A stretch of DNA of 48,576 bases from Oscillospiraceae bacterium (GTDB taxonomy: Bacteria > Bacillota > Clostridia > Oscillospirales > Ruminococcaceae): the NCBI GenBank assembly GCA_021199355.1, contig JAJQIF010000006.1:1-48576 (forward strand). Reading direction: 5' to 3'. Made by a program: the position numbers and the translations under genes. Positions 1 to 48,576 of this stretch are shown piece after piece. Under the pieces are notes generated by a model. That model did no database searches, was not told the DNA's origin, and worked only from the letters and a program-made list of their open reading frames with translations. How positions within the stretch are numbered: the stretch's first letter is position 1; each line of letters opens with the position of its first letter.

Positions 1-1
1 G

Positions 2-394
2 TCACCTCTCGCTGAACCACTGCTTAAGCTCGGCAAGTTCCTCGTCGCTGACCGCCCCGCCGTCAACAAGGGCAGCAATGAGGCGCTTTGCGGAGCCGCC
101 ATAGTTCTTCTCGACAAACTCGCTCGCCTCCTGACTCTCGAATTCAGCCTTCGAAATCAGGGTTGAGTAGACATTTGCGTTGCCGCGCTTGCATGATTCG
201 AGATAGCCCTTCGCAACAAGTCTTGTAAGAAACGTGTTGAGCGTCTGCGGCTTCCAGCCCTTCGAGTCCTCGAACTTGGACAAGAGCATCGAAGCCGTCA
301 CTCCGTCCCCCGTCTCCCACATAACCTGCATAATTTCTCTTTCGGCTTCGGAAAGCCCGTGTGTGATTCTGTCCTGAGTTTTCTCAGTTTTCAT
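2..394 (-). CDS. BlaI/MecI/CopY-family transcriptional repressor
   Basis: This 130-residue protein has the size and pattern of the BlaI/MecI/CopY family. An N-terminal winged helix (about residues 12-80, with the LSEAEREIMQVMW start and the PQTLNTFLTRLVAKGYL recognition region) is followed by a helical dimerisation tail. In known systems such repressors bind TACTACA/TGTAGTA dyads and are cleaved or released when a BlaR1-type sensor protease is activated. The ATG at 394 is preceded by GAGAGGTG. Two matching dyads lie over its promoter, so autoregulation is likely. No BlaR1 partner is in the window; it could lie beyond the left edge, since the gene is read leftwards. The target genes are unknown. 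The neighbouring ABC exporter has its own promoter without this dyad. Confidence 0.9.
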   Translation of the reverse strand: MKTEKTQDRITHGLSEAEREIMQVMWETGDGVTASMLLSKFEDSKGWKPQTLNTFLTRLVAKGYLESCKRGNANVYSTLISKAEFESQEASEFVEKNYGGSAKRLIAALVDGGAVSDEELAELKQWFSER

Positions 395-417
395 AGAGTG
401 TGCACCTCTCGGAAATA

Positions 418-461
418 TTACTACAGCTTGTAGTAATTACAGTATACTACATCTTGTAGTA
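418..461 (-). promoter_or_regulatory. Two BlaI/MecI-type operator dyads
   Basis: Two inverted repeats stand side by side: TTACTACA-GCT-TGTAGTAA at 418-436 and TACTACA-TCT-TGTAGTA at 445-461, centres 26 bp apart. The half-site TACTACA is that of mec/bla operators. The upstream dyad fills the -35/-10 spacer and the other covers the expected transcription start, which fits repression of the adjacent blaI-like gene. Confidence 0.85.
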
Positions 462-469
462 GATGTCAA
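441..469 (-). promoter_or_regulatory. Promoter of the BlaI-family gene
   Basis: On the minus strand TTGACA (469-464) and TATACT (446-441) are separated by exactly 17 bp. Transcription should start near 434, giving a leader of about 40 nt. Confidence 0.8.
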
Positions 470-543
470 GAGGAAATTTTCGGATTTTGCAAATAAATAA
501 TTCCCCACTCTTACGAATGGGGAATATTTACTGCAGTGAAAAC

Positions 544-2454
544 TTACTCCAGCTCAAACGCTCCGGTATAGAGCTGGTAATACTGTCCCTTGGCGGCGAT
601 GAGTTCGTCGTGGGAGCCACGTTCGATGATTCTGCCGTGGTCGAGGACGATTATGACATCCGAATTCTTGACGGTCGAGAGACGGTGAGCGATAACGAAG
701 ACCGTTCTGCCTATCATCAGGGCGTCCATGCCCTTCTGGACTATCTGCTCGGTACGGGTGTCGATGGAGCTTGTCGCTTCGTCAAGAATCATTACCGGCG
801 GGTCTGCAACCGCAACTCGGGCAATCGAGAGAAGCTGTCTCTGACCCTGCGAAAGGTTAGAGCCGTTCTCGGTGAGCATGGTGTTGTAGCCGTCGGGAAG
901 ACGCTCTATAAAGTCGCTCGCACCGGCAAGCTCCGCCGCCGCCACGCACTCTTCATCCGAGGCGTCAAGTCTGCCGTAACGGATATTGTCCATAACGGTT
1001 CCCGTAAACAGGTTCGTGTCCTGCAAAACCATGCCGAGGGAGTGCCGGAGGTCCGCCTTCGAAATCTTGTTTATATTGATATCGTCATAGCGAATCTTTC
1101 CGTCGGCGATGTCATAGAAGCGATTGAGGAGGTTTGTAATGGTCGTCTTGCCCGCTCCCGTTGCTCCTACAAACGCTACTTTTTGTCCCGGTTTGGCGTA
1201 GAGCGAGATGTTGTGGAGAACCGGCTTGCCTTCTTCATATTCGAAGTCGACGTCGTAGAGCCGGACATCGCCCTTGAGGGGTGTATAGGTTACCGAGCCG
1301 TCCGCAGTGTGCGGGTGCTTCCAAGCCCAGAGACCTGTTCTTTCCTCGCACTCGGTGATGGTGCCGTCGGCGTTCTCCTTGGCGTTGACGAGAGTAACAT
1401 ATCCGTCATCGACCTCGGGGGTCTCGTCCATGAGGTCGAGAATTCTCTGTGTACCCGCCATACCCATGATGACGGAATTCAGCTGATTCGAAACCTGACT
1501 GATGTTGCCGGTGAACTGCTTGGTCATGTTAAGGAACGGAACTACGATACTGATTGAGATTGCCGCTCCCGATATACTCGGATTCGGAATCTTATAAAGA
1601 AGGAACACGCCGCCGGCGAACGCTACCAGAGCATAGAGAATGTTACCGATGTTGTTGAGTATCGGTCCCAAGGTATTTGCGTATTTATTCGCTCTTGCGG
1701 AGTCCTCATAGAGGGCGTCGTTGAGCTTATCGAAGTCAGCCTGTGCTTCTTCCTCGTGGCAGAAGACCTTGACGACCTTCTGACCGTTCATAAGCTCCTC
1801 AGCGTAGCCTTCAACCTTACCGAGAGCCTGCTGCTGACGAACGAAGTATTTCGAGGAGCCGCCGCCGATTTTCTTGGTGATTATCAGCATGATGATTACG
1901 CCGCAGACGATTACGAGGGTCATCGGGATGCTGTAATAAAGCATGATGAATGCAAGAGTGATTACGCTTACTCCCGACATGAGCATCTGGGGGATACTCT
2001 GGGAGATCATCTGACGAAGCGTGTCGATATCGTTCGTGTAGTGACTCATGATGTCGCCGTGGTCGTTAGTGTCAAAATACTTGATGGGGAGCTTCTGCAT
2101 GTTTGCAAACATCTTTTCACGGAGCTTAGCGAGGGTTCCTTGAGTGATGATAGCCATCATCTGGGTATAGGTGACATCGGCTATAATCGAAAGAATATAG
2201 AAGGTTGCCAGAACTGCGACGAGCGAAAAGACCTCCCCGCTTACGTCGCTCCAGGTTGTGTCGGCAGTGCAGTTTTCAATGAGTGCGATAACCTGTTGCA
2301 TGAAGATTGACGGAAGGCTTCTTACTATTGCGTTGAACACGAGAAGAACAAGCATAACAGGAAGCATGACGGGATAAAAGCTCAGAAGGAGCTTGAAAAG
2401 ACGTACCAAGACGTTCTTTCTCTTGACCTGAACATTCGAATAATCTTTAGCCAT
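544..2454 (-). CDS. ABC exporter half-transporter, ATP-binding/permease (catalytically competent half)
   Basis: This 636-residue protein has an N-terminal six-helix exporter transmembrane domain and a C-terminal nucleotide-binding domain. Visible motifs are Walker A GATGAGKTT, an altered signature LSQGQRQ, and Walker B LILDEATSS with the catalytic glutamate. A charged linker of about 40 residues, including a GLWAWKHP stretch, sits between the two domains. The start codon overlaps the end of the upstream partner gene by 8 nt, so the pair is co-translated. The partner has the complementary defects, which marks a heterodimeric exporter of the LmrCD/BmrCD/TM287-288 type with one canonical and one degenerate ATP site. 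Substrate is unknown; drugs, peptides or lipids are typical of the family. Confidence 0.93.
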   Translation of the reverse strand: MAKDYSNVQVKRKNVLVRLFKLLLSFYPVMLPVMLVLLVFNAIVRSLPSIFMQQVIALIENCTADTTWSDVSGEVFSLVAVLATFYILSIIADVTYTQMMAIITQGTLAKLREKMFANMQKLPIKYFDTNDHGDIMSHYTNDIDTLRQMISQSIPQMLMSGVSVITLAFIMLYYSIPMTLVIVCGVIIMLIITKKIGGGSSKYFVRQQQALGKVEGYAEELMNGQKVVKVFCHEEEAQADFDKLNDALYEDSARANKYANTLGPILNNIGNILYALVAFAGGVFLLYKIPNPSISGAAISISIVVPFLNMTKQFTGNISQVSNQLNSVIMGMAGTQRILDLMDETPEVDDGYVTLVNAKENADGTITECEERTGLWAWKHPHTADGSVTYTPLKGDVRLYDVDFEYEEGKPVLHNISLYAKPGQKVAFVGATGAGKTTITNLLNRFYDIADGKIRYDDININKISKADLRHSLGMVLQDTNLFTGTVMDNIRYGRLDASDEECVAAAELAGASDFIERLPDGYNTMLTENGSNLSQGQRQLLSIARVAVADPPVMILDEATSSIDTRTEQIVQKGMDALMIGRTVFVIAHRLSTVKNSDVIIVLDHGRIIERGSHDELIAAKGQYYQLYTGAFELE

Positions 2455-4207
2455 CTATACTCGCCATCCTTTCGTCGGAGCTCGCCTTGTTCTGGGAGAC
2501 GTAAATTTCACGATAAATGTCGCTCGATTTGAGGAGCTCGTCGTGTGTGCCGATAGCGATAATCTTGCCGGCATCCATTACAATTATTCTGTCCGCATCT
2601 TCAACGGAAGCGGTTCTCTGAGCGATGATAATCTTGGTGGTTGTCGGAATATACTGCTTGAATCCGTATCTGATTTTCGCATCGGTCTTGGTGTCGACGG
2701 CGCTCGTGGAGTCATCGAGGATGAGAATCTTCGGCTTCTTCAAGAGTGCTCTTGCAATACAGAGTCTCTGCTTCTGACCGCCGGAGACGTTGGTGCCTCC
2801 CTGCTCGATATGGGTGTCGTACTTGTCGGGGAAGGTCTCGACGAATTCGTCTGCACAGGCAAGCTTGCAAGCCTCGATGATCTCGTCATCCGTAGCCTCT
2901 TTATTACCCCATCTCAGATTTTCTTTAATAGTTCCTGAGAACAAGAGATTTTTCTGGAGCACTACTGCGACGTTGTTTCTTAATACATCCAAATCGTAAT
3001 CACGGACATCCACTCCGCCGACCTTGACAGAACCCTCGCTTACGTCGTATAATCTTGATATAAGCTGAATGAGGGAGGACTTCGAGGAGCCTGTTCCGCC
3101 GATGATTCCTATAGTCTCGCCGGATTTGATACGGAGATTGATGTCCGAGAGGGCATACTTCTTCGCAGATTGAGCATACTTGAAGCTGACGTTATCGAAG
3201 TCGATTGAGCCGTCCTTGACTTCCATTACTGCGTTCTCGGGGCTTGTCAAGGTTGATTCCTCGTTAAGAACCTCGTAGGCACGCTTCATGGATTCGTTCG
3301 CCATGGTTATCATGACAAGAACCATCGAAACCATCATGAGTGAATTAAGCATCATGAAGCTATAGGTCAGAAGCGACGAAAGCTGTCCGATATTCAAATC
3401 AAGTCCTGCCGACGTGATTATAGTGTAGGAGCCGAACGAGAGAACGAAGACCTGTACTACATAGAGGCAGAACTGCATAAGAGGGCTGTTGAGGGCAACG
3501 ATTCTTTCCGCAACGGTGAAGTCCTTCTGGACATCACGGGCGGCGGTGTTGAACTTGTCCTGCTCAAAGTCTTCGCGGACGAAGGACTTGACAACTCTTA
3601 TGCCCTTGATATTCTCCTGAATGGAGCTGTTGAGGTTATCGTACTTTCTGAATACGCTCTTGAATCTGGGGTTAGCTCTGCTCGAGATGATATAGAGACC
3701 GACTCCCAAGATGGGCACTACAACAACGAATATCCAAGCCATATTTCCGCCCATGACGAACGCCATTATGAAGGCGAATATGAGCATAAGCGGGCATCTT
3801 ATTGCTGTGCGGATAATCATCATAAAAGCCTGCTGGATGTTTGTAACGTCGGTTGTGAGCCTCGTTACGAGAGATGATGTTGAGAAGTGGTCGATATTCT
3901 CGAACGAATAACCCTGAATCTTTGCAAAAAGGTCGTGTCTCAGATTCTTTGCGAATCCACACGACGCCTCGGCACAGGTATAGCCCGCCAACGCGCCGAA
4001 CATGAGCGACAGAAGCGCCATTATGATGAGGATGATTCCGTTTGAAATCAGCTCGGGCATTTCGGCGCCGGCGCTTATCGCGTTGACGAGGTTGGCGATT
4101 CTGAACGGTATGTAGCATTCGAGAAGCACTTCACAGCTTACGAGTATCGGAGTAAGAATTGTCTGCTTCTTGAACTCGCGTATACACTTGGCAAATGTTT
4201 TTAACAT
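2447..4207 (-). CDS. ABC exporter half-transporter, ATP-binding/permease (degenerate-site half)
   Basis: This 586-residue protein is the upstream member of the exporter pair. Transmembrane helices occupy roughly residues 15-310. The nucleotide-binding domain has Walker A GGTGSSKS at 370-377, in which the usual glycine before lysine is serine, a canonical signature VSGGQKQR near 474, and Walker B LILDDSTS at 495-502, with aspartate replacing the catalytic glutamate. Its intact signature would serve the partner's intact Walker A and B, so the heterodimer has one hydrolysing site. The ATG at 4207 follows GAAAGGAG with suitable spacing. A promoter and a 26-bp dyad lie in the leader. Confidence 0.93.
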   Translation of the reverse strand: MLKTFAKCIREFKKQTILTPILVSCEVLLECYIPFRIANLVNAISAGAEMPELISNGIILIIMALLSLMFGALAGYTCAEASCGFAKNLRHDLFAKIQGYSFENIDHFSTSSLVTRLTTDVTNIQQAFMMIIRTAIRCPLMLIFAFIMAFVMGGNMAWIFVVVVPILGVGLYIISSRANPRFKSVFRKYDNLNSSIQENIKGIRVVKSFVREDFEQDKFNTAARDVQKDFTVAERIVALNSPLMQFCLYVVQVFVLSFGSYTIITSAGLDLNIGQLSSLLTYSFMMLNSLMMVSMVLVMITMANESMKRAYEVLNEESTLTSPENAVMEVKDGSIDFDNVSFKYAQSAKKYALSDINLRIKSGETIGIIGGTGSSKSSLIQLISRLYDVSEGSVKVGGVDVRDYDLDVLRNNVAVVLQKNLLFSGTIKENLRWGNKEATDDEIIEACKLACADEFVETFPDKYDTHIEQGGTNVSGGQKQRLCIARALLKKPKILILDDSTSAVDTKTDAKIRYGFKQYIPTTTKIIIAQRTASVEDADRIIVMDAGKIIAIGTHDELLKSSDIYREIYVSQNKASSDERMASIDG

Positions 4208-4239
4208 ACTGTTACTGTTTTTCTCCTTTCAAAAATTCA

Positions 4240-4265
4240 ACACGGTCTATTGCAATAAGCCGTGT
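4240..4265 (-). promoter_or_regulatory. Dyad in the leader of the ABC exporter operon
   Basis: A 26-bp imperfect palindrome with 13-nt arms (ACACGG outside, TATTGCAATA at the centre, two mismatched positions per arm) lies about 30-55 nt downstream of the predicted transcription start. It could be an operator for an unseen repressor or an RNA hairpin. It is not followed by a T-run, so it is not a simple terminator. Confidence 0.55.
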
Positions 4266-4302
4266 CGCGGAAAAATTACTGTTTGATTTTCAGTACCACG
4301 CT

Positions 4303-4331
4303 ATTATAGCACATTGTCGCGAATATTTCAA
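4303..4331 (-). promoter_or_regulatory. Promoter of the first ABC exporter operon
   Basis: On the minus strand TTGAAA (4331-4326), a 17-bp spacer and TATAAT (4308-4303) with an upstream TGC (extended -10) form a near-consensus sigma-A promoter. The expected start near 4296 gives a leader of about 90 nt. Confidence 0.75.
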
Positions 4332-4477
4332 CATCATATTACACGAAAATAACGAACTTTTCAGGGGCGAAATTTGTGTAACATAAAATTTTTGCGACAT
4401 GCAATAATTCCCGTTCCCAATGTGTATTGCTTATAGAGACGTATCTCGAAAAAATAAAATCTATGGAGGATTCCAAA

Positions 4478-5266
4478 ATGAAAAGAAATCACAAACTATC
4501 AAAAACCCTGTTCGCAGTCGCCCTCTGCGCTGTGATGACCACTTCCGCCTTTGCTATCACTGTTGTAGATGAGAACGGAGACAGAGTCTACTCAACCGAT
4601 GTTGAAGGCATTGCCAACGACACTTTTGTAGACCTTATCGAATCATGGTCGGATGCTGACGGAAACACCGTTTATCCCGACTATTATGCCGGTGCCTACT
4701 TCAACGGCTCAGAGCTTGTCGTTCTCGTAACCGAGCTCACTGATGAAGTAAAGGCAGAGCTTTCTTCGATTATCGACCTTGAAGGAATAACCATTAAAGA
4801 GGCTACCTACAGCTACAATGAGCTATTAGCGGCTAACGATGAAATCGTTTCCAAGATGAATCCGAATTCTGAAGACCCGTTTATTGCGGCTATCTACGGC
4901 GTTGGAATCGACCAGGAGGAGAACGTCGTTCACGTTGATCTGAACACCGAAAATCCCGAGGTTGCGGCTATTGCCGAGGATGCTGAACTCTTGGCGGCTA
5001 CCGTCAAGGAAAAGCTCACCGACTTCGAAGGCGTCTATGTCGACGCCACCTACGGCGGAATCATGGCACTGGTTGAAGATACCGAAGCAAGCGAAGGCGT
5101 CGATATTGCTACAGAAGACACCGACGCCAATGCCGGCATTATGCTGATTGACGACCTCTATGATGACGCTGAAGAGGCTTCAAATCCCGCTACCGGCGTG
5201 GCTCTGGCACTCGTGCCTGCGGCTGTCGCGGCGGCAATGGCGGTGGTGCTCAAGAAGAGGAAATAA
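4478..5266 (+). CDS. Secreted protein with NPATG-type C-terminal sorting tail; possible protease-propeptide-like domain
   Basis: The ATG at 4478 is chosen because TGGAGGA stands 7 nt upstream and a typical signal peptide (KRNHK, hydrophobic core, TSAFA cleavage) follows at once; an in-frame ATG further upstream lacks these. The 262-residue product ends with NPATG, a hydrophobic stretch and KKRK (about residues 236-262), the order of a sortase-type sorting signal. No sortase is in the window. The middle part, with YPDYYAGAYFNGSELVVLV and later YSYNEL, resembles the pro-domain of secreted S1-type proteases in Clostridia, but no protease domain follows. That resemblance is from memory and needs a profile search. 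Function is otherwise unknown. Confidence 0.75.
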   Translation: MKRNHKLSKTLFAVALCAVMTTSAFAITVVDENGDRVYSTDVEGIANDTFVDLIESWSDADGNTVYPDYYAGAYFNGSELVVLVTELTDEVKAELSSIIDLEGITIKEATYSYNELLAANDEIVSKMNPNSEDPFIAAIYGVGIDQEENVVHVDLNTENPEVAAIAEDAELLAATVKEKLTDFEGVYVDATYGGIMALVEDTEASEGVDIATEDTDANAGIMLIDDLYDDAEEASNPATGVALALVPAAVAAAMAVVLKKRK

Positions 5267-5280
5267 TTCTTATAGAATCG

Positions 5281-5310
5281 AAAAGACTCCCTGACGGGAG
5301 TCTTTTTTTT
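5281..5310 (+). terminator. Rho-independent terminator
   Basis: GACTCCC (5285-5291), loop TGAC and GGGAGTC (5296-5302) are followed by eight T residues. It ends the NPATG-tail gene. Confidence 0.92.
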
Positions 5311-5348
5311 ATGCGAAATACCGTGCAATAATTTCTTATAAAAATCTG

Positions 5349-5377
5349 TTGCTTTTTGTGTTGATTTCGTGTATAAT
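5349..5377 (+). promoter_or_regulatory. Promoter of the first sugar-binding lipoprotein gene
   Basis: TTGCTT (5349-5354), a 17-bp spacer and TATAAT (5372-5377) give an expected start near 5384 and a leader of about 109 nt. Confidence 0.7.
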
Positions 5378-5409
5378 GGTTTCATCACTTTTTATCTTGT
5401 TGCAGGATA

Positions 5410-5440
5410 CTGCGACTCGCAGAAAACTGCGATTCGCAGT
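5410..5440 (+). promoter_or_regulatory. Tandem palindromes / strong hairpin in lipoprotein leader
   Basis: CTGCGACTCGCAG (5410-5422) and CTGCGATTCGCAG (5427-5439) are each palindromic and are separated by AAAA. As DNA they look like two operator sites with centres 17 bp apart. As RNA the two copies pair with each other into a 13-bp stem with one mismatch and an AAAA loop. No T-run follows, so it is not a terminator. Confidence 0.65.
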
Positions 5441-5492
5441 AACTTGTGACGGATAATACGGCACACACTACGCCGAGAAAGGAACATTCAGC

Positions 5493-6956
5493 ATGAAGAA
5501 AAGAATTTTGGCACTCAGCTTGGCTGTAATCATGATTCTTGCGCTTGTAGGATGCGGAAGCTCTACGAGAGAAATTGTCTATCTGACTCTTTCGACCGAA
5601 GATGCAACGGCTATCCTTGCCGCCGCCGGAATCACTCTGCCTGACGTTGAGGAAACCGCCGCCGCAGGCACGGAAATCCAGTGGTTCTCGTGGTACGACG
5701 ACTTCCACAACTATTCTGAGGATGAAATCATCAACACCGGTTACTTCACCTTCACCGAGAAGTACGGTTGCACAATCAAATGGATTGAGACTACATACGA
5801 GGATTATTCGGACGACCTCGCAAACCTCGTTCTGTCGAGTAACTCCCCCGACTTCGCACTTGCCGGAACCTCCAACACCGCTACCTTCCCTTATAGCTGT
5901 ATGAAGGGAATGTATCAGCCGGTTGACGACTATGTCGACTATTCCGAGCCTCTTTGGTCGGGTATGGCTGATGCGGCTGAGTACTTCGCTCTCGGCGATC
6001 AGCACTTTGCATTCGTTACCGACGTTACATTTAAGTCTATCGTCCCCTACAACCGCAGAGTTATCGAAGAATACGGCTATGACGACCCCGCCGAGCTCTA
6101 CTGGAATGACGAGTGGACATGGGATGTATTTTATGAGATGTGCATCGACTTCAGCGACCCCGACGAGGACAGATATGCTCTTGACGGTTGGTACTATGTA
6201 AACAGTATCGTTGAAGAGTCGACGGGACGCACCATCATCCAGAAGGATGAGGACGGTCACTTCTATACCAACCTTGACGACCCGCTCATCGAAATCGCCG
6301 AGAATATGATTTATGACCTCGTAAAGAACGACTGCGTTTACCACGAGGGTAACGACTACTGGGCAGGAAGAAACGACTTCGTCTATGGCTCGGGTGTCAA
6401 GGACGGACTTTGCCTCTTCTGGATCTGCGATGTTCCCACCGGACTTAAGCTCACCGTTGAAGAAATGAACCAGATCTGGGGCGACATCGAAGCCGGCGAA
6501 ATCATGTTCGTTCCGCTTCCTCGTTATCAGGACGGTGACGGCATCTATTACCTCAACTCGCTTCCGACCGGCTATATGCTCATCACCGGCGCTTCAAACC
6601 CCGAGGGCGTAGCTCTCTTGGCGGCTTGCGAGAGATTCAAGACCATCGACCCGACCGTCGTTGACATCGACAAGAAGCAGCTCAAGGAAACCTATCTCTG
6701 GACCGACGAAATGCTCGAAATGTATGACGAGTGCTATGACATCGCTGTTGCAAACGTCGTCATGTACTACACCGGCGACCTCGGAACCAGCCTTGACTCG
6801 GCTTACAACTCGTTCGACTGGGGCATCAACCGTAACGGCGGTAGCTACACATGGGCACAGCTCAAGGAAACCTATGGCGACAGACTTGACTACTATGTAG
6901 AAGAGCTGAACGTTATGATTGATAACTACCTCGCTACCGGCGAGCTTATCGAATAA
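5493..6956 (+). CDS. Extracellular sugar-binding lipoprotein (ABC solute-binding protein, family 1)
   Basis: The 487-residue protein begins with a lipoprotein signal (MKKRILAL..., lipobox LVGC, Cys21) and continues as a solute-binding protein of the carbohydrate (family 1) type. It is a close paralogue of the lipoprotein at 19113-20567: both share the SS(T)RE-start, an AILAAAGI-LPDVEE segment, W-F-(S/A)-WYDD, FTEKYGC/FQEKYGC, YNRRV-EEYGYDDPAELY and WTWDVFYEMC. It should bind an oligosaccharide outside the membrane, but no permease gene lies next to it, so it is an orphan binding protein. An AGAAAGGA ribosome site precedes the ATG. The stop codon TAA is also the first three bases of a repeated palindromic element. 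Confidence 0.88.
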   Translation: MKKRILALSLAVIMILALVGCGSSTREIVYLTLSTEDATAILAAAGITLPDVEETAAAGTEIQWFSWYDDFHNYSEDEIINTGYFTFTEKYGCTIKWIETTYEDYSDDLANLVLSSNSPDFALAGTSNTATFPYSCMKGMYQPVDDYVDYSEPLWSGMADAAEYFALGDQHFAFVTDVTFKSIVPYNRRVIEEYGYDDPAELYWNDEWTWDVFYEMCIDFSDPDEDRYALDGWYYVNSIVEESTGRTIIQKDEDGHFYTNLDDPLIEIAENMIYDLVKNDCVYHEGNDYWAGRNDFVYGSGVKDGLCLFWICDVPTGLKLTVEEMNQIWGDIEAGEIMFVPLPRYQDGDGIYYLNSLPTGYMLITGASNPEGVALLAACERFKTIDPTVVDIDKKQLKETYLWTDEMLEMYDECYDIAVANVVMYYTGDLGTSLDSAYNSFDWGINRNGGSYTWAQLKETYGDRLDYYVEELNVMIDNYLATGELIE

Positions 6957-7011
6957 ACCCCTCCACCATGCTACGCATGGTCCCCCTCCCCTTTCAGGGG
7001 AGGCTTTTTTT
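6954..7011 (+). repeat. Palindromic element, copy 1 (also terminator)
   Basis: This roughly 58-bp element starts with the TAA stop of the lipoprotein gene (TAAACCCCTC), contains a small hairpin ACCATG-CTACG-CATGGT, and ends in the terminator CCTCCCCT-TTC-AGGGGAGG followed by C and seven T. An inverted copy lies at 7037-7093. The outer parts match between copies while the inner small hairpin differs but remains a hairpin. Confidence 0.8.
6985..7011 (+). terminator. Rho-independent terminator of the lipoprotein gene
   Basis: CCTCCCCT (6985-6992) pairs with AGGGGAGG (6996-7003) and is followed by C and a run of seven T. Confidence 0.88.
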
Positions 7012-7036
7012 GCCCTTATGAAAGTTTGTACGAATA

Positions 7037-7093
7037 CAAAAAGGCTCCCCTGAAAGGGGAGCTGGATGCGCGAAGCGCAGACTGAGGGGTTTA
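7037..7093 (-). repeat. Palindromic element, copy 2, inverted (also terminator)
   Basis: Read on the minus strand this is TAAACCCCTC, a small hairpin TGCGC-TTC-GCGCA, then GCTCCCCT-TTC-AGGGGAGC and CTTTTTG. It matches copy 1 in inverted orientation. The TAA is the stop codon of the nucleotidyltransferase gene, so in both copies the element supplies or abuts the stop codon. The T-run serves as the terminator of the minus-strand gene. Confidence 0.8.
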
Positions 7094-7972
7094 CAGATTC
7101 TCGGGATAATCTCCGTTTGCATGGAGCTTTCTGAGCTTCTCCTCGACGTCTGCTTTGTCTTCCTTGTAGGTGATGCCAAACCACTTGTCGTGGGAGGGCT
7201 GAGCCTCAACTGTGAGTGAGCCAACACTCAGGAAGTCGTTGACCATAACGGGAAGAAGGCACTCTGCCTTAATCTGGTCGGGAGTCAACGCCTTAAGGAA
7301 GTCCTCGAAATACTTCTCCACCATCGGAAGAGTATCGTTGTGGAAGCCCCAGAAGTTCATCGAAACCTCTGCGTCGGGGTCGACTTCTCCCACTTCGGAA
7401 ACCATCTTGTCGCCCTCGGGCTTGATGCCGCTGGTCTCGTCGACCTTGACGAGCTTGCCGTCCGCAACACTGCAAACGCCTCTTGTGACAGTGCCGTTGA
7501 GGCTGACTGTGTTCTTGAGGATATAAGTAACCATTGCAGCTTCGTTTGCGCCCTTGAGGTTTGCGAGGAGCTTATACATGATGTCGAAGCACTCTTTGCC
7601 ATAGTAGTCGTCGGCATTGATTGTTGCGAAGGGCTCCGTCAGAGCATCCTTTGCCGCCAAGACTGCGTGAACCGTGCCGAAAGGTTTGACTCTTTCTTCG
7701 GGAATCTTATAGAAGCTCGGAACTGTCGAATAATCCTGAACGCAATATTCGAGCTCGACTCTGTCCTTGAACTTCTCGCCGACTGTCGAGCGAACTATGT
7801 CGACCATCTCGCTCTTAAGAACGAATACGACTTTCTCAAAGCCCGCCGCAATAGCGTCGTGGATGGAATATTCCATCAGAATTTCGCCGTGAGGTCCGAC
7901 GTTGGAAATCTGCTTGTCTCCGCCAAAACGGGAGCCGAGACCTGCCGCCAATACCAAAAGTGTAGCTTTCAT
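7091..7972 (-). CDS. Nucleotidyltransferase family protein (sugar-phosphate NTP-transferase fold)
   Basis: The 293-residue protein opens with LVLAAGLGSRFGGDKQ, the nucleotide-binding signature (LAAGxGSRxG...K) of the NTP-transferase family that joins a nucleoside triphosphate to a sugar-1-phosphate. Later, TINADDYYGKE supplies the metal-binding acidic residues. It lacks the left-handed beta-helix seen in GlmU-type enzymes. The sugar substrate cannot be told from the sequence. It stands alone on the minus strand, upstream of a terminator in a repeated palindromic element, with the GtrA-like gene behind it. The ATG at 7972 is preceded by GGCAGGT. Confidence 0.8.
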   Translation of the reverse strand: MKATLLVLAAGLGSRFGGDKQISNVGPHGEILMEYSIHDAIAAGFEKVVFVLKSEMVDIVRSTVGEKFKDRVELEYCVQDYSTVPSFYKIPEERVKPFGTVHAVLAAKDALTEPFATINADDYYGKECFDIMYKLLANLKGANEAAMVTYILKNTVSLNGTVTRGVCSVADGKLVKVDETSGIKPEGDKMVSEVGEVDPDAEVSMNFWGFHNDTLPMVEKYFEDFLKALTPDQIKAECLLPVMVNDFLSVGSLTVEAQPSHDKWFGITYKEDKADVEEKLRKLHANGDYPENL

Positions 7973-8079
7973 ATCTGTTACCTGCCTTATCTTTAAGTTT
8001 TTACGGGTCGATAAACCCTTCTTAAGAACATTTTATACCAAATCCGTCAAAAAGTCAACCGAAAATCTGTTGAAAATAT

Positions 8080-8484
8080 CTATTTTTCTTCCGGGGGGTC
8101 GGTTTTCTTTTTGCGGAAGATGAGAAGCTTCTGCACTGCGAAGTTGACGACGAACATTATCACCTCCGCAATCGGCTTCGCGAGCCATGTCGGGAAGAGA
8201 AGGACTCTTGTCATCACTTCCATCAAGACGAAGGTCTTGATAGTAAAGCTGACCGCCGCAAGAGCATAGTATCCGCCCATTTCAGCCCACACGCTCTTTC
8301 CCGAGCGGAAGACCCACCGACGGTTGATGTGGAAGTTCACCTGCGACGACACGCAGAACGCCGCCACCGCCGCCACCTCCATCGCGAGCGAGAAGTCCCC
8401 AAGAAGCCATTCGACGATCAGCAGTATCGTGTAGTCGATGACGAATGCAATCACGGAAGAGATTCCATAGCGAATCGGTTGCAA
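8080..8484 (-). CDS. GtrA-like small membrane protein
   Basis: About 134 residues with four hydrophobic helices fit the GtrA family (PF04138), thought to help move polyprenyl-linked sugars across the membrane or to partner glycosyltransferases. Typical elements are QPIRYGISSVIAFVIDY at the N terminus and the basic segment NFHINRRWVFRS between helices. The start is uncertain. The only conventional choice is TTG at 8484, which lacks a clear ribosome site. The reading frame stays open upstream to an ATT at 8511 that overlaps the proS stop codon, would add IKIIKKALS, and has GGGGGAAGG just before it. Either way the gene directly follows proS and is probably co-transcribed. Confidence 0.8.
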   Translation of the reverse strand: MQPIRYGISSVIAFVIDYTILLIVEWLLGDFSLAMEVAAVAAFCVSSQVNFHINRRWVFRSGKSVWAEMGGYYALAAVSFTIKTFVLMEVMTRVLLFPTWLAKPIAEVIMFVVNFAVQKLLIFRKKKTDPPEEK

Positions 8485-8506
8485 CGAGAGTGCTTTTTTG
8501 ATTATC

Positions 8507-9949
8507 TTAATACGCCTTCCCCCACATTACCATGCACTTTGCGGGCTTGCCACAGCAGACGCACTTGTCGCTGAGGTTCTCCTGCTCGAACGGGATGCAA
8601 CGTGAGCCGACGCCTGTGAGCTCCTTGACCTTGTCCTCGCAGGCTTCGTCGCCGCACCACATCGCCTTGACGAATCCGTCGCCGTTCTTCTCGAGAGTTT
8701 CGTTGATTTCGTCGATACTGGTGCAGGAATAGGTTTTCTCTTCCTGCCTCCTTGTTGCGGCTTCAAGCATGCCGTCGTGCACTTCCTGAAGGCAGGCTTT
8801 GATGCCGTCTACCAGATTATCAAGAGCGATGAACTCTTTCTTTCTGTTATGTCTCAGAACCGCTACGCAGTGGTTCTCTTCGATATCCCTCGGACCAATT
8901 TCGACTCTTACCGGAACGCCGCGCATTTCGTATTCTGCATACTTCCAGCCGGGAGAATTCTCGCTGTCGTCAAGCTTGACCCTGATGCCGGCGGCATTAA
9001 GAGTGTCATAGAGCTCGTGAGCCTTTTCGAGGACGCCTTCCTTGTGCTGAGCAACAGGGACGATTACAACCTGAACAGGTGCGACCGCCGGCGGGAGAAC
9101 GAGACCGTTGTCGTCGCCGTGGGTCATGATTATAGCGCCGATAAGGCGGGTTGTGACGCCCCAGGAGGTCTGATAAGGAATCTTCACAGAGTTGTTTTTG
9201 TCAGTATAGGTGATGCCGAAAGCCTTGGCAAAGCCGTCGCCGAAGTAGTGGGACGTTCCCGCCTGCAAAGCCTTGCCGTCGTGCATCAGGGCTTCGATAG
9301 CATAGGTCGAAACCGCACCGGCGAACTTGTCGCTGTCGGTCTTCTTGCCCTTGACAACAGGCATTGCAAGCTCGGTCTCGCAGAACTCAGCATAGGTCTC
9401 GAGCATCTTTTCGGTGAATGCTTCGGCTTCCTCGGCGGTTTCGTGGATGGTGTGACCCTCCTGCCAGAGAAATTCTCTCGAACGAAGGAACGGTCTTGTC
9501 GTCTTCTCCCATCTTACGACGGAAACCCACTGATTATAGAGCTTCGGCAGGTCGCGATAGGAGTGGATTATATTTGCATAGTGCTCGCAGAAGAGGGTTT
9601 CGGAGGTCGGTCTGACGCAAAGTCTCTCCTCAAGCTTGTCGTTGCCGCCGTGAGTGACCCATGCAACCTCGGGAGCAAAGCCCTCGACGTGGTCTTTTTC
9701 TTTATTGAGTAAGCTCTCGGGGATGAACATCGGCATATAGACGTTCTCAACACCGAGTGCTTTGAATCTTGAATCAAGGAGCTTCTGCATATTTTCCCAG
9801 ATAGCATAACCATAAGGGCGGATAACCATACAGCCCTTGACGCTTGAATATTCGATAAGTTCCGCTTTCTTTACTATGTCCGTATACCACTGTGCAAAGT
9901 CCTCGTTCATCGAGGTAATAGCGGATACGGCTTTCTTGTCGTTTGCCAT
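8507..9949 (-). CDS. proS: Prolyl-tRNA synthetase (archaeal/eukaryal-type, short form)
   Basis: The 480-residue class II enzyme charges tRNA-Pro. The ATG at 9949 is chosen for its GGAAGGAG site and for the family-like start [20 protein letters not shown]; more distal in-frame starts add unrelated residues. Class II motifs are visible: [39 protein letters not shown] and the motif 3 region [14 protein letters not shown] with [14 protein letters not shown]. The C-terminal part has [10 protein letters not shown], part of the zinc-like domain of the archaeal type. It lacks the large editing insertion of the bacterial long form, as is usual in many Clostridia. The GtrA-like gene follows at once. 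Confidence 0.95.
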
Positions 9950-10045
9950 TAATATATCTCCTTCCGGAATTTCGGTTATAAGCACAACTATAATAGCACA
10001 GTTTTCGCCGTTTGACAAGTCTTTTACCAAAAGAAAATCCCCATA

Positions 10046-10122
10046 AAAGGGGGCGCCTACGGACCGGAGACCGACCCGTAGGCAAAGAAAGGGAAAAATA
10101 TGAAAAAGCTTTCGCGATACTG
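10046..10122 (+). repeat. Tandem hairpin repeat, copy 1
   Basis: Begins AAAGGGGGCGC, has a stem GCCTACGG (10055-10062) / CCGTAGGC (10076-10083) with inner CGG-AGA-CCG, then GCAAAGAAAGGGAAAAAT and ATGAAAAAGCTTTCGCG. Copy 2 starts 86 bp later. A ribosome-like site and an ATG open a ten-codon reading frame ([10 protein letters not shown], 10100-10132). Confidence 0.75.
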
Positions 10123-10131
10123 GCAATTTTG

Positions 10132-10214
10132 AAAGGGGGCGCTCACGGGTCGGGACGGTTTCCCGACCCGCAAGCAAAGAAAGGGAAAAATATGAAAAAG
10201 CTTTCGCGTAACTG
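10132..10214 (+). repeat. Tandem hairpin repeat, copy 2
   Basis: The flanks equal those of copy 1, but the hairpin is different: CGGGTCGGGA pairs with TCCCGACCCG around a CGGTT loop. The ATG at 10192 opens a 37-codon frame to 10305 beginning [14 protein letters not shown] do not regard it as an established gene. Confidence 0.75.
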
Positions 10215-10232
10215 TTTGTTGGGGATATTTCT

Positions 10233-10246
10233 CAGGATTAATCCTG
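10233..10246. repeat. 14-bp perfect palindrome CAGGATTAATCCTG
   Basis: A perfect palindrome is followed directly by two direct copies of ATCCTGTGG (10241-10262 region). It could be a protein-binding site; no adjacent promoter is obvious. Confidence 0.5.
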
Positions 10247-10371
10247 TGGATTTATCCTGTGGGGCCTCCCCTCTAGGCTCGCGATATCTGTATGTCAATT
10301 TTTAGCGACAGCATAACGCTCGTGAATTTGCCTGCGCCATACCGCGCCGATATCCAAGTAAAGTCGTAATA

Positions 10372-11955
10372 TCAACCGGTGATTTCCATAAGCTCAACCT
10401 CAAGGTCGATGTAGGTTCCGTTGCGATAGATGTTGAGTGTTATGGTATCTCCCACAGAGTAGTTATTCTTGATGTTGGTGAGCTCATCCATGGTGGTGAT
10501 GGTCTCGTCATTGACGCCGACGATAATGTCGTATGCCTCGACTCCGGCGACATCTGCGCCCGAACCGGGTTCAACGTATCTGACCATGACGCCCTGCGGG
10601 ATTCCGTAGTAGAATGCGACGTAAACCGTTATATCCTCGCCGGTGATTCCGATTGAAGGTCTGCCGGTGACGTAACCGTACTGCATGAGGTCGTTTATAA
10701 TCGGGAGTGCATCGTCAATCGGGATTGCAAAGCCGAGTCCTTCGCCATAGGAGGAGGAAACCTTCGCCGAGATGATTCCGATAACCTGACCGTAGGCATT
10801 GACCATCGGTCCGCCCGAGTTGCCGCTGTTGACGGAAGCATCAGTCTGGATAAGTGTCATGTCCTTGCCGTTGACGTTAAGCGTGCGGTTGAGACCGGAC
10901 ACGATTCCGACGGACATTGAGCCATAAAGGTCGTATCCCAAGGGATTTCCGATTACGATTGCCGCTTCGCCGACCTTGAGGTCGGATGAAACTCCGAGCT
11001 CCGCCGCGGTCAAGCCCTCGGCATCAATCTTGAGAACCGCGATATCCGACTGCGAATCCTCGCCGATGAGTGTTGCCTCATACTGGTTCATGTCTGAGTC
11101 GACTATTGCAATGCTTGTGGCGTCTTCAACGACATGAGCACATGTCAGGATGTAGCCGTCCTCGGTCAGGATGATTCCCGTGCCGGTGGCGCTTCCGCTT
11201 GCGGTCGTGGAGGAAACTCCGACTACCGAAGGCGAAACCTTCTCGTATATTTCGGTGAGGGTGTAACTGCCCTCAGCAGTCATTATCTGTTCAAGAGTGG
11301 GATATTCTCTGTTGGAAGCGGCGTTTTCGGCGTCGGAGCTGTTGTCTCCGGCAACTGCATCGGTGGAAGCCGCGTCGTCTTCGTTCTCGTCAAGAATCAC
11401 TTCGTCCTCGTCGGTTGAGCCCTGAGAGGCCGTGACGGAATTATCTTTGTTCTTCTCGTCTTCCCGTACGGTATCAAAATCGGTGCCGCTCAAAGCGATG
11501 TAAGCCGAAATCGACGTTACCGAAACAACGAATACCGCAAGTATTCCGACGATGATTCCGATTGCAATCTTGCCGCCGTTGCCCTTCTTCTTGGGCGTGG
11601 GAGCGCTGTAGACATACTCACTGCGGTTGCCGTTTTCCGATGTGTTATAGCTTCCGTAGCTGTAGCTATTGCCATAGCTGTTGTTACTGCTGTAGTTCTG
11701 TCCGGAAGAGTATGAATACGGGTTCTGGGAGTAGCCGTTCTGCTGGCTGTCGGTGTTGGTATAGGAGCCCGCCTCCGAGGTGCTCTCGGCTGACGGTTCC
11801 TCCGCTACGACGGCTTCCGGCTGAGAGACAGTTTCGGAAACCGACTCGACAGATTCGGTTTCGACAGTGGTCTCGCATGCTTCGGGTACTGTGTTCTCCG
11901 CCGGGTGAGTATTTTCATCTATTCTATTTTCATTCTCATTGAAATTATCATTCAT
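10372..11955 (-). CDS. HtrA/DegP-like membrane-anchored serine protease with PDZ domain
   Basis: The 527-residue protein has a long Ser/Asn/Tyr/Glu-rich cytoplasmic N terminus (1-125), one transmembrane helix (about 129-154), an acidic linker, a trypsin-like protease domain (about 230-425) and one PDZ domain (about 430-522). The catalytic triad is visible as His274 (TCAHVV), Asp304 (SDIAVLKID) and Ser380 (NSGNSGGPM). Family members degrade or refold misfolded exported proteins at the outer face of the membrane. A GGAGG site precedes the ATG. I found no clear consensus promoter in the 180 bp upstream, although a TATAAT is present. The gene diverges from the MBOAT-like gene. Confidence 0.93.
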   Translation of the reverse strand: MNDNFNENENRIDENTHPAENTVPEACETTVETESVESVSETVSQPEAVVAEEPSAESTSEAGSYTNTDSQQNGYSQNPYSYSSGQNYSSNNSYGNSYSYGSYNTSENGNRSEYVYSAPTPKKKGNGGKIAIGIIVGILAVFVVSVTSISAYIALSGTDFDTVREDEKNKDNSVTASQGSTDEDEVILDENEDDAASTDAVAGDNSSDAENAASNREYPTLEQIMTAEGSYTLTEIYEKVSPSVVGVSSTTASGSATGTGIILTEDGYILTCAHVVEDATSIAIVDSDMNQYEATLIGEDSQSDIAVLKIDAEGLTAAELGVSSDLKVGEAAIVIGNPLGYDLYGSMSVGIVSGLNRTLNVNGKDMTLIQTDASVNSGNSGGPMVNAYGQVIGIISAKVSSSYGEGLGFAIPIDDALPIINDLMQYGYVTGRPSIGITGEDITVYVAFYYGIPQGVMVRYVEPGSGADVAGVEAYDIIVGVNDETITTMDELTNIKNNYSVGDTITLNIYRNGTYIDLEVELMEITG

Positions 11956-12077
11956 AAATATGCGTCCTCCGTTCCCGTTCCGCTCCCTATGCTAATAATT
12001 ATAAGCCTGAATGTGTAAATCGCATGAAGGAATACAGAATATTTTAAGATTTGAATCGGGGAAGTTCGTGAGAAAGC

Positions 12078-12106
12078 TTGATATGCCCTGATTTTTGTGA
12101 TACAAT
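12078..12106 (+). promoter_or_regulatory. Promoter of the MBOAT-like operon
   Basis: TTGATA (12078-12083), a 17-bp spacer and TACAAT (12101-12106) place the start near 12113, about 27 nt before the TTG start codon. Confidence 0.65.
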
Positions 12107-12139
12107 TAAGGTACTGTCTACCAAAGGGGGATTTTTGAA

Positions 12140-13435
12140 TTGTCGTATACCGACCTAATATTCGTTTTCTGCTTTTTACCTATATATATGATTCTCTCAC
12201 TTCTTTGCAGTGAGACGAGGAACAAAAACCTTGTGTCGCTCATAATGTCAGTGGTGTTCATCGCCTGGGCGAGACCTCTGTATTATGCGCTTATCCTGGG
12301 CTTAATATTCCTCGTGTACCTTGCGGCAAGGCTCTGCGAGGGCGGAAAAATGCCGTGGCTGAGAATTGTTGCGGGGGCTGTGACAGTAGCTTTGTCGCTC
12401 TTCCCTATTATCAGCTTGGGCTCACTCGGAACCATCAGCGGCACCGTCTCGGCTATCGGGTTTATTCACTTCGATGTCCGGTCAGTCATGTATCTGAGGG
12501 ATTCCAAGGACGAAGCCGAGAAGAGCTTTGTCAACCTGTCGGTATACCTGATATCGTTTGAGATGATGGCGATTTCGCCCCTGTTCAGCTATTCGGAGCT
12601 GAGGGATCAAATCAAAGAGCGCCATGCCGGGCTTGCGATGCTGTCGAGCGGACTCGAGAGATTCATCTGCGGGCTTGCGGCTGTCACCGTCCTGGGCTTC
12701 CCGCTTGACAGGCTGGTGAATGCCGCACTGTTTGAAGGCTCGCGTCCGATACTCAATCTGATTCTTGGCGCCCTGTTCATGGCGATTGAAATCTATGTCG
12801 TGGCACTCGGCTATCTTTCGATGTCCGAGGGGCTTATGCTGATGAGTGGCTATCGTATCGAGCTCAATGCTGGGCGCTTTACTCCGAAGAGTCTCATGAT
12901 AGACCACGTCGGAGCAGTAAGCCCGACTTACAAGACCGCTTCCGAAAAGCTCACCGATAATCCGCTGTGGCTTATGCTTTCGGCGGTCGGGCTTTGCATT
13001 ATTGCGGGAGTTTCTTTCGGCGTCGGAGCCGGCGGGGTTGCACTCGCCTGCATAGTCGGCGTCGCCGTAGTTCTGCAGAAATTCTTCGAGACGAAAAAGT
13101 CAATCCCGGCAGGAGTGTTCACGTTTTTGGTGGCAATACTTGCGGTTTTCCTCTGCACCAACCGCTCACTCGGGGATTACGCTTCGTGGGTAACGTTCGG
13201 CGCGAATGACTACCTGATGAGCTACAGCCTCTGGGACGAGCTCTCGAGAGGCTGGATATATGTGCTGATTGCGATATTCTATATTTCGCCGCTGAGACCT
13301 CTTGCAGGAGTTCTCAAGCGAAAGATTATGACCGAGAACGAGAACTCTTACGGAACGATAAGAGTCGTGAGCACGGTCTTAGTGACACTGCTTCTCGTGA
13401 TTTCAACCGTTGCAATGGTAACAGCGGTTTACTAA
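12140..13435 (+). CDS. MBOAT (AlgI)-like membrane protein lacking the catalytic segment
   Basis: The 431-residue multi-helix protein starts with TTG at 12140 after AAAGGGGG. Its first 240 residues follow the AlgI/DltB-type MBOAT pattern in order: FVFCFLPIYM (start), SVVFIAWARPLYYALI (about 36-51; family FYAWGEP), SAIGFIHFDVRSVMYLRD (103-120; family ISFYTFQALSYLIDVYRG), SVYLISFEMMAISPLFSYSEL (133-153; family YVSFFPQLVAGPIVRY) and IYVVALGYLSMSEGLMLMSGY (217-237; family IYFDFSGYSDMAIGL). The next segment should hold the EFWRRWHISL active-site histidine; instead there is NAGRFTPKSLMIDHVGAVSP and a different set of helices. I infer that it cannot transfer acyl groups. The next gene resembles the usual AlgJ/DHHW partner. 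The assignment is by eye. Confidence 0.65.
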   Translation: MSYTDLIFVFCFLPIYMILSLLCSETRNKNLVSLIMSVVFIAWARPLYYALILGLIFLVYLAARLCEGGKMPWLRIVAGAVTVALSLFPIISLGSLGTISGTVSAIGFIHFDVRSVMYLRDSKDEAEKSFVNLSVYLISFEMMAISPLFSYSELRDQIKERHAGLAMLSSGLERFICGLAAVTVLGFPLDRLVNAALFEGSRPILNLILGALFMAIEIYVVALGYLSMSEGLMLMSGYRIELNAGRFTPKSLMIDHVGAVSPTYKTASEKLTDNPLWLMLSAVGLCIIAGVSFGVGAGGVALACIVGVAVVLQKFFETKKSIPAGVFTFLVAILAVFLCTNRSLGDYASWVTFGANDYLMSYSLWDELSRGWIYVLIAIFYISPLRPLAGVLKRKIMTENENSYGTIRVVSTVLVTLLLVISTVAMVTAVY

Positions 13436-13447
13436 GGGGGTTCAAAA

Positions 13448-14626
13448 ATGGCTAAGAAAAAAAAGAAGAACATCTCCCCGGAGATTGCCCCCGCTGTCGA
13501 CTCTGTCGAAGCACAAAAAACAGAAACCGTAGAAGAATCTTCACCTAAATTCGAAATCGGTCAGAAGGGCGACGAGTTCGACATAAGCTACTCCCGTGCC
13601 GTCAGGAACACAAACGCCGACGCCGACGAGCTTCTTAACGACCTCAGTCAGGAGCAGGGCGCAGACAGATACAACTTCATCGGATTCACGATTCCAGTCT
13701 TAGTGCTTCTGTTCTTTGCTCTCAGCTTCATTCTCATCAACCGCTCAGACTTTTCGGATGTATTCACCGCGAAGCTTTCGACCGAGACGGTCATGGACGG
13801 AAGCTATCTTGAAAACCTGACGTATGCCTACAACACCACCCTCCCCTTCGGCGACGGGCTTTCGGATATAGGCGAGTTCCTTGGGTTTGCTCCGAAGTCG
13901 GAGGATGAAGAGGAAGCCGAAGAGGATGAGTGGGATAACCTTGTCGAGGTTCAGGAGCCGGAGGTCACCGAGCCGGTCGTCACGACCGCTCCGACCACTA
14001 CCGAACCGGTAACCACGGCTACCACCGAAACGGTCGAGGAGGAAGTCCCCGACACCTATGTCATGTATGCAACGGGCACCGTCAACATAAGGCTTGAGCC
14101 CTCGAGCGACTCAATGATGCTCGGCTATTTCAGCGTGAATAACGAAGTCGACGTCATCGAAATCCGGGACGACGGCTGGGCTGAGATTTACTACAGCGGA
14201 GTTCACGCCTATGTCGATGCGGAATATCTGAGCGACACGAGAGTCGTTGTAACGACCACAACCGAGGCTACGACCGAAGTCACAACAACCACGGAAGAGA
14301 CAACCGAAGAGGTTACCACCACTCCCGAAGTGACGACGGAAGCCACCACCGAAGCGACGACAGAGGCTACCACCACAACCACAAGAATCACAACCTACTA
14401 TCCCGAAATCAATTACACGACACCCGCCACAACCACCACGCAGGCGACCACCACCGAGCCCACAACCGAAGCAACAACCGAGGCTACCACGGAGCCCACC
14501 ACTTCGGAGACGACCACAGCCGTCACGACCACTGAACCCGATGTAACCACAGAGGCACCGGTTACCACCTCGGTTGAGATAACCACTCAGCCTGTCGAGG
14601 TTCCCGAAGCAGGAGCGGCGGAGTGA
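13448..14626 (+). CDS. DHHW-like N-terminal stub with SH3b domain and Thr/Glu-rich tail
   Basis: The 392-residue protein has a lysine-rich cytoplasmic N terminus, one transmembrane helix (about 77-98) and then STETVMDGSYLENLTYAYNT with TLPFGDGL (111-138). This matches the opening of DHHW/AlgJ-type proteins (family pattern LESLLSGEF...YADHFPFRD) that partner MBOAT acyltransferases. The SGNH-like catalytic domain that should follow is absent. Instead there is an acidic linker, a bacterial SH3 domain (about 203-263: TGTVNIRLEPSSDSMMLGYF... DDGWAEIYY) and a tail of about 125 residues made mostly of Thr, Glu, Ala and Pro. SH3b domains often bind cell-wall peptides. It lies 12 nt after the MBOAT-like gene and overlaps the next gene by four bases. 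Function is unknown; a structural, wall-facing role is inferred. Confidence 0.65.
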   Translation: MAKKKKKNISPEIAPAVDSVEAQKTETVEESSPKFEIGQKGDEFDISYSRAVRNTNADADELLNDLSQEQGADRYNFIGFTIPVLVLLFFALSFILINRSDFSDVFTAKLSTETVMDGSYLENLTYAYNTTLPFGDGLSDIGEFLGFAPKSEDEEEAEEDEWDNLVEVQEPEVTEPVVTTAPTTTEPVTTATTETVEEEVPDTYVMYATGTVNIRLEPSSDSMMLGYFSVNNEVDVIEIRDDGWAEIYYSGVHAYVDAEYLSDTRVVVTTTTEATTEVTTTTEETTEEVTTTPEVTTEATTEATTEATTTTTRITTYYPEINYTTPATTTTQATTTEPTTEATTEATTEPTTSETTTAVTTTEPDVTTEAPVTTSVEITTQPVEVPEAGAAE

Positions 14627-15549
14627 ACCCCTACGGACGAAAGCGCTATCTGACGCTTGACACAGTTCTCAAGCGTGAATTTGGCGAAAAGGTCGTCAAG
14701 ATCCCGCTGAATGCGGGGATGACATGCCCGAATCGGGACGGAAAAGTCGGCGTCGGCGGTTGCAGCTACTGCTCGAATGCCCTGTCGGGCGAGTTTGCGG
14801 GGAATCCCCGTGAAAGCCTTCGGGAGCAGTTCGAGAAAACGAAGGCGCTGTATCTCAACAAATGGGGCGAGACGAAATACATCGCCTATCTGCAGGCGGG
14901 GAGCAACACCTATGCGGATGTTGAAACCCTCAGGAGTATATACTCCTCTGCCCTGTCCCTCCCCGTTGTCGGGCTGTCGGTTGCGACAAGAGCCGACTGC
15001 TTGGGCGAGGATGTTCTTGATTTGCTGTCCGAGATAAACGAAAAAACATATCTCACGGTCGAGCTTGGGCTTCAGAGCTCGAATGACAGGACGGCGAAGC
15101 GCATCAACCGAGGGCACACCTATGCCGAATTCCTTGAGGGCTACAATGCGCTCAGGGAGAGAAATATCAGGGTCTGTGTGCACATCATAAACGGTCTCGT
15201 CGGCGAGACGAGGGAGGATATGCTTGCGACTGCCAAGGATGTCGCGAGTCTCCGACCCTATGAAATAAAGATTCACCTTATGCACGTCATCAGAGGCACC
15301 CTCGACGAAAAGAGATACCTTTCGGGCGAGCTTGAAACCCTCTCGAAAAACGAATATATCGGCATCGTCTGCGACCAGCTCGAGCTTCTTCCGCCTGAAA
15401 CGGCAATAGGACGGCTCACCGGCGACGGCGACAGATTGACACTTGTGGCTCCCGCTTGGAGCATGGACAAAAGAAGCGTCCTCGGAGGAATCGACCACGA
15501 GCTCAAACTCAGGGATTCTTATCAGGGGAAGCTCTTTGAAAATATATAG
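14623..15549 (+). CDS. TIGR01212-family radical SAM protein (YhcC-like)
   Basis: The 308-residue protein starts at GTG 14623, overlapping the previous stop codon (GTGA). Cysteines in TCPNRDGKVGVGGCSYCSN supply the 4Fe-4S cluster that cleaves S-adenosylmethionine; the long gap between the first and the other two is typical of the TIGR01212/YhcC group. QAGSNTYADVETL and LGLQSSNDRTAKRINRGHT are further family features. The reaction of this family is not established, though tRNA modification has been suggested for relatives. Tight overlap with the surface-protein gene indicates co-expression, not necessarily shared function. Confidence 0.88.
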   Translation: MNPYGRKRYLTLDTVLKREFGEKVVKIPLNAGMTCPNRDGKVGVGGCSYCSNALSGEFAGNPRESLREQFEKTKALYLNKWGETKYIAYLQAGSNTYADVETLRSIYSSALSLPVVGLSVATRADCLGEDVLDLLSEINEKTYLTVELGLQSSNDRTAKRINRGHTYAEFLEGYNALRERNIRVCVHIINGLVGETREDMLATAKDVASLRPYEIKIHLMHVIRGTLDEKRYLSGELETLSKNEYIGIVCDQLELLPPETAIGRLTGDGDRLTLVAPAWSMDKRSVLGGIDHELKLRDSYQGKLFENI

Positions 15550-15561
15550 GGGGACGATATT

Positions 15562-16932
15562 ATGAAGAGAATTATCAGCCTGATTTTAGCGTTTGCGCTC
15601 ATGTTCAGCCTTTGCGGGTGCGGAGATGGTGCAAACAGCGATGAAACCGAAGTGACCGAGACTACCGAGGAGATGGAAGAAGTGGAGGAAGAGCCTGTGG
15701 TATATACTTATGACATGAGCACGCTCCCCGAGGTTTCGGAGCTCGAAGCTTCGGACGCTCTCACGGACCCATTCACCTTCCTTGACGGGACCTATGTTGA
15801 CAATGCCGACGACTGGGCAAAAAGAGTCGCCGAAATCAAAGCGATGTATCAGTACTATATGTACGGAATCTGGCGGGACGGTTCGGACGAGGAGCTCGCC
15901 TATTCCCTCGACGGGTCAACGCTGACCGTCTATATCACGAGAATAAGCACCGGCGCGACGACGAGCTTCACGGCAACCGTCAATATGCCGGACAGCGGTA
16001 TTTCGGCGCCCGACGGCGGCTATCCCGTTATCGTTGGGATGCACCAGGGAATCAGTGAGGACACGGCGACCGCAAACGGCTATGCCGTCATCACTCTTGA
16101 CTGGTACGCCTATGGCATTGCTTCGGACGACACCAACCACACCGGCGCGTTCTATGACCTCTATCCCTACGGCGACGACTGGCAGGAGCAGACGGGCGTC
16201 CTTATGGCTTGGAGTTGGGGATGCTCGAAGATACTCGATGCCCTCGAGGCAGGTCTTGGGGACGAGCTCAACATAAGCTCCACAAACACCGCCGTCACCG
16301 GCGTTTCACGTTGGGGCAAGGCGGCGATAGTCTGCGGCGTTTTCGACACGAGATTCAAGCTTGTCATGCCGTCCTGCTCGGGTGCGGGAGGAGTTGCGCT
16401 CTTCCGCTACACCTCCGAAGGCAAGACCTATGATTTCAGCTCGGTCGGGGCTTCGAGCTCGTATACATACACCCAGAACGAGCCGCTCTCGAGCCTTCAG
16501 GCATCCGGCGAAGTCGGTTGGTTCTGCGACAGGTTCAAGGAGTTCAAATCGGTTGAATACCTCCCCTTCGACCAGCATCTCTTAATCAGCACCATTGCGA
16601 GCGAGGACAGATATCTTTTAATCATCGGCTCCTGCATTTATGAGGACTGGGTCAACGCCCCGGCGATGTGGTATGCCTATGTCGCGGCGGAGTATGTCTA
16701 TGACTATTTGGGGCTCTCCGACCACATTGCAATCAACATCCACCAGCAGGGGCACGCAGTTCTTGCGGAGGATATCGAGTACATGACCGACTACTTCAAC
16801 TATCACGTCTACGGCATTGAGCCGGAGCTCGACCTTGACGATCTGAAGACCTCCGTCTTTGCGCTCGATGTGAACGCCGACAGCAGTATGGACAACTTCA
16901 ACAAGAAATGGATGGATGGACTGACATCCTGA
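15562..16932 (+). CDS. CE15-like glucuronoyl esterase lipoprotein
   Basis: The 456-residue protein has a lipoprotein signal (lipobox LCGC, Cys20), a Glu/Thr-rich linker (24-47) and an alpha/beta-hydrolase domain of the CE15 type. Visible markers are GVSRWGKAA (247-255, nucleophile Ser249), SCSGAGGVALFR (271-282), LPFDQHLLISTIASEDRYLL (334-353) and HQQGHA (394-399) with the likely catalytic His398. CE15 enzymes cleave the ester between lignin alcohols and 4-O-methylglucuronic acid on xylan, which agrees with GH3 and GH43 genes elsewhere in the window. It follows the radical SAM gene by 12 nt, with AGGGGGACG as the ribosome site, and is ended by a strong terminator. Confidence 0.82.
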   Translation: MKRIISLILAFALMFSLCGCGDGANSDETEVTETTEEMEEVEEEPVVYTYDMSTLPEVSELEASDALTDPFTFLDGTYVDNADDWAKRVAEIKAMYQYYMYGIWRDGSDEELAYSLDGSTLTVYITRISTGATTSFTATVNMPDSGISAPDGGYPVIVGMHQGISEDTATANGYAVITLDWYAYGIASDDTNHTGAFYDLYPYGDDWQEQTGVLMAWSWGCSKILDALEAGLGDELNISSTNTAVTGVSRWGKAAIVCGVFDTRFKLVMPSCSGAGGVALFRYTSEGKTYDFSSVGASSSYTYTQNEPLSSLQASGEVGWFCDRFKEFKSVEYLPFDQHLLISTIASEDRYLLIIGSCIYEDWVNAPAMWYAYVAAEYVYDYLGLSDHIAINIHQQGHAVLAEDIEYMTDYFNYHVYGIEPELDLDDLKTSVFALDVNADSSMDNFNKKWMDGLTS

Positions 16933-16941
16933 TATAAAAAC

Positions 16942-16975
16942 AACCGGCTTGGTGTGATTCCGAGCCGGTTTTTTT
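16942..16975 (+). terminator. Rho-independent terminator
   Basis: AACCGGCT (16942-16949) pairs with AGCCGGTT (16963-16970), the stem extends inward through GG/CC, and T residues follow to 16975. It ends the 12.1-16.9 kb plus-strand operon. Confidence 0.9.
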
Positions 16976-16979
16976 GCAT

Positions 16980-17723
16980 TTATTCAGCCTTCGGTGCAGG
17001 CTCGAGCCACTCATTCGAACAGCCTTCGCCCGGGACTTCGATAGCCAAATGCGAGAACCAACTGTCCTTGCCGGCGCCGTGCCAGTGCTTGACGCCCACC
17101 GGAATATTGACGCAGTCGCCGGGGTGCATCTCAATCGGCTCCTTGCCCCACTCCTGATAATAGCCGACGCCGCCGACGCAGATGAGAATCTGCCCGCCGC
17201 CCTTCTCGGCTTTGTGAATATGCCAGTTATTGCGGCACCCGGGCTCGAAGGTGACGTTGAAGACACTGACCTGCGAGGTTGATACGGGTTGGAAATAGCT
17301 CTGCCCGCTGAAATACTGTGCAAAGCCGTCGTTCGGCTCACCAATCGGGAATATCATCGAGGCGGCATGGGCGGATTTGCCATTATCGTCCTCTGTAACC
17401 TCCTCCGTCCAGACGGTCTTAGCCATGTTGAAGACCGCCCAAGCCTTTGCCCAACCGGCATAGAAAGCCGCATGAGTTATGACCGCCGCAATCTCGCTCT
17501 TCGTAACGCCGTGATTCTTTGCGCTCTGCAAATGGTAAAGAAGCGACGAATCGGTGGTGCCCGAGCTCATCAGAGCGACAACCGTCACAATGCAACGGGT
17601 CTTGAGGTCGATGTCCCCGTTGTTCCAGTCCTCGCCGAAAAGAACGTCGTCGTTAAAATGTGCGAACTCCGGGGCAAACTCCCCGAGGGAATCTCTGCCT
17701 GCGGTTTGGGTTATTTTTGACAT
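16980..17723 (-). CDS. Carboxymuconolactone decarboxylase-like/cupin fusion protein
   Basis: The 247-residue protein joins two small domains. Residues about 15-110 match the CMD/AhpD-like fold (LLYHLQSAKNHGVTKSEIAAVITHAAFYAGWAKA) but lack the CxxC of true AhpD peroxidase partners. Residues about 140-235 are a cupin barrel with metal-type ligands His168 and His170 (NWHIHK) and His213/His215 (VKHWHG). The pair occurs in MerR-controlled operons that respond to reactive carbonyl or oxidative stress, but the reaction is not known. GATGGAGG precedes the ATG. It is the last gene of the operon with ABM and cyclophilin-like genes. Confidence 0.85.
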   Translation of the reverse strand: MSKITQTAGRDSLGEFAPEFAHFNDDVLFGEDWNNGDIDLKTRCIVTVVALMSSGTTDSSLLYHLQSAKNHGVTKSEIAAVITHAAFYAGWAKAWAVFNMAKTVWTEEVTEDDNGKSAHAASMIFPIGEPNDGFAQYFSGQSYFQPVSTSQVSVFNVTFEPGCRNNWHIHKAEKGGGQILICVGGVGYYQEWGKEPIEMHPGDCVNIPVGVKHWHGAGKDSWFSHLAIEVPGEGCSNEWLEPAPKAE

Positions 17724-17738
17724 TATGATTCCTCCATC

Positions 17739-18062
17739 TTATTTTCTTATAAATTTGTCGTCTTCATTATAGTCTTCCGAAACAAAGCGTTCCACCTTCA
17801 TGTGAAGATCGTACTTTTCCCGAAGCTCTGAAATAGTCTTCATCATCGGTGAGGCATGATGAGCATCTATCGCCGCCTGATTCTCCCAAGAATCAATAAG
17901 AAGCACTGTTTCAGGGTCGTTCATCGGAAAGAAGTAGTCATACCTCAGGTTTCCGCTTTCAGCTTTAATCCGGTCGACGGTTCCGCTTGAAACCATCTCC
18001 CCGGCAAACTTTCCGGCGTTGCCGTTTTCACCGGTATAGTAAATGTTCACGGTTATTGACAC
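17739..18062 (-). CDS. Antibiotic biosynthesis monooxygenase (ABM)-like protein
   Basis: About 107 residues with the pattern of ABM-fold proteins: a short beta-strand start (SITVNIYYTG), a repeated RYDYFFPMNDPETVLLIDSW strand pair and the helix QAAIDAHHASP, which holds the conserved histidines. ABM proteins act on quinones or other small aromatics, or are of unknown role. The start is GTG at 18062, with GGGAGGG at a suitable distance, and it overlaps the upstream gene by 35 nt in another frame. It sits between the cyclophilin-like gene and the CMD-cupin gene. Confidence 0.8.
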   Translation of the reverse strand: MSITVNIYYTGENGNAGKFAGEMVSSGTVDRIKAESGNLRYDYFFPMNDPETVLLIDSWENQAAIDAHHASPMMKTISELREKYDLHMKVERFVSEDYNEDDKFIRK

Positions 18063-18426
18063 CTATACTGCCCTCCCTAAGTTCAAGTGTAATCTCAACC
18101 GAGCCGGTGTCTAAAAGCTCTCTGATTTCTTCATCCGAAAGCCCTTCGATGTGCCCGAGATTGGTGAATGCCCATGTGTTGTTATCAAAGTAGAGACAAA
18201 TCTGGTTGCCCAAGTACAGGACAATATCGCCCGGAATCGTCGTTACCTGCACATCGTTGCGTGTGAACGTCTGCGGGAGCACTCCCGTCTGCTCAAATCC
18301 ACCGTAGCGGTTCAAAGTTGCTGTGATGCTCTCGTTTTCAAGATAACTCCTGATTTCCGCAACCGATTCGTTGTCCTCCCATGATACAGTCAACTCGGTG
18401 CCGTTCACGGTCAATATAATTTCCAT
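18028..18426 (-). CDS. Cyclophilin-like fold protein, apparently without its former export signal
   Basis: The 132-residue protein has the pattern of the bacterial cyclophilin-like domain (PF18050 type): EIILTVNGTELTVSWEDNESVAE at the start, GDIVLYLGNQICLYFDNNTW and LGHIEGL in the middle. Peptidyl-prolyl isomerase activity has not been shown for this group. The ATG at 18426 follows GGAGG by 11 nt. The same frame stays open for about 40 codons upstream and reads like a lipoprotein linker rich in Thr and Glu (TTEEYQSEVTTTETEEETE), but no start codon or signal peptide exists there; instead the MerR promoter region begins. I infer that an exported ancestor lost its N terminus. Confidence 0.75.
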   Translation of the reverse strand: MEIILTVNGTELTVSWEDNESVAEIRSYLENESITATLNRYGGFEQTGVLPQTFTRNDVQVTTIPGDIVLYLGNQICLYFDNNTWAFTNLGHIEGLSDEEIRELLDTGSVEITLELREGSIGVNNREHLLYR

Positions 18427-18503
18427 TTCGGTTTCTTCCTCCGTTTCTGTTGTAGTGACTTCGCTCTGATACTCTTCTGTAGTTTTAAATCGACAATATC
18501 CGC

Positions 18504-18532
18504 TTGACTTGCAGATATCCGTCTGCTATAAT
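18504..18532 (+). promoter_or_regulatory. Promoter of the merR-type gene
   Basis: TTGACT (18504-18509), a 17-bp spacer and TATAAT (18527-18532) are near consensus. Its start near 18539 lies just before the MerR-type dyad. Confidence 0.8.
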
Positions 18533-18535
18533 AGC

Positions 18536-18566
18536 ATTATAATACCTGAACCTGACTTTAGGTCAA
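18536..18566 (-). promoter_or_regulatory. MerR-type promoter and operator of the stress operon
   Basis: On the minus strand TTGACC (18566-18561) and TATAAT (18541-18536) are separated by 19 bp, the over-long spacer typical of MerR-activated promoters. The spacer holds an imperfect dyad CCTAAA...TTCAGG. The divergent merR promoter overlaps it, so binding can activate one gene set and repress the regulator. Confidence 0.85.
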
Positions 18567-18605
18567 GACTTTTCTTGAAAAATTTTTAAGAAAGAAGCGA
18601 AATTT

Positions 18606-19055
18606 ATGAGTAGCAATTCTACATATACCATCGGGCAGGTTTCTGAAATGTTTAACCTGCCGATTTCGACCCTCAGATACTACGACAAAGAGGGGTTGTT
18701 CCCGAATCTTGAGAGGAAATCCGGCATCCGCAAGTTCACGGAGACCGAAATAGAAACCCTTCGGGTCATCGACTGCCTCAAGAAGTCAGGGCTCGAAATC
18801 AAGGACATAAAGAGATTTATGGACCTGTGCTCTAGAGGGAGCGAGACCTTTGCCGAACGCCGGGAGCTCTTCGAGAATCAGAAGCAAGCCGTCGAGGCGG
18901 AGATTGACCGCCTGAACGCGACCCTTGATATGCTGAACTACAAGTGTTGGTACTATGAATCAGCGATGGCGATAGGTGAAGAGGCAACCAAAGCGACAAA
19001 GCCGGAGGACATGCCCGAGAATGTGAGGCAGGCTTACGAAGGCTCGCACAAATGA
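18606..19055 (+). CDS. MerR-family transcriptional regulator (AdhR-like group)
   Basis: The 149-residue protein has the MerR winged helix at the N terminus (YTIGQVSEMFNLPISTLRYYDKEGLF, then GIRKFTETEIETL) and a long helix for dimerisation (about 85-120). It belongs by pattern to the small AdhR/YyaN-like group, in which relatives sense aldehydes or related stress. No metal-binding cysteine cluster is seen at the C terminus. It is divergent from the cyclophilin-like/ABM/CMD-cupin operon, whose promoter has the 19-bp MerR spacer, so that operon is the likely target. A MerR-type dyad just after its own start site suggests autoregulation. Confidence 0.92.
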   Translation: MSSNSTYTIGQVSEMFNLPISTLRYYDKEGLFPNLERKSGIRKFTETEIETLRVIDCLKKSGLEIKDIKRFMDLCSRGSETFAERRELFENQKQAVEAEIDRLNATLDMLNYKCWYYESAMAIGEEATKATKPEDMPENVRQAYEGSHK

Positions 19056-19065
19056 CTGACACAAC

Positions 19066-19099
19066 AAAAAGCCGCCCACTCGGGACGGCTTTTATTTTT
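19066..19099. terminator. Bidirectional terminator
   Basis: AAAGCCG-CCC (19068-19077), loop ACTC and GGG-A-CGGCTTT (19082-19092) with one bulged A. T-rich tracts follow on both strands, so it can end merR and the convergent lipoprotein gene. Confidence 0.85.
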
Positions 19100-19112
19100 T
19101 TGAAGACCGATA

Positions 19113-20567
19113 TTATCCTTCGTAATCGTTCAACGAGTACGGGTCATATGCCGCAATCTGATCGTTGAGCTGATTTACATAGTACTCAACCTGCTCGCCA
19201 TAGGACTCCTTGAGCTGTGCCCAGGTGGAGGCGTCGGAAGAGGTTGCGAATCTCTCGAGGGTATCAACGACGCTGTAGAGCTTGTCGCCGTAGCCTTCGC
19301 CGTAGGTAACGATAACGCTCGAAGCGGTCGAAAGTGCATAGCACTCGTCATACATGTCGAGCATTTCCTGAGTCCAGAGGTAGGTCTCCTCGAGCTGGAG
19401 TCTGTCGATGTCGACAACAGTCGGGTCGAGAACCTTGAATCTCATGCAAGCGGAGAGGAGAGCAACGCCTTCAGGATTGGAAGCACCCTGAATGATGCAG
19501 TAGCCGGTCGGGATAGACTCGGTGTAGTAGTTGCCGTCGCCGTCGTCGTCACGAGGAAGCGGAACGAACATGAGCTCGCCGTCCTCCATGTCACCCCAGA
19601 CAGGGCTGATGGTGCTGACGGAGCCGGTGAACATCCATGTGCCGCCGAGATAGAAGAGGCAAAGTCCCTCGTTCATGCCGCCGCCTTCAACGCTGTTTCT
19701 GATAGTCCAACCGTTATCCCATACAGGATAGAGGCAGTTGTTCTTGGAAAGCTCGTAAAGAAGGTTAGCCGCACGCTCGATAGCCGCAGAGTCGATATTC
19801 GATACAAACTGCTGTGACTCGGTGTCGTACTGAACTATGGTCTCGCCGCAGGAGTGCATCAGAGCCAAGCCGTAGTACCAACCGTCGAGAGCATATCTGT
19901 TCTCGTCCTCATCGGTGAAATCTACGCACATCTCATAGAATACATCCCAAGTCCACTCGTTGTTATAGTAGAGCTCGGCAGGGTCGTCATAGCCGTACTC
20001 TTCCATAACTCTTCTGTTATAAGCGCAGACGTTGTTGAAGGTGTTATCGAAAACGATAACATAGGGTCTGTCCTTGATTGAATAGTAGGTATAAGCATAT
20101 TCCTTCTCAGCCGCCCAGAGGGGATCATCATAGTCTATGTAGTCGTCAACTGGGACGAACATACCCTTGATACAGTTGTTGGGGAAGACTTCATCGTGTC
20201 CGGGATAGAAGTCGGGCGAGTTGGAAGCAAGAATGAGGTTTGCAAGCTCATCAAATCTTGTTTCCCAAGTGCACTCATACCAGCTGACGGAGCAACCGTA
20301 CTTCTCCTGGAAGGTCCAGTAACCGGAATTGATAATCTCATCGTCTGAATAGTTCTGCATATCATCGTACCAGGCGAACCAAGTGACTGTTGATCCTGCC
20401 GCCTCTGCCTCTTCAACATCAGGGAGCATGATTCCTGCTGCTGCAAGAATTGCCTCAGCGTCCTGGGTAGCGAAGGTAAGCTGTACCACTTCTCTTGAGG
20501 AACTTCCACAGCCGACGAGTGCGACTATCATGATTCCCGCGAGAAGCATTGCAATAATTTTCTTCAT
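19113..20567 (-). CDS. Extracellular sugar-binding lipoprotein (paralogue of 5493-6956)
   Basis: The 484-residue protein has a lipoprotein signal ending LVGC (Cys20) and is a family 1 solute-binding protein. The ATG at 20567 is chosen because GGAGGCG precedes it and the signal peptide starts there. Residue blocks shared with the other lipoprotein run the full length, including the TQDAEAILAAAGIMLPDVEE region and the C-terminal WAQLKESYGEQVEYYV. The middle differs more, as expected if the two bind different sugars. No permease genes adjoin it. Its promoter and leader dyad are unlike those of the paralogue. Confidence 0.88.
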   Translation of the reverse strand: MKKIIAMLLAGIMIVALVGCGSSSREVVQLTFATQDAEAILAAAGIMLPDVEEAEAAGSTVTWFAWYDDMQNYSDDEIINSGYWTFQEKYGCSVSWYECTWETRFDELANLILASNSPDFYPGHDEVFPNNCIKGMFVPVDDYIDYDDPLWAAEKEYAYTYYSIKDRPYVIVFDNTFNNVCAYNRRVMEEYGYDDPAELYYNNEWTWDVFYEMCVDFTDEDENRYALDGWYYGLALMHSCGETIVQYDTESQQFVSNIDSAAIERAANLLYELSKNNCLYPVWDNGWTIRNSVEGGGMNEGLCLFYLGGTWMFTGSVSTISPVWGDMEDGELMFVPLPRDDDGDGNYYTESIPTGYCIIQGASNPEGVALLSACMRFKVLDPTVVDIDRLQLEETYLWTQEMLDMYDECYALSTASSVIVTYGEGYGDKLYSVVDTLERFATSSDASTWAQLKESYGEQVEYYVNQLNDQIAAYDPYSLNDYEG

Positions 20568-20643
20568 TAAAGCGCCTCCGAATAAATTTTGCATATGTGT
20601 TTCCCGAAAATTATCCCCGAAACGCGCAGATTTCATGCAACCA

Positions 20644-20662
20644 TTTTCAACGGTATTGAAAA
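20644..20662 (-). promoter_or_regulatory. Dyad in the leader of the second lipoprotein gene
   Basis: TTTTCAA-CGGTA-TTGAAAA is a perfect 7-bp inverted repeat, located about 16-34 nt downstream of the predicted start. An operator is likely. It differs wholly from the CTGCGA-type sites of the paralogue. Confidence 0.6.
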
Positions 20663-20684
20663 ATGAGCATTTCGAGATAGATTG

Positions 20685-20713
20685 ATTATACACCTTTTCA
20701 CGCTGGATTTCAA
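20685..20713 (-). promoter_or_regulatory. Promoter of the second lipoprotein gene
   Basis: On the minus strand TTGAAA (20713-20708), a 17-bp spacer and TATAAT (20690-20685). Confidence 0.75.
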
Positions 20714-20763
20714 TCGTCATTTTAGACAAGAAAAGCTGATGAAAGTTGTACAGGTTGCACAAC

Positions 20764-20801
20764 AATCCGGTCAGGCATGACAGTGCACACCTGACCGGAT
20801 T
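20764..20801. terminator. Strong hairpin between trpA and the lipoprotein gene
   Basis: AATCCGGTCAGG (20764-20775) pairs perfectly with CCTGACCGGATT (20790-20801). It sits 41 bp past the trpA stop and probably ends the trp operon, but the good T-tract (TTATTTT) follows on the plus strand, not on the minus strand that trpA uses. Confidence 0.7.
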
Positions 20802-20841
20802 TTATTTTCGTAAAGAGTTGTTAAGAGAAGATGTTAATATT

Positions 20842-21612
20842 TTAATGTTCCGTTCCTGCCTTCATCTCGGAGACATATTTCTTAAGTTCTTCCGAAGCGT
20901 TCTCGCCGTTCTTTGCTATAATCTTGACAATCGCGCTTCCGACGATTGCGCCGTCGGCGTAGGAGGTGTACTCCTTAACCTGCTCTGGAGTGCTGATTCC
21001 GAAGCCGACAAAAACGGGAATGTCGGTTGCGGCTTTGGCTTTCTCGACTATCGACTTGACATCGGTCGTTATCTTCTCACGGACGCCGGTGACGCCCATT
21101 GAGGAGACGATATAGAGAAATCCCTGCGCCTCGGAGGCTATCTTCGTGATTCTCTCGTCGCTCGTCGGTGCTATCATCGAGATGATGTCGATGTTGTGTG
21201 CTTTCGCTTCTTCCGAGAACTCCGCCTTCTCTTCGAACGGGACATCCGGGACGATTACGCCGTCGATGCCGACCTCCTCGCATTTACCGAAGAATCTGTC
21301 CTTGCCGTAGGTATAGACGGGGTTGGCATATGTCAGAAGCACCAGAGGCACGTCGGTCTTCTTTCTGACCTTCTCGACGCAGTCGAAAATGCCGTCGGTG
21401 GTGGTGCCGACCGAGAGAGCTCGGATATTCGCTTCCTGAATTACGGTTCCTTCGGCAATCGGGTCAGAGAACGGGACACCTATCTCTATCAAATCCGCTC
21501 CGGCTTCCGCCATGTCGAGGATATAGTCGTAGGTCTTATCCAAATTAGGGTCGCCGCCGGTGAGGAAGCTGACAAAGCATTTTTTGCCCTTGAGGCTTGC
21601 AATTCTACTCAT
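20842..21612 (-). CDS. trpA: Tryptophan synthase alpha subunit
   Basis: The 256-residue TIM barrel cleaves indole-3-glycerol phosphate to indole, which passes to TrpB. The ATG at 21612 overlaps the trpB stop by 8 nt and is preceded by GAGGAG; the family start ([22 protein letters not shown]) begins there. The catalytic glutamate is in [12 protein letters not shown] and the aspartate in [11 protein letters not shown]. The phosphate site includes VGFGIS and [10 protein letters not shown]. It is the last gene of the trpEGDCFBA operon. Confidence 0.96.
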
Positions 21613-22816
21613 AAATATCAACTCCTCTGTAGCGTGCGATTGCCGCAACGTCCTTGTCGCCTCTGCCGGAAAGGCAGATAATCATGCTTTCGTCTGGACT
21701 GTAATCTTTGGCGATCTTCATGGCATAAGCGATGGCATGAGAGCTCTCGATTGCGGGGATGATGCCCTCGGTCCTTGAGAGATACTCGAAAGCATCGACC
21801 GCTTCGTCGTCGGTTATCGGGACATATTCGGCTCTGCCGGTGTCCTTGAGATTAGCGTGCTCGGGACCGATTCCGGGGTAGTCAAGACCGGCTGAAATGG
21901 AATAAACCTCGTCAATCTGACCGTATTCGTTCTGGCAGAAGTAGGACTTCATGCCGTGGAAGATGCCAAGCTTTCCCTTCGCCATGGTTGCGGCGTGCTT
22001 ATCGGTGTCGATTCCCTTTCCTGCCGCTTCACAGCCGATAAGGCGGACGCCCTCGTCGGGGATGAAGTGATAGAACATACCCATGGCGTTGCTTCCGCCT
22101 CCGACGCACGCAAGAACCGCCGCCGGGAGCTTGCCCTCTTTTTCGAGGATCTGAGCTCTTGCCTCGCGGCTGATGACACTCTGGAAGTCACGGACTATTG
22201 TCGGGAACGGGTGCGGACCCATAACGCTTCCCAAAACATAGTGGGTGTCGCTGACTCGGTTGGTCCACTCTCTCATAGTCTCGTTTACAGCGTCCTTGAG
22301 GACTCGGGTGCCGCTCTCGACAGGGTGAACTTTCGCTCCCAAAAGCTTCATTCTGTAGACGTTCAGAGCCTGTCTTTCGCAGTCGATGGCGCCCATATAG
22401 ACCTCGCACTCCATGTCCATAAGTGCGGCGACGGTGGCAGTGGCAACTCCGTGCTGACCGGCTCCCGTCTCGGCGATGACACGGGTCTTGCCCATCTTCT
22501 TGGCAAGAAGAACCTGACCGAGAACGTTATTGATTTTGTGTGCTCCGGTGTGGTTGAGGTCCTCACGCTTCAGGTAAATCTTCGCGCCACCGAGATCCTT
22601 GGTCATCTTCTCGGCGTAATAGAGAAGCGACGGACGCCCTGCGTATTCACGCATGAGACGGTCGAGTTCTTGGTTGAACTCGGGGTCGTTTTTATAGTAG
22701 TTATAAGCCTCTTCAAGCTCGTTTACGGCGTTCATCAGCGTCTCGGGGACGTACTGTCCGCCGTGAATGCCGAATCTGCCCTTGCTGTTGGGGTTAGTGC
22801 TTGCACTGTTGCTCAT
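21605..22816 (-). CDS. trpB: Tryptophan synthase beta subunit
   Basis: The 403-residue PLP enzyme joins indole and serine to make tryptophan. The PLP lysine lies in HTGAHKINN, and GGGSNAMG binds the cofactor phosphate. The start [16 protein letters not shown]-like region ([17 protein letters not shown]) is typical of the TrpB1 type. It overlaps trpF upstream by 23 nt and trpA downstream by 8 nt, so coupling of translation is expected. Confidence 0.97.
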
Positions 22817-23429
22817 AATTTCTCACTCTCCTGACTGTTTCTTGAATCTTATTTATATCTTTGAAGCCGTCCGTCTCGACACCGCTTGAGATGTCGAGGG
22901 CGAAGGCGTTCTTTTCGGTTGCGATTTTCAGTGCCCCGTCGAGGTTATCAAGGTTGATGCCGCCCGCTAAGAAGAAGGGCTTTTCTATATCCGACAGGAC
23001 GCTCCAGTCGAAGCTCTCACCGGTACCGCCATATTCGCCCGTTCTCTTGGTGTCGAACAAGTAGTAATCGGCATCATAAGGCTTGATATCTTCCCGAGAA
23101 GCGATTCTTTGTGCCTTGATTATCGGCAGGTCGCAGACGGCTCTGAGACGTTCGATATAAGCGTTGTCCTCGTCGCCATGAAGCTGGACGAAGTTTATTA
23201 CACGCTCATCGGCAAGGAGACGGATGAAGCCGATATCTTCGTTTACGAATACTCCGACGGTCTTAATTTTCGGGTCGAGGGTTTCGCGAATCATCTTCGC
23301 CGTGTCGAAGTCGATTTTGCGCTTAGCTCCCGCAAAGACGAAGCCGGCGAAATCGGGCTGAAATTCGTTTAAGAACTCGGCATCCTCGCGCCTTTTTAGT
23401 CCGCAGATTTTAAGCTTTACCGGCATCAT
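22794..23429 (-). CDS. trpF: Phosphoribosylanthranilate isomerase
   Basis: The 211-residue TIM barrel converts phosphoribosylanthranilate into the carboxyphenylamino-deoxyribulose phosphate. [13 protein letters not shown] holds the catalytic cysteine, and [10 protein letters not shown] plus [10 protein letters not shown] form the phosphate site and catalytic aspartate. The ATG overlaps the trpC stop codon (ATGA). It is separate from trpC, not fused as in enteric bacteria. Confidence 0.95.
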
Positions 23430-24199
23430 AAACCTCTCAGTTCACGGAGCATTGCCGCCTTATCGGGGCTTCGCATGAAGGTCTCGCCGATAAGTACGGC
23501 GTTGACGTTCTCGTCTTCAAGCTTCTTAACGTCGTCCCTCGTCTTGATTCCGCTTTCGGAAATGAAGATTATATCGGAAGGCACAAGTTTGCGGAGCCTT
23601 GCCGAATTCGTGATGTCGACGGTGAAATCTTTTAAGTTGCGGTTGTTCACTCCGACAATTCTCGCTCCCGCAGAAAGTGCGGATTTCACTTCATCCTCGT
23701 CGTGAGCCTCGACTATACAGGACAGCCCGAGCTTGTCGGCGATGGCGATATATCTCTTGAGCGTTTCCGTATCAAGAAGCGCGCATATCAGAAGCACCGC
23801 ATCGGCTCCGATGGTCAGAGCTTCATAAATCTGGTACTCGTCGACGGTGAAATCTTTTCTTAATATCGGAATTGAGACCTCCCGGCGAATTTCGCTCAGA
23901 TATTGATTGCTTCCAAGAAAGTACTTCGGCTCGGTGAGAACGCTTATGGCATCCGCACCGGCTTTTTCGTAGTCCCGGGCGATATCGAGGTACGGAAAGT
24001 CGGGGGCTATCAGCCCTTTTGAGGGCGAAGCCCGCTTGACCTCGCAGATGAATGAAATTCCGGGCTCACGGAGCTTCTCTTCGAGATAGAAGGGCTTCTC
24101 TTTTTTGATGGAAAGCGCCTGCTCGACCACTTCCGGGGCTTCGAGCTTGCTTTTTTCAACCCGCTTTCTTGTACTGCGGGCAAGTTCGTCCAAAATCAT
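23426..24199 (-). CDS. trpC: Indole-3-glycerol phosphate synthase
   Basis: The 257-residue TIM barrel closes the indole ring. Key stretches are FICEVKRASPSKG (catalytic lysine), LRKDFTVDEYQIYE (catalytic lysine and following acidic residue), IVEAHDEDEV and VGVNNRNLKDF, and ISESGIKTRDD for the phosphate. Two bases separate it from trpD and it overlaps trpF. Confidence 0.96.
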   Translation of the reverse strand: MILDELARSTRKRVEKSKLEAPEVVEQALSIKKEKPFYLEEKLREPGISFICEVKRASPSKGLIAPDFPYLDIARDYEKAGADAISVLTEPKYFLGSNQYLSEIRREVSIPILRKDFTVDEYQIYEALTIGADAVLLICALLDTETLKRYIAIADKLGLSCIVEAHDEDEVKSALSAGARIVGVNNRNLKDFTVDITNSARLRKLVPSDIIFISESGIKTRDDVKKLEDENVNAVLIGETFMRSPDKAAMLRELRGL

Positions 24200-24201
24200 C
24201 T

Positions 24202-25224
24202 TTATTCCTCGTTCGAAAGCTTGACGAGCTCCTCAAGCTTGGCATAAGCCTTGCCGGAGTCGATAAGCTCTCCCGCCAGTGCTACGCAATCTTTAAGAGT
24301 ACCGTTAGCTCCTCCGATATACAGACCCAAAGCACTGTTGAGGAGCACAGCGTCGCGCTTCGGTCCCCTCTCCTCGCCCTTGAGGATTCGTCTCGCTGTC
24401 TCGGCATTTTCCTCGGGGGTGCCGCCACGGAGGGCGCCCGGCTCAGCTCTTGTAAGACCGACCTGCTCAGGGCTCAGGAAGAAGCTTACTGCTCTGCCGT
24501 TGTTGATTTCGCTGATGGTGGTTGTGTCGCAGATGGTGGCTTCGTCGAGTCCGTCGTGACCGTGAACAACCATAGCACGCTTGATGCCAAGCTTTATGAG
24601 AACTTCGGAAAGAGGAGTTACGAGCTTTTCGTCATATACTCCGAGTACCTGCAATTTTGCCTTTGCCGGATTTGCAAGAGGACCCAAGACATTGAAGATA
24701 TTTCTGATGCCGATTTCACGTCTTACGGGGGCGGCATATTTCATGGCTGAATGATAGGTCTGTGCGAACATGAAGCACATGCCCATTTTGTTGAGGAGTT
24801 CGAGGTTCTTCTCGGGGGTCAGGTTGACATTGACGCCGAGACGCTCGAGGCAGTCAACGCTTCCGCACTTTGAGGACATGCTTCTGTTGCCGTGCTTGCC
24901 GATTTTGACTCCGCCCGCTCCGATAACGAAGGCTGAAATGGTCGATACATTGATGGTGTAGGCGGCATCTCCGCCGGTGCCGACGATATCGAGGACGTCC
25001 ATATCGCCGGTGTCCATCGGAAGGCTCTTCTCCCTCAGAACCGTTGCGCAGGCGGTTATTTCGTCGATGGTCTCGCCCTTCATTCTGAGTGCCGTCAGGA
25101 ACGCGCCCATCTGTGCGTTGGTGGTTTTGCCCTCCATGATGTCGCCGAAGACGGCTTTCATCTCGTCAAAGGTTAAGTCTTCTCTTTCTACGACCTTACC
25201 TATCATTTCCTGAATTCTTTCCAT
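24202..25224 (-). CDS. trpD: Anthranilate phosphoribosyltransferase
   Basis: The 340-residue enzyme attaches phosphoribose to anthranilate. GTGGDAAYTINVST binds the PRPP, KHGNRSMSSKCGS is the conserved loop that follows, and GPLANPAKAKLQVLGVY and VHGHDGLDEAT complete the family pattern. It is a stand-alone TrpD, not fused to TrpG. One base separates it from trpG. Confidence 0.96.
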   Translation of the reverse strand: MERIQEMIGKVVEREDLTFDEMKAVFGDIMEGKTTNAQMGAFLTALRMKGETIDEITACATVLREKSLPMDTGDMDVLDIVGTGGDAAYTINVSTISAFVIGAGGVKIGKHGNRSMSSKCGSVDCLERLGVNVNLTPEKNLELLNKMGMCFMFAQTYHSAMKYAAPVRREIGIRNIFNVLGPLANPAKAKLQVLGVYDEKLVTPLSEVLIKLGIKRAMVVHGHDGLDEATICDTTTISEINNGRAVSFFLSPEQVGLTRAEPGALRGGTPEENAETARRILKGEERGPKRDAVLLNSALGLYIGGANGTLKDCVALAGELIDSGKAYAKLEELVKLSNEE

Positions 25225-25225
25225 G

Positions 25226-25801
25226 TCAATGTACCTCCGTTTTAATAAAGTTTTCTATGATTTCTTTGCCCATCGGGGTCATGATTGACTCGGGATGGAA
25301 TTGAATACCGAATGTAGGAGCATCGCGGTGCTCCACCGCCATTACCGTGCCGTCGTCCGATTCTGCTATGATTCGGAGCGTGTCGGGAATGGTGTATTTG
25401 TCCGCCGCAAGGGAATGGTATCTCGCCGCCCGAATTATCGGGGGAAGTCCCCGGAAAATCTCGCTTCCGCTTGCTATGTGGATGTCGCTCTGCTTGCCGT
25501 GCATGAGGGTCGGGGCGTAGGTGACGGTCGCGCCGTAGACCTCGCAGATTGCCTGATGCCCGAGGCATACGCCCAGAATAGGATATTTGCCGTTAAGCTC
25601 CCTTATTACTTCCTCGCAGACCCCCGCATCCTTCGGCTTGCCGGGTCCGGGAGAGATTACGATTCGGTCTGGGTTGAGCTTCTCGATTTCCGGGACGGTG
25701 ATGGCGTCGTTTCTCACGACTTTCACGTCCGGGTCGTACTGACCGATAAGCTGAACAAGATTATATGTGAAGCTGTCGTAGTTGTCTATAAGAAGTACCA
25801 T
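25226..25801 (-). CDS. trpG: Anthranilate synthase glutamine amidotransferase subunit
   Basis: The 191-residue class I amidotransferase supplies ammonia to TrpE. ISPGPGKPKDAG forms the oxyanion region, LGVCLGHQAI carries the nucleophilic cysteine, and FGIQFHPESIMTP carries the catalytic His and Glu. It lies 11 nt after trpE. Relatives can also serve folate synthesis (PabA), but the trp operon setting favours TrpG. Confidence 0.95.
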   Translation of the reverse strand: MVLLIDNYDSFTYNLVQLIGQYDPDVKVVRNDAITVPEIEKLNPDRIVISPGPGKPKDAGVCEEVIRELNGKYPILGVCLGHQAICEVYGATVTYAPTLMHGKQSDIHIASGSEIFRGLPPIIRAARYHSLAADKYTIPDTLRIIAESDDGTVMAVEHRDAPTFGIQFHPESIMTPMGKEIIENFIKTEVH

Positions 25802-25812
25802 TAAACCGCCTC

Positions 25813-27276
25813 CTATCTTACTTCGGAAGTGCGCTTGATTGCTTCCGCCATAGCGGTTGCCTTATTGATGCACTCCTGATACTCGCTCTCGGGAACGCTG
25901 TCATAAACGATTCCCGCTCCTGCCTGAACGTAGACCTTGCCGTTTTTCTTTGATGCCATTCTTATTGCGATGCACATATCCATATTTCCCTTGAAGTCGA
26001 TATATCCGACCGCTCCGCCATAGACGCCGCGGTTCACTCCCTCAAGCTCGGAGATTATCTCGCAGGCTCTGTACTTTGGCGCTCCCGAAAGGGTTCCCGC
26101 AGGAAGTACTGCCGAAAGTGCGTCGAACTGGTCCAAGCCTTCTCTCAGCTTTCCACGAACGGTCGAGGCGATATGGATTACATGCGAATACTTTAGAATT
26201 TCCTTGTAGCCCTCGACGTGGACGGTGCCGTACTCGCTGACCTTGCCGATGTCGTTTCGTCCGAGGTCGACGAGCATGTTGTGCTCACTGAGTTCTTTCT
26301 CGTCAGACAAGAGACCCGAAATCAGCTCGTTGTCTTCGGCTTCCGTCTTACCCCTCTTTCTTGTTCCCGCAATCGGGAAGGTGGAAACCACTCCGTTCGA
26401 TATCGAAACTATCGTCTCGGGCGAGGCTCCCGCAATTTCGCAGTCGTCATATTTCATATAGAACATGTAGGGCGAAGGGTTGATTGTCCGGAGGACTCTG
26501 TAGGTATTGAGGAGGCTTCCCTCAAACTCGGCTTCGAGGCGGTTCGAGATTACAGCCTGGAAGATGTCACCCTCACGGATATACTCTTTGGTCTTTCTGA
26601 CCATATCGCAATATTCATCCTTTGAGAAGAGCGGCTTGAACTCGCCTTTGATTCCGGCGTATTCTTCGGAGTAGGAGGGCTCTTTTGTTAAGAGCGTGCA
26701 GAGCTGTTCTAATTCCACTACTCCCCTGTTATAATTTTCCTCGAAATTGTCGGTCTTGATGTTGTTGATGACGATTATCTTCTGCCGCAGTCTGTCGAAG
26801 CAGATGACTTTATCAAAGAGTAAGAGATCGAAATCGTAGAAGTTGCCGTCGTCTTTGAGATTGAGATTCAGTGTCGGCTCGGCGTATCTTATATAATTAT
26901 ATGAGAAATATCCGACGAAGCCGCCCGTGAAGGGTGGAAGCCCCTCGACCTTCGGGCTCTTGTACTGGGCTAAAATATCGCGAAGCACCGAGTTGGGGTC
27001 ACTCGTTTTCTGCTTTATCGTCACGTTCGAGATAATCTCGATGTCTTCGCCCTTGCCTCTTACTTCCAAGGCAGGGTCGAAACCTAAGTAGGAATATCTC
27101 CCCCACTTGTCGCCGCCCTCGACGCTCTCAAGAAGATAATATTTCACGCTCATTTTCTTCAGGATTTTCAGCGTCTGAATCGGCGTCCGAAGGTCGGAAT
27201 AAATCTCCTCGGACAGCGGAACAACGCTCATTCCCTCGGCAAGCTTTTTCGCATTTTCATAATTGGGATTAGTCAC
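25813..27276 (-). CDS. trpE: Anthranilate synthase component I
   Basis: The 487-residue enzyme makes anthranilate from chorismate. The start is GTG at 27276, 7 nt after GGAG; an upstream in-frame TTG at 27300 lies in the terminator of the leader. The N-terminal LLESVEGGDKWGRYSYLG has the LLES segment that senses tryptophan in feedback-inhibited enzymes. The C-terminal chorismate-binding domain has FQAVISNRLE, SPSPYMFY-type (INPSPYMFYMKYDD), GASPETIV, PIAGTRKRG and AGTLSGAPK. It is the first gene after a T-box leader. Confidence 0.96.
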   Translation of the reverse strand: MTNPNYENAKKLAEGMSVVPLSEEIYSDLRTPIQTLKILKKMSVKYYLLESVEGGDKWGRYSYLGFDPALEVRGKGEDIEIISNVTIKQKTSDPNSVLRDILAQYKSPKVEGLPPFTGGFVGYFSYNYIRYAEPTLNLNLKDDGNFYDFDLLLFDKVICFDRLRQKIIVINNIKTDNFEENYNRGVVELEQLCTLLTKEPSYSEEYAGIKGEFKPLFSKDEYCDMVRKTKEYIREGDIFQAVISNRLEAEFEGSLLNTYRVLRTINPSPYMFYMKYDDCEIAGASPETIVSISNGVVSTFPIAGTRKRGKTEAEDNELISGLLSDEKELSEHNMLVDLGRNDIGKVSEYGTVHVEGYKEILKYSHVIHIASTVRGKLREGLDQFDALSAVLPAGTLSGAPKYRACEIISELEGVNRGVYGGAVGYIDFKGNMDMCIAIRMASKKNGKVYVQAGAGIVYDSVPESEYQECINKATAMAEAIKRTSEVR

Positions 27277-27650
27277 AGAATCAACTCCTCGATATAACAA
27301 AAATCGTCCTCAGTCTGTTTTTAAGACCAAGGACGAGAAATTTCTATTCCCGCGGTACCACCTTGATTTGCAGTTTTCATGGAAAACTGCACGCCTCTAC
27401 GGAGTACAAACATACCCCTTGCGATTCACGCACGCATAACGTCATGGAATACTCAGGTGGTGCCAATCACGACACAAGCCCTTTGACCATGCCCTCGGCG
27501 GTCCATTTGACAAGCTGCAATTCTACGAGGCTCCCAGCCCTTTGGAAACCGTTAGGGTTCCAAATTGTCCCCGCTCTCTGTGAGCGCACACGCCCTGTCG
27601 GGCATTTGCTTGCCTTTATCTCCGCTTCATCGGTTTAAAGTGATTATCTA
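27277..27650 (-). ncRNA. T-box riboswitch leader of the trp operon
   Basis: On the minus strand the conserved T-box AAGGTGGTACCGCGGG lies at 27364-27349, followed by a terminator just before trpE. The bulge in the antiterminator formed with this sequence would pair with the free 3' end of uncharged tRNA. The operon identity implies tRNA-Trp. A candidate specifier TGG is at 27505-27503 inside a CCTCG/CGAGG hairpin, but I could not fold the long leader and do not claim it firmly. Confidence 0.92.
27297..27336 (-). terminator. T-box regulated terminator upstream of trpE
   Basis: On the minus strand CGTCCTTGGTCT pairs with AGACTGAGGACG around a TAAAAAC loop and is followed by ATTTTTGTT. Its 5' arm lies shortly after the T-box sequence, so it is the attenuator. 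Confidence 0.88.
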
Positions 27651-27656
27651 CAAATT

Positions 27657-27685
27657 ATTATACGCTACCGCGACGGATTTGTCAA
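27657..27685 (-). promoter_or_regulatory. Promoter of the trp operon
   Basis: On the minus strand TTGACA (27685-27680), 17 bp, TATAAT (27662-27657): a full-consensus promoter. The start falls near 27650, giving a leader of about 374 nt. Confidence 0.9.
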
Positions 27686-27726
27686 GCGTTTTTTTAAATA
27701 TTTCTGCAGGGCGCAGTAACCCACAG

Positions 27727-27751
27727 CGGGCGGATAATATCCGCCCCTACA
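27727..27751. repeat. Dispersed palindromic repeat (GGGCGGATAATATCCGCCC type)
   Basis: A 25-bp unit, with core GGGCGGATAATATCCGCCC and end CCTACA, is identical to the unit at 38465-38489 and, inverted with one difference, to 38418-38442. It lies 3 bp past the hydrogenase-like gene stop. Confidence 0.85.
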
Positions 27752-27754
27752 AGT

Positions 27755-29269
27755 TTATTCCGTAATCTCAAATTCGTGCTCGGTTTCGAGCGCATTTTTC
27801 TTCTCGGCGCCTTGGGCATAGCGATTTACCGCCGTGCTCGATTTTTCGACGGGCTGAAGGGTTCCGGCACCGGCGACACAGCCGCCCGGGCACGCCATTC
27901 CCTCAAGGAGATAGCCGTTGTACTTGCCGGCTTTCGCCATCTGGAGAAGCTTGCGGCACTCCCGGAGTCCCTGAGCCGACTCGGTTTTGACCTCGCGGTC
28001 GGGGTCGAGTTCATGAATGACGTCGGTGACTGCCTTGATAACGCCGCCCGAAACAGCGAAGATTCTGCCGTCGGCAGTGCCTTCGTTCAGCGGCACTTCC
28101 TCGTCGGGGGTTATCTCATCGAAATTAATCTCCTTCGCCTCGAACATGCCCATCAGCTCCTCGAACGTCAGAACAAAATCGACGTCGCTTCGGATTGTCC
28201 TTCTCGACGCTTCGAGCTTCTTTGCGGCGCAGGGACCGATGAAGGCGATGCAGGCGTCGGGGTGCTCGCTCTTGACCATTCTGGCGGTCAGAACCATCGG
28301 CGTCAACGCCATCGAGATATATCCCGAAAACTCGGGGAAGAGCTTTTTCGCCATCACCGACCACGAAGGACAGCAGGACGTCGCCATAAACGGCTGATTT
28401 GCGGGGACGTTCTCGACGAAGTCTTTAGCTTCATCTATAGCGCAGAGATCTGCGCCGATTGCGACTTCCGTGACTCCCGCGAAGCCAAGCTTTTTCATCG
28501 CCGCGGTGAGCTTTTCGGGGGTTGCTTTCGGTCCAAACTGACCGACGAATGCGGGAGCGACTATTGCTATGACTTCCTTGCCGGATTTGATAGCGTGGAT
28601 AAGCTGAAAAATCTGACCCTTGTCGACGATTGCGCCGAACGGGCAGTTGACAAGGCACATGCCACAGGAAACGCACTTGTCATAGTCAATCTGCGCTCTT
28701 CCCTGCTCGTCCGAATGGATGGCGTCCATTCCGCACGCCGAAGCACATGGGCGCTCCATCTTGTTTATCGCACCATAGGGGCAGACGGAAGCGCACTTGC
28801 CGCACTTGATGCACTTAGACTGGTCTATCACGGACTTGCCGTGGATAATCTCGATTGCGTGCTTCGGGCAGACCTCCTTGCAGGGATGAGCAAGGCAACC
28901 CTGACAGCAGTCGGTGACGTGATAGTGCGACTCGGGGCAGGCGTTGCAGGCGAACTTGATGATGTTTACAAGCGGCGGGTCGTAGTATTTCTCCGAAATC
29001 GCCGAAGCGTCGATTCCCTCGGCAACCGATTCGTGCTGGTCGATGGGTCGGAGCGGCAGACCGATGGCGAGCCTGAGTCTTTCCTCAACTATAGCTCTCT
29101 CCAAAAATATTGATTCTCTGTAGACCGCTTCGCTTCCCGGGACGATTTTATAGGGGAGCTCCGTTATCTTTTCGGCGTAGTCTCCGCCTTCATACGCCAA
29201 TCTTGCAACCTCGGTGAAGACCCTTCGTCTTATATCTGTAACCGAGTTGTATATTCCTCTCATAGCCAT
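27755..29269 (-). CDS. Monomeric [FeFe]-hydrogenase-like protein
   Basis: The 504-residue protein starts at ATG 29269 after AAAGGGGT. Its N-terminal part has a Cys-rich region (FACNACPE, DCCQGCLAHPCKEVCP; about 108-134) and ferredoxin-type CxxCxxCxxxCP clusters near 153-163 and 199-209. The H-domain shows the three signature loops: TSCCPSW (297-303), GPCAAKK (345-351) and EGMACPGGC (456-464). The second loop has Gly where the well-studied enzymes have Met (MPC), and the third ends VAGAG. This agrees with the group B type as I remember it. Hydrogen evolution or uptake with ferredoxin is probable but not certain. No maturases (HydEFG) are in the window. Confidence 0.85.
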   Translation of the reverse strand: MAMRGIYNSVTDIRRRVFTEVARLAYEGGDYAEKITELPYKIVPGSEAVYRESIFLERAIVEERLRLAIGLPLRPIDQHESVAEGIDASAISEKYYDPPLVNIIKFACNACPESHYHVTDCCQGCLAHPCKEVCPKHAIEIIHGKSVIDQSKCIKCGKCASVCPYGAINKMERPCASACGMDAIHSDEQGRAQIDYDKCVSCGMCLVNCPFGAIVDKGQIFQLIHAIKSGKEVIAIVAPAFVGQFGPKATPEKLTAAMKKLGFAGVTEVAIGADLCAIDEAKDFVENVPANQPFMATSCCPSWSVMAKKLFPEFSGYISMALTPMVLTARMVKSEHPDACIAFIGPCAAKKLEASRRTIRSDVDFVLTFEELMGMFEAKEINFDEITPDEEVPLNEGTADGRIFAVSGGVIKAVTDVIHELDPDREVKTESAQGLRECRKLLQMAKAGKYNGYLLEGMACPGGCVAGAGTLQPVEKSSTAVNRYAQGAEKKNALETEHEFEITE

Positions 29270-29415
29270 GGTGATGACCCCTTTCTTCATCTTTTCTTTC
29301 GAAGAAAGTATACCATATGTGGGCGAAAAGTTCAATATAATATTTGTGCCAATTTTTAAAAAGAAAGAGCCGCCGGTTGAGTGAAAAGAATCTCGGAATA
29401 GATTTTCCGACAGGC

Positions 29416-29444
29416 TTGACTTAAAACCGAAAAATAGCTATAAT
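29416..29444 (+). promoter_or_regulatory. Promoter of tmk
   Basis: TTGACT (29416-29421), a 17-bp spacer and TATAAT (29439-29444). Confidence 0.8.
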
Positions 29445-29480
29445 ATCCGATAGAATATCTTTGCAAGGACTGATTTTGAT

Positions 29481-30095
29481 ATGAAAAAGCCGCTTTTTAT
29501 CGCCGTTGAGGGCTTGGACGGCTCGGGAAAAGGCACACAGATTAAGATGCTCGCCTCTCGGCTTGAATCCGAAGGCACTAAAATATACTTAACAAGCGAG
29601 CCGACCCAGTTCACGACCGGTGGACTTATAAGGGACGCCCTTGCAGGGCTGACAAAGAGAACTCCTGCCGAGCTTGCGGGGCTGTTTCTTTCCGACAGAA
29701 TTGCTCACTGCCAGTCGCCGAATGTCGGCATCAAGCATATGCTCGAGAGCGGCGTTACAGTCATCACCGACAGATATTACTATTCATCGTTTGCATATCA
29801 GGGCATGGACACGGATTTGGATTGGGTAATGAAGGCAAACTTAGATTGCCCAGATATCATAAAGCCCGACGTCTGCATCTTCTTGGATGTCCCGTCGGAT
29901 GTCTGCGACAGTAGGATTGAGAACGGCAGAGCTTCGAGGGAGATTTACGAGAAGCGTGAGACCATAGAAAGAACCCGTCAAAAATACTTCGGAGTCTTCT
30001 CAAGGCTTCCCGACCACAATATAAAAATCGTAAACGCCGTCGGCGACCCCGAGGAAATCGCAGACCGGGTTTACGAAGCAATCGCAAATATATAA
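29481..30095 (+). CDS. tmk: Thymidylate kinase
   Basis: The 204-residue P-loop kinase phosphorylates dTMP to dTDP. FIAVEGLDGSGKGTQ is the Walker A region, with the family EGLDGSGK form; TSEPT follows, and TDRYYYSSFAYQG is the conserved DR-Y dTMP-binding segment. The lid region is near ENGRASREIYEKRE. It is a single-gene unit with its own promoter and a shared hairpin terminator. Confidence 0.93.
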   Translation: MKKPLFIAVEGLDGSGKGTQIKMLASRLESEGTKIYLTSEPTQFTTGGLIRDALAGLTKRTPAELAGLFLSDRIAHCQSPNVGIKHMLESGVTVITDRYYYSSFAYQGMDTDLDWVMKANLDCPDIIKPDVCIFLDVPSDVCDSRIENGRASREIYEKRETIERTRQKYFGVFSRLPDHNIKIVNAVGDPEEIADRVYEAIANI

Positions 30096-30097
30096 CA

Positions 30098-30131
30098 AAA
30101 AAGCGCACCGGCTACTAACCGATGCGCTTTG
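30098..30131. terminator. Bidirectional terminator
   Basis: AAAGCGCA and TGCGCTTT pair, the stem continues inward as CGG/CCG across one mismatch, and the loop is CTACTAA. A long T-run follows on the minus strand, so it mainly ends the adhE/phosphotransferase operon; it also lies just past tmk. Confidence 0.82.
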
Positions 30132-30144
30132 ATGTTTCTAAAGA

Positions 30145-30894
30145 TTATTCGTACTCAACGACATTGACCCAAGAAAGAAGGAATTCCCTCTCCGCTTCGT
30201 TGCCCTTTACGGACTGGGACGCGGCTACGATGGGCATCCACTTCTCGACGTATTGGCGGGCGGTATTGGACTTCTTGCAGAAGAGATTCAGATACTTCTT
30301 TGCAAGAGGCATATTGCCCTTGAGGCAGAAGAGAAGGTAGGTTCTTGCTACGTCTGCGGAAGCGTTGCCCTGAGTGGCGTGCGACCAGTCAAGAACGTGC
30401 GGAACGCCGTCTTTGTCAATGATGATGTTTGAGGGGTTGAAGTCGCCGTGGCAGAGCTTGTCGTGGTTCGGCATCGACTCGAGGCGCATTCTGAGCTCGT
30501 AACGGGTTGTAGCGTCGATGTCGGCTTCGCCCATTTTGCGGTTCATCTTGTCCTTGAGCTTGTTGAGGCTCGGGCTCTTGAGGGAGTGCATCTTAATCTG
30601 CAAATCGACGAAGAGCTCAAGATACTCATCCATCTTCTCGGGGTGAGCGTCCATGAGGTCCTGAAGCGTTTCGCCCTCGATGAATTCGGAAACGATTGCC
30701 CACTGACCGTCCTGAGTGGTAACCTCGATTATCTCGGGGATGTCAAAGCCGGTCTCCTCTACTCTTGCCTGATTCAGAGCCTCGTTGAGGATGTCAGCCT
30801 TGGAGTAGCCCTTCTCGAACATTTTGATACAACGGTCGCCGTCGCGGTAGATCGTTTTTGTCTTTCTTACGGAAATAACATTATCAAGATTCAT
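30145..30894 (-). CDS. Aminoglycoside-phosphotransferase-fold protein (TIGR02172-like)
   Basis: The 249-residue protein has a protein-kinase-like fold: WAIVSEFIEGETLQDLM corresponds to the hinge, LCHGDFNPSNIIID to the catalytic loop (Asp in HGDFNPSN) and HVLDWSHATQGNASAD to the metal-binding Asp region. This set fits the APH/choline-kinase superfamily and the TIGR02172-type paralogues seen in fibre-degrading anaerobes. The substrate is unknown; a resistance role should not be assumed. ATG 30894 has AGGAAGGAG 8 nt upstream. It follows adhE by 18 nt and shares its transcript. Confidence 0.82.
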   Translation of the reverse strand: MNLDNVISVRKTKTIYRDGDRCIKMFEKGYSKADILNEALNQARVEETGFDIPEIIEVTTQDGQWAIVSEFIEGETLQDLMDAHPEKMDEYLELFVDLQIKMHSLKSPSLNKLKDKMNRKMGEADIDATTRYELRMRLESMPNHDKLCHGDFNPSNIIIDKDGVPHVLDWSHATQGNASADVARTYLLFCLKGNMPLAKKYLNLFCKKSNTARQYVEKWMPIVAASQSVKGNEAEREFLLSWVNVVEYE

Positions 30895-30912
30895 TATCGT
30901 CACTCCTTCCTG

Positions 30913-33561
30913 TTAGTCAGCCTTCGGCATTGCCTTCTCGGTGAAGGTTCCGCCGTAGTATGCGTCAAGATAAATCTGCTTGAGTTCGCTGATGAGCGGG
31001 TATCTCGGGTTAGCGCCGGTGCACTGGTCGTCGAATGCACACTCGGTCATCTCGTCGAGGGTGTCGAGAAACTTCTTCTCGTCAACGCCATACTCAGCGA
31101 TGGTGTCCTTGATTCCGACACGGTGCTTGAGCTCATGAACGGCAGAAATGAGGTTCTCAAGCTTCTCCTCGTCCGTCTTTCCGCCGAGATTAAGAGCATC
31201 TGCGATTTCGGCATATCTGTGAAGTGCGTTCGGGTGGTCGTACTGCGAGAATGTTCCCATCTTCTGGGGAGCTTCGCTTGCGTTGTATCTCATGACGTCC
31301 TCGATGACGAGAGCGTTTGCAACGCCGTGAGCGATGTGGTGATAAGCACCGAGCTTGTGTGCGAGCGAGTGGCTGATGCCGAGGAATGCGTTAGCGAACG
31401 CCATACCTGCCATAGTGGCGGCATTTGCCATCTTCTCACGGGCTTCCTCATCGGTAAGACCGTTGTCGTAAGCTCTGGGAAGATACTCGAATATAGTCTT
31501 GAGGGCGCCGATTGCGAGACTATCGGTATAGTCGGTTGCCATGACGGAGACATAAGCCTCGAGTGCATGGGTTACGGCGTCGATACCGCTTGCGGCAGTC
31601 AAGCCCTTCGGTGCGGTCATATGGAAGTCGATGTCGACGATTGCCATATTCGGCATGAGCTGATAATCAGCAAGAGGATACTTGATTCCGGTTGATTCGT
31701 CGGTGATGACTGCGAACGGAGTAACCTCGGAGCCGGTACCTGCGGAAGTAGGAACTGCAATGAAGTAAGCCTTTTCGCCCATCTTCGGGAAGGTGTAGAC
31801 ACGCTTACGGATGTCGATGAATCTCATCGCCATGTCCATGAAGTCCGCATCGGGGTGCTCATAGAGAACCCACATAATCTTGCCGGCGTCCATAGCGGAG
31901 CCGCCGCCGATTGCGATGATGCAGTCGGGCTGGAAGGAGGTCATTGCCGCGGCACCTGCCTTGGCGCTTGCGAGTGTCGGGTCGGGCTCGACATCGAAGA
32001 ATGTGGTGTGAGCGATTCCGAGCTCGTCCAATTTGTCGGTGATGGACTTTGTAACGCCGCTGTGATAGAGGAAGGAGTCGGTTACGATGAAGCAACGCTT
32101 CTTGCCCATGACATACTTGAGCTCGTCAAGAGCTACGGGCAGGCAACCCTTCTTGGTGTAAACCTTCTCAGGTGCACGGAACCAAAGCATATTCTCTCTC
32201 CTCTCAGCAACTGTCTTGATATTGATAAGGTGCTTGACTCCAACGTTCTCGCTGACGCTGTTGCCGCCCCACGAGCCACAGCCGAGGGTAAGCGAAGGCG
32301 AAAGCTTGAAGTTGTAAAGGTCACCGATACCGCCGTGGGATGCGGGGGTGTTGACAAGGATTCTGCAGGTCTTCATTCTGGATGCGAACTTGTCAATCTT
32401 CTCGCGCTCGGTGACTGCGTCAAGATATACGGACGAGGTGTGTCCGAAGCCGCCGTCGGCGATGAGGTGCTCAGCCTTCGAGATGGCGTCGTCGAAGCTC
32501 TCGGCGTGATACATAGCGAGGACGGGAGAAAGCTTTTCGTGAGCGAACTCTTCGGAGATGTCGACAGACTCGACCTCACCGATAAGAATCTTGGTTTCCT
32601 CGGGAACGGAGATGCCGCAGATTTCGGCAATCTTCGGTGCAGGCTGACCGACAATCTTTGCGTTGACGGAGCCGTTTATAATCATGGTCTTTCTGACCTT
32701 GTCCTTCTCCTCGTCGTTAAGGAAGTAGCAACCTCTGTAAGCGAACTCCTTCTTGACCTCGTCATAGATGTCGTCAAGGACGATTGCGGACTGCTCGGAG
32801 GCGCAAATCATGCCGTTGTCGAAGGTCTTCGAATGGATAATCGAGCTTACCGCAAGCTTGATGTCGGCGGAGCTGTCGATGATTGCGGGGGTGTTGCCGG
32901 CACCAACGCCCAAAGCGGGCTTGCCGGAGGAGTATGCCGACTTGACCATGCCCGGTCCGCCGGTTGCGAGGATGATGTCAGCCTCTTTCATGAGAAGGCT
33001 CGTCATTTCGAGAGTCGGGGTGTCAATCCAGTCGATGATGCCCTCGGGAGCTCCCGCCTTGACTGCGGCTTCAAGAACGATTCTTGCCGCCTCGGTGGTG
33101 CATTTCTTGGCTCTCGGGTGAGGGCTGATGATGATTGCGTTTCTCGTCTTGAGGGAGATGAGGCACTTGAATATTGCTGTGGATGTCGGGTTGGTCGTGG
33201 GAATTACTGCCGCGACAACTCCGATAGGCTCGGCTATTTTCTTTGTGCCGTAAGCCTTGTCCTCCTCGATTACTCCACATGTTTTGGTGTTCTTGTAAGC
33301 ATTGTAGATATGCTCAGCGGCGTAGTTGTTCTTGATAACCTTGTCCTCAACAACGCCCATTCCGGTCTCTTCGACAGCCATCTTAGCAAGCGGCAATCTT
33401 GCCTGATTTGCGGCGGTAGCGGCGGCGAGGAAAATCTTGTCAACCTGCTCCTGAGTGTAGGTTGCAAAAATCTCCTGAGCCTTTCTTACCTTCGCGATTG
33501 TTGCCTCGAGGGCTTCGACGGTTTCTACGGGAGTTCTTTCGGTTTTAGCCGATTTCACCAT
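30913..33561 (-). CDS. adhE: Bifunctional acetaldehyde-CoA/alcohol dehydrogenase
   Basis: The 882-residue fusion reduces acetyl-CoA to acetaldehyde and then to ethanol, regenerating NAD. The N-terminal aldehyde dehydrogenase domain (to about 440) has the acyl-forming Cys253 in [12 protein letters not shown]. The C-terminal iron-dependent alcohol dehydrogenase (from about 460) has the [10 protein letters not shown] cofactor loop and metal ligands in [17 protein letters not shown]. AdhE forms spirosomes in relatives. AGGAGG precedes the ATG by 5 nt. Length and both domains are intact. Confidence 0.97.
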
Positions 33562-33648
33562 ACATACCTCCTATTGTATTTTCGCGGTCTGCGGGTGGCG
33601 CTCAAGCCACACGCGTTCCCACGGAAGAATTATATTTTTACGCCTATC

Positions 33649-33677
33649 ATTATAGCAAACCGAAACCGTTTTATCAA
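33649..33677 (-). promoter_or_regulatory. Promoter of adhE
   Basis: On the minus strand TTGATA (33677-33672), 17 bp, TATAAT (33654-33649) with extended TGC. The leader of about 80 nt contains a GTGGC/GCCAC hairpin near 33594-33611. I did not find a clear Rex site. Confidence 0.78.
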
Positions 33678-33750
33678 GCCGATTTGCCAAATTCCACGGT
33701 TTCAACAGTTTTTTTCGAAATAACGAACGACTTTTTTGTACTCACACGTT

Positions 33751-35205
33751 TTAAAGATAGACAAAATGCGAAAATTCGGCAACTCCACCTGTTTTTTCGA
33801 CCGAATATGCAAACAGTCCAATCCGACAGCCGACGAAGTGCCGAAGGTCAAAAGTGGGATAAACAGCCTCGCCGAAATCCGTCCATTCTCCGTCCCGAAG
33901 ATACATAAACCGCACTTCACTCTCATTAAGCGAGAACTTGCCCTTTACTCCCAAAGTCACAACATCCCCGTCAAACGGAATTTTGGCATAGGTCTTATCT
34001 CTTGACTTCATTACGAGATATAGTCTCCCCTGCTCTTTCGTAAGACCGATTATGCCATACTGATACTGTAGCATGGTGAGCCCTGCGGTGTCGCCGTCCT
34101 GAAGCCCCTTTGCATCGAGAGTCACATGCGCCTCGCATTCGGGGTACCTGGCACGCTGGGTCAGAGTATTGCGGGCAAATTCGACACTGTTCGACAATTT
34201 CTCGGTGGTAAGAGTGAACCTGCCGTCGCCCGTCGACCAGTACTCCGGTTTCGGGTTGTGGTTGAACTCCCACGCGGAATTGAGCCTGGCGCTCGTGAAA
34301 TCGTCGGAAACGAACAGCGGCGAGTACTTATAATCGGGTCTTGTGGAAGTATTCCCGACGGTTTCCGACGGCGTATCAAACATGGGGAAGTCCGTCTCGT
34401 CGAAGTGCATGGGGACGAGGTTCGGCATTCTCCCTGCCGCTCCCCTGTCGGCAAAAATCACTCCGAACCATCTGCCGTCAGGAGTGTCGACGATTCCGCC
34501 CTGAGCCACGCCTGTGGTGTCGGGGAGCTTATAGTCGATGACGTCGCCGCCAACCCATTCGCCGCCAATGCTATCTGACATATATGCCGCCTCAACTCTC
34601 TTCCATTCGCCTTGTGCGGCATGGATGAAGAAGGCGTAATATTTACCGTTAATCTTATAGAAATGCGAGCCCTCATAGCCGAGGAAATCGCCCGGGGCGT
34701 CGCAGATAACGACCTTGTCGAAGCCGCCTTCAAGCGGTCCCGACAAATCCGGTTTAAGCTCGGTAACACGGATATTCCTGTTTCCGTACATAATGTAAAC
34801 CCTGCCGTCGTCGTCAAAGAGCACTGAGCAGTCGTGATAGAAGCCGTCGATATAGCTCTTCTGCCACGGTCCTTCGGGGTTCTCAGCTGTAAAACAGTAT
34901 GTCTTGCGGGTGTCGTTCGCTATGAAAATGACGTAGAATCTGCCGTCGTGGTACCGAAGGCACGGCGCCCACATGCCGTTGGCATAGGCGTTTTCTTCGC
35001 CGTCAAGGTTCTGGCGAGGCGTGTCCTCCAGAGCCTCATAGACATGCAAGCAGAACTCCCAGTTTATGAGGTCATAAGAGCGAAGAATAACCGCACCGGG
35101 CATATAGTACATGGTTGTGGAGCACATATAGTATGTGTCGCCGACACGAATCACATCCGGGTCGGGCATATCGCAGTTGATTATGGGGTTGGTACCTCTT
35201 ATCAT
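33751..35205 (-). CDS. Glycoside hydrolase family 43 (beta-xylosidase/arabinofuranosidase-like)
   Basis: The 484-residue protein has no signal peptide, so it acts in the cytoplasm on imported oligosaccharides. The five-bladed propeller domain (about 1-300) shows the catalytic triad positions: base Asp in CDMPDPDVIRVGD, the pKa-setting Asp in HDCSVLFDDDG and the acid Glu in YEGSHFYKINGKYY. A C-terminal beta-sandwich (about 310-484; LFVSDDFTSARLNSAWEFNH onward) is of the GH43 C2 type. The ATG at 35205 follows GGAG. The substrate (xylo- or arabino-oligosaccharide) is inferred from the family. Confidence 0.9.
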   Translation of the reverse strand: MIRGTNPIINCDMPDPDVIRVGDTYYMCSTTMYYMPGAVILRSYDLINWEFCLHVYEALEDTPRQNLDGEENAYANGMWAPCLRYHDGRFYVIFIANDTRKTYCFTAENPEGPWQKSYIDGFYHDCSVLFDDDGRVYIMYGNRNIRVTELKPDLSGPLEGGFDKVVICDAPGDFLGYEGSHFYKINGKYYAFFIHAAQGEWKRVEAAYMSDSIGGEWVGGDVIDYKLPDTTGVAQGGIVDTPDGRWFGVIFADRGAAGRMPNLVPMHFDETDFPMFDTPSETVGNTSTRPDYKYSPLFVSDDFTSARLNSAWEFNHNPKPEYWSTGDGRFTLTTEKLSNSVEFARNTLTQRARYPECEAHVTLDAKGLQDGDTAGLTMLQYQYGIIGLTKEQGRLYLVMKSRDKTYAKIPFDGDVVTLGVKGKFSLNESEVRFMYLRDGEWTDFGEAVYPTFDLRHFVGCRIGLFAYSVEKTGGVAEFSHFVYL

Positions 35206-35231
35206 CAAATCATCTCCAAGGCTTTTCTACC

Positions 35232-35260
35232 AGTTTACCCTAAAATCAGAATCCAGTCAA
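35232..35260 (-). promoter_or_regulatory. Possible promoter of the GH43 gene
   Basis: On the minus strand TTGACT (35260-35255), 17 bp, and a weak -10 TAAACT (35237-35232). Confidence 0.5.
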
Positions 35261-35295
35261 TGATGAAACCTAATAAAAGATTGACCAAAACAAAG

Positions 35296-35324
35296 AAAAG
35301 GCGCACCACCCGGCACGCCTTTCG
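35296..35324 (-). terminator. Terminator of the GH3 gene
   Basis: On the minus strand AAAGGCGTGCC and GGTGCGCCTTT pair (two G-U pairs) around GGGT, followed by TCTTTGTTTT. It lies just downstream of the GH3 stop and separates GH3 from GH43. Confidence 0.78.
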
Positions 35325-35335
35325 AAAAATCTTGA

Positions 35336-37432
35336 TTACAAAGAAATCTTAACTGCTACCGGGGTCTTGCCGGTGAGCGAAACGCTCAGGTCATCCGGCT
35401 GAGAAGTGCCGAAGTAGAGGGTTGTTTCGGCGTCCTTGTCGAGATATCTCTTGCCATAGTTATCGACAACGGTGAGATTCTTAAGCGGAATGTCGAGGCT
35501 GATTGTCTTCGTCTCGCCCTCGGCGACTTCGACTTTCTTGAAAGCGCAGAGTGCGTGATTCTTGACGGCGTCCTTGGAGGTCGACTTGAAGTAAACCTGC
35601 AAGGCATCCGAGCCGGAAACAGCGGAGTTAGTCAGGGTAACCTCTGCATGGACTGCATCTTCGCCCACAGTAGTCTTCACATCGGTAACTTTTATATCCG
35701 AATATGTCAAGCCGAAGCCGAAGGGATAGAGGACGTTGTCCTTAGACAAATCCTCATAGCGATAAGTCCTGTCTCTCATGAAGTAGTCGGTGAACTCGGG
35801 CATGCCGTCGGTGGTCTTGTAGAATGTAACCGGGAGCTTGCCGGAGGGCGAAACCTTGCCAAAGAGGATGTCCGCAACAGCCTTGCCGCCCTCGGAACCG
35901 GGATAGAACGCCTGCAAAAGTGCATTCGGTCTGTCGTCCTCAAGATTCAGGGATGAGCCGCTTGCCAAAACCACGATTGTAGGCTTGCCTGTTGACAGAA
36001 CCGCCCTCACGAGATGTCTCTGGGACTCGGGGAGCCTTAAATCCTTCTTGTCGCCGGAGGCATAGGCGTTGCCGGCGTCTCCCTCTTCGCCCTCGAGGCT
36101 TTCGTCAAGTCCGACGCAGAGAACGACAACGTCGCTGTGCTCGGCGATTGCCTTTGCCTCGGCGATTCTGTCGTCCGGGAACGCCAGAACCTCGCGCCTG
36201 TCCTTAATCATGTGTGAGCCCTCGGAGAAGAGAACTCTTCCGGGGAACGCGTCCTGAATTCCCATCAGGATGGTTTCGTATCTCGAAGCGGTGCCGTAGT
36301 AGTTGCCGCGAAGTGCACCGATATTCTGGGCGTTAGGTCCTATTACGCCGATGGTGTTTATCGAAGCGTCGAGCGGGAGAATGCCGTCGTTCTTGAGAAG
36401 AACACAGGCGGAATCCGCCGCACGCTTGCTGACCGCAAGGTGCTCCTTTGTCTCGACATCCATATAACCGAGGCTGTCATATTCTGTCTCGTCGAACATA
36501 CCGAGACGGAATCTCGTTCTGAAAAGATGCTCGCAGGCGGTTGTGATTTCTTCTTCGGTGACCAGACCGTCCTGATATGCTTTATAGAGATGGATATAGG
36601 TGTTGCCGCAGTTGACGTCACAGCCGTTCTTGAGTGCCAGAGCCGCCGATTCCTCGTAGGTTTCGGTGACGTGGTGGTGCTGATGGAAGTCCTGCAATGC
36701 CCAGCAGTCGGAGGTGAAATAGCCATCGAAGCCCCACTCGTCGAGCGTCGACTTCAGAAACTCACTGCCACAGCAAGGTTCGCCGTTGGTTCTGTTATAT
36801 GCGCCCATTACGCCCTCGACATCCGCCTCTTTTACGAGAGCTTCGAATGCGGGAAGATAGGTTTCCTCCAAGTCTTTTGGGTCTGCTATTGCGTTGAATT
36901 CATGTCTTAATTCCTCCGGTCCCGAATGGACGGCGAAATGCTTGGCACAGGCGGCGGCACGGAGATATTCCCCGTCGCCCTGGATGCCCTTGACGAATGC
37001 ACAGCCGAGGCGGGACGTGAGGTAGGGGTCCTCGCCGTAGGTCTCGTGACCTCTGCCCCAACGAGGGTCGCGGAAGATGTTGATGTTGGGAGACCAGAGT
37101 GTCAATCCCTTATAGATATCGCGGTCGCCCTGCTTCGAATATTCGTTATACTTGGCTCTTGTCTCGACAGAGATTACTTCGGCAATGTCGCCGATAAGCT
37201 CTTCATCGAAGGAAGCCGCCATTCCGATTGCCTGCGGGAACATCGTTGCGACGCCGGCACGAGCGGTACCGTGAAGCCCCTCGCACCACCAGTTATAGGC
37301 GGGAATCCCGAGCCTTTCGACAGCCGGAGCGCCGAACTTGAGCTGTTCGCACTTTTCCCAGACAGTAAGCCTCGAGACGAGGTCATGAGCCCTCTCTTCG
37401 GGCGACTTTGTTTTGTCTTTATAAATATCCAT
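35336..37432 (-). CDS. Glycoside hydrolase family 3 (beta-xylosidase/beta-glucosidase-like)
   Basis: The 698-residue enzyme has no signal peptide and should act in the cytoplasm. The ATG at 37432 follows AGGAGG. The N-terminal barrel contains YNWWCEGLHGTARAG (45-60), KHFAVHSGPE (164-173) and the nucleophile Asp242 in YFTSDCWALQDF. The second alpha/beta domain and a fibronectin-III-like C terminus complete the usual layout. The EGLHG form and the neighbouring GH43 gene favour xylo-oligosaccharides, but activity on gluco-oligosaccharides cannot be excluded. Confidence 0.92.
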   Translation of the reverse strand: MDIYKDKTKSPEERAHDLVSRLTVWEKCEQLKFGAPAVERLGIPAYNWWCEGLHGTARAGVATMFPQAIGMAASFDEELIGDIAEVISVETRAKYNEYSKQGDRDIYKGLTLWSPNINIFRDPRWGRGHETYGEDPYLTSRLGCAFVKGIQGDGEYLRAAACAKHFAVHSGPEELRHEFNAIADPKDLEETYLPAFEALVKEADVEGVMGAYNRTNGEPCCGSEFLKSTLDEWGFDGYFTSDCWALQDFHQHHHVTETYEESAALALKNGCDVNCGNTYIHLYKAYQDGLVTEEEITTACEHLFRTRFRLGMFDETEYDSLGYMDVETKEHLAVSKRAADSACVLLKNDGILPLDASINTIGVIGPNAQNIGALRGNYYGTASRYETILMGIQDAFPGRVLFSEGSHMIKDRREVLAFPDDRIAEAKAIAEHSDVVVLCVGLDESLEGEEGDAGNAYASGDKKDLRLPESQRHLVRAVLSTGKPTIVVLASGSSLNLEDDRPNALLQAFYPGSEGGKAVADILFGKVSPSGKLPVTFYKTTDGMPEFTDYFMRDRTYRYEDLSKDNVLYPFGFGLTYSDIKVTDVKTTVGEDAVHAEVTLTNSAVSGSDALQVYFKSTSKDAVKNHALCAFKKVEVAEGETKTISLDIPLKNLTVVDNYGKRYLDKDAETTLYFGTSQPDDLSVSLTGKTPVAVKISL

Positions 37433-37476
37433 AGTTGTCCTCCTGTTCATGTAGTTCAAAGTAAGTTGCTACAGAT

Positions 37477-37505
37477 ATTATACTGGATTTTGTATTGACT
37501 GTCAA
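37477..37505 (-). promoter_or_regulatory. Promoter of the GH3 gene
   Basis: On the minus strand TTGACA (37505-37500), 17 bp, TATAAT (37482-37477): full consensus. Confidence 0.88.
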
Positions 37506-37527
37506 GATTACGAGGCTCATATAATAC

Positions 37528-37556
37528 TTGCGTTTTGGCTTATTTTGTGCTATTCT
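37528..37556 (+). promoter_or_regulatory. Promoter of proC
   Basis: TTGCGT (37528-37533), 17 bp, TATTCT (37551-37556), diverging from the GH3 promoter. Confidence 0.65.
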
Positions 37557-37580
37557 ATTCTTAACAAGGAGGTCATCTCT

Positions 37581-38399
37581 ATGAATACTAACACTGAAAT
37601 AAAAAATGCCGCAGTCGTTGGGCTCGGCAACATGGGCGGAGCAATTCTCGGGGGAATCGTCTCGGGAGGAATCCTGCCGGTTGAGAATCTCAGAGGCGCC
37701 GACAAGGCGGACGTCTGCCGGGCTAAGGCTGAAAAACTCGGAGTAAAGGCTTATCGGGAACCGAGCGAAGCCGTGAAGGATGCGGATCTGGTTATCCTCG
37801 CCGTCAAGCCGCAGTCGCTCGAGGCTCTTATGAGCGAAATCGGCGAAGTAAAGAAGTCGGCGGTCATCGTCTCCATCCTGGCAGGCAAGAAGATTGCGAC
37901 GCTTGAGAGCTACTTCGGGGCTGATGCAAAGATTGTCCGTGTCATGCCGAACACCCCGGCTCTTGTCGGAGTCGGGATGAGCGGAATTTGCAGAAACGCC
38001 AATGTCTCGGACGAAGAGCTCGAAAAAGTCGTCGAGATTTTCTCATCCTTCGGCAAGGCTTCTGTCGTTGACGAGAGCCTTATGGACATCGTCACCGGCA
38101 TCAGCGGCTCAGGTCCCGCATATGTTTACATGTTCATCGACGGGCTCATCAAGGCGGGCATCAACGGCGGCATGGATGAGAAATCTGCCAAGATTTTTGC
38201 CGCCCAGACCGTAAAAGGTGCGGCGGAGATGGTGCTCCGGTCGGACATCTCGCCAGAACAGCTCAAAATAAACGTCTGCTCCCCCGGCGGCACCACTATA
38301 GAAGCGGTGAAGGTGCTGGAAGAGCAGAAGTTTGAAGACATTATCATGCAGGCGGTCAAGGCTTGCGAGGATAAATCCAGATTAATGGGAAAAGAGTAA
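37581..38399 (+). CDS. proC: Pyrroline-5-carboxylate reductase
   Basis: The 272-residue enzyme makes proline from pyrroline-5-carboxylate. AAVVGLGNMGGAILGG is the dinucleotide-binding loop, VILAVKPQSLEALM and VRVMPNTPALVGVGMSG follow, and the dimer domain has TGISGSGPAYVYMFIDGL and CSPGGTTIEAV. The ATG at 37581 has AAGGAGG 8 nt upstream; an in-frame ATG at 37545 overlaps the promoter and is not used. Proline synthesis and the ProRS gene are both in the window, but not linked. Confidence 0.95.
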   Translation: MNTNTEIKNAAVVGLGNMGGAILGGIVSGGILPVENLRGADKADVCRAKAEKLGVKAYREPSEAVKDADLVILAVKPQSLEALMSEIGEVKKSAVIVSILAGKKIATLESYFGADAKIVRVMPNTPALVGVGMSGICRNANVSDEELEKVVEIFSSFGKASVVDESLMDIVTGISGSGPAYVYMFIDGLIKAGINGGMDEKSAKIFAAQTVKGAAEMVLRSDISPEQLKINVCSPGGTTIEAVKVLEEQKFEDIIMQAVKACEDKSRLMGKE

Positions 38400-38417
38400 T
38401 TTTGACGATGTGCTGAT

Positions 38418-38489
38418 TGTAGGGGCGGATATCATCCGCCCGTTGTAGTGCCAACGTCTTTGTTCGGGCGGATAATATCCGCCCCTACA
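38418..38489. repeat. MITE-like inverted pair of palindromic repeats
   Basis: Two 25-bp units face each other: one at 38418-38442 (TGTAGGGGCGGAT...) and one at 38465-38489, which is the reverse complement with one difference. They enclose a 22-bp core. The whole 72-bp element has terminal TGTAGGGG/CCCCTACA inverted repeats and fills the gap between convergent genes. No transposase is present. Confidence 0.82.
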
Positions 38490-38492
38490 TTT

Positions 38493-39707
38493 TTAGTCCG
38501 TATAAGCCACAGCCAGAACCTGCAAATCGCACTTCAGGTTATCCCCATAGGCGGTGAATTCCACACGGTATTCGCCGCTTTCTTCGGCTTTGTATAAGAT
38601 TCCGACCGACGGGCAGAGCCAGCCGCTCTCATCGTATTCGTTGAAGATTTCGGTGTTGACAAGCTCGCCGTTGAAATATACTTTTGCTTCGAGAGTGCCA
38701 TATTCGCTTCCTGAAGAAGTAGGATACACCACATAGGCGTTGGTGCCGGTGAAGGTGAAGACGAGCGGGTCGTTCGACTCGTCATAGGTCTTTGTCCAAC
38801 CGTCCGAATAGTGGAAACCGGAGCTCTTGTTCTTCCACGAGCCCATGTCCTCGGGAGTGTAAACCGAGCGCTGGAGCATGTGGGCGTTCTCATAGGTGCA
38901 ACCATACATTGCATCGGGAATGGTGATGTCGGACTCGCTTCCGTCGAGGCGGTCGACCTCATCGAAGAAGTAGGCGATGAACTCGGCGACAACTGCGTTG
39001 CCGTCAGCGTTCGGATGGGTATAGTCGTCCGAGAATTCGCTCCACTCGAGAGCACCGTTATCGAGCATATAGGTTATGCCGTCGGCATAGCTTATCATCG
39101 GCAGGTCATAGTACTCGCCGATTTCTTTTTTCCACTCCTGAGAGGTATAGCCCTCCTCCATTCTCGCAAAGAGGAGAATTACCGCCGGCTGGGATTCACA
39201 CTCGAGGCAGTCGCGGATAAGGCTCTCGAAGGCGTCGTAATATTCATCTGAGTTACTGTCATTGACGGCGAACTCGATGAAGACGATATCCGGGTCATAA
39301 GCCTCGACGTCGTCCTCGAATCTGAGGGCACCGAGTGTGGAGGGAGTGCCGCTTATTCCGGAGTTGTAGTAGTGGACGTTATCGCCGTTACCCTTGCCGA
39401 ACTTCTCCTGAAAATAGGTGAATGAGCGATAGGCATAGCATGTCTCGAGCCCGTCGCCTTCGGTGATTGAGCCGCCGATATAGACGATGTTGCAGTCCTC
39501 GCCGCTCTCGGCTTTCTCGATAGCCTGCTTGAGGCGGTAGGTGTTGCCGGTCTGGGTGAGGGAAATTATTTTCGCGTTGTTGAGGTAATCCTCATAGGTC
39601 GTGGGATTTTCGATTGTTTCAAGAGCCACAGAGGTCTCCTTTCCGCAGGCGCTGAGGCACCCGCACAGCAAAACTGCCGCAAGAAGTATTGATATGATTT
39701 TCTTCAT
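38493..39707 (-). CDS. SGNH/GDSL-type hydrolase lipoprotein (carbohydrate esterase-like)
   Basis: The 404-residue protein has a lipoprotein signal (lipobox LSAC, Cys21) and an SGNH domain (about 70-250): VYIGGSITEG carries the nucleophile Ser80, NSGISG the second block, FAVND the Asn149 block and SDDYTHPNADG the Asp228/His231 pair. A beta-rich C-terminal domain (about 265-404) resembles the jelly-roll found in CE2-type acetyl esterases. Removal of acetyl groups from xylan or similar sugars at the cell surface is likely. Part of a carbohydrate-use set with CE15, GH3 and GH43. Confidence 0.85.
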   Translation of the reverse strand: MKKIISILLAAVLLCGCLSACGKETSVALETIENPTTYEDYLNNAKIISLTQTGNTYRLKQAIEKAESGEDCNIVYIGGSITEGDGLETCYAYRSFTYFQEKFGKGNGDNVHYYNSGISGTPSTLGALRFEDDVEAYDPDIVFIEFAVNDSNSDEYYDAFESLIRDCLECESQPAVILLFARMEEGYTSQEWKKEIGEYYDLPMISYADGITYMLDNGALEWSEFSDDYTHPNADGNAVVAEFIAYFFDEVDRLDGSESDITIPDAMYGCTYENAHMLQRSVYTPEDMGSWKNKSSGFHYSDGWTKTYDESNDPLVFTFTGTNAYVVYPTSSGSEYGTLEAKVYFNGELVNTEIFNEYDESGWLCPSVGILYKAEESGEYRVEFTAYGDNLKCDLQVLAVAYTD

Positions 39708-39725
39708 AATATAAGCCTTTCTAAG

Positions 39726-39757
39726 AAAAATGCGGCTACTTGATGCAGCCGCATTAA
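39726..39757 (-). terminator. Terminator downstream of the lipoprotein esterase promoter side / after msmK
   Basis: AATGCGGCT (39729-39737) and AGCCGCATT (39747-39755) pair perfectly around a 9-nt loop; on the minus strand TTTCTTAG follows. It ends the sugar ATPase gene before the esterase gene. Confidence 0.85.
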
Positions 39758-39782
39758 ATTCTATATGTTCGTAAAGTTACTA

Positions 39783-40925
39783 TCAGTTGATAATTGTCTT
39801 CTCGGTTTCCTTGTCGAAGAGATGGATTCTGTTGGCGTCAAGAGCGCAGGTGATAACATCCTGAGGTCTTGCGGTCGAGCGGTTGGAAACACGAGCAGTA
39901 AGGTTGATGCCCTCGCAGGTGAGGTAGAGGTAAGTCTCGGCACCCATCATTTCGGCTACGTTGACGGTTGCCTCGATGACGCCGGTCTTGGCGGAGGAGA
40001 TGAACATTTCCTCGTCGTGGATGCACTCGGGACGAACGCCGCAGATAACTTCCTTGTTGAGGTAAGGAGCCAAAGCTTCTTCGTTGACCTTAGCCTCGGG
40101 AAGCTCGATATAGAACTTTCTTCCTCTGGTTTCCTTGGTGTCCTCGGAACCGAACTCGATGTTGTACTTGCCGTCGATCTTGACAAGCTTTGAATCGATG
40201 AAGTTCATCTGAGGAGATCCGATGAATCCTGCAACGAAGAGGTTGCAAGGATAGCTGTAGAGGTTCTGAGGAGTGTCGACCTGCTGAATGAAGCCGTCCT
40301 TCATAACGACGATTCTGTCAGCCATGGTCATAGCCTCGGTCTGGTCATGGGTTACATAGATAAATGTGGTTCCGAGTCTCTTATGGAGAAGAGTGATCTC
40401 GGTTCTCATCTGAGCACGGAGCTTAGCATCGAGGTTGGAAAGAGGCTCGTCAAGAAGGAATACCTGAGGCTCACGAACGAGTGCACGTCCCAGAGCAACA
40501 CGCTGTCTCTGACCACCGGACAAAGCCTTCGGCTTTCTGTCGAGGAGGTGGGAGATGTCGAGGATTCTTGCTGCTTCTTCAACCTTTCTTGCGATCTGAT
40601 CCTTAGGAGTCTTGCGGAGCTTGAGTCCGAATGCCATGTTCTCGAAAACTGTCATATGAGGATAGAGAGCGTAGTTCTGGAATACCATCGCGATATCTCT
40701 GTCCTTAGGAGCGATATCATTAACAAGTCTGTTGCCGATATAAAGCTCGCCGTCTGTGATTTCTTCCAAACCTGCTATCATACGAAGGGTCGTGGATTTA
40801 CCGCAACCTGAAGGTCCTACAAAGATAATGAATTCCTTGTCCTTAACCTCGAGGCAGAAGTCGGATACCGCGACTACTCCGCCGGGGTACTTTTTGTAAA
40901 TATGCTTTAGTGATAAGCTTGCCAT
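39783..40925 (-). CDS. msmK: Sugar ABC transporter ATP-binding protein (MsmK/UgpC type)
   Basis: The 380-residue ATPase powers sugar importers. Visible are Walker [12 protein letters not shown]-loop [14 protein letters not shown], signature [15 protein letters not shown], Walker [17 protein letters not shown] and the H-loop VTHDQTEAM, then a C-terminal regulatory OB-fold (from about 235) typical of CUT1 ATPases. No binding protein or permease adjoins it. In Firmicutes such a lone ATPase serves several transporters, which would suit the orphan lipoproteins in this window. ATG 40925 follows GAGGAGG. Confidence 0.93.
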
Positions 40926-40957
40926 CAAAAGGCCTCCTCGCCGAATTTTTAAAACTT

Positions 40958-40976
40958 GCTAATCTCCTTGATTAGC
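40958..40976 (-). promoter_or_regulatory. Leader dyad of the sugar ATPase gene
   Basis: GCTAATC-TCCTT-GATTAGC is a perfect 7-bp inverted repeat between the promoter and the start codon. It could be an operator or a small RNA hairpin. Confidence 0.5.
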
Positions 40977-40986
40977 ACCTGTAATA

Positions 40987-41015
40987 ATTATACTATATCG
41001 AGCCCGTGTTTACAA
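40987..41015 (-). promoter_or_regulatory. Promoter of the sugar ATPase gene
   Basis: On the minus strand TTGTAA (41015-41010), 17 bp, TATAAT (40992-40987). Confidence 0.72.
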
Positions 41016-41083
41016 GACGGCGTTTTCACCAAAGTTTACGGTGCGTTTTTATGCAAAATGACTATAGGGTTTGTAAATGCCGT

Positions 41084-41800
41084 TTAATCGTAACAAATGA
41101 GTCCTTTAATCTCATTATCTTCCAAAAGTCGTGCTTTTCCCTCGTCTAGATTGCCGTCCAGAAGAACCCCGCCAATGCTCACTCTTTTGAGGTATACAAC
41201 GGTGTTTCCGGTTGCCCCAAACATCCTCTTTATCTGGTGGAACTTGCCCTCGTGAAGCGTGACAAAGCACTCTTTGGGGCTCAGTATTTCGAGCTCTGCG
41301 GGGAGACATTTTTCATCATTATCGATAGTCATGCCGGATTTGAAAAGCTCCGTGACGCCCGATTCCACGTCGTTTTCGAGCCGCACAAAATACTTCTTCG
41401 GGACGTGGCTCGAGGGGCTGAGCATGCGGTGTGCAAGCTCGCCGTCATCCGTGAGCAGGACGAAGCCGACGCTATCCTTGTCCAATCTTCCCGCCGGAAA
41501 AAGCCCCGGTCGCCGGAGTCCCGGCGGCAGAAGCTCCATAACGGTCGGCGTGATTTTGTCCCTGACGGCACAGACCACACCCGGTGGCTTGTTGAGCATT
41601 ATGTACAGATGCTCGCGATAAACAATCCTCTCCCCCGAGACGGCGACAACCGCTTTTTCGGGGTCGAGCTTGAAATCGTAGTGCTTTTCCGTCACGCCGT
41701 CGACGGTCACCAAGCCCTTTTTAAGGAGCTCCTTTGCGTCGTTACGGGAGACCTCGGGCATCTGTCCCGATATGAACTTGTCGAGGCGCATCAGCGGCAT
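41084..41800 (-). CDS. rsuA: rRNA pseudouridine synthase (RsuA/RluB/E/F family)
   Basis: The 238-residue protein has an N-terminal S4 RNA-binding domain (MRLDKFISGQMPEVSRNDAKELLKKG, about 4-60) and a catalytic domain with PAGRLDKDSVGFVLLTDDGELA, where the Asp of GRLD is the catalytic residue. EGKFHQIKRMFGATGNTVVYLKR is the family's C-terminal motif. It isomerises a uridine in ribosomal RNA, most likely small-subunit; the exact target is unknown. It lies 10 nt after the HAD gene. GAGG precedes the start. Confidence 0.92.
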   Translation of the reverse strand: MPLMRLDKFISGQMPEVSRNDAKELLKKGLVTVDGVTEKHYDFKLDPEKAVVAVSGERIVYREHLYIMLNKPPGVVCAVRDKITPTVMELLPPGLRRPGLFPAGRLDKDSVGFVLLTDDGELAHRMLSPSSHVPKKYFVRLENDVESGVTELFKSGMTIDNDEKCLPAELEILSPKECFVTLHEGKFHQIKRMFGATGNTVVYLKRVSIGGVLLDGNLDEGKARLLEDNEIKGLICYD

Positions 41801-41810
41801 TTTCGTTTCC

Positions 41811-42509
41811 TCATTTCAATAATATCTCGGCGACCTTCGCCATATCGGGGCTATAGAGCACATGGTCGGCTTCGGGAACAGGCTCGTCGGGCGAAATGTC
41901 TGATTTTACATATAAAGTGTGCAGTCCCGCCGACTTGGCTCCTGCAATATCACAAGTCCCGTCATTTCCTATCATAATTGCAGTGCTGACATCAATATCA
42001 TGCTTCTCTATAAGCTTGTTATAAAACTCAACATCCGGCTTCTTGCAGTTATGGTCGGACGAGATGAAGATGTCATCGAACGAAAACCAGATACCCAAGT
42101 ATTTCAGCTCATACTCGGTAAAGATTCGCTGTGCGTTCGAGAGAAGATAGACTTTTCTGCCGTTCTTGCGAAGCCTCTCGAGCATATCCTTGGCGCCGTC
42201 ATAGAGGCGAAGATGCTCGATGGAAAGAAGCCTGAAAAACTGCCCCGTATGAATTGCGAGAGCGTCATCGGCAGGGGCGCCTTTTCTTATAAACAATTCT
42301 TTGAAGACACGTTCAATCTGAATCTCCCAAAACTCTTTTTCTAGCTCGGAGACTATCCGGAAATAACTGTTTTTAAGCTCTCCGGGAGTGTAATTCGCAC
42401 CGCAGAAGCCGTAGAAAAGCGCAAGCTTCTCCCAAAGCTCCGTTCTGGTCTCATCGGTGCGGATGTCGCAGAGAGTCCCGTAGAAGTCGAATATGCAGGT
42501 TTTATACAT
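41811..42509 (-). CDS. HAD-superfamily hydrolase
   Basis: The 232-residue phosphatase-like protein has motif I in CIFDFYGTLCD (nucleophile Asp; DFYGT form), motif II Ser in VYLLSNAQ, motif III Lys in CKKPDVEFY and motif IV in MIGNDGTCDIAGAKSAG. A helical cap (about 15-90) is inserted after motif I. The substrate is not predictable. It is in a minus-strand run with the pseudouridine synthase and the DUF4830-like gene. Confidence 0.92.
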   Translation of the reverse strand: MYKTCIFDFYGTLCDIRTDETRTELWEKLALFYGFCGANYTPGELKNSYFRIVSELEKEFWEIQIERVFKELFIRKGAPADDALAIHTGQFFRLLSIEHLRLYDGAKDMLERLRKNGRKVYLLSNAQRIFTEYELKYLGIWFSFDDIFISSDHNCKKPDVEFYNKLIEKHDIDVSTAIMIGNDGTCDIAGAKSAGLHTLYVKSDISPDEPVPEADHVLYSPDMAKVAEILLK

Positions 42510-42522
42510 CTTTCATCACCAT

Positions 42523-42981
42523 TTACGTTGTGGTTTTAACAAGCCCCTGCATGAAGCCGCCGAGCTCGGTACAGCAGACGTCGCCGGCAATGAGAACTCC
42601 GTCGCAAATCATCAGATTGACGACGATATTATCCTCTTCGCCGTAGTTATAAATTTCGTAAGTGTAGATTTCAACGGCACAGCCCTTGTAGTCGCTCAGG
42701 TCGAGCCCCTGTTCTAGTTGCAGGTCGTTATACTGGTTGTAAACGTCGTTCCAGTCCTCGGGGATTATGACGCTTCGGACATCTATCGCCGATTCGGACG
42801 TCTCCCAGCCCAATTCGTGCAAGAATTCGAGCTGTGACGCCTCATCGGGAAGAGAAATCGTTTTCGATCCGCCATAGAATCTGTTGAAGAGAAACACCGC
42901 CACGAACACCAAAAGCAGTGCCATGAGAATATAGCCGAGTATCTGCGCTATCTTTTTAACCTTCACCGTCTTAACAAACAT
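42523..42981 (-). CDS. DUF4830-like membrane-anchored protein
   Basis: The 152-residue protein has a basic N terminus and one transmembrane helix (about 14-36). The rest faces outward, with LEFLHELGWETSESAIDVRSV, IIPEDWNDVYNQYNDLQ and YKGCAVEIYTYEIYNY, the pattern of DUF4830 proteins in Clostridia. Function is unknown. The ATG has CGGAGG upstream, and the gene lies 13 nt from the HAD gene. Confidence 0.75.
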   Translation of the reverse strand: MFVKTVKVKKIAQILGYILMALLLVFVAVFLFNRFYGGSKTISLPDEASQLEFLHELGWETSESAIDVRSVIIPEDWNDVYNQYNDLQLEQGLDLSDYKGCAVEIYTYEIYNYGEEDNIVVNLMICDGVLIAGDVCCTELGGFMQGLVKTTT

Positions 42982-43046
42982 ACTTAACCCTCCGAAAAGT
43001 TGTCTTTTGGTGAAGTATATTCATGTCCGGATGAGATTAGAAGTTA

Positions 43047-44807
43047 TCAGTGCGCAAATTGGCTGTTGTAAAGCTCGTAGTAGAAGCCGTGTTTTGCAAG
43101 AAGCTCCTCGTGCTTGCCCTGCTCGATGATGTGCCCGTCCTTCATGACGAGGATTAAATCCGCACTCATGATGGTCGAAAGTCTGTGAGCTACTATAAAA
43201 GTGGTCTTGCCCTGCATCAGCTTCTCGAACGAACGCTGAACCCGGAACTCGGTCTTCGTATCTATCGAGGAGGTCGCCTCGTCGAGAATAAGCATCGGGG
43301 GCTTCGTGAGCATTACTCTCGTGATGCAGAGAAGCTGTTTCTGCCCCGCCGAGAGGTTTCCGCCCTCCTCGCCGATGGGGGTGTCGTAGCCCTGCGGAAG
43401 ACGCCTGATGAAGCTGTCGGCGTGGGTGGTCTTTGCGGCGGCAATCATCTCTTCGTCCGAAGAATCCGGCTTGCCGATTTTCAGATTATCCCGGATTGTG
43501 CCGGACTTGAGCCATGTGTCCTGCAAAACCATGCCGTAGTTTTCGCGGAGGCTGTGGCGGGTGATGTCTCTTATATCGTTCCCTTCAACCGAAATTGAGC
43601 CGCCGTCGACGTCATAGAAGCGCATGAGAAGGTTTATAAGGGTCGTCTTGCCGCAACCGGTCGGACCGACAATAGCGATTCTCTGACCGGCTTTGACATT
43701 AAGATTGAAGTTCTCTATCAGGCTTGTGTCGGGGCTATAGGAGAAAGATACATCCTTGAGCTCGATATTGCCCTTTACTTCGGAGAGCTCCGGGAGCCCC
43801 TCGTCCGAAGGCTGAGGCTCGGCTTCGATGAGCTCGAAGATTCTTGCGGCGCAGGCGATGGCGTTCTGGAGCTCGGTTATAACTCCGCTGATTTCGTTGA
43901 ACGGCTTGGTGTACTGGTTGGCGTAGCTTAGGATACATGTCAAGCCGCCAACGGTGACCGTTCCGGCGACCACGGAAAGAGCGCCGGCAAGTCCCACAGC
44001 CGCATAGACAACGGCATTAACGAATCTTGTCGAAGGATTAACGAGAGACGAATAGAAAATAGCCTTTGAAGACGTTTCCGTCAGGTCGTCGTTTATCTTC
44101 TTGAAGCGGTCGTGGCTACGATCAGTGTAATTGTACGCCTTGACCGTCTTCGCGCCACCGACCATTTCGTCGATGAGTGCGGTCTGGGCGCCTCGGATTT
44201 CCGACTGCTTCTTGAAAAGATTATAGGTCGACTGCGCCAGAAATTTCGCCACGAACAGCGACATCGGCGTCAGGACAACAGCAATCAGGGTTATCTTCCA
44301 GCTGATTGAGAGCATGAAGAGAAGCGTGCAGATGATGGTGGCGATTCCCGTGAAGAACTGTGAGAAACCGAGAAGAAGTCCGTCCGCCAACTGGTCGACA
44401 TCGGAAATGACTCTTGAGACCAAATCGCCGTGCGGGTGGGAATCAATATACTTAAGCGGCAGATTCTCAATCTTCAGGAATGCTTTTTCTCTTAAATCTC
44501 TGACTGTTTCGTAAGTAATTCTGTTGTTGATGACGTTCATCAGCCACTGCAACAGCGCCGCTATAACAGCGATTATTGCGGCTCTTACCAAAAAGCTGAC
44601 TACCATCTGCAAATCAACGCCGTTTTCGGTGATATAGTCAATCGCGTCGCCGAAGAGAATCGGGACATAGAGCGTCAGGACCACCGAAACAGCCGCCAAA
44701 AGAATCGACAGGATGAGAAGCACACGATACTTTTTCAGGAATGTCCACAGCTTCTTTAAGGTATGGGAAGCCGGCTGATTCGATTGTACTTTTGAATTGT
44801 TACTCAT
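43047..44807 (-). CDS. ABC exporter half-transporter, ATP-binding/permease (competent half, second pair)
   Basis: The 586-residue protein has six transmembrane helices (about 25-320) and a nucleotide-binding domain with Walker A GPTGCGKTT, an altered signature LSAGQKQ and Walker B LILDEATSSID with the catalytic Glu. As in the exporter at 544-4207, this member has the intact Walker B and the altered signature. It follows its partner by 18 nt. The pair is a heterodimeric multidrug-type exporter; the substrate is unknown. The two pairs are related but not recent duplicates, judging by differences throughout. Confidence 0.93.
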   Translation of the reverse strand: MSNNSKVQSNQPASHTLKKLWTFLKKYRVLLILSILLAAVSVVLTLYVPILFGDAIDYITENGVDLQMVVSFLVRAAIIAVIAALLQWLMNVINNRITYETVRDLREKAFLKIENLPLKYIDSHPHGDLVSRVISDVDQLADGLLLGFSQFFTGIATIICTLLFMLSISWKITLIAVVLTPMSLFVAKFLAQSTYNLFKKQSEIRGAQTALIDEMVGGAKTVKAYNYTDRSHDRFKKINDDLTETSSKAIFYSSLVNPSTRFVNAVVYAAVGLAGALSVVAGTVTVGGLTCILSYANQYTKPFNEISGVITELQNAIACAARIFELIEAEPQPSDEGLPELSEVKGNIELKDVSFSYSPDTSLIENFNLNVKAGQRIAIVGPTGCGKTTLINLLMRFYDVDGGSISVEGNDIRDITRHSLRENYGMVLQDTWLKSGTIRDNLKIGKPDSSDEEMIAAAKTTHADSFIRRLPQGYDTPIGEEGGNLSAGQKQLLCITRVMLTKPPMLILDEATSSIDTKTEFRVQRSFEKLMQGKTTFIVAHRLSTIMSADLILVMKDGHIIEQGKHEELLAKHGFYYELYNSQFAH

Positions 44808-44825
44808 GATTCAGGCTCCCCTTTC

Positions 44826-46547
44826 TTACGAATTTTTAATCTGTGACTGATAGAGCTCGAGGTACTCGGGGCAGCTTTCAAGAAGCTCCTCGTGAGTGCC
44901 CAAGCCGACCGCCACGCCGTCCTCGAGCATAAGAACCCTGTCCGAGTGCATGACGGTCGAAACCCTCTGCGATACGGTCAATACTGTCGGGTGATAGTCG
45001 AGGTTGGAGATTGACTTTCTGAGCGCCGCATCAGTCGCAAAGTCGAGCGCCGACGAGCTGTCATCAAGGATGAGAACCTTCGGCTTTTTGACGAGTGCCC
45101 GGGCGATTGTGAGACGCTGAATCTGTCCGCCGGAAAGGTTCTTGCCGCCCTGCTCAATCATGCTGTCAAGCCCCTCCGGTTTTGCCTCGACGACGTTTTC
45201 AGCCTGAGCTTCCCCGATGGCTTCCATGATTTCGTCGTCGGTGGCGTTTTCGTTGCCGAATTTTATGTTATCCCGAATCGTTCCCGAGAAGAGGCTTGAA
45301 CGTTGCATGACAACGGCGACGTTGTCCCGAAGGGCTTCTTCGTCCCAGTCCCGAACGTCCACTCCGCCGACTTTGACATAGCCTTCAGTGGCGTCGTAGA
45401 ACCTCGGGACAAGGCTTACAAGAGTGGTCTTGCCGCTGCCTGTCGAGCCGATGATGCCGATTTTCTCTCCGTTTTTGACCTTGATATTGATATTCTCGAG
45501 CGAATCGGCGGCGGCTCCCGAATACCTGAAGGACACGTCGCTGAGCTCGACCGCATATTCGCTGTCGGATGATTTTTCGCCGGTGTAGCTTCCGCTCTCC
45601 ATCGAGGGCTGAATCTCGAAGACTTCCTCGACTCTTCTGGCACATGCAAGGCTCTTTGTGACGCTGATTATGAGGTTTGCAAGCTTTACGAGCTCCACCA
45701 ATATCTGCGACATGTAGTTATAAAGCGCGATTACAAGACCTTGGGTCAGAACGCCGGTGCTGACCTTGACGGCTCCCGTATAGATGAGCACAACGATGCC
45801 GATATTTACGATGGCATAGGTCATCGGGTTCATTACGGATGAAATCCTGCCGACGAATTTCTGGGCTTTGGCAAGGGAGTTGTTCTTCTCGTTGAAGTCC
45901 TCGGTCTCCTCCTCTTCCATGCAGAACGCCCGGACGACTCTTGCACCGGTCAGGTTTTCTTTGGTCCTGAGCAAAACCGCATCAAGCTTTTTCTGAACCG
46001 CCGTATAAAGCGGGATTGTTCCGAGCATGATTCCGAAGACGACAACCGACAGAATCGGAATTACCGCAACGAAGATGAGCGCCGCCTGCGCGTCGATTCT
46101 GAACGCCATTACCGTTGCACCGATAACAACAACCGGCGAGCGCATGAGAAGCCTGAGAGTCAGGTTGACGCCTGTCTGGATTTGGTTAAGGTCACTCGTG
46201 AGGCGGGTTATGAGGGTCGAAGTGCCTAGCTTGTCAATCTCGGTGAATGAGAGTGACTGGATATGGTCGAAGAGAGCCTGTCTTACGGCACCGGTGAAGC
46301 CGACCGAGGCTTTCGCCGAAAAATACTGCGCCGTCAGGGTGCTCGCAAGCCCGCAGGCTCCGAACAGGACGAGTATTCCGCACATCCTGTAGATATACGG
46401 CTTGTCCCCCGCAGGAATTCCCACGTCGATAATGTCCGCCACAACGAGCGGCACCATAAGCTCGAATATTACCTCGATAATTTTGAAAAGCGGCGCACAC
46501 ACCGCCTGTAGTCTGTAGCCCTTGAAATATTTCAGAAGCTTCCGCAT
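44826..46547 (-). CDS. ABC exporter half-transporter, ATP-binding/permease (degenerate-site half, second pair)
   Basis: The ATG at 46547 is chosen for GGAGG 6 nt upstream and for the family start MRKLLKYFKGYR; a more distal in-frame start adds unrelated residues from a hairpin region. The 573-residue protein has Walker A GSTGSGKTT, a canonical signature LSGGQIQR and Walker B LILDDSSSALD, where Asp replaces the catalytic Glu. It therefore supplies the working signature to its partner, as in the first exporter. The gene is upstream of its partner in the same order as in the first operon. Confidence 0.92.
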   Translation of the reverse strand: MRKLLKYFKGYRLQAVCAPLFKIIEVIFELMVPLVVADIIDVGIPAGDKPYIYRMCGILVLFGACGLASTLTAQYFSAKASVGFTGAVRQALFDHIQSLSFTEIDKLGTSTLITRLTSDLNQIQTGVNLTLRLLMRSPVVVIGATVMAFRIDAQAALIFVAVIPILSVVVFGIMLGTIPLYTAVQKKLDAVLLRTKENLTGARVVRAFCMEEEETEDFNEKNNSLAKAQKFVGRISSVMNPMTYAIVNIGIVVLIYTGAVKVSTGVLTQGLVIALYNYMSQILVELVKLANLIISVTKSLACARRVEEVFEIQPSMESGSYTGEKSSDSEYAVELSDVSFRYSGAAADSLENINIKVKNGEKIGIIGSTGSGKTTLVSLVPRFYDATEGYVKVGGVDVRDWDEEALRDNVAVVMQRSSLFSGTIRDNIKFGNENATDDEIMEAIGEAQAENVVEAKPEGLDSMIEQGGKNLSGGQIQRLTIARALVKKPKVLILDDSSSALDFATDAALRKSISNLDYHPTVLTVSQRVSTVMHSDRVLMLEDGVAVGLGTHEELLESCPEYLELYQSQIKNS

Positions 46548-46564
46548 AAAATCCTCCGATAACG

Positions 46565-46596
46565 AATGCCGCCCGAGAACGAACGGCATTTATTTT
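46565..46596. terminator. Hairpin between fakA and the second exporter operon
   Basis: AATGCCG (46565-46571) pairs with CGGCATT (46584-46590). A TATTTTTTG tract follows on the plus strand, while on the minus strand, the direction of the genes, the hairpin is followed by CGTTATCGGAGG and the start of the exporter gene. It may act as a transcription or translation control element. Confidence 0.55.
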
Positions 46597-46612
46597 TTGT
46601 TATCAGCTCTGT

Positions 46613-48280
46613 TTATTCAACGCTGATGATATAGTAGTAGACCGGCTGACCGCCGTTTATGACGTTGATGTCAAGACGTGAACCGAACTTCTCTTCAAGC
46701 TTGGCACGGAGTGCTTCCGCCTCCGATTCCTTGACGTCCTTGCCGTAGATTACGGAGATAAACTCGCTGTCAGGTCTTATGAGGCGCTTTGTAAGGCGAT
46801 ATGCCGCCTTTACGGCATCCTTTTCGACCAAAGAAAGCTTGCCGTTATCCATAGCGAGGATTTCGCCCTCGTGAATCTCGACGCCGTCGAATTCGCTATC
46901 TCTTGCGGCGAATGTAACCTGTCCCGTCTGGACGCGTTCGAAAGCCTTGGTCATCTCGGTGCTGTTGGTGTTGTAATCAGCGGTCGGGTCGAACGCAAGA
47001 AGTGCCGAAAGACCCTGCGGGATTGTCCGTGTCTGGAGGACGCAGACCTTTCTGTCCGCCAATTTGACTGCCTGCTCCGCCGCCATGATGATGTTCTTGT
47101 TATTCGGAAGAACGAAGACGGTTCTTGCGGGGGTCGACTGGATTGCCGCCAGGATATCTTCAGTGGACGGATTCATCGTCTGACCGCCACGGACTATGCA
47201 GTCGGCACCGGCATCCTTGAACATTGCCTCGATTCCCTCGCCTGTTGCGACGGCTACGAAGCCGTAGTCCTTCTCGGGAGGAACGGACTTATATACTTTA
47301 TTCGAGCTCGAGACGGTGACCTTCTTCTTGTCGTCCTTCTTTGCCTCGTGCTGATAGCGCATGTTCTCAATCTTCGGCAGGTTCATCGAGCCGAACTCGA
47401 GTCCCTTCTCAATCGCAAGCCCCGGGTTGTTGGTGTGGACATGAACCTTGATGATTTCGTCGTCCTCAACAACCACGACGCAGTCGCCGATGGATTCGAG
47501 ATAGGCTCTGAGCTTCAGGGCACTGCCCTCGGTCTTCGAGTCCTTTTTGACTATGTATTCGGTGCAGTAGGTATAGTGAATTTCGTCCTCAAAGCTTCCG
47601 ACCACGGATGCATAGGTCTCGATGGTGACAGCCTCGACCTGCTTCTTCTGGGTTTCGTCAGCTACGATTCCCTCGCCCTTGAATACCTGAAGCATTGCTC
47701 TGAAAATCATGCAAAGACCCTTGCCGCCGGCGTCAACAACTCCGGCTTTCTTGAGGGTCGGGAGCAAATCGGGGGTGGTGTCGAGAACTCTTTCAGCCTC
47801 GACGCAGACCTGCTCCCAGTAGGAAACCAAGTCTGTCTCAGTGCCTGCCAATTCTCTTGCCTTTACAGAAGCGAGTCTTGCGACCGTCAGGATAGTTCCC
47901 TCGGTCGGCTTCATGACTGCCTTATAGGCTCTCTCGACGCCCTTCTCGAGCGACTGTGTCATGAGCTCGATGTCGGCGGTTTCCTGCCCGCTAAGTGCCT
48001 TGTCGAAGCCCTTGAAGAGAAGCGAGGTTATAACGCCCGAATTTCCGCGAGCACCACGAAGGAGTCCCGAAGCCATCACTTTTGCAACCTGTGCGACGGT
48101 TACGTCGTCAGCCATAAGCTCAAGCTCTTTTTTGGCGTTTGAAAGTGTCATCGACATATTGGTGCCGGTGTCGCCGTCGGGGACGGGGAAGACGTTCAGC
48201 TCGTCAATGGATTTCTTGTTGTTTGAAATGCAGTTTGAGGCGCTTATGAATGCGTCCCTCAGCATACTTCCTGTTATCAT
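46613..48280 (-). CDS. fakA: DAK2/DegV-associated fatty acid kinase catalytic subunit (FakA/YloV)
   Basis: The 555-residue protein has an N-terminal DhaL-type kinase domain (1-200) with NVFPVPDGDTGTNMSMT (29-45), in which the acidic residues bind Mg-ATP, and GLLRGARGNSGVI. A central Cys/His-poor FakA domain and a C-terminal domain follow (IDSEFISVIYGKDV near the end). FakA phosphorylates fatty acids held by FakB so that they can enter phospholipids. No fakB is in the window. It lies directly after the Asp23-family gene, the conserved YloU-YloV order. Confidence 0.92.
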   Translation of the reverse strand: MITGSMLRDAFISASNCISNNKKSIDELNVFPVPDGDTGTNMSMTLSNAKKELELMADDVTVAQVAKVMASGLLRGARGNSGVITSLLFKGFDKALSGQETADIELMTQSLEKGVERAYKAVMKPTEGTILTVARLASVKARELAGTETDLVSYWEQVCVEAERVLDTTPDLLPTLKKAGVVDAGGKGLCMIFRAMLQVFKGEGIVADETQKKQVEAVTIETYASVVGSFEDEIHYTYCTEYIVKKDSKTEGSALKLRAYLESIGDCVVVVEDDEIIKVHVHTNNPGLAIEKGLEFGSMNLPKIENMRYQHEAKKDDKKKVTVSSSNKVYKSVPPEKDYGFVAVATGEGIEAMFKDAGADCIVRGGQTMNPSTEDILAAIQSTPARTVFVLPNNKNIIMAAEQAVKLADRKVCVLQTRTIPQGLSALLAFDPTADYNTNSTEMTKAFERVQTGQVTFAARDSEFDGVEIHEGEILAMDNGKLSLVEKDAVKAAYRLTKRLIRPDSEFISVIYGKDVKESEAEALRAKLEEKFGSRLDINVINGGQPVYYYIISVE

Positions 48281-48319
48281 CGTTCAGTACCTACCTCTTA
48301 TTCGTAATAACGAGCCATT

Positions 48320-48576
48320 TCATGACTCCATACCGTCAACATAGACGTTAATTTTCTTTACCTCGATGCCCGTTTCGCTTTCGACGACATAACGGACTTT
48401 ATTGACAATGCTGTCGACTATTGCGTTTACGTTGATACCATATGTCACGCAGATGTGAAGGTCTATCGACATTTTGTTCTGGTTCTCTTTGTCTTTTCTT
48501 GCGGGAGTGTAGATGTGGACGCAGTTGTCAATTCCGCCGACACCAAGAATATTGGTTTTGACTCCCTGCTTCGCTC
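48320..48576 (-). CDS. Asp23/Gls24-family protein (3' part; 5' end outside the window)
   Basis: The last 85 codons are present, ending TGA at 48320. The sequence reads GVGGIDNCVHIYTPARKDKE, then SIDLHICVTYGINVNAIVDS and VVESETGIEVKKINVYVDG. The VEYG-like and V-V-Y-V-D-G endings are typical of the Asp23/Gls24 (YloU) family, linked to the envelope and to alkaline stress in relatives. It sits 40 nt upstream of fakA. The gene continues past the right edge. Confidence 0.85.
   Translation of the reverse strand, partial: AKQGVKTNILGVGGIDNCVHIYTPARKDKENQNKMSIDLHICVTYGINVNAIVDSIVNKVRYVVESETGIEVKKINVYVDGMES

Follow-up and report, generated by a model that had tools for sequence, protein, structure and literature searches.

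The gene pair and its surroundings

The window, by which we mean the whole stretch of 48,576 nucleotides analysed here from an Oscillospiraceae bacterium, carries two intact open reading frames, P1 and P2, both on the forward strand and only 12 bases apart, at the coordinates and with the tight spacing given in the initial annotation. The features of the locus are listed below.

12078..12106, + strand: sigma-70-like promoter TTGATA-17-TACAAT upstream of P1 (motif scan)
12140..13435, + strand: P1, 431 aa, putative dead AlgI/DltB-type MBOAT (pseudo-MBOAT), with a TTG start behind AAAGGGGG
12479..12481, + strand: P1 R114, in an alignment column that is Gln in canonical AlgI
12518..12520, + strand: P1 E127, likewise in a column that is Gln in canonical AlgI
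12797..12820, + strand: P1 residues 220-227, VVALGYLS where FDFSGYSD is expected (alignment)
12905..12907, + strand: P1 H256, invariant in the genus (31/31)
13016..13018, + strand: P1 F293 (GVSFG), at the column of the catalytic His of GLWHG (alignment)
13448..14626, + strand: P2, 392 aa, DHHW-type partner lacking an SGNH domain
13538..13666, + strand: P2 residues 31-73, conserved N-terminal motif FEIGxKGDEFDxxYxRA ... ADxLLxxLS, presumed cytoplasmic
13673..13738, + strand: P2 transmembrane helix, about residues 76-97 (sequence reading and alignment)
13775..13888, + strand: P2 residues 110-147, membrane-proximal segment LSTETVMDGSYL...LPFGDGLSDIGEFLGF, homologous to the start of DHHW/SGNH partners
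14078..14233, + strand: P2 residues 211-262, SH3b domain (SH3_3, Pfam)
14234..14623, + strand: P2 Thr-rich tail (composition)
14623..15549, + strand: radical SAM protein gene, whose start overlaps the P2 stop codon

The promoter site is weak on its own, as the region contains four sigma-70-like sites against 3.2 expected by shuffling. An HtrA gene lies upstream of P1 on the opposite strand, an arrangement found at 28 of the 31 loci from the window's genus, and at 14 of the 19 loci from elsewhere a member of the NAD-dependent epimerase family (PF01370) is encoded divergently upstream. On the other side, the radical SAM gene follows P2 at 17 of the 31 genus loci and at 17 of the 19 others; the remaining two of the latter end within P2, and two of the other 14 genus loci (L030 and L052) end inside P2 or about 300 bases past it. 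The window also encodes a glucuronyl esterase-like protein (15562-16932; PF22244, 2.4e-45) with a promoter-like site at 15536, and this gene is directly 3' of the radical SAM gene in only some relatives. In genus g107, a DUF4340 gene was observed upstream of the pair (PF14238 in L134, similar genes in L133 and L135).

The same pair occurs in other genomes, for which the initial annotation had suggested looking. It was found in all 31 genomes of the genus that were searched (P2 of L030 being clipped by the contig end), and, among 247 genomes of the family drawn evenly, relatives of P1 with the losses described below turned up in no fewer than four genomes of the genus and 18 from nine further genera. 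One further relative (L125) came from the genome collection, in which the matches are filed as Ruminococcus sp., Oscillospiraceae, Clostridia and Candidatus Faeciplasma pullistercoris, one of them from roe deer cecum. Each pseudo-MBOAT is followed by a P2-type gene downstream, and the proposal that both partners had lost catalytic parts while gene order and spacing were kept is supported in 50 pairs from 10 genera and one record without an assigned genus.

Both genes are retained by selection. Estimates of dN/dS were 0.10-0.14 for P1 and 0.11-0.12 for P2, compared with 0.05-0.08 for canonical AlgI (4 and 11 close sequences, the values for 11 being rough with dS near or above 1). Purifying selection, which the initial annotation had named as a test of the pair, is therefore seen at a dN/dS of about 0.1 in the 11 closest genomes.

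Descent from an AlgI-type MBOAT and its partner

Pfam searches with P1 and P2 singly (E up to 1) matched neither MBOAT nor DHHW, and single-sequence searches of P1 against Pfam and NCBIfam returned no family, or noise. By single-sequence search the family assignment made in the initial annotation would be rejected, because Pfam finds neither family, whereas profile–profile comparison finds both. The P1 family scored 99.9% against canonical AlgI (E 1.5e-35). In a set of 20 of the 50 pseudo-MBOATs (A5), PF03062 matched six members at E up to 1, the best at 3.9e-8 and above its cut-off; a search of PDB sequences with the A5 profile gave none at E 1. The best 25 PDB entries for an AlphaFold2 model of P1 were all MBOATs, with DltB at the top. 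P1 is predicted with good confidence to keep the MBOAT fold and, by predicted fold and profile homology, can be placed in the MBOAT superfamily.

Phylogenetic analysis separated pseudo-MBOATs from canonical MBOATs by a single split in three trees, of which the first two included the catalytic columns and the third, without them, gave the same split. L140, a long branch joining the genus, may be misplaced; the second tree was computed without it and without the genus. Bit scores overlap between the classes (146 for the canonical L149 and for the two lowest pseudo-MBOATs), and class was decided by motifs. Among the best matches in 391 genomes of the class, 27 loci (one from the same family and one from the same order) were not of the dead type; all 27 had the canonical motifs and 26 had a DHHW partner.

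The P2 proteins of the genus share an order of parts that starts with the FEIGxKGDEFD motif (weaker in a few members). A single membrane helix and the DGSY...LPFGD segment come next, and then a Pro/Thr linker that leads to SH3b and usually a Thr-rich tail. The motif at residues 31-73 had no second copy elsewhere in its own genome. The initial annotation had P2 keeping the membrane helix and the DHHW opening, and both LSTETVMDGSYL and LPFGDGL are indeed present. In profile–profile comparison with 36 DHHW partners, the P2 N-terminus scored 95.8% (E 6.8e-9) and that of the other genera 96.4%, compared with 1.0% and 3.8% for the two P2 profiles against the one control used, an HtrA membrane region. 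PF14286 matched three of the 19 P2s from other genera over this same N-terminal segment, the best (2e-5, profile positions 4-125) lying just below the cut-off. These comparisons show the N-terminal helix and membrane-proximal segment of P2 to be homologous, at the level of sequence profiles, to those of DHHW/SGNH partners.

Beyond the N-terminal segment, an SGNH domain with the DHHW motif was found in none of 30 P2s from the genus and 19 from elsewhere, those of L125, L144 and L030 being clipped by the end of the DNA. The further claim that SH3b and a Thr-rich tail stand in its place holds for the window and its genus (SH3_3 in 30/30 P2s scanned), but its SH3b part does not carry over to the other genera, where SH3_3 was detected in one of 19. 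As 18 of the 19 relatives elsewhere lack SH3b, a function common to all pairs cannot lie in wall binding by this domain, and the common payload of the pair would accordingly be the Thr-rich tail: Thr makes up on average 0.27 of the last 100 residues of P2 (range 0.06-0.49), compared with 0.06 in canonical partners. Some canonical partners (L149, L153 and L154) have a Thr/Glu-rich stretch at the joint between helix and SGNH domain, and loss of the SGNH domain from such a protein would leave a tail of this kind. By eye, a second SH3b-like stretch can be made out in the P2s of L043, L044 and L045, and the P2 relative of L133 has about 110 extra residues past its Thr/Glu-rich part, with no Pfam match.

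Catalytic residues of P1

We aligned 31 pseudo-MBOATs of the genus and 19 others with 40 canonical proteins. Two proteins outside the 40 and the 50 were set apart: L158 (WQRWH), which is canonical, and L152 from G199, which retains the catalytic His and groups among the canonical MBOATs. The His of WRRWH, the His of GLWHG and the C-terminal FxYxxF are present in all 40 canonical MBOATs. The WRRWH His is absent from 50/50 pseudo-MBOATs and the GLWHG-column His from all except L046, losses that in the 19 rows outside the genus are partly a matter of definition because the presence of WRRWH or G[LIF]WHG served to sort those loci. FxYxxF, partner type and the genus rows are independent of this sorting, and no pseudo-MBOAT, P1 included, has FxYxxF in its last 25 residues.

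In P1, FDFSGYSD of the canonical AlgI of the same genome is replaced by VVALGYLS, as the initial annotation had read it. That annotation had also placed the missing active-site His in WRRWH; this His is indeed lost, yet the principal catalytic His belongs to GLWHG, whose column holds F293 in P1, so that a His is absent at the expected place as well. The Tyr of FxYxxF is a third missing catalytic part that had gone unmentioned. On the pattern of AlgI and DltB, we take the GLWHG His to be the universally conserved histidine of MBOATs. In C. jejuni PatA that residue is His315, and its replacement abolished the auto-acetylation signal, as did replacement of the acyl-shuttle Tyr within FxYxxF (PMC12148441, in part). 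H256 of P1 was considered as a shifted WRRWH His and ruled out, because it lines up with the Phe of EFWRRWH and occurs in the genus only.

The lost positions have taken different courses. Within the genus, the GLWHG His column is Leu in 10 proteins, Phe in nine, Ile in nine, and Val, Tyr and His in one each; in the other genera Tyr occupies it in 17 of 19 proteins, preceded by Trp in 16 of 19, five of 19 show a GLWYG state, and the WRRWH His position is Asn in 18 of 19. Over 106 columns invariant in canonical MBOATs, retention is lowest in the active-site stretch (16% outside the genus, 11% within it) and highest in the N-part (53% and 35%); of the 13 charged or His invariants, only 15% are retained in the genus. 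Two canonical Gln have been replaced consistently, by Arg or Lys at the R114 column (50/50) and by Glu or Asp at the E127 column (49/50), which suggests a new constraint. Loss of catalysis in the pair is well supported by these alignments, and, given the losses, the pair would today be an envelope module without enzymatic activity, as initially proposed.

Possible roles of the pair

In the PatAB model, an acyl group passes from CoA to the C-terminal Tyr of the MBOAT, then to a Ser of the partner and on to an envelope polymer (PMC12148441, in part). An AlgI-type MBOAT and a DHHW/SGNH partner would be the ancestors of P1 and P2, whose sequences have lost every step of such a relay: neither the catalytic nor the second conserved His is there, the shuttle Tyr is missing, and so is the entire SGNH domain. 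What is left is the predicted MBOAT fold together with the membrane helix and membrane-proximal segment of the partner. In the published AlphaFold model of PatAB, it is the PatB helix and two amphipathic helices that contact PatA, and this contact part is joined to the SGNH domain by a low-confidence loop (PMC12148441, section 9). P2 may therefore dock on P1 through its retained, homologous helix and segment; P1 would serve as a membrane platform holding P2 at the cell surface, from where the long Thr/Pro/Glu-rich tail, along with SH3b in the genus, would reach into the wall.

The pair probably has a structural or regulatory role in the envelope, and we consider it rather likely that P1 and P2 form a non-enzymatic docking platform with a wall-reaching partner, acting as a membrane-to-wall tether or an assembly site. 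This seems the most economical reading of the parts kept and added. Points against it include that some P2s have a Thr fraction as low as 0.06 over their final 100 residues, and that in L046 (G008), alone in the genus, a His occupies the catalytic column (GAAHG), although FxYxxF and the other catalytic motifs are missing.

Alternatively, the pair might be a decoy or dominant-negative partner that regulates the cell's canonical AlgI-DHHW pair, much as HHATL does towards HHAT. HHATL (mammalian Gup1) resembles P1 in that a hydrophobic residue, Leu, replaces the catalytic His while the protein is retained, and it is reported to lower Shh palmitoylation (PMC5831804, in part). Potential targets are widespread. 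Each of the 31 genus genomes encodes a protein with 47% or higher identity to the canonical AlgI of the window's own genome (counted by identity alone). Outside the genus, Pfam recognises an MBOAT elsewhere in the genome in 16 of the 18 that carry the dead pair, and three or more genus genomes (G008, G012 and G021) encode an AlgI relative 4 to 6 kb away from the pseudo-MBOAT. In the window's own genome, however, the two pairs are on different contigs. Moreover, G231 and G142, each 99% complete, carry the dead pair without any match to PF03062 or PF14286, and a search of both with the canonical AlgI returned only their dead MBOAT; because no canonical AlgI is found in them, the dead pair would not need a canonical pair everywhere. 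HHATL differs further in being eukaryotic and HHAT-related, whereas in the present case the loss extends to the catalytic domain of the partner, and the dead pair can be present in genomes in which a canonical one is not found. Regulation as the function of the pair is in our view unlikely, although a link to the canonical pair is possible in the genomes that have another MBOAT (the 16 of 18, and G008, G012 and G021).

That P1 is still an enzyme, with an altered active site (for example, Tyr at the old His position) or with another donor or acceptor, is improbable. The Tyr, Trp and Asn columns of the other genera are in keeping with such an enzyme, Asn or Asp being a known alternative at the second position of WRRWH-type motifs (PMC5831804, in part), but the His column is varied rather than fixed in the window's genus, FxYxxF and the SGNH domain are missing throughout, and canonical invariants are least retained precisely in the active-site stretch. 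We regard as decidedly improbable a carrier or channel-like role for P1, in which a lipid or thioester would be bound or moved by the old MBOAT funnel while P2 formed a gate or wall contact; the predicted fold would allow it, but the charged and His invariants are poorly retained in the genus. Functionless decay, to which the lost motifs and a dN/dS about twice that of canonical AlgI might point, is hardly credible given reading frames that are open throughout the 31 genus genomes and in 18 more from nine other genera, a dN/dS of only about 0.1, a conserved pair and gene order, and newly fixed residues.

The dead pair shares with PatA-PatB and AlgI-AlgJ/AlgX the MBOAT fold, the order and close spacing of the genes and, in the partner, the membrane helix with the membrane-proximal segment (PMC12148441, in part), and is unlike them in lacking the catalytic His, the shuttle Tyr and the SGNH domain, with a Thr-rich tail instead. 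DltB, by comparison, is active and works with DltX, which carries FxYxxF (PMC12148441, in part), whereas P1 has none of the active-site residues. A literature search with limited coverage of subscription papers found no paper on a dead bacterial MBOAT-SGNH pair. A bacterial family whose enzyme and partner lost their catalytic parts together, and whose related genera still show states such as GLWYG, offers a natural test of MBOAT-SGNH docking apart from the chemistry, and an MBOAT-DHHW-like gene pair alone does not imply O-acylation of a polymer. More tentatively, we suggest that both members were disarmed together into a non-enzymatic envelope complex across a bacterial family, with the docking interface kept as a wall tether or sensor and a new fixed charge pair inside the MBOAT; if true, the docking part of MBOAT-SGNH machines would be a separable module.

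The MBOAT of L152, set apart above, has WKRWN for WRRWH and FIMFQI at the C-terminal FxYxxF, while its GLWHG-type His is kept (AFWHG). Its partner is full-length, with DRRL for DHHW and, by eye, without the Ser of the canonical DSYAN stretch. From these motifs it looks like a second, separate inactive pair; G043, of the same genus as G199, has an intact one.
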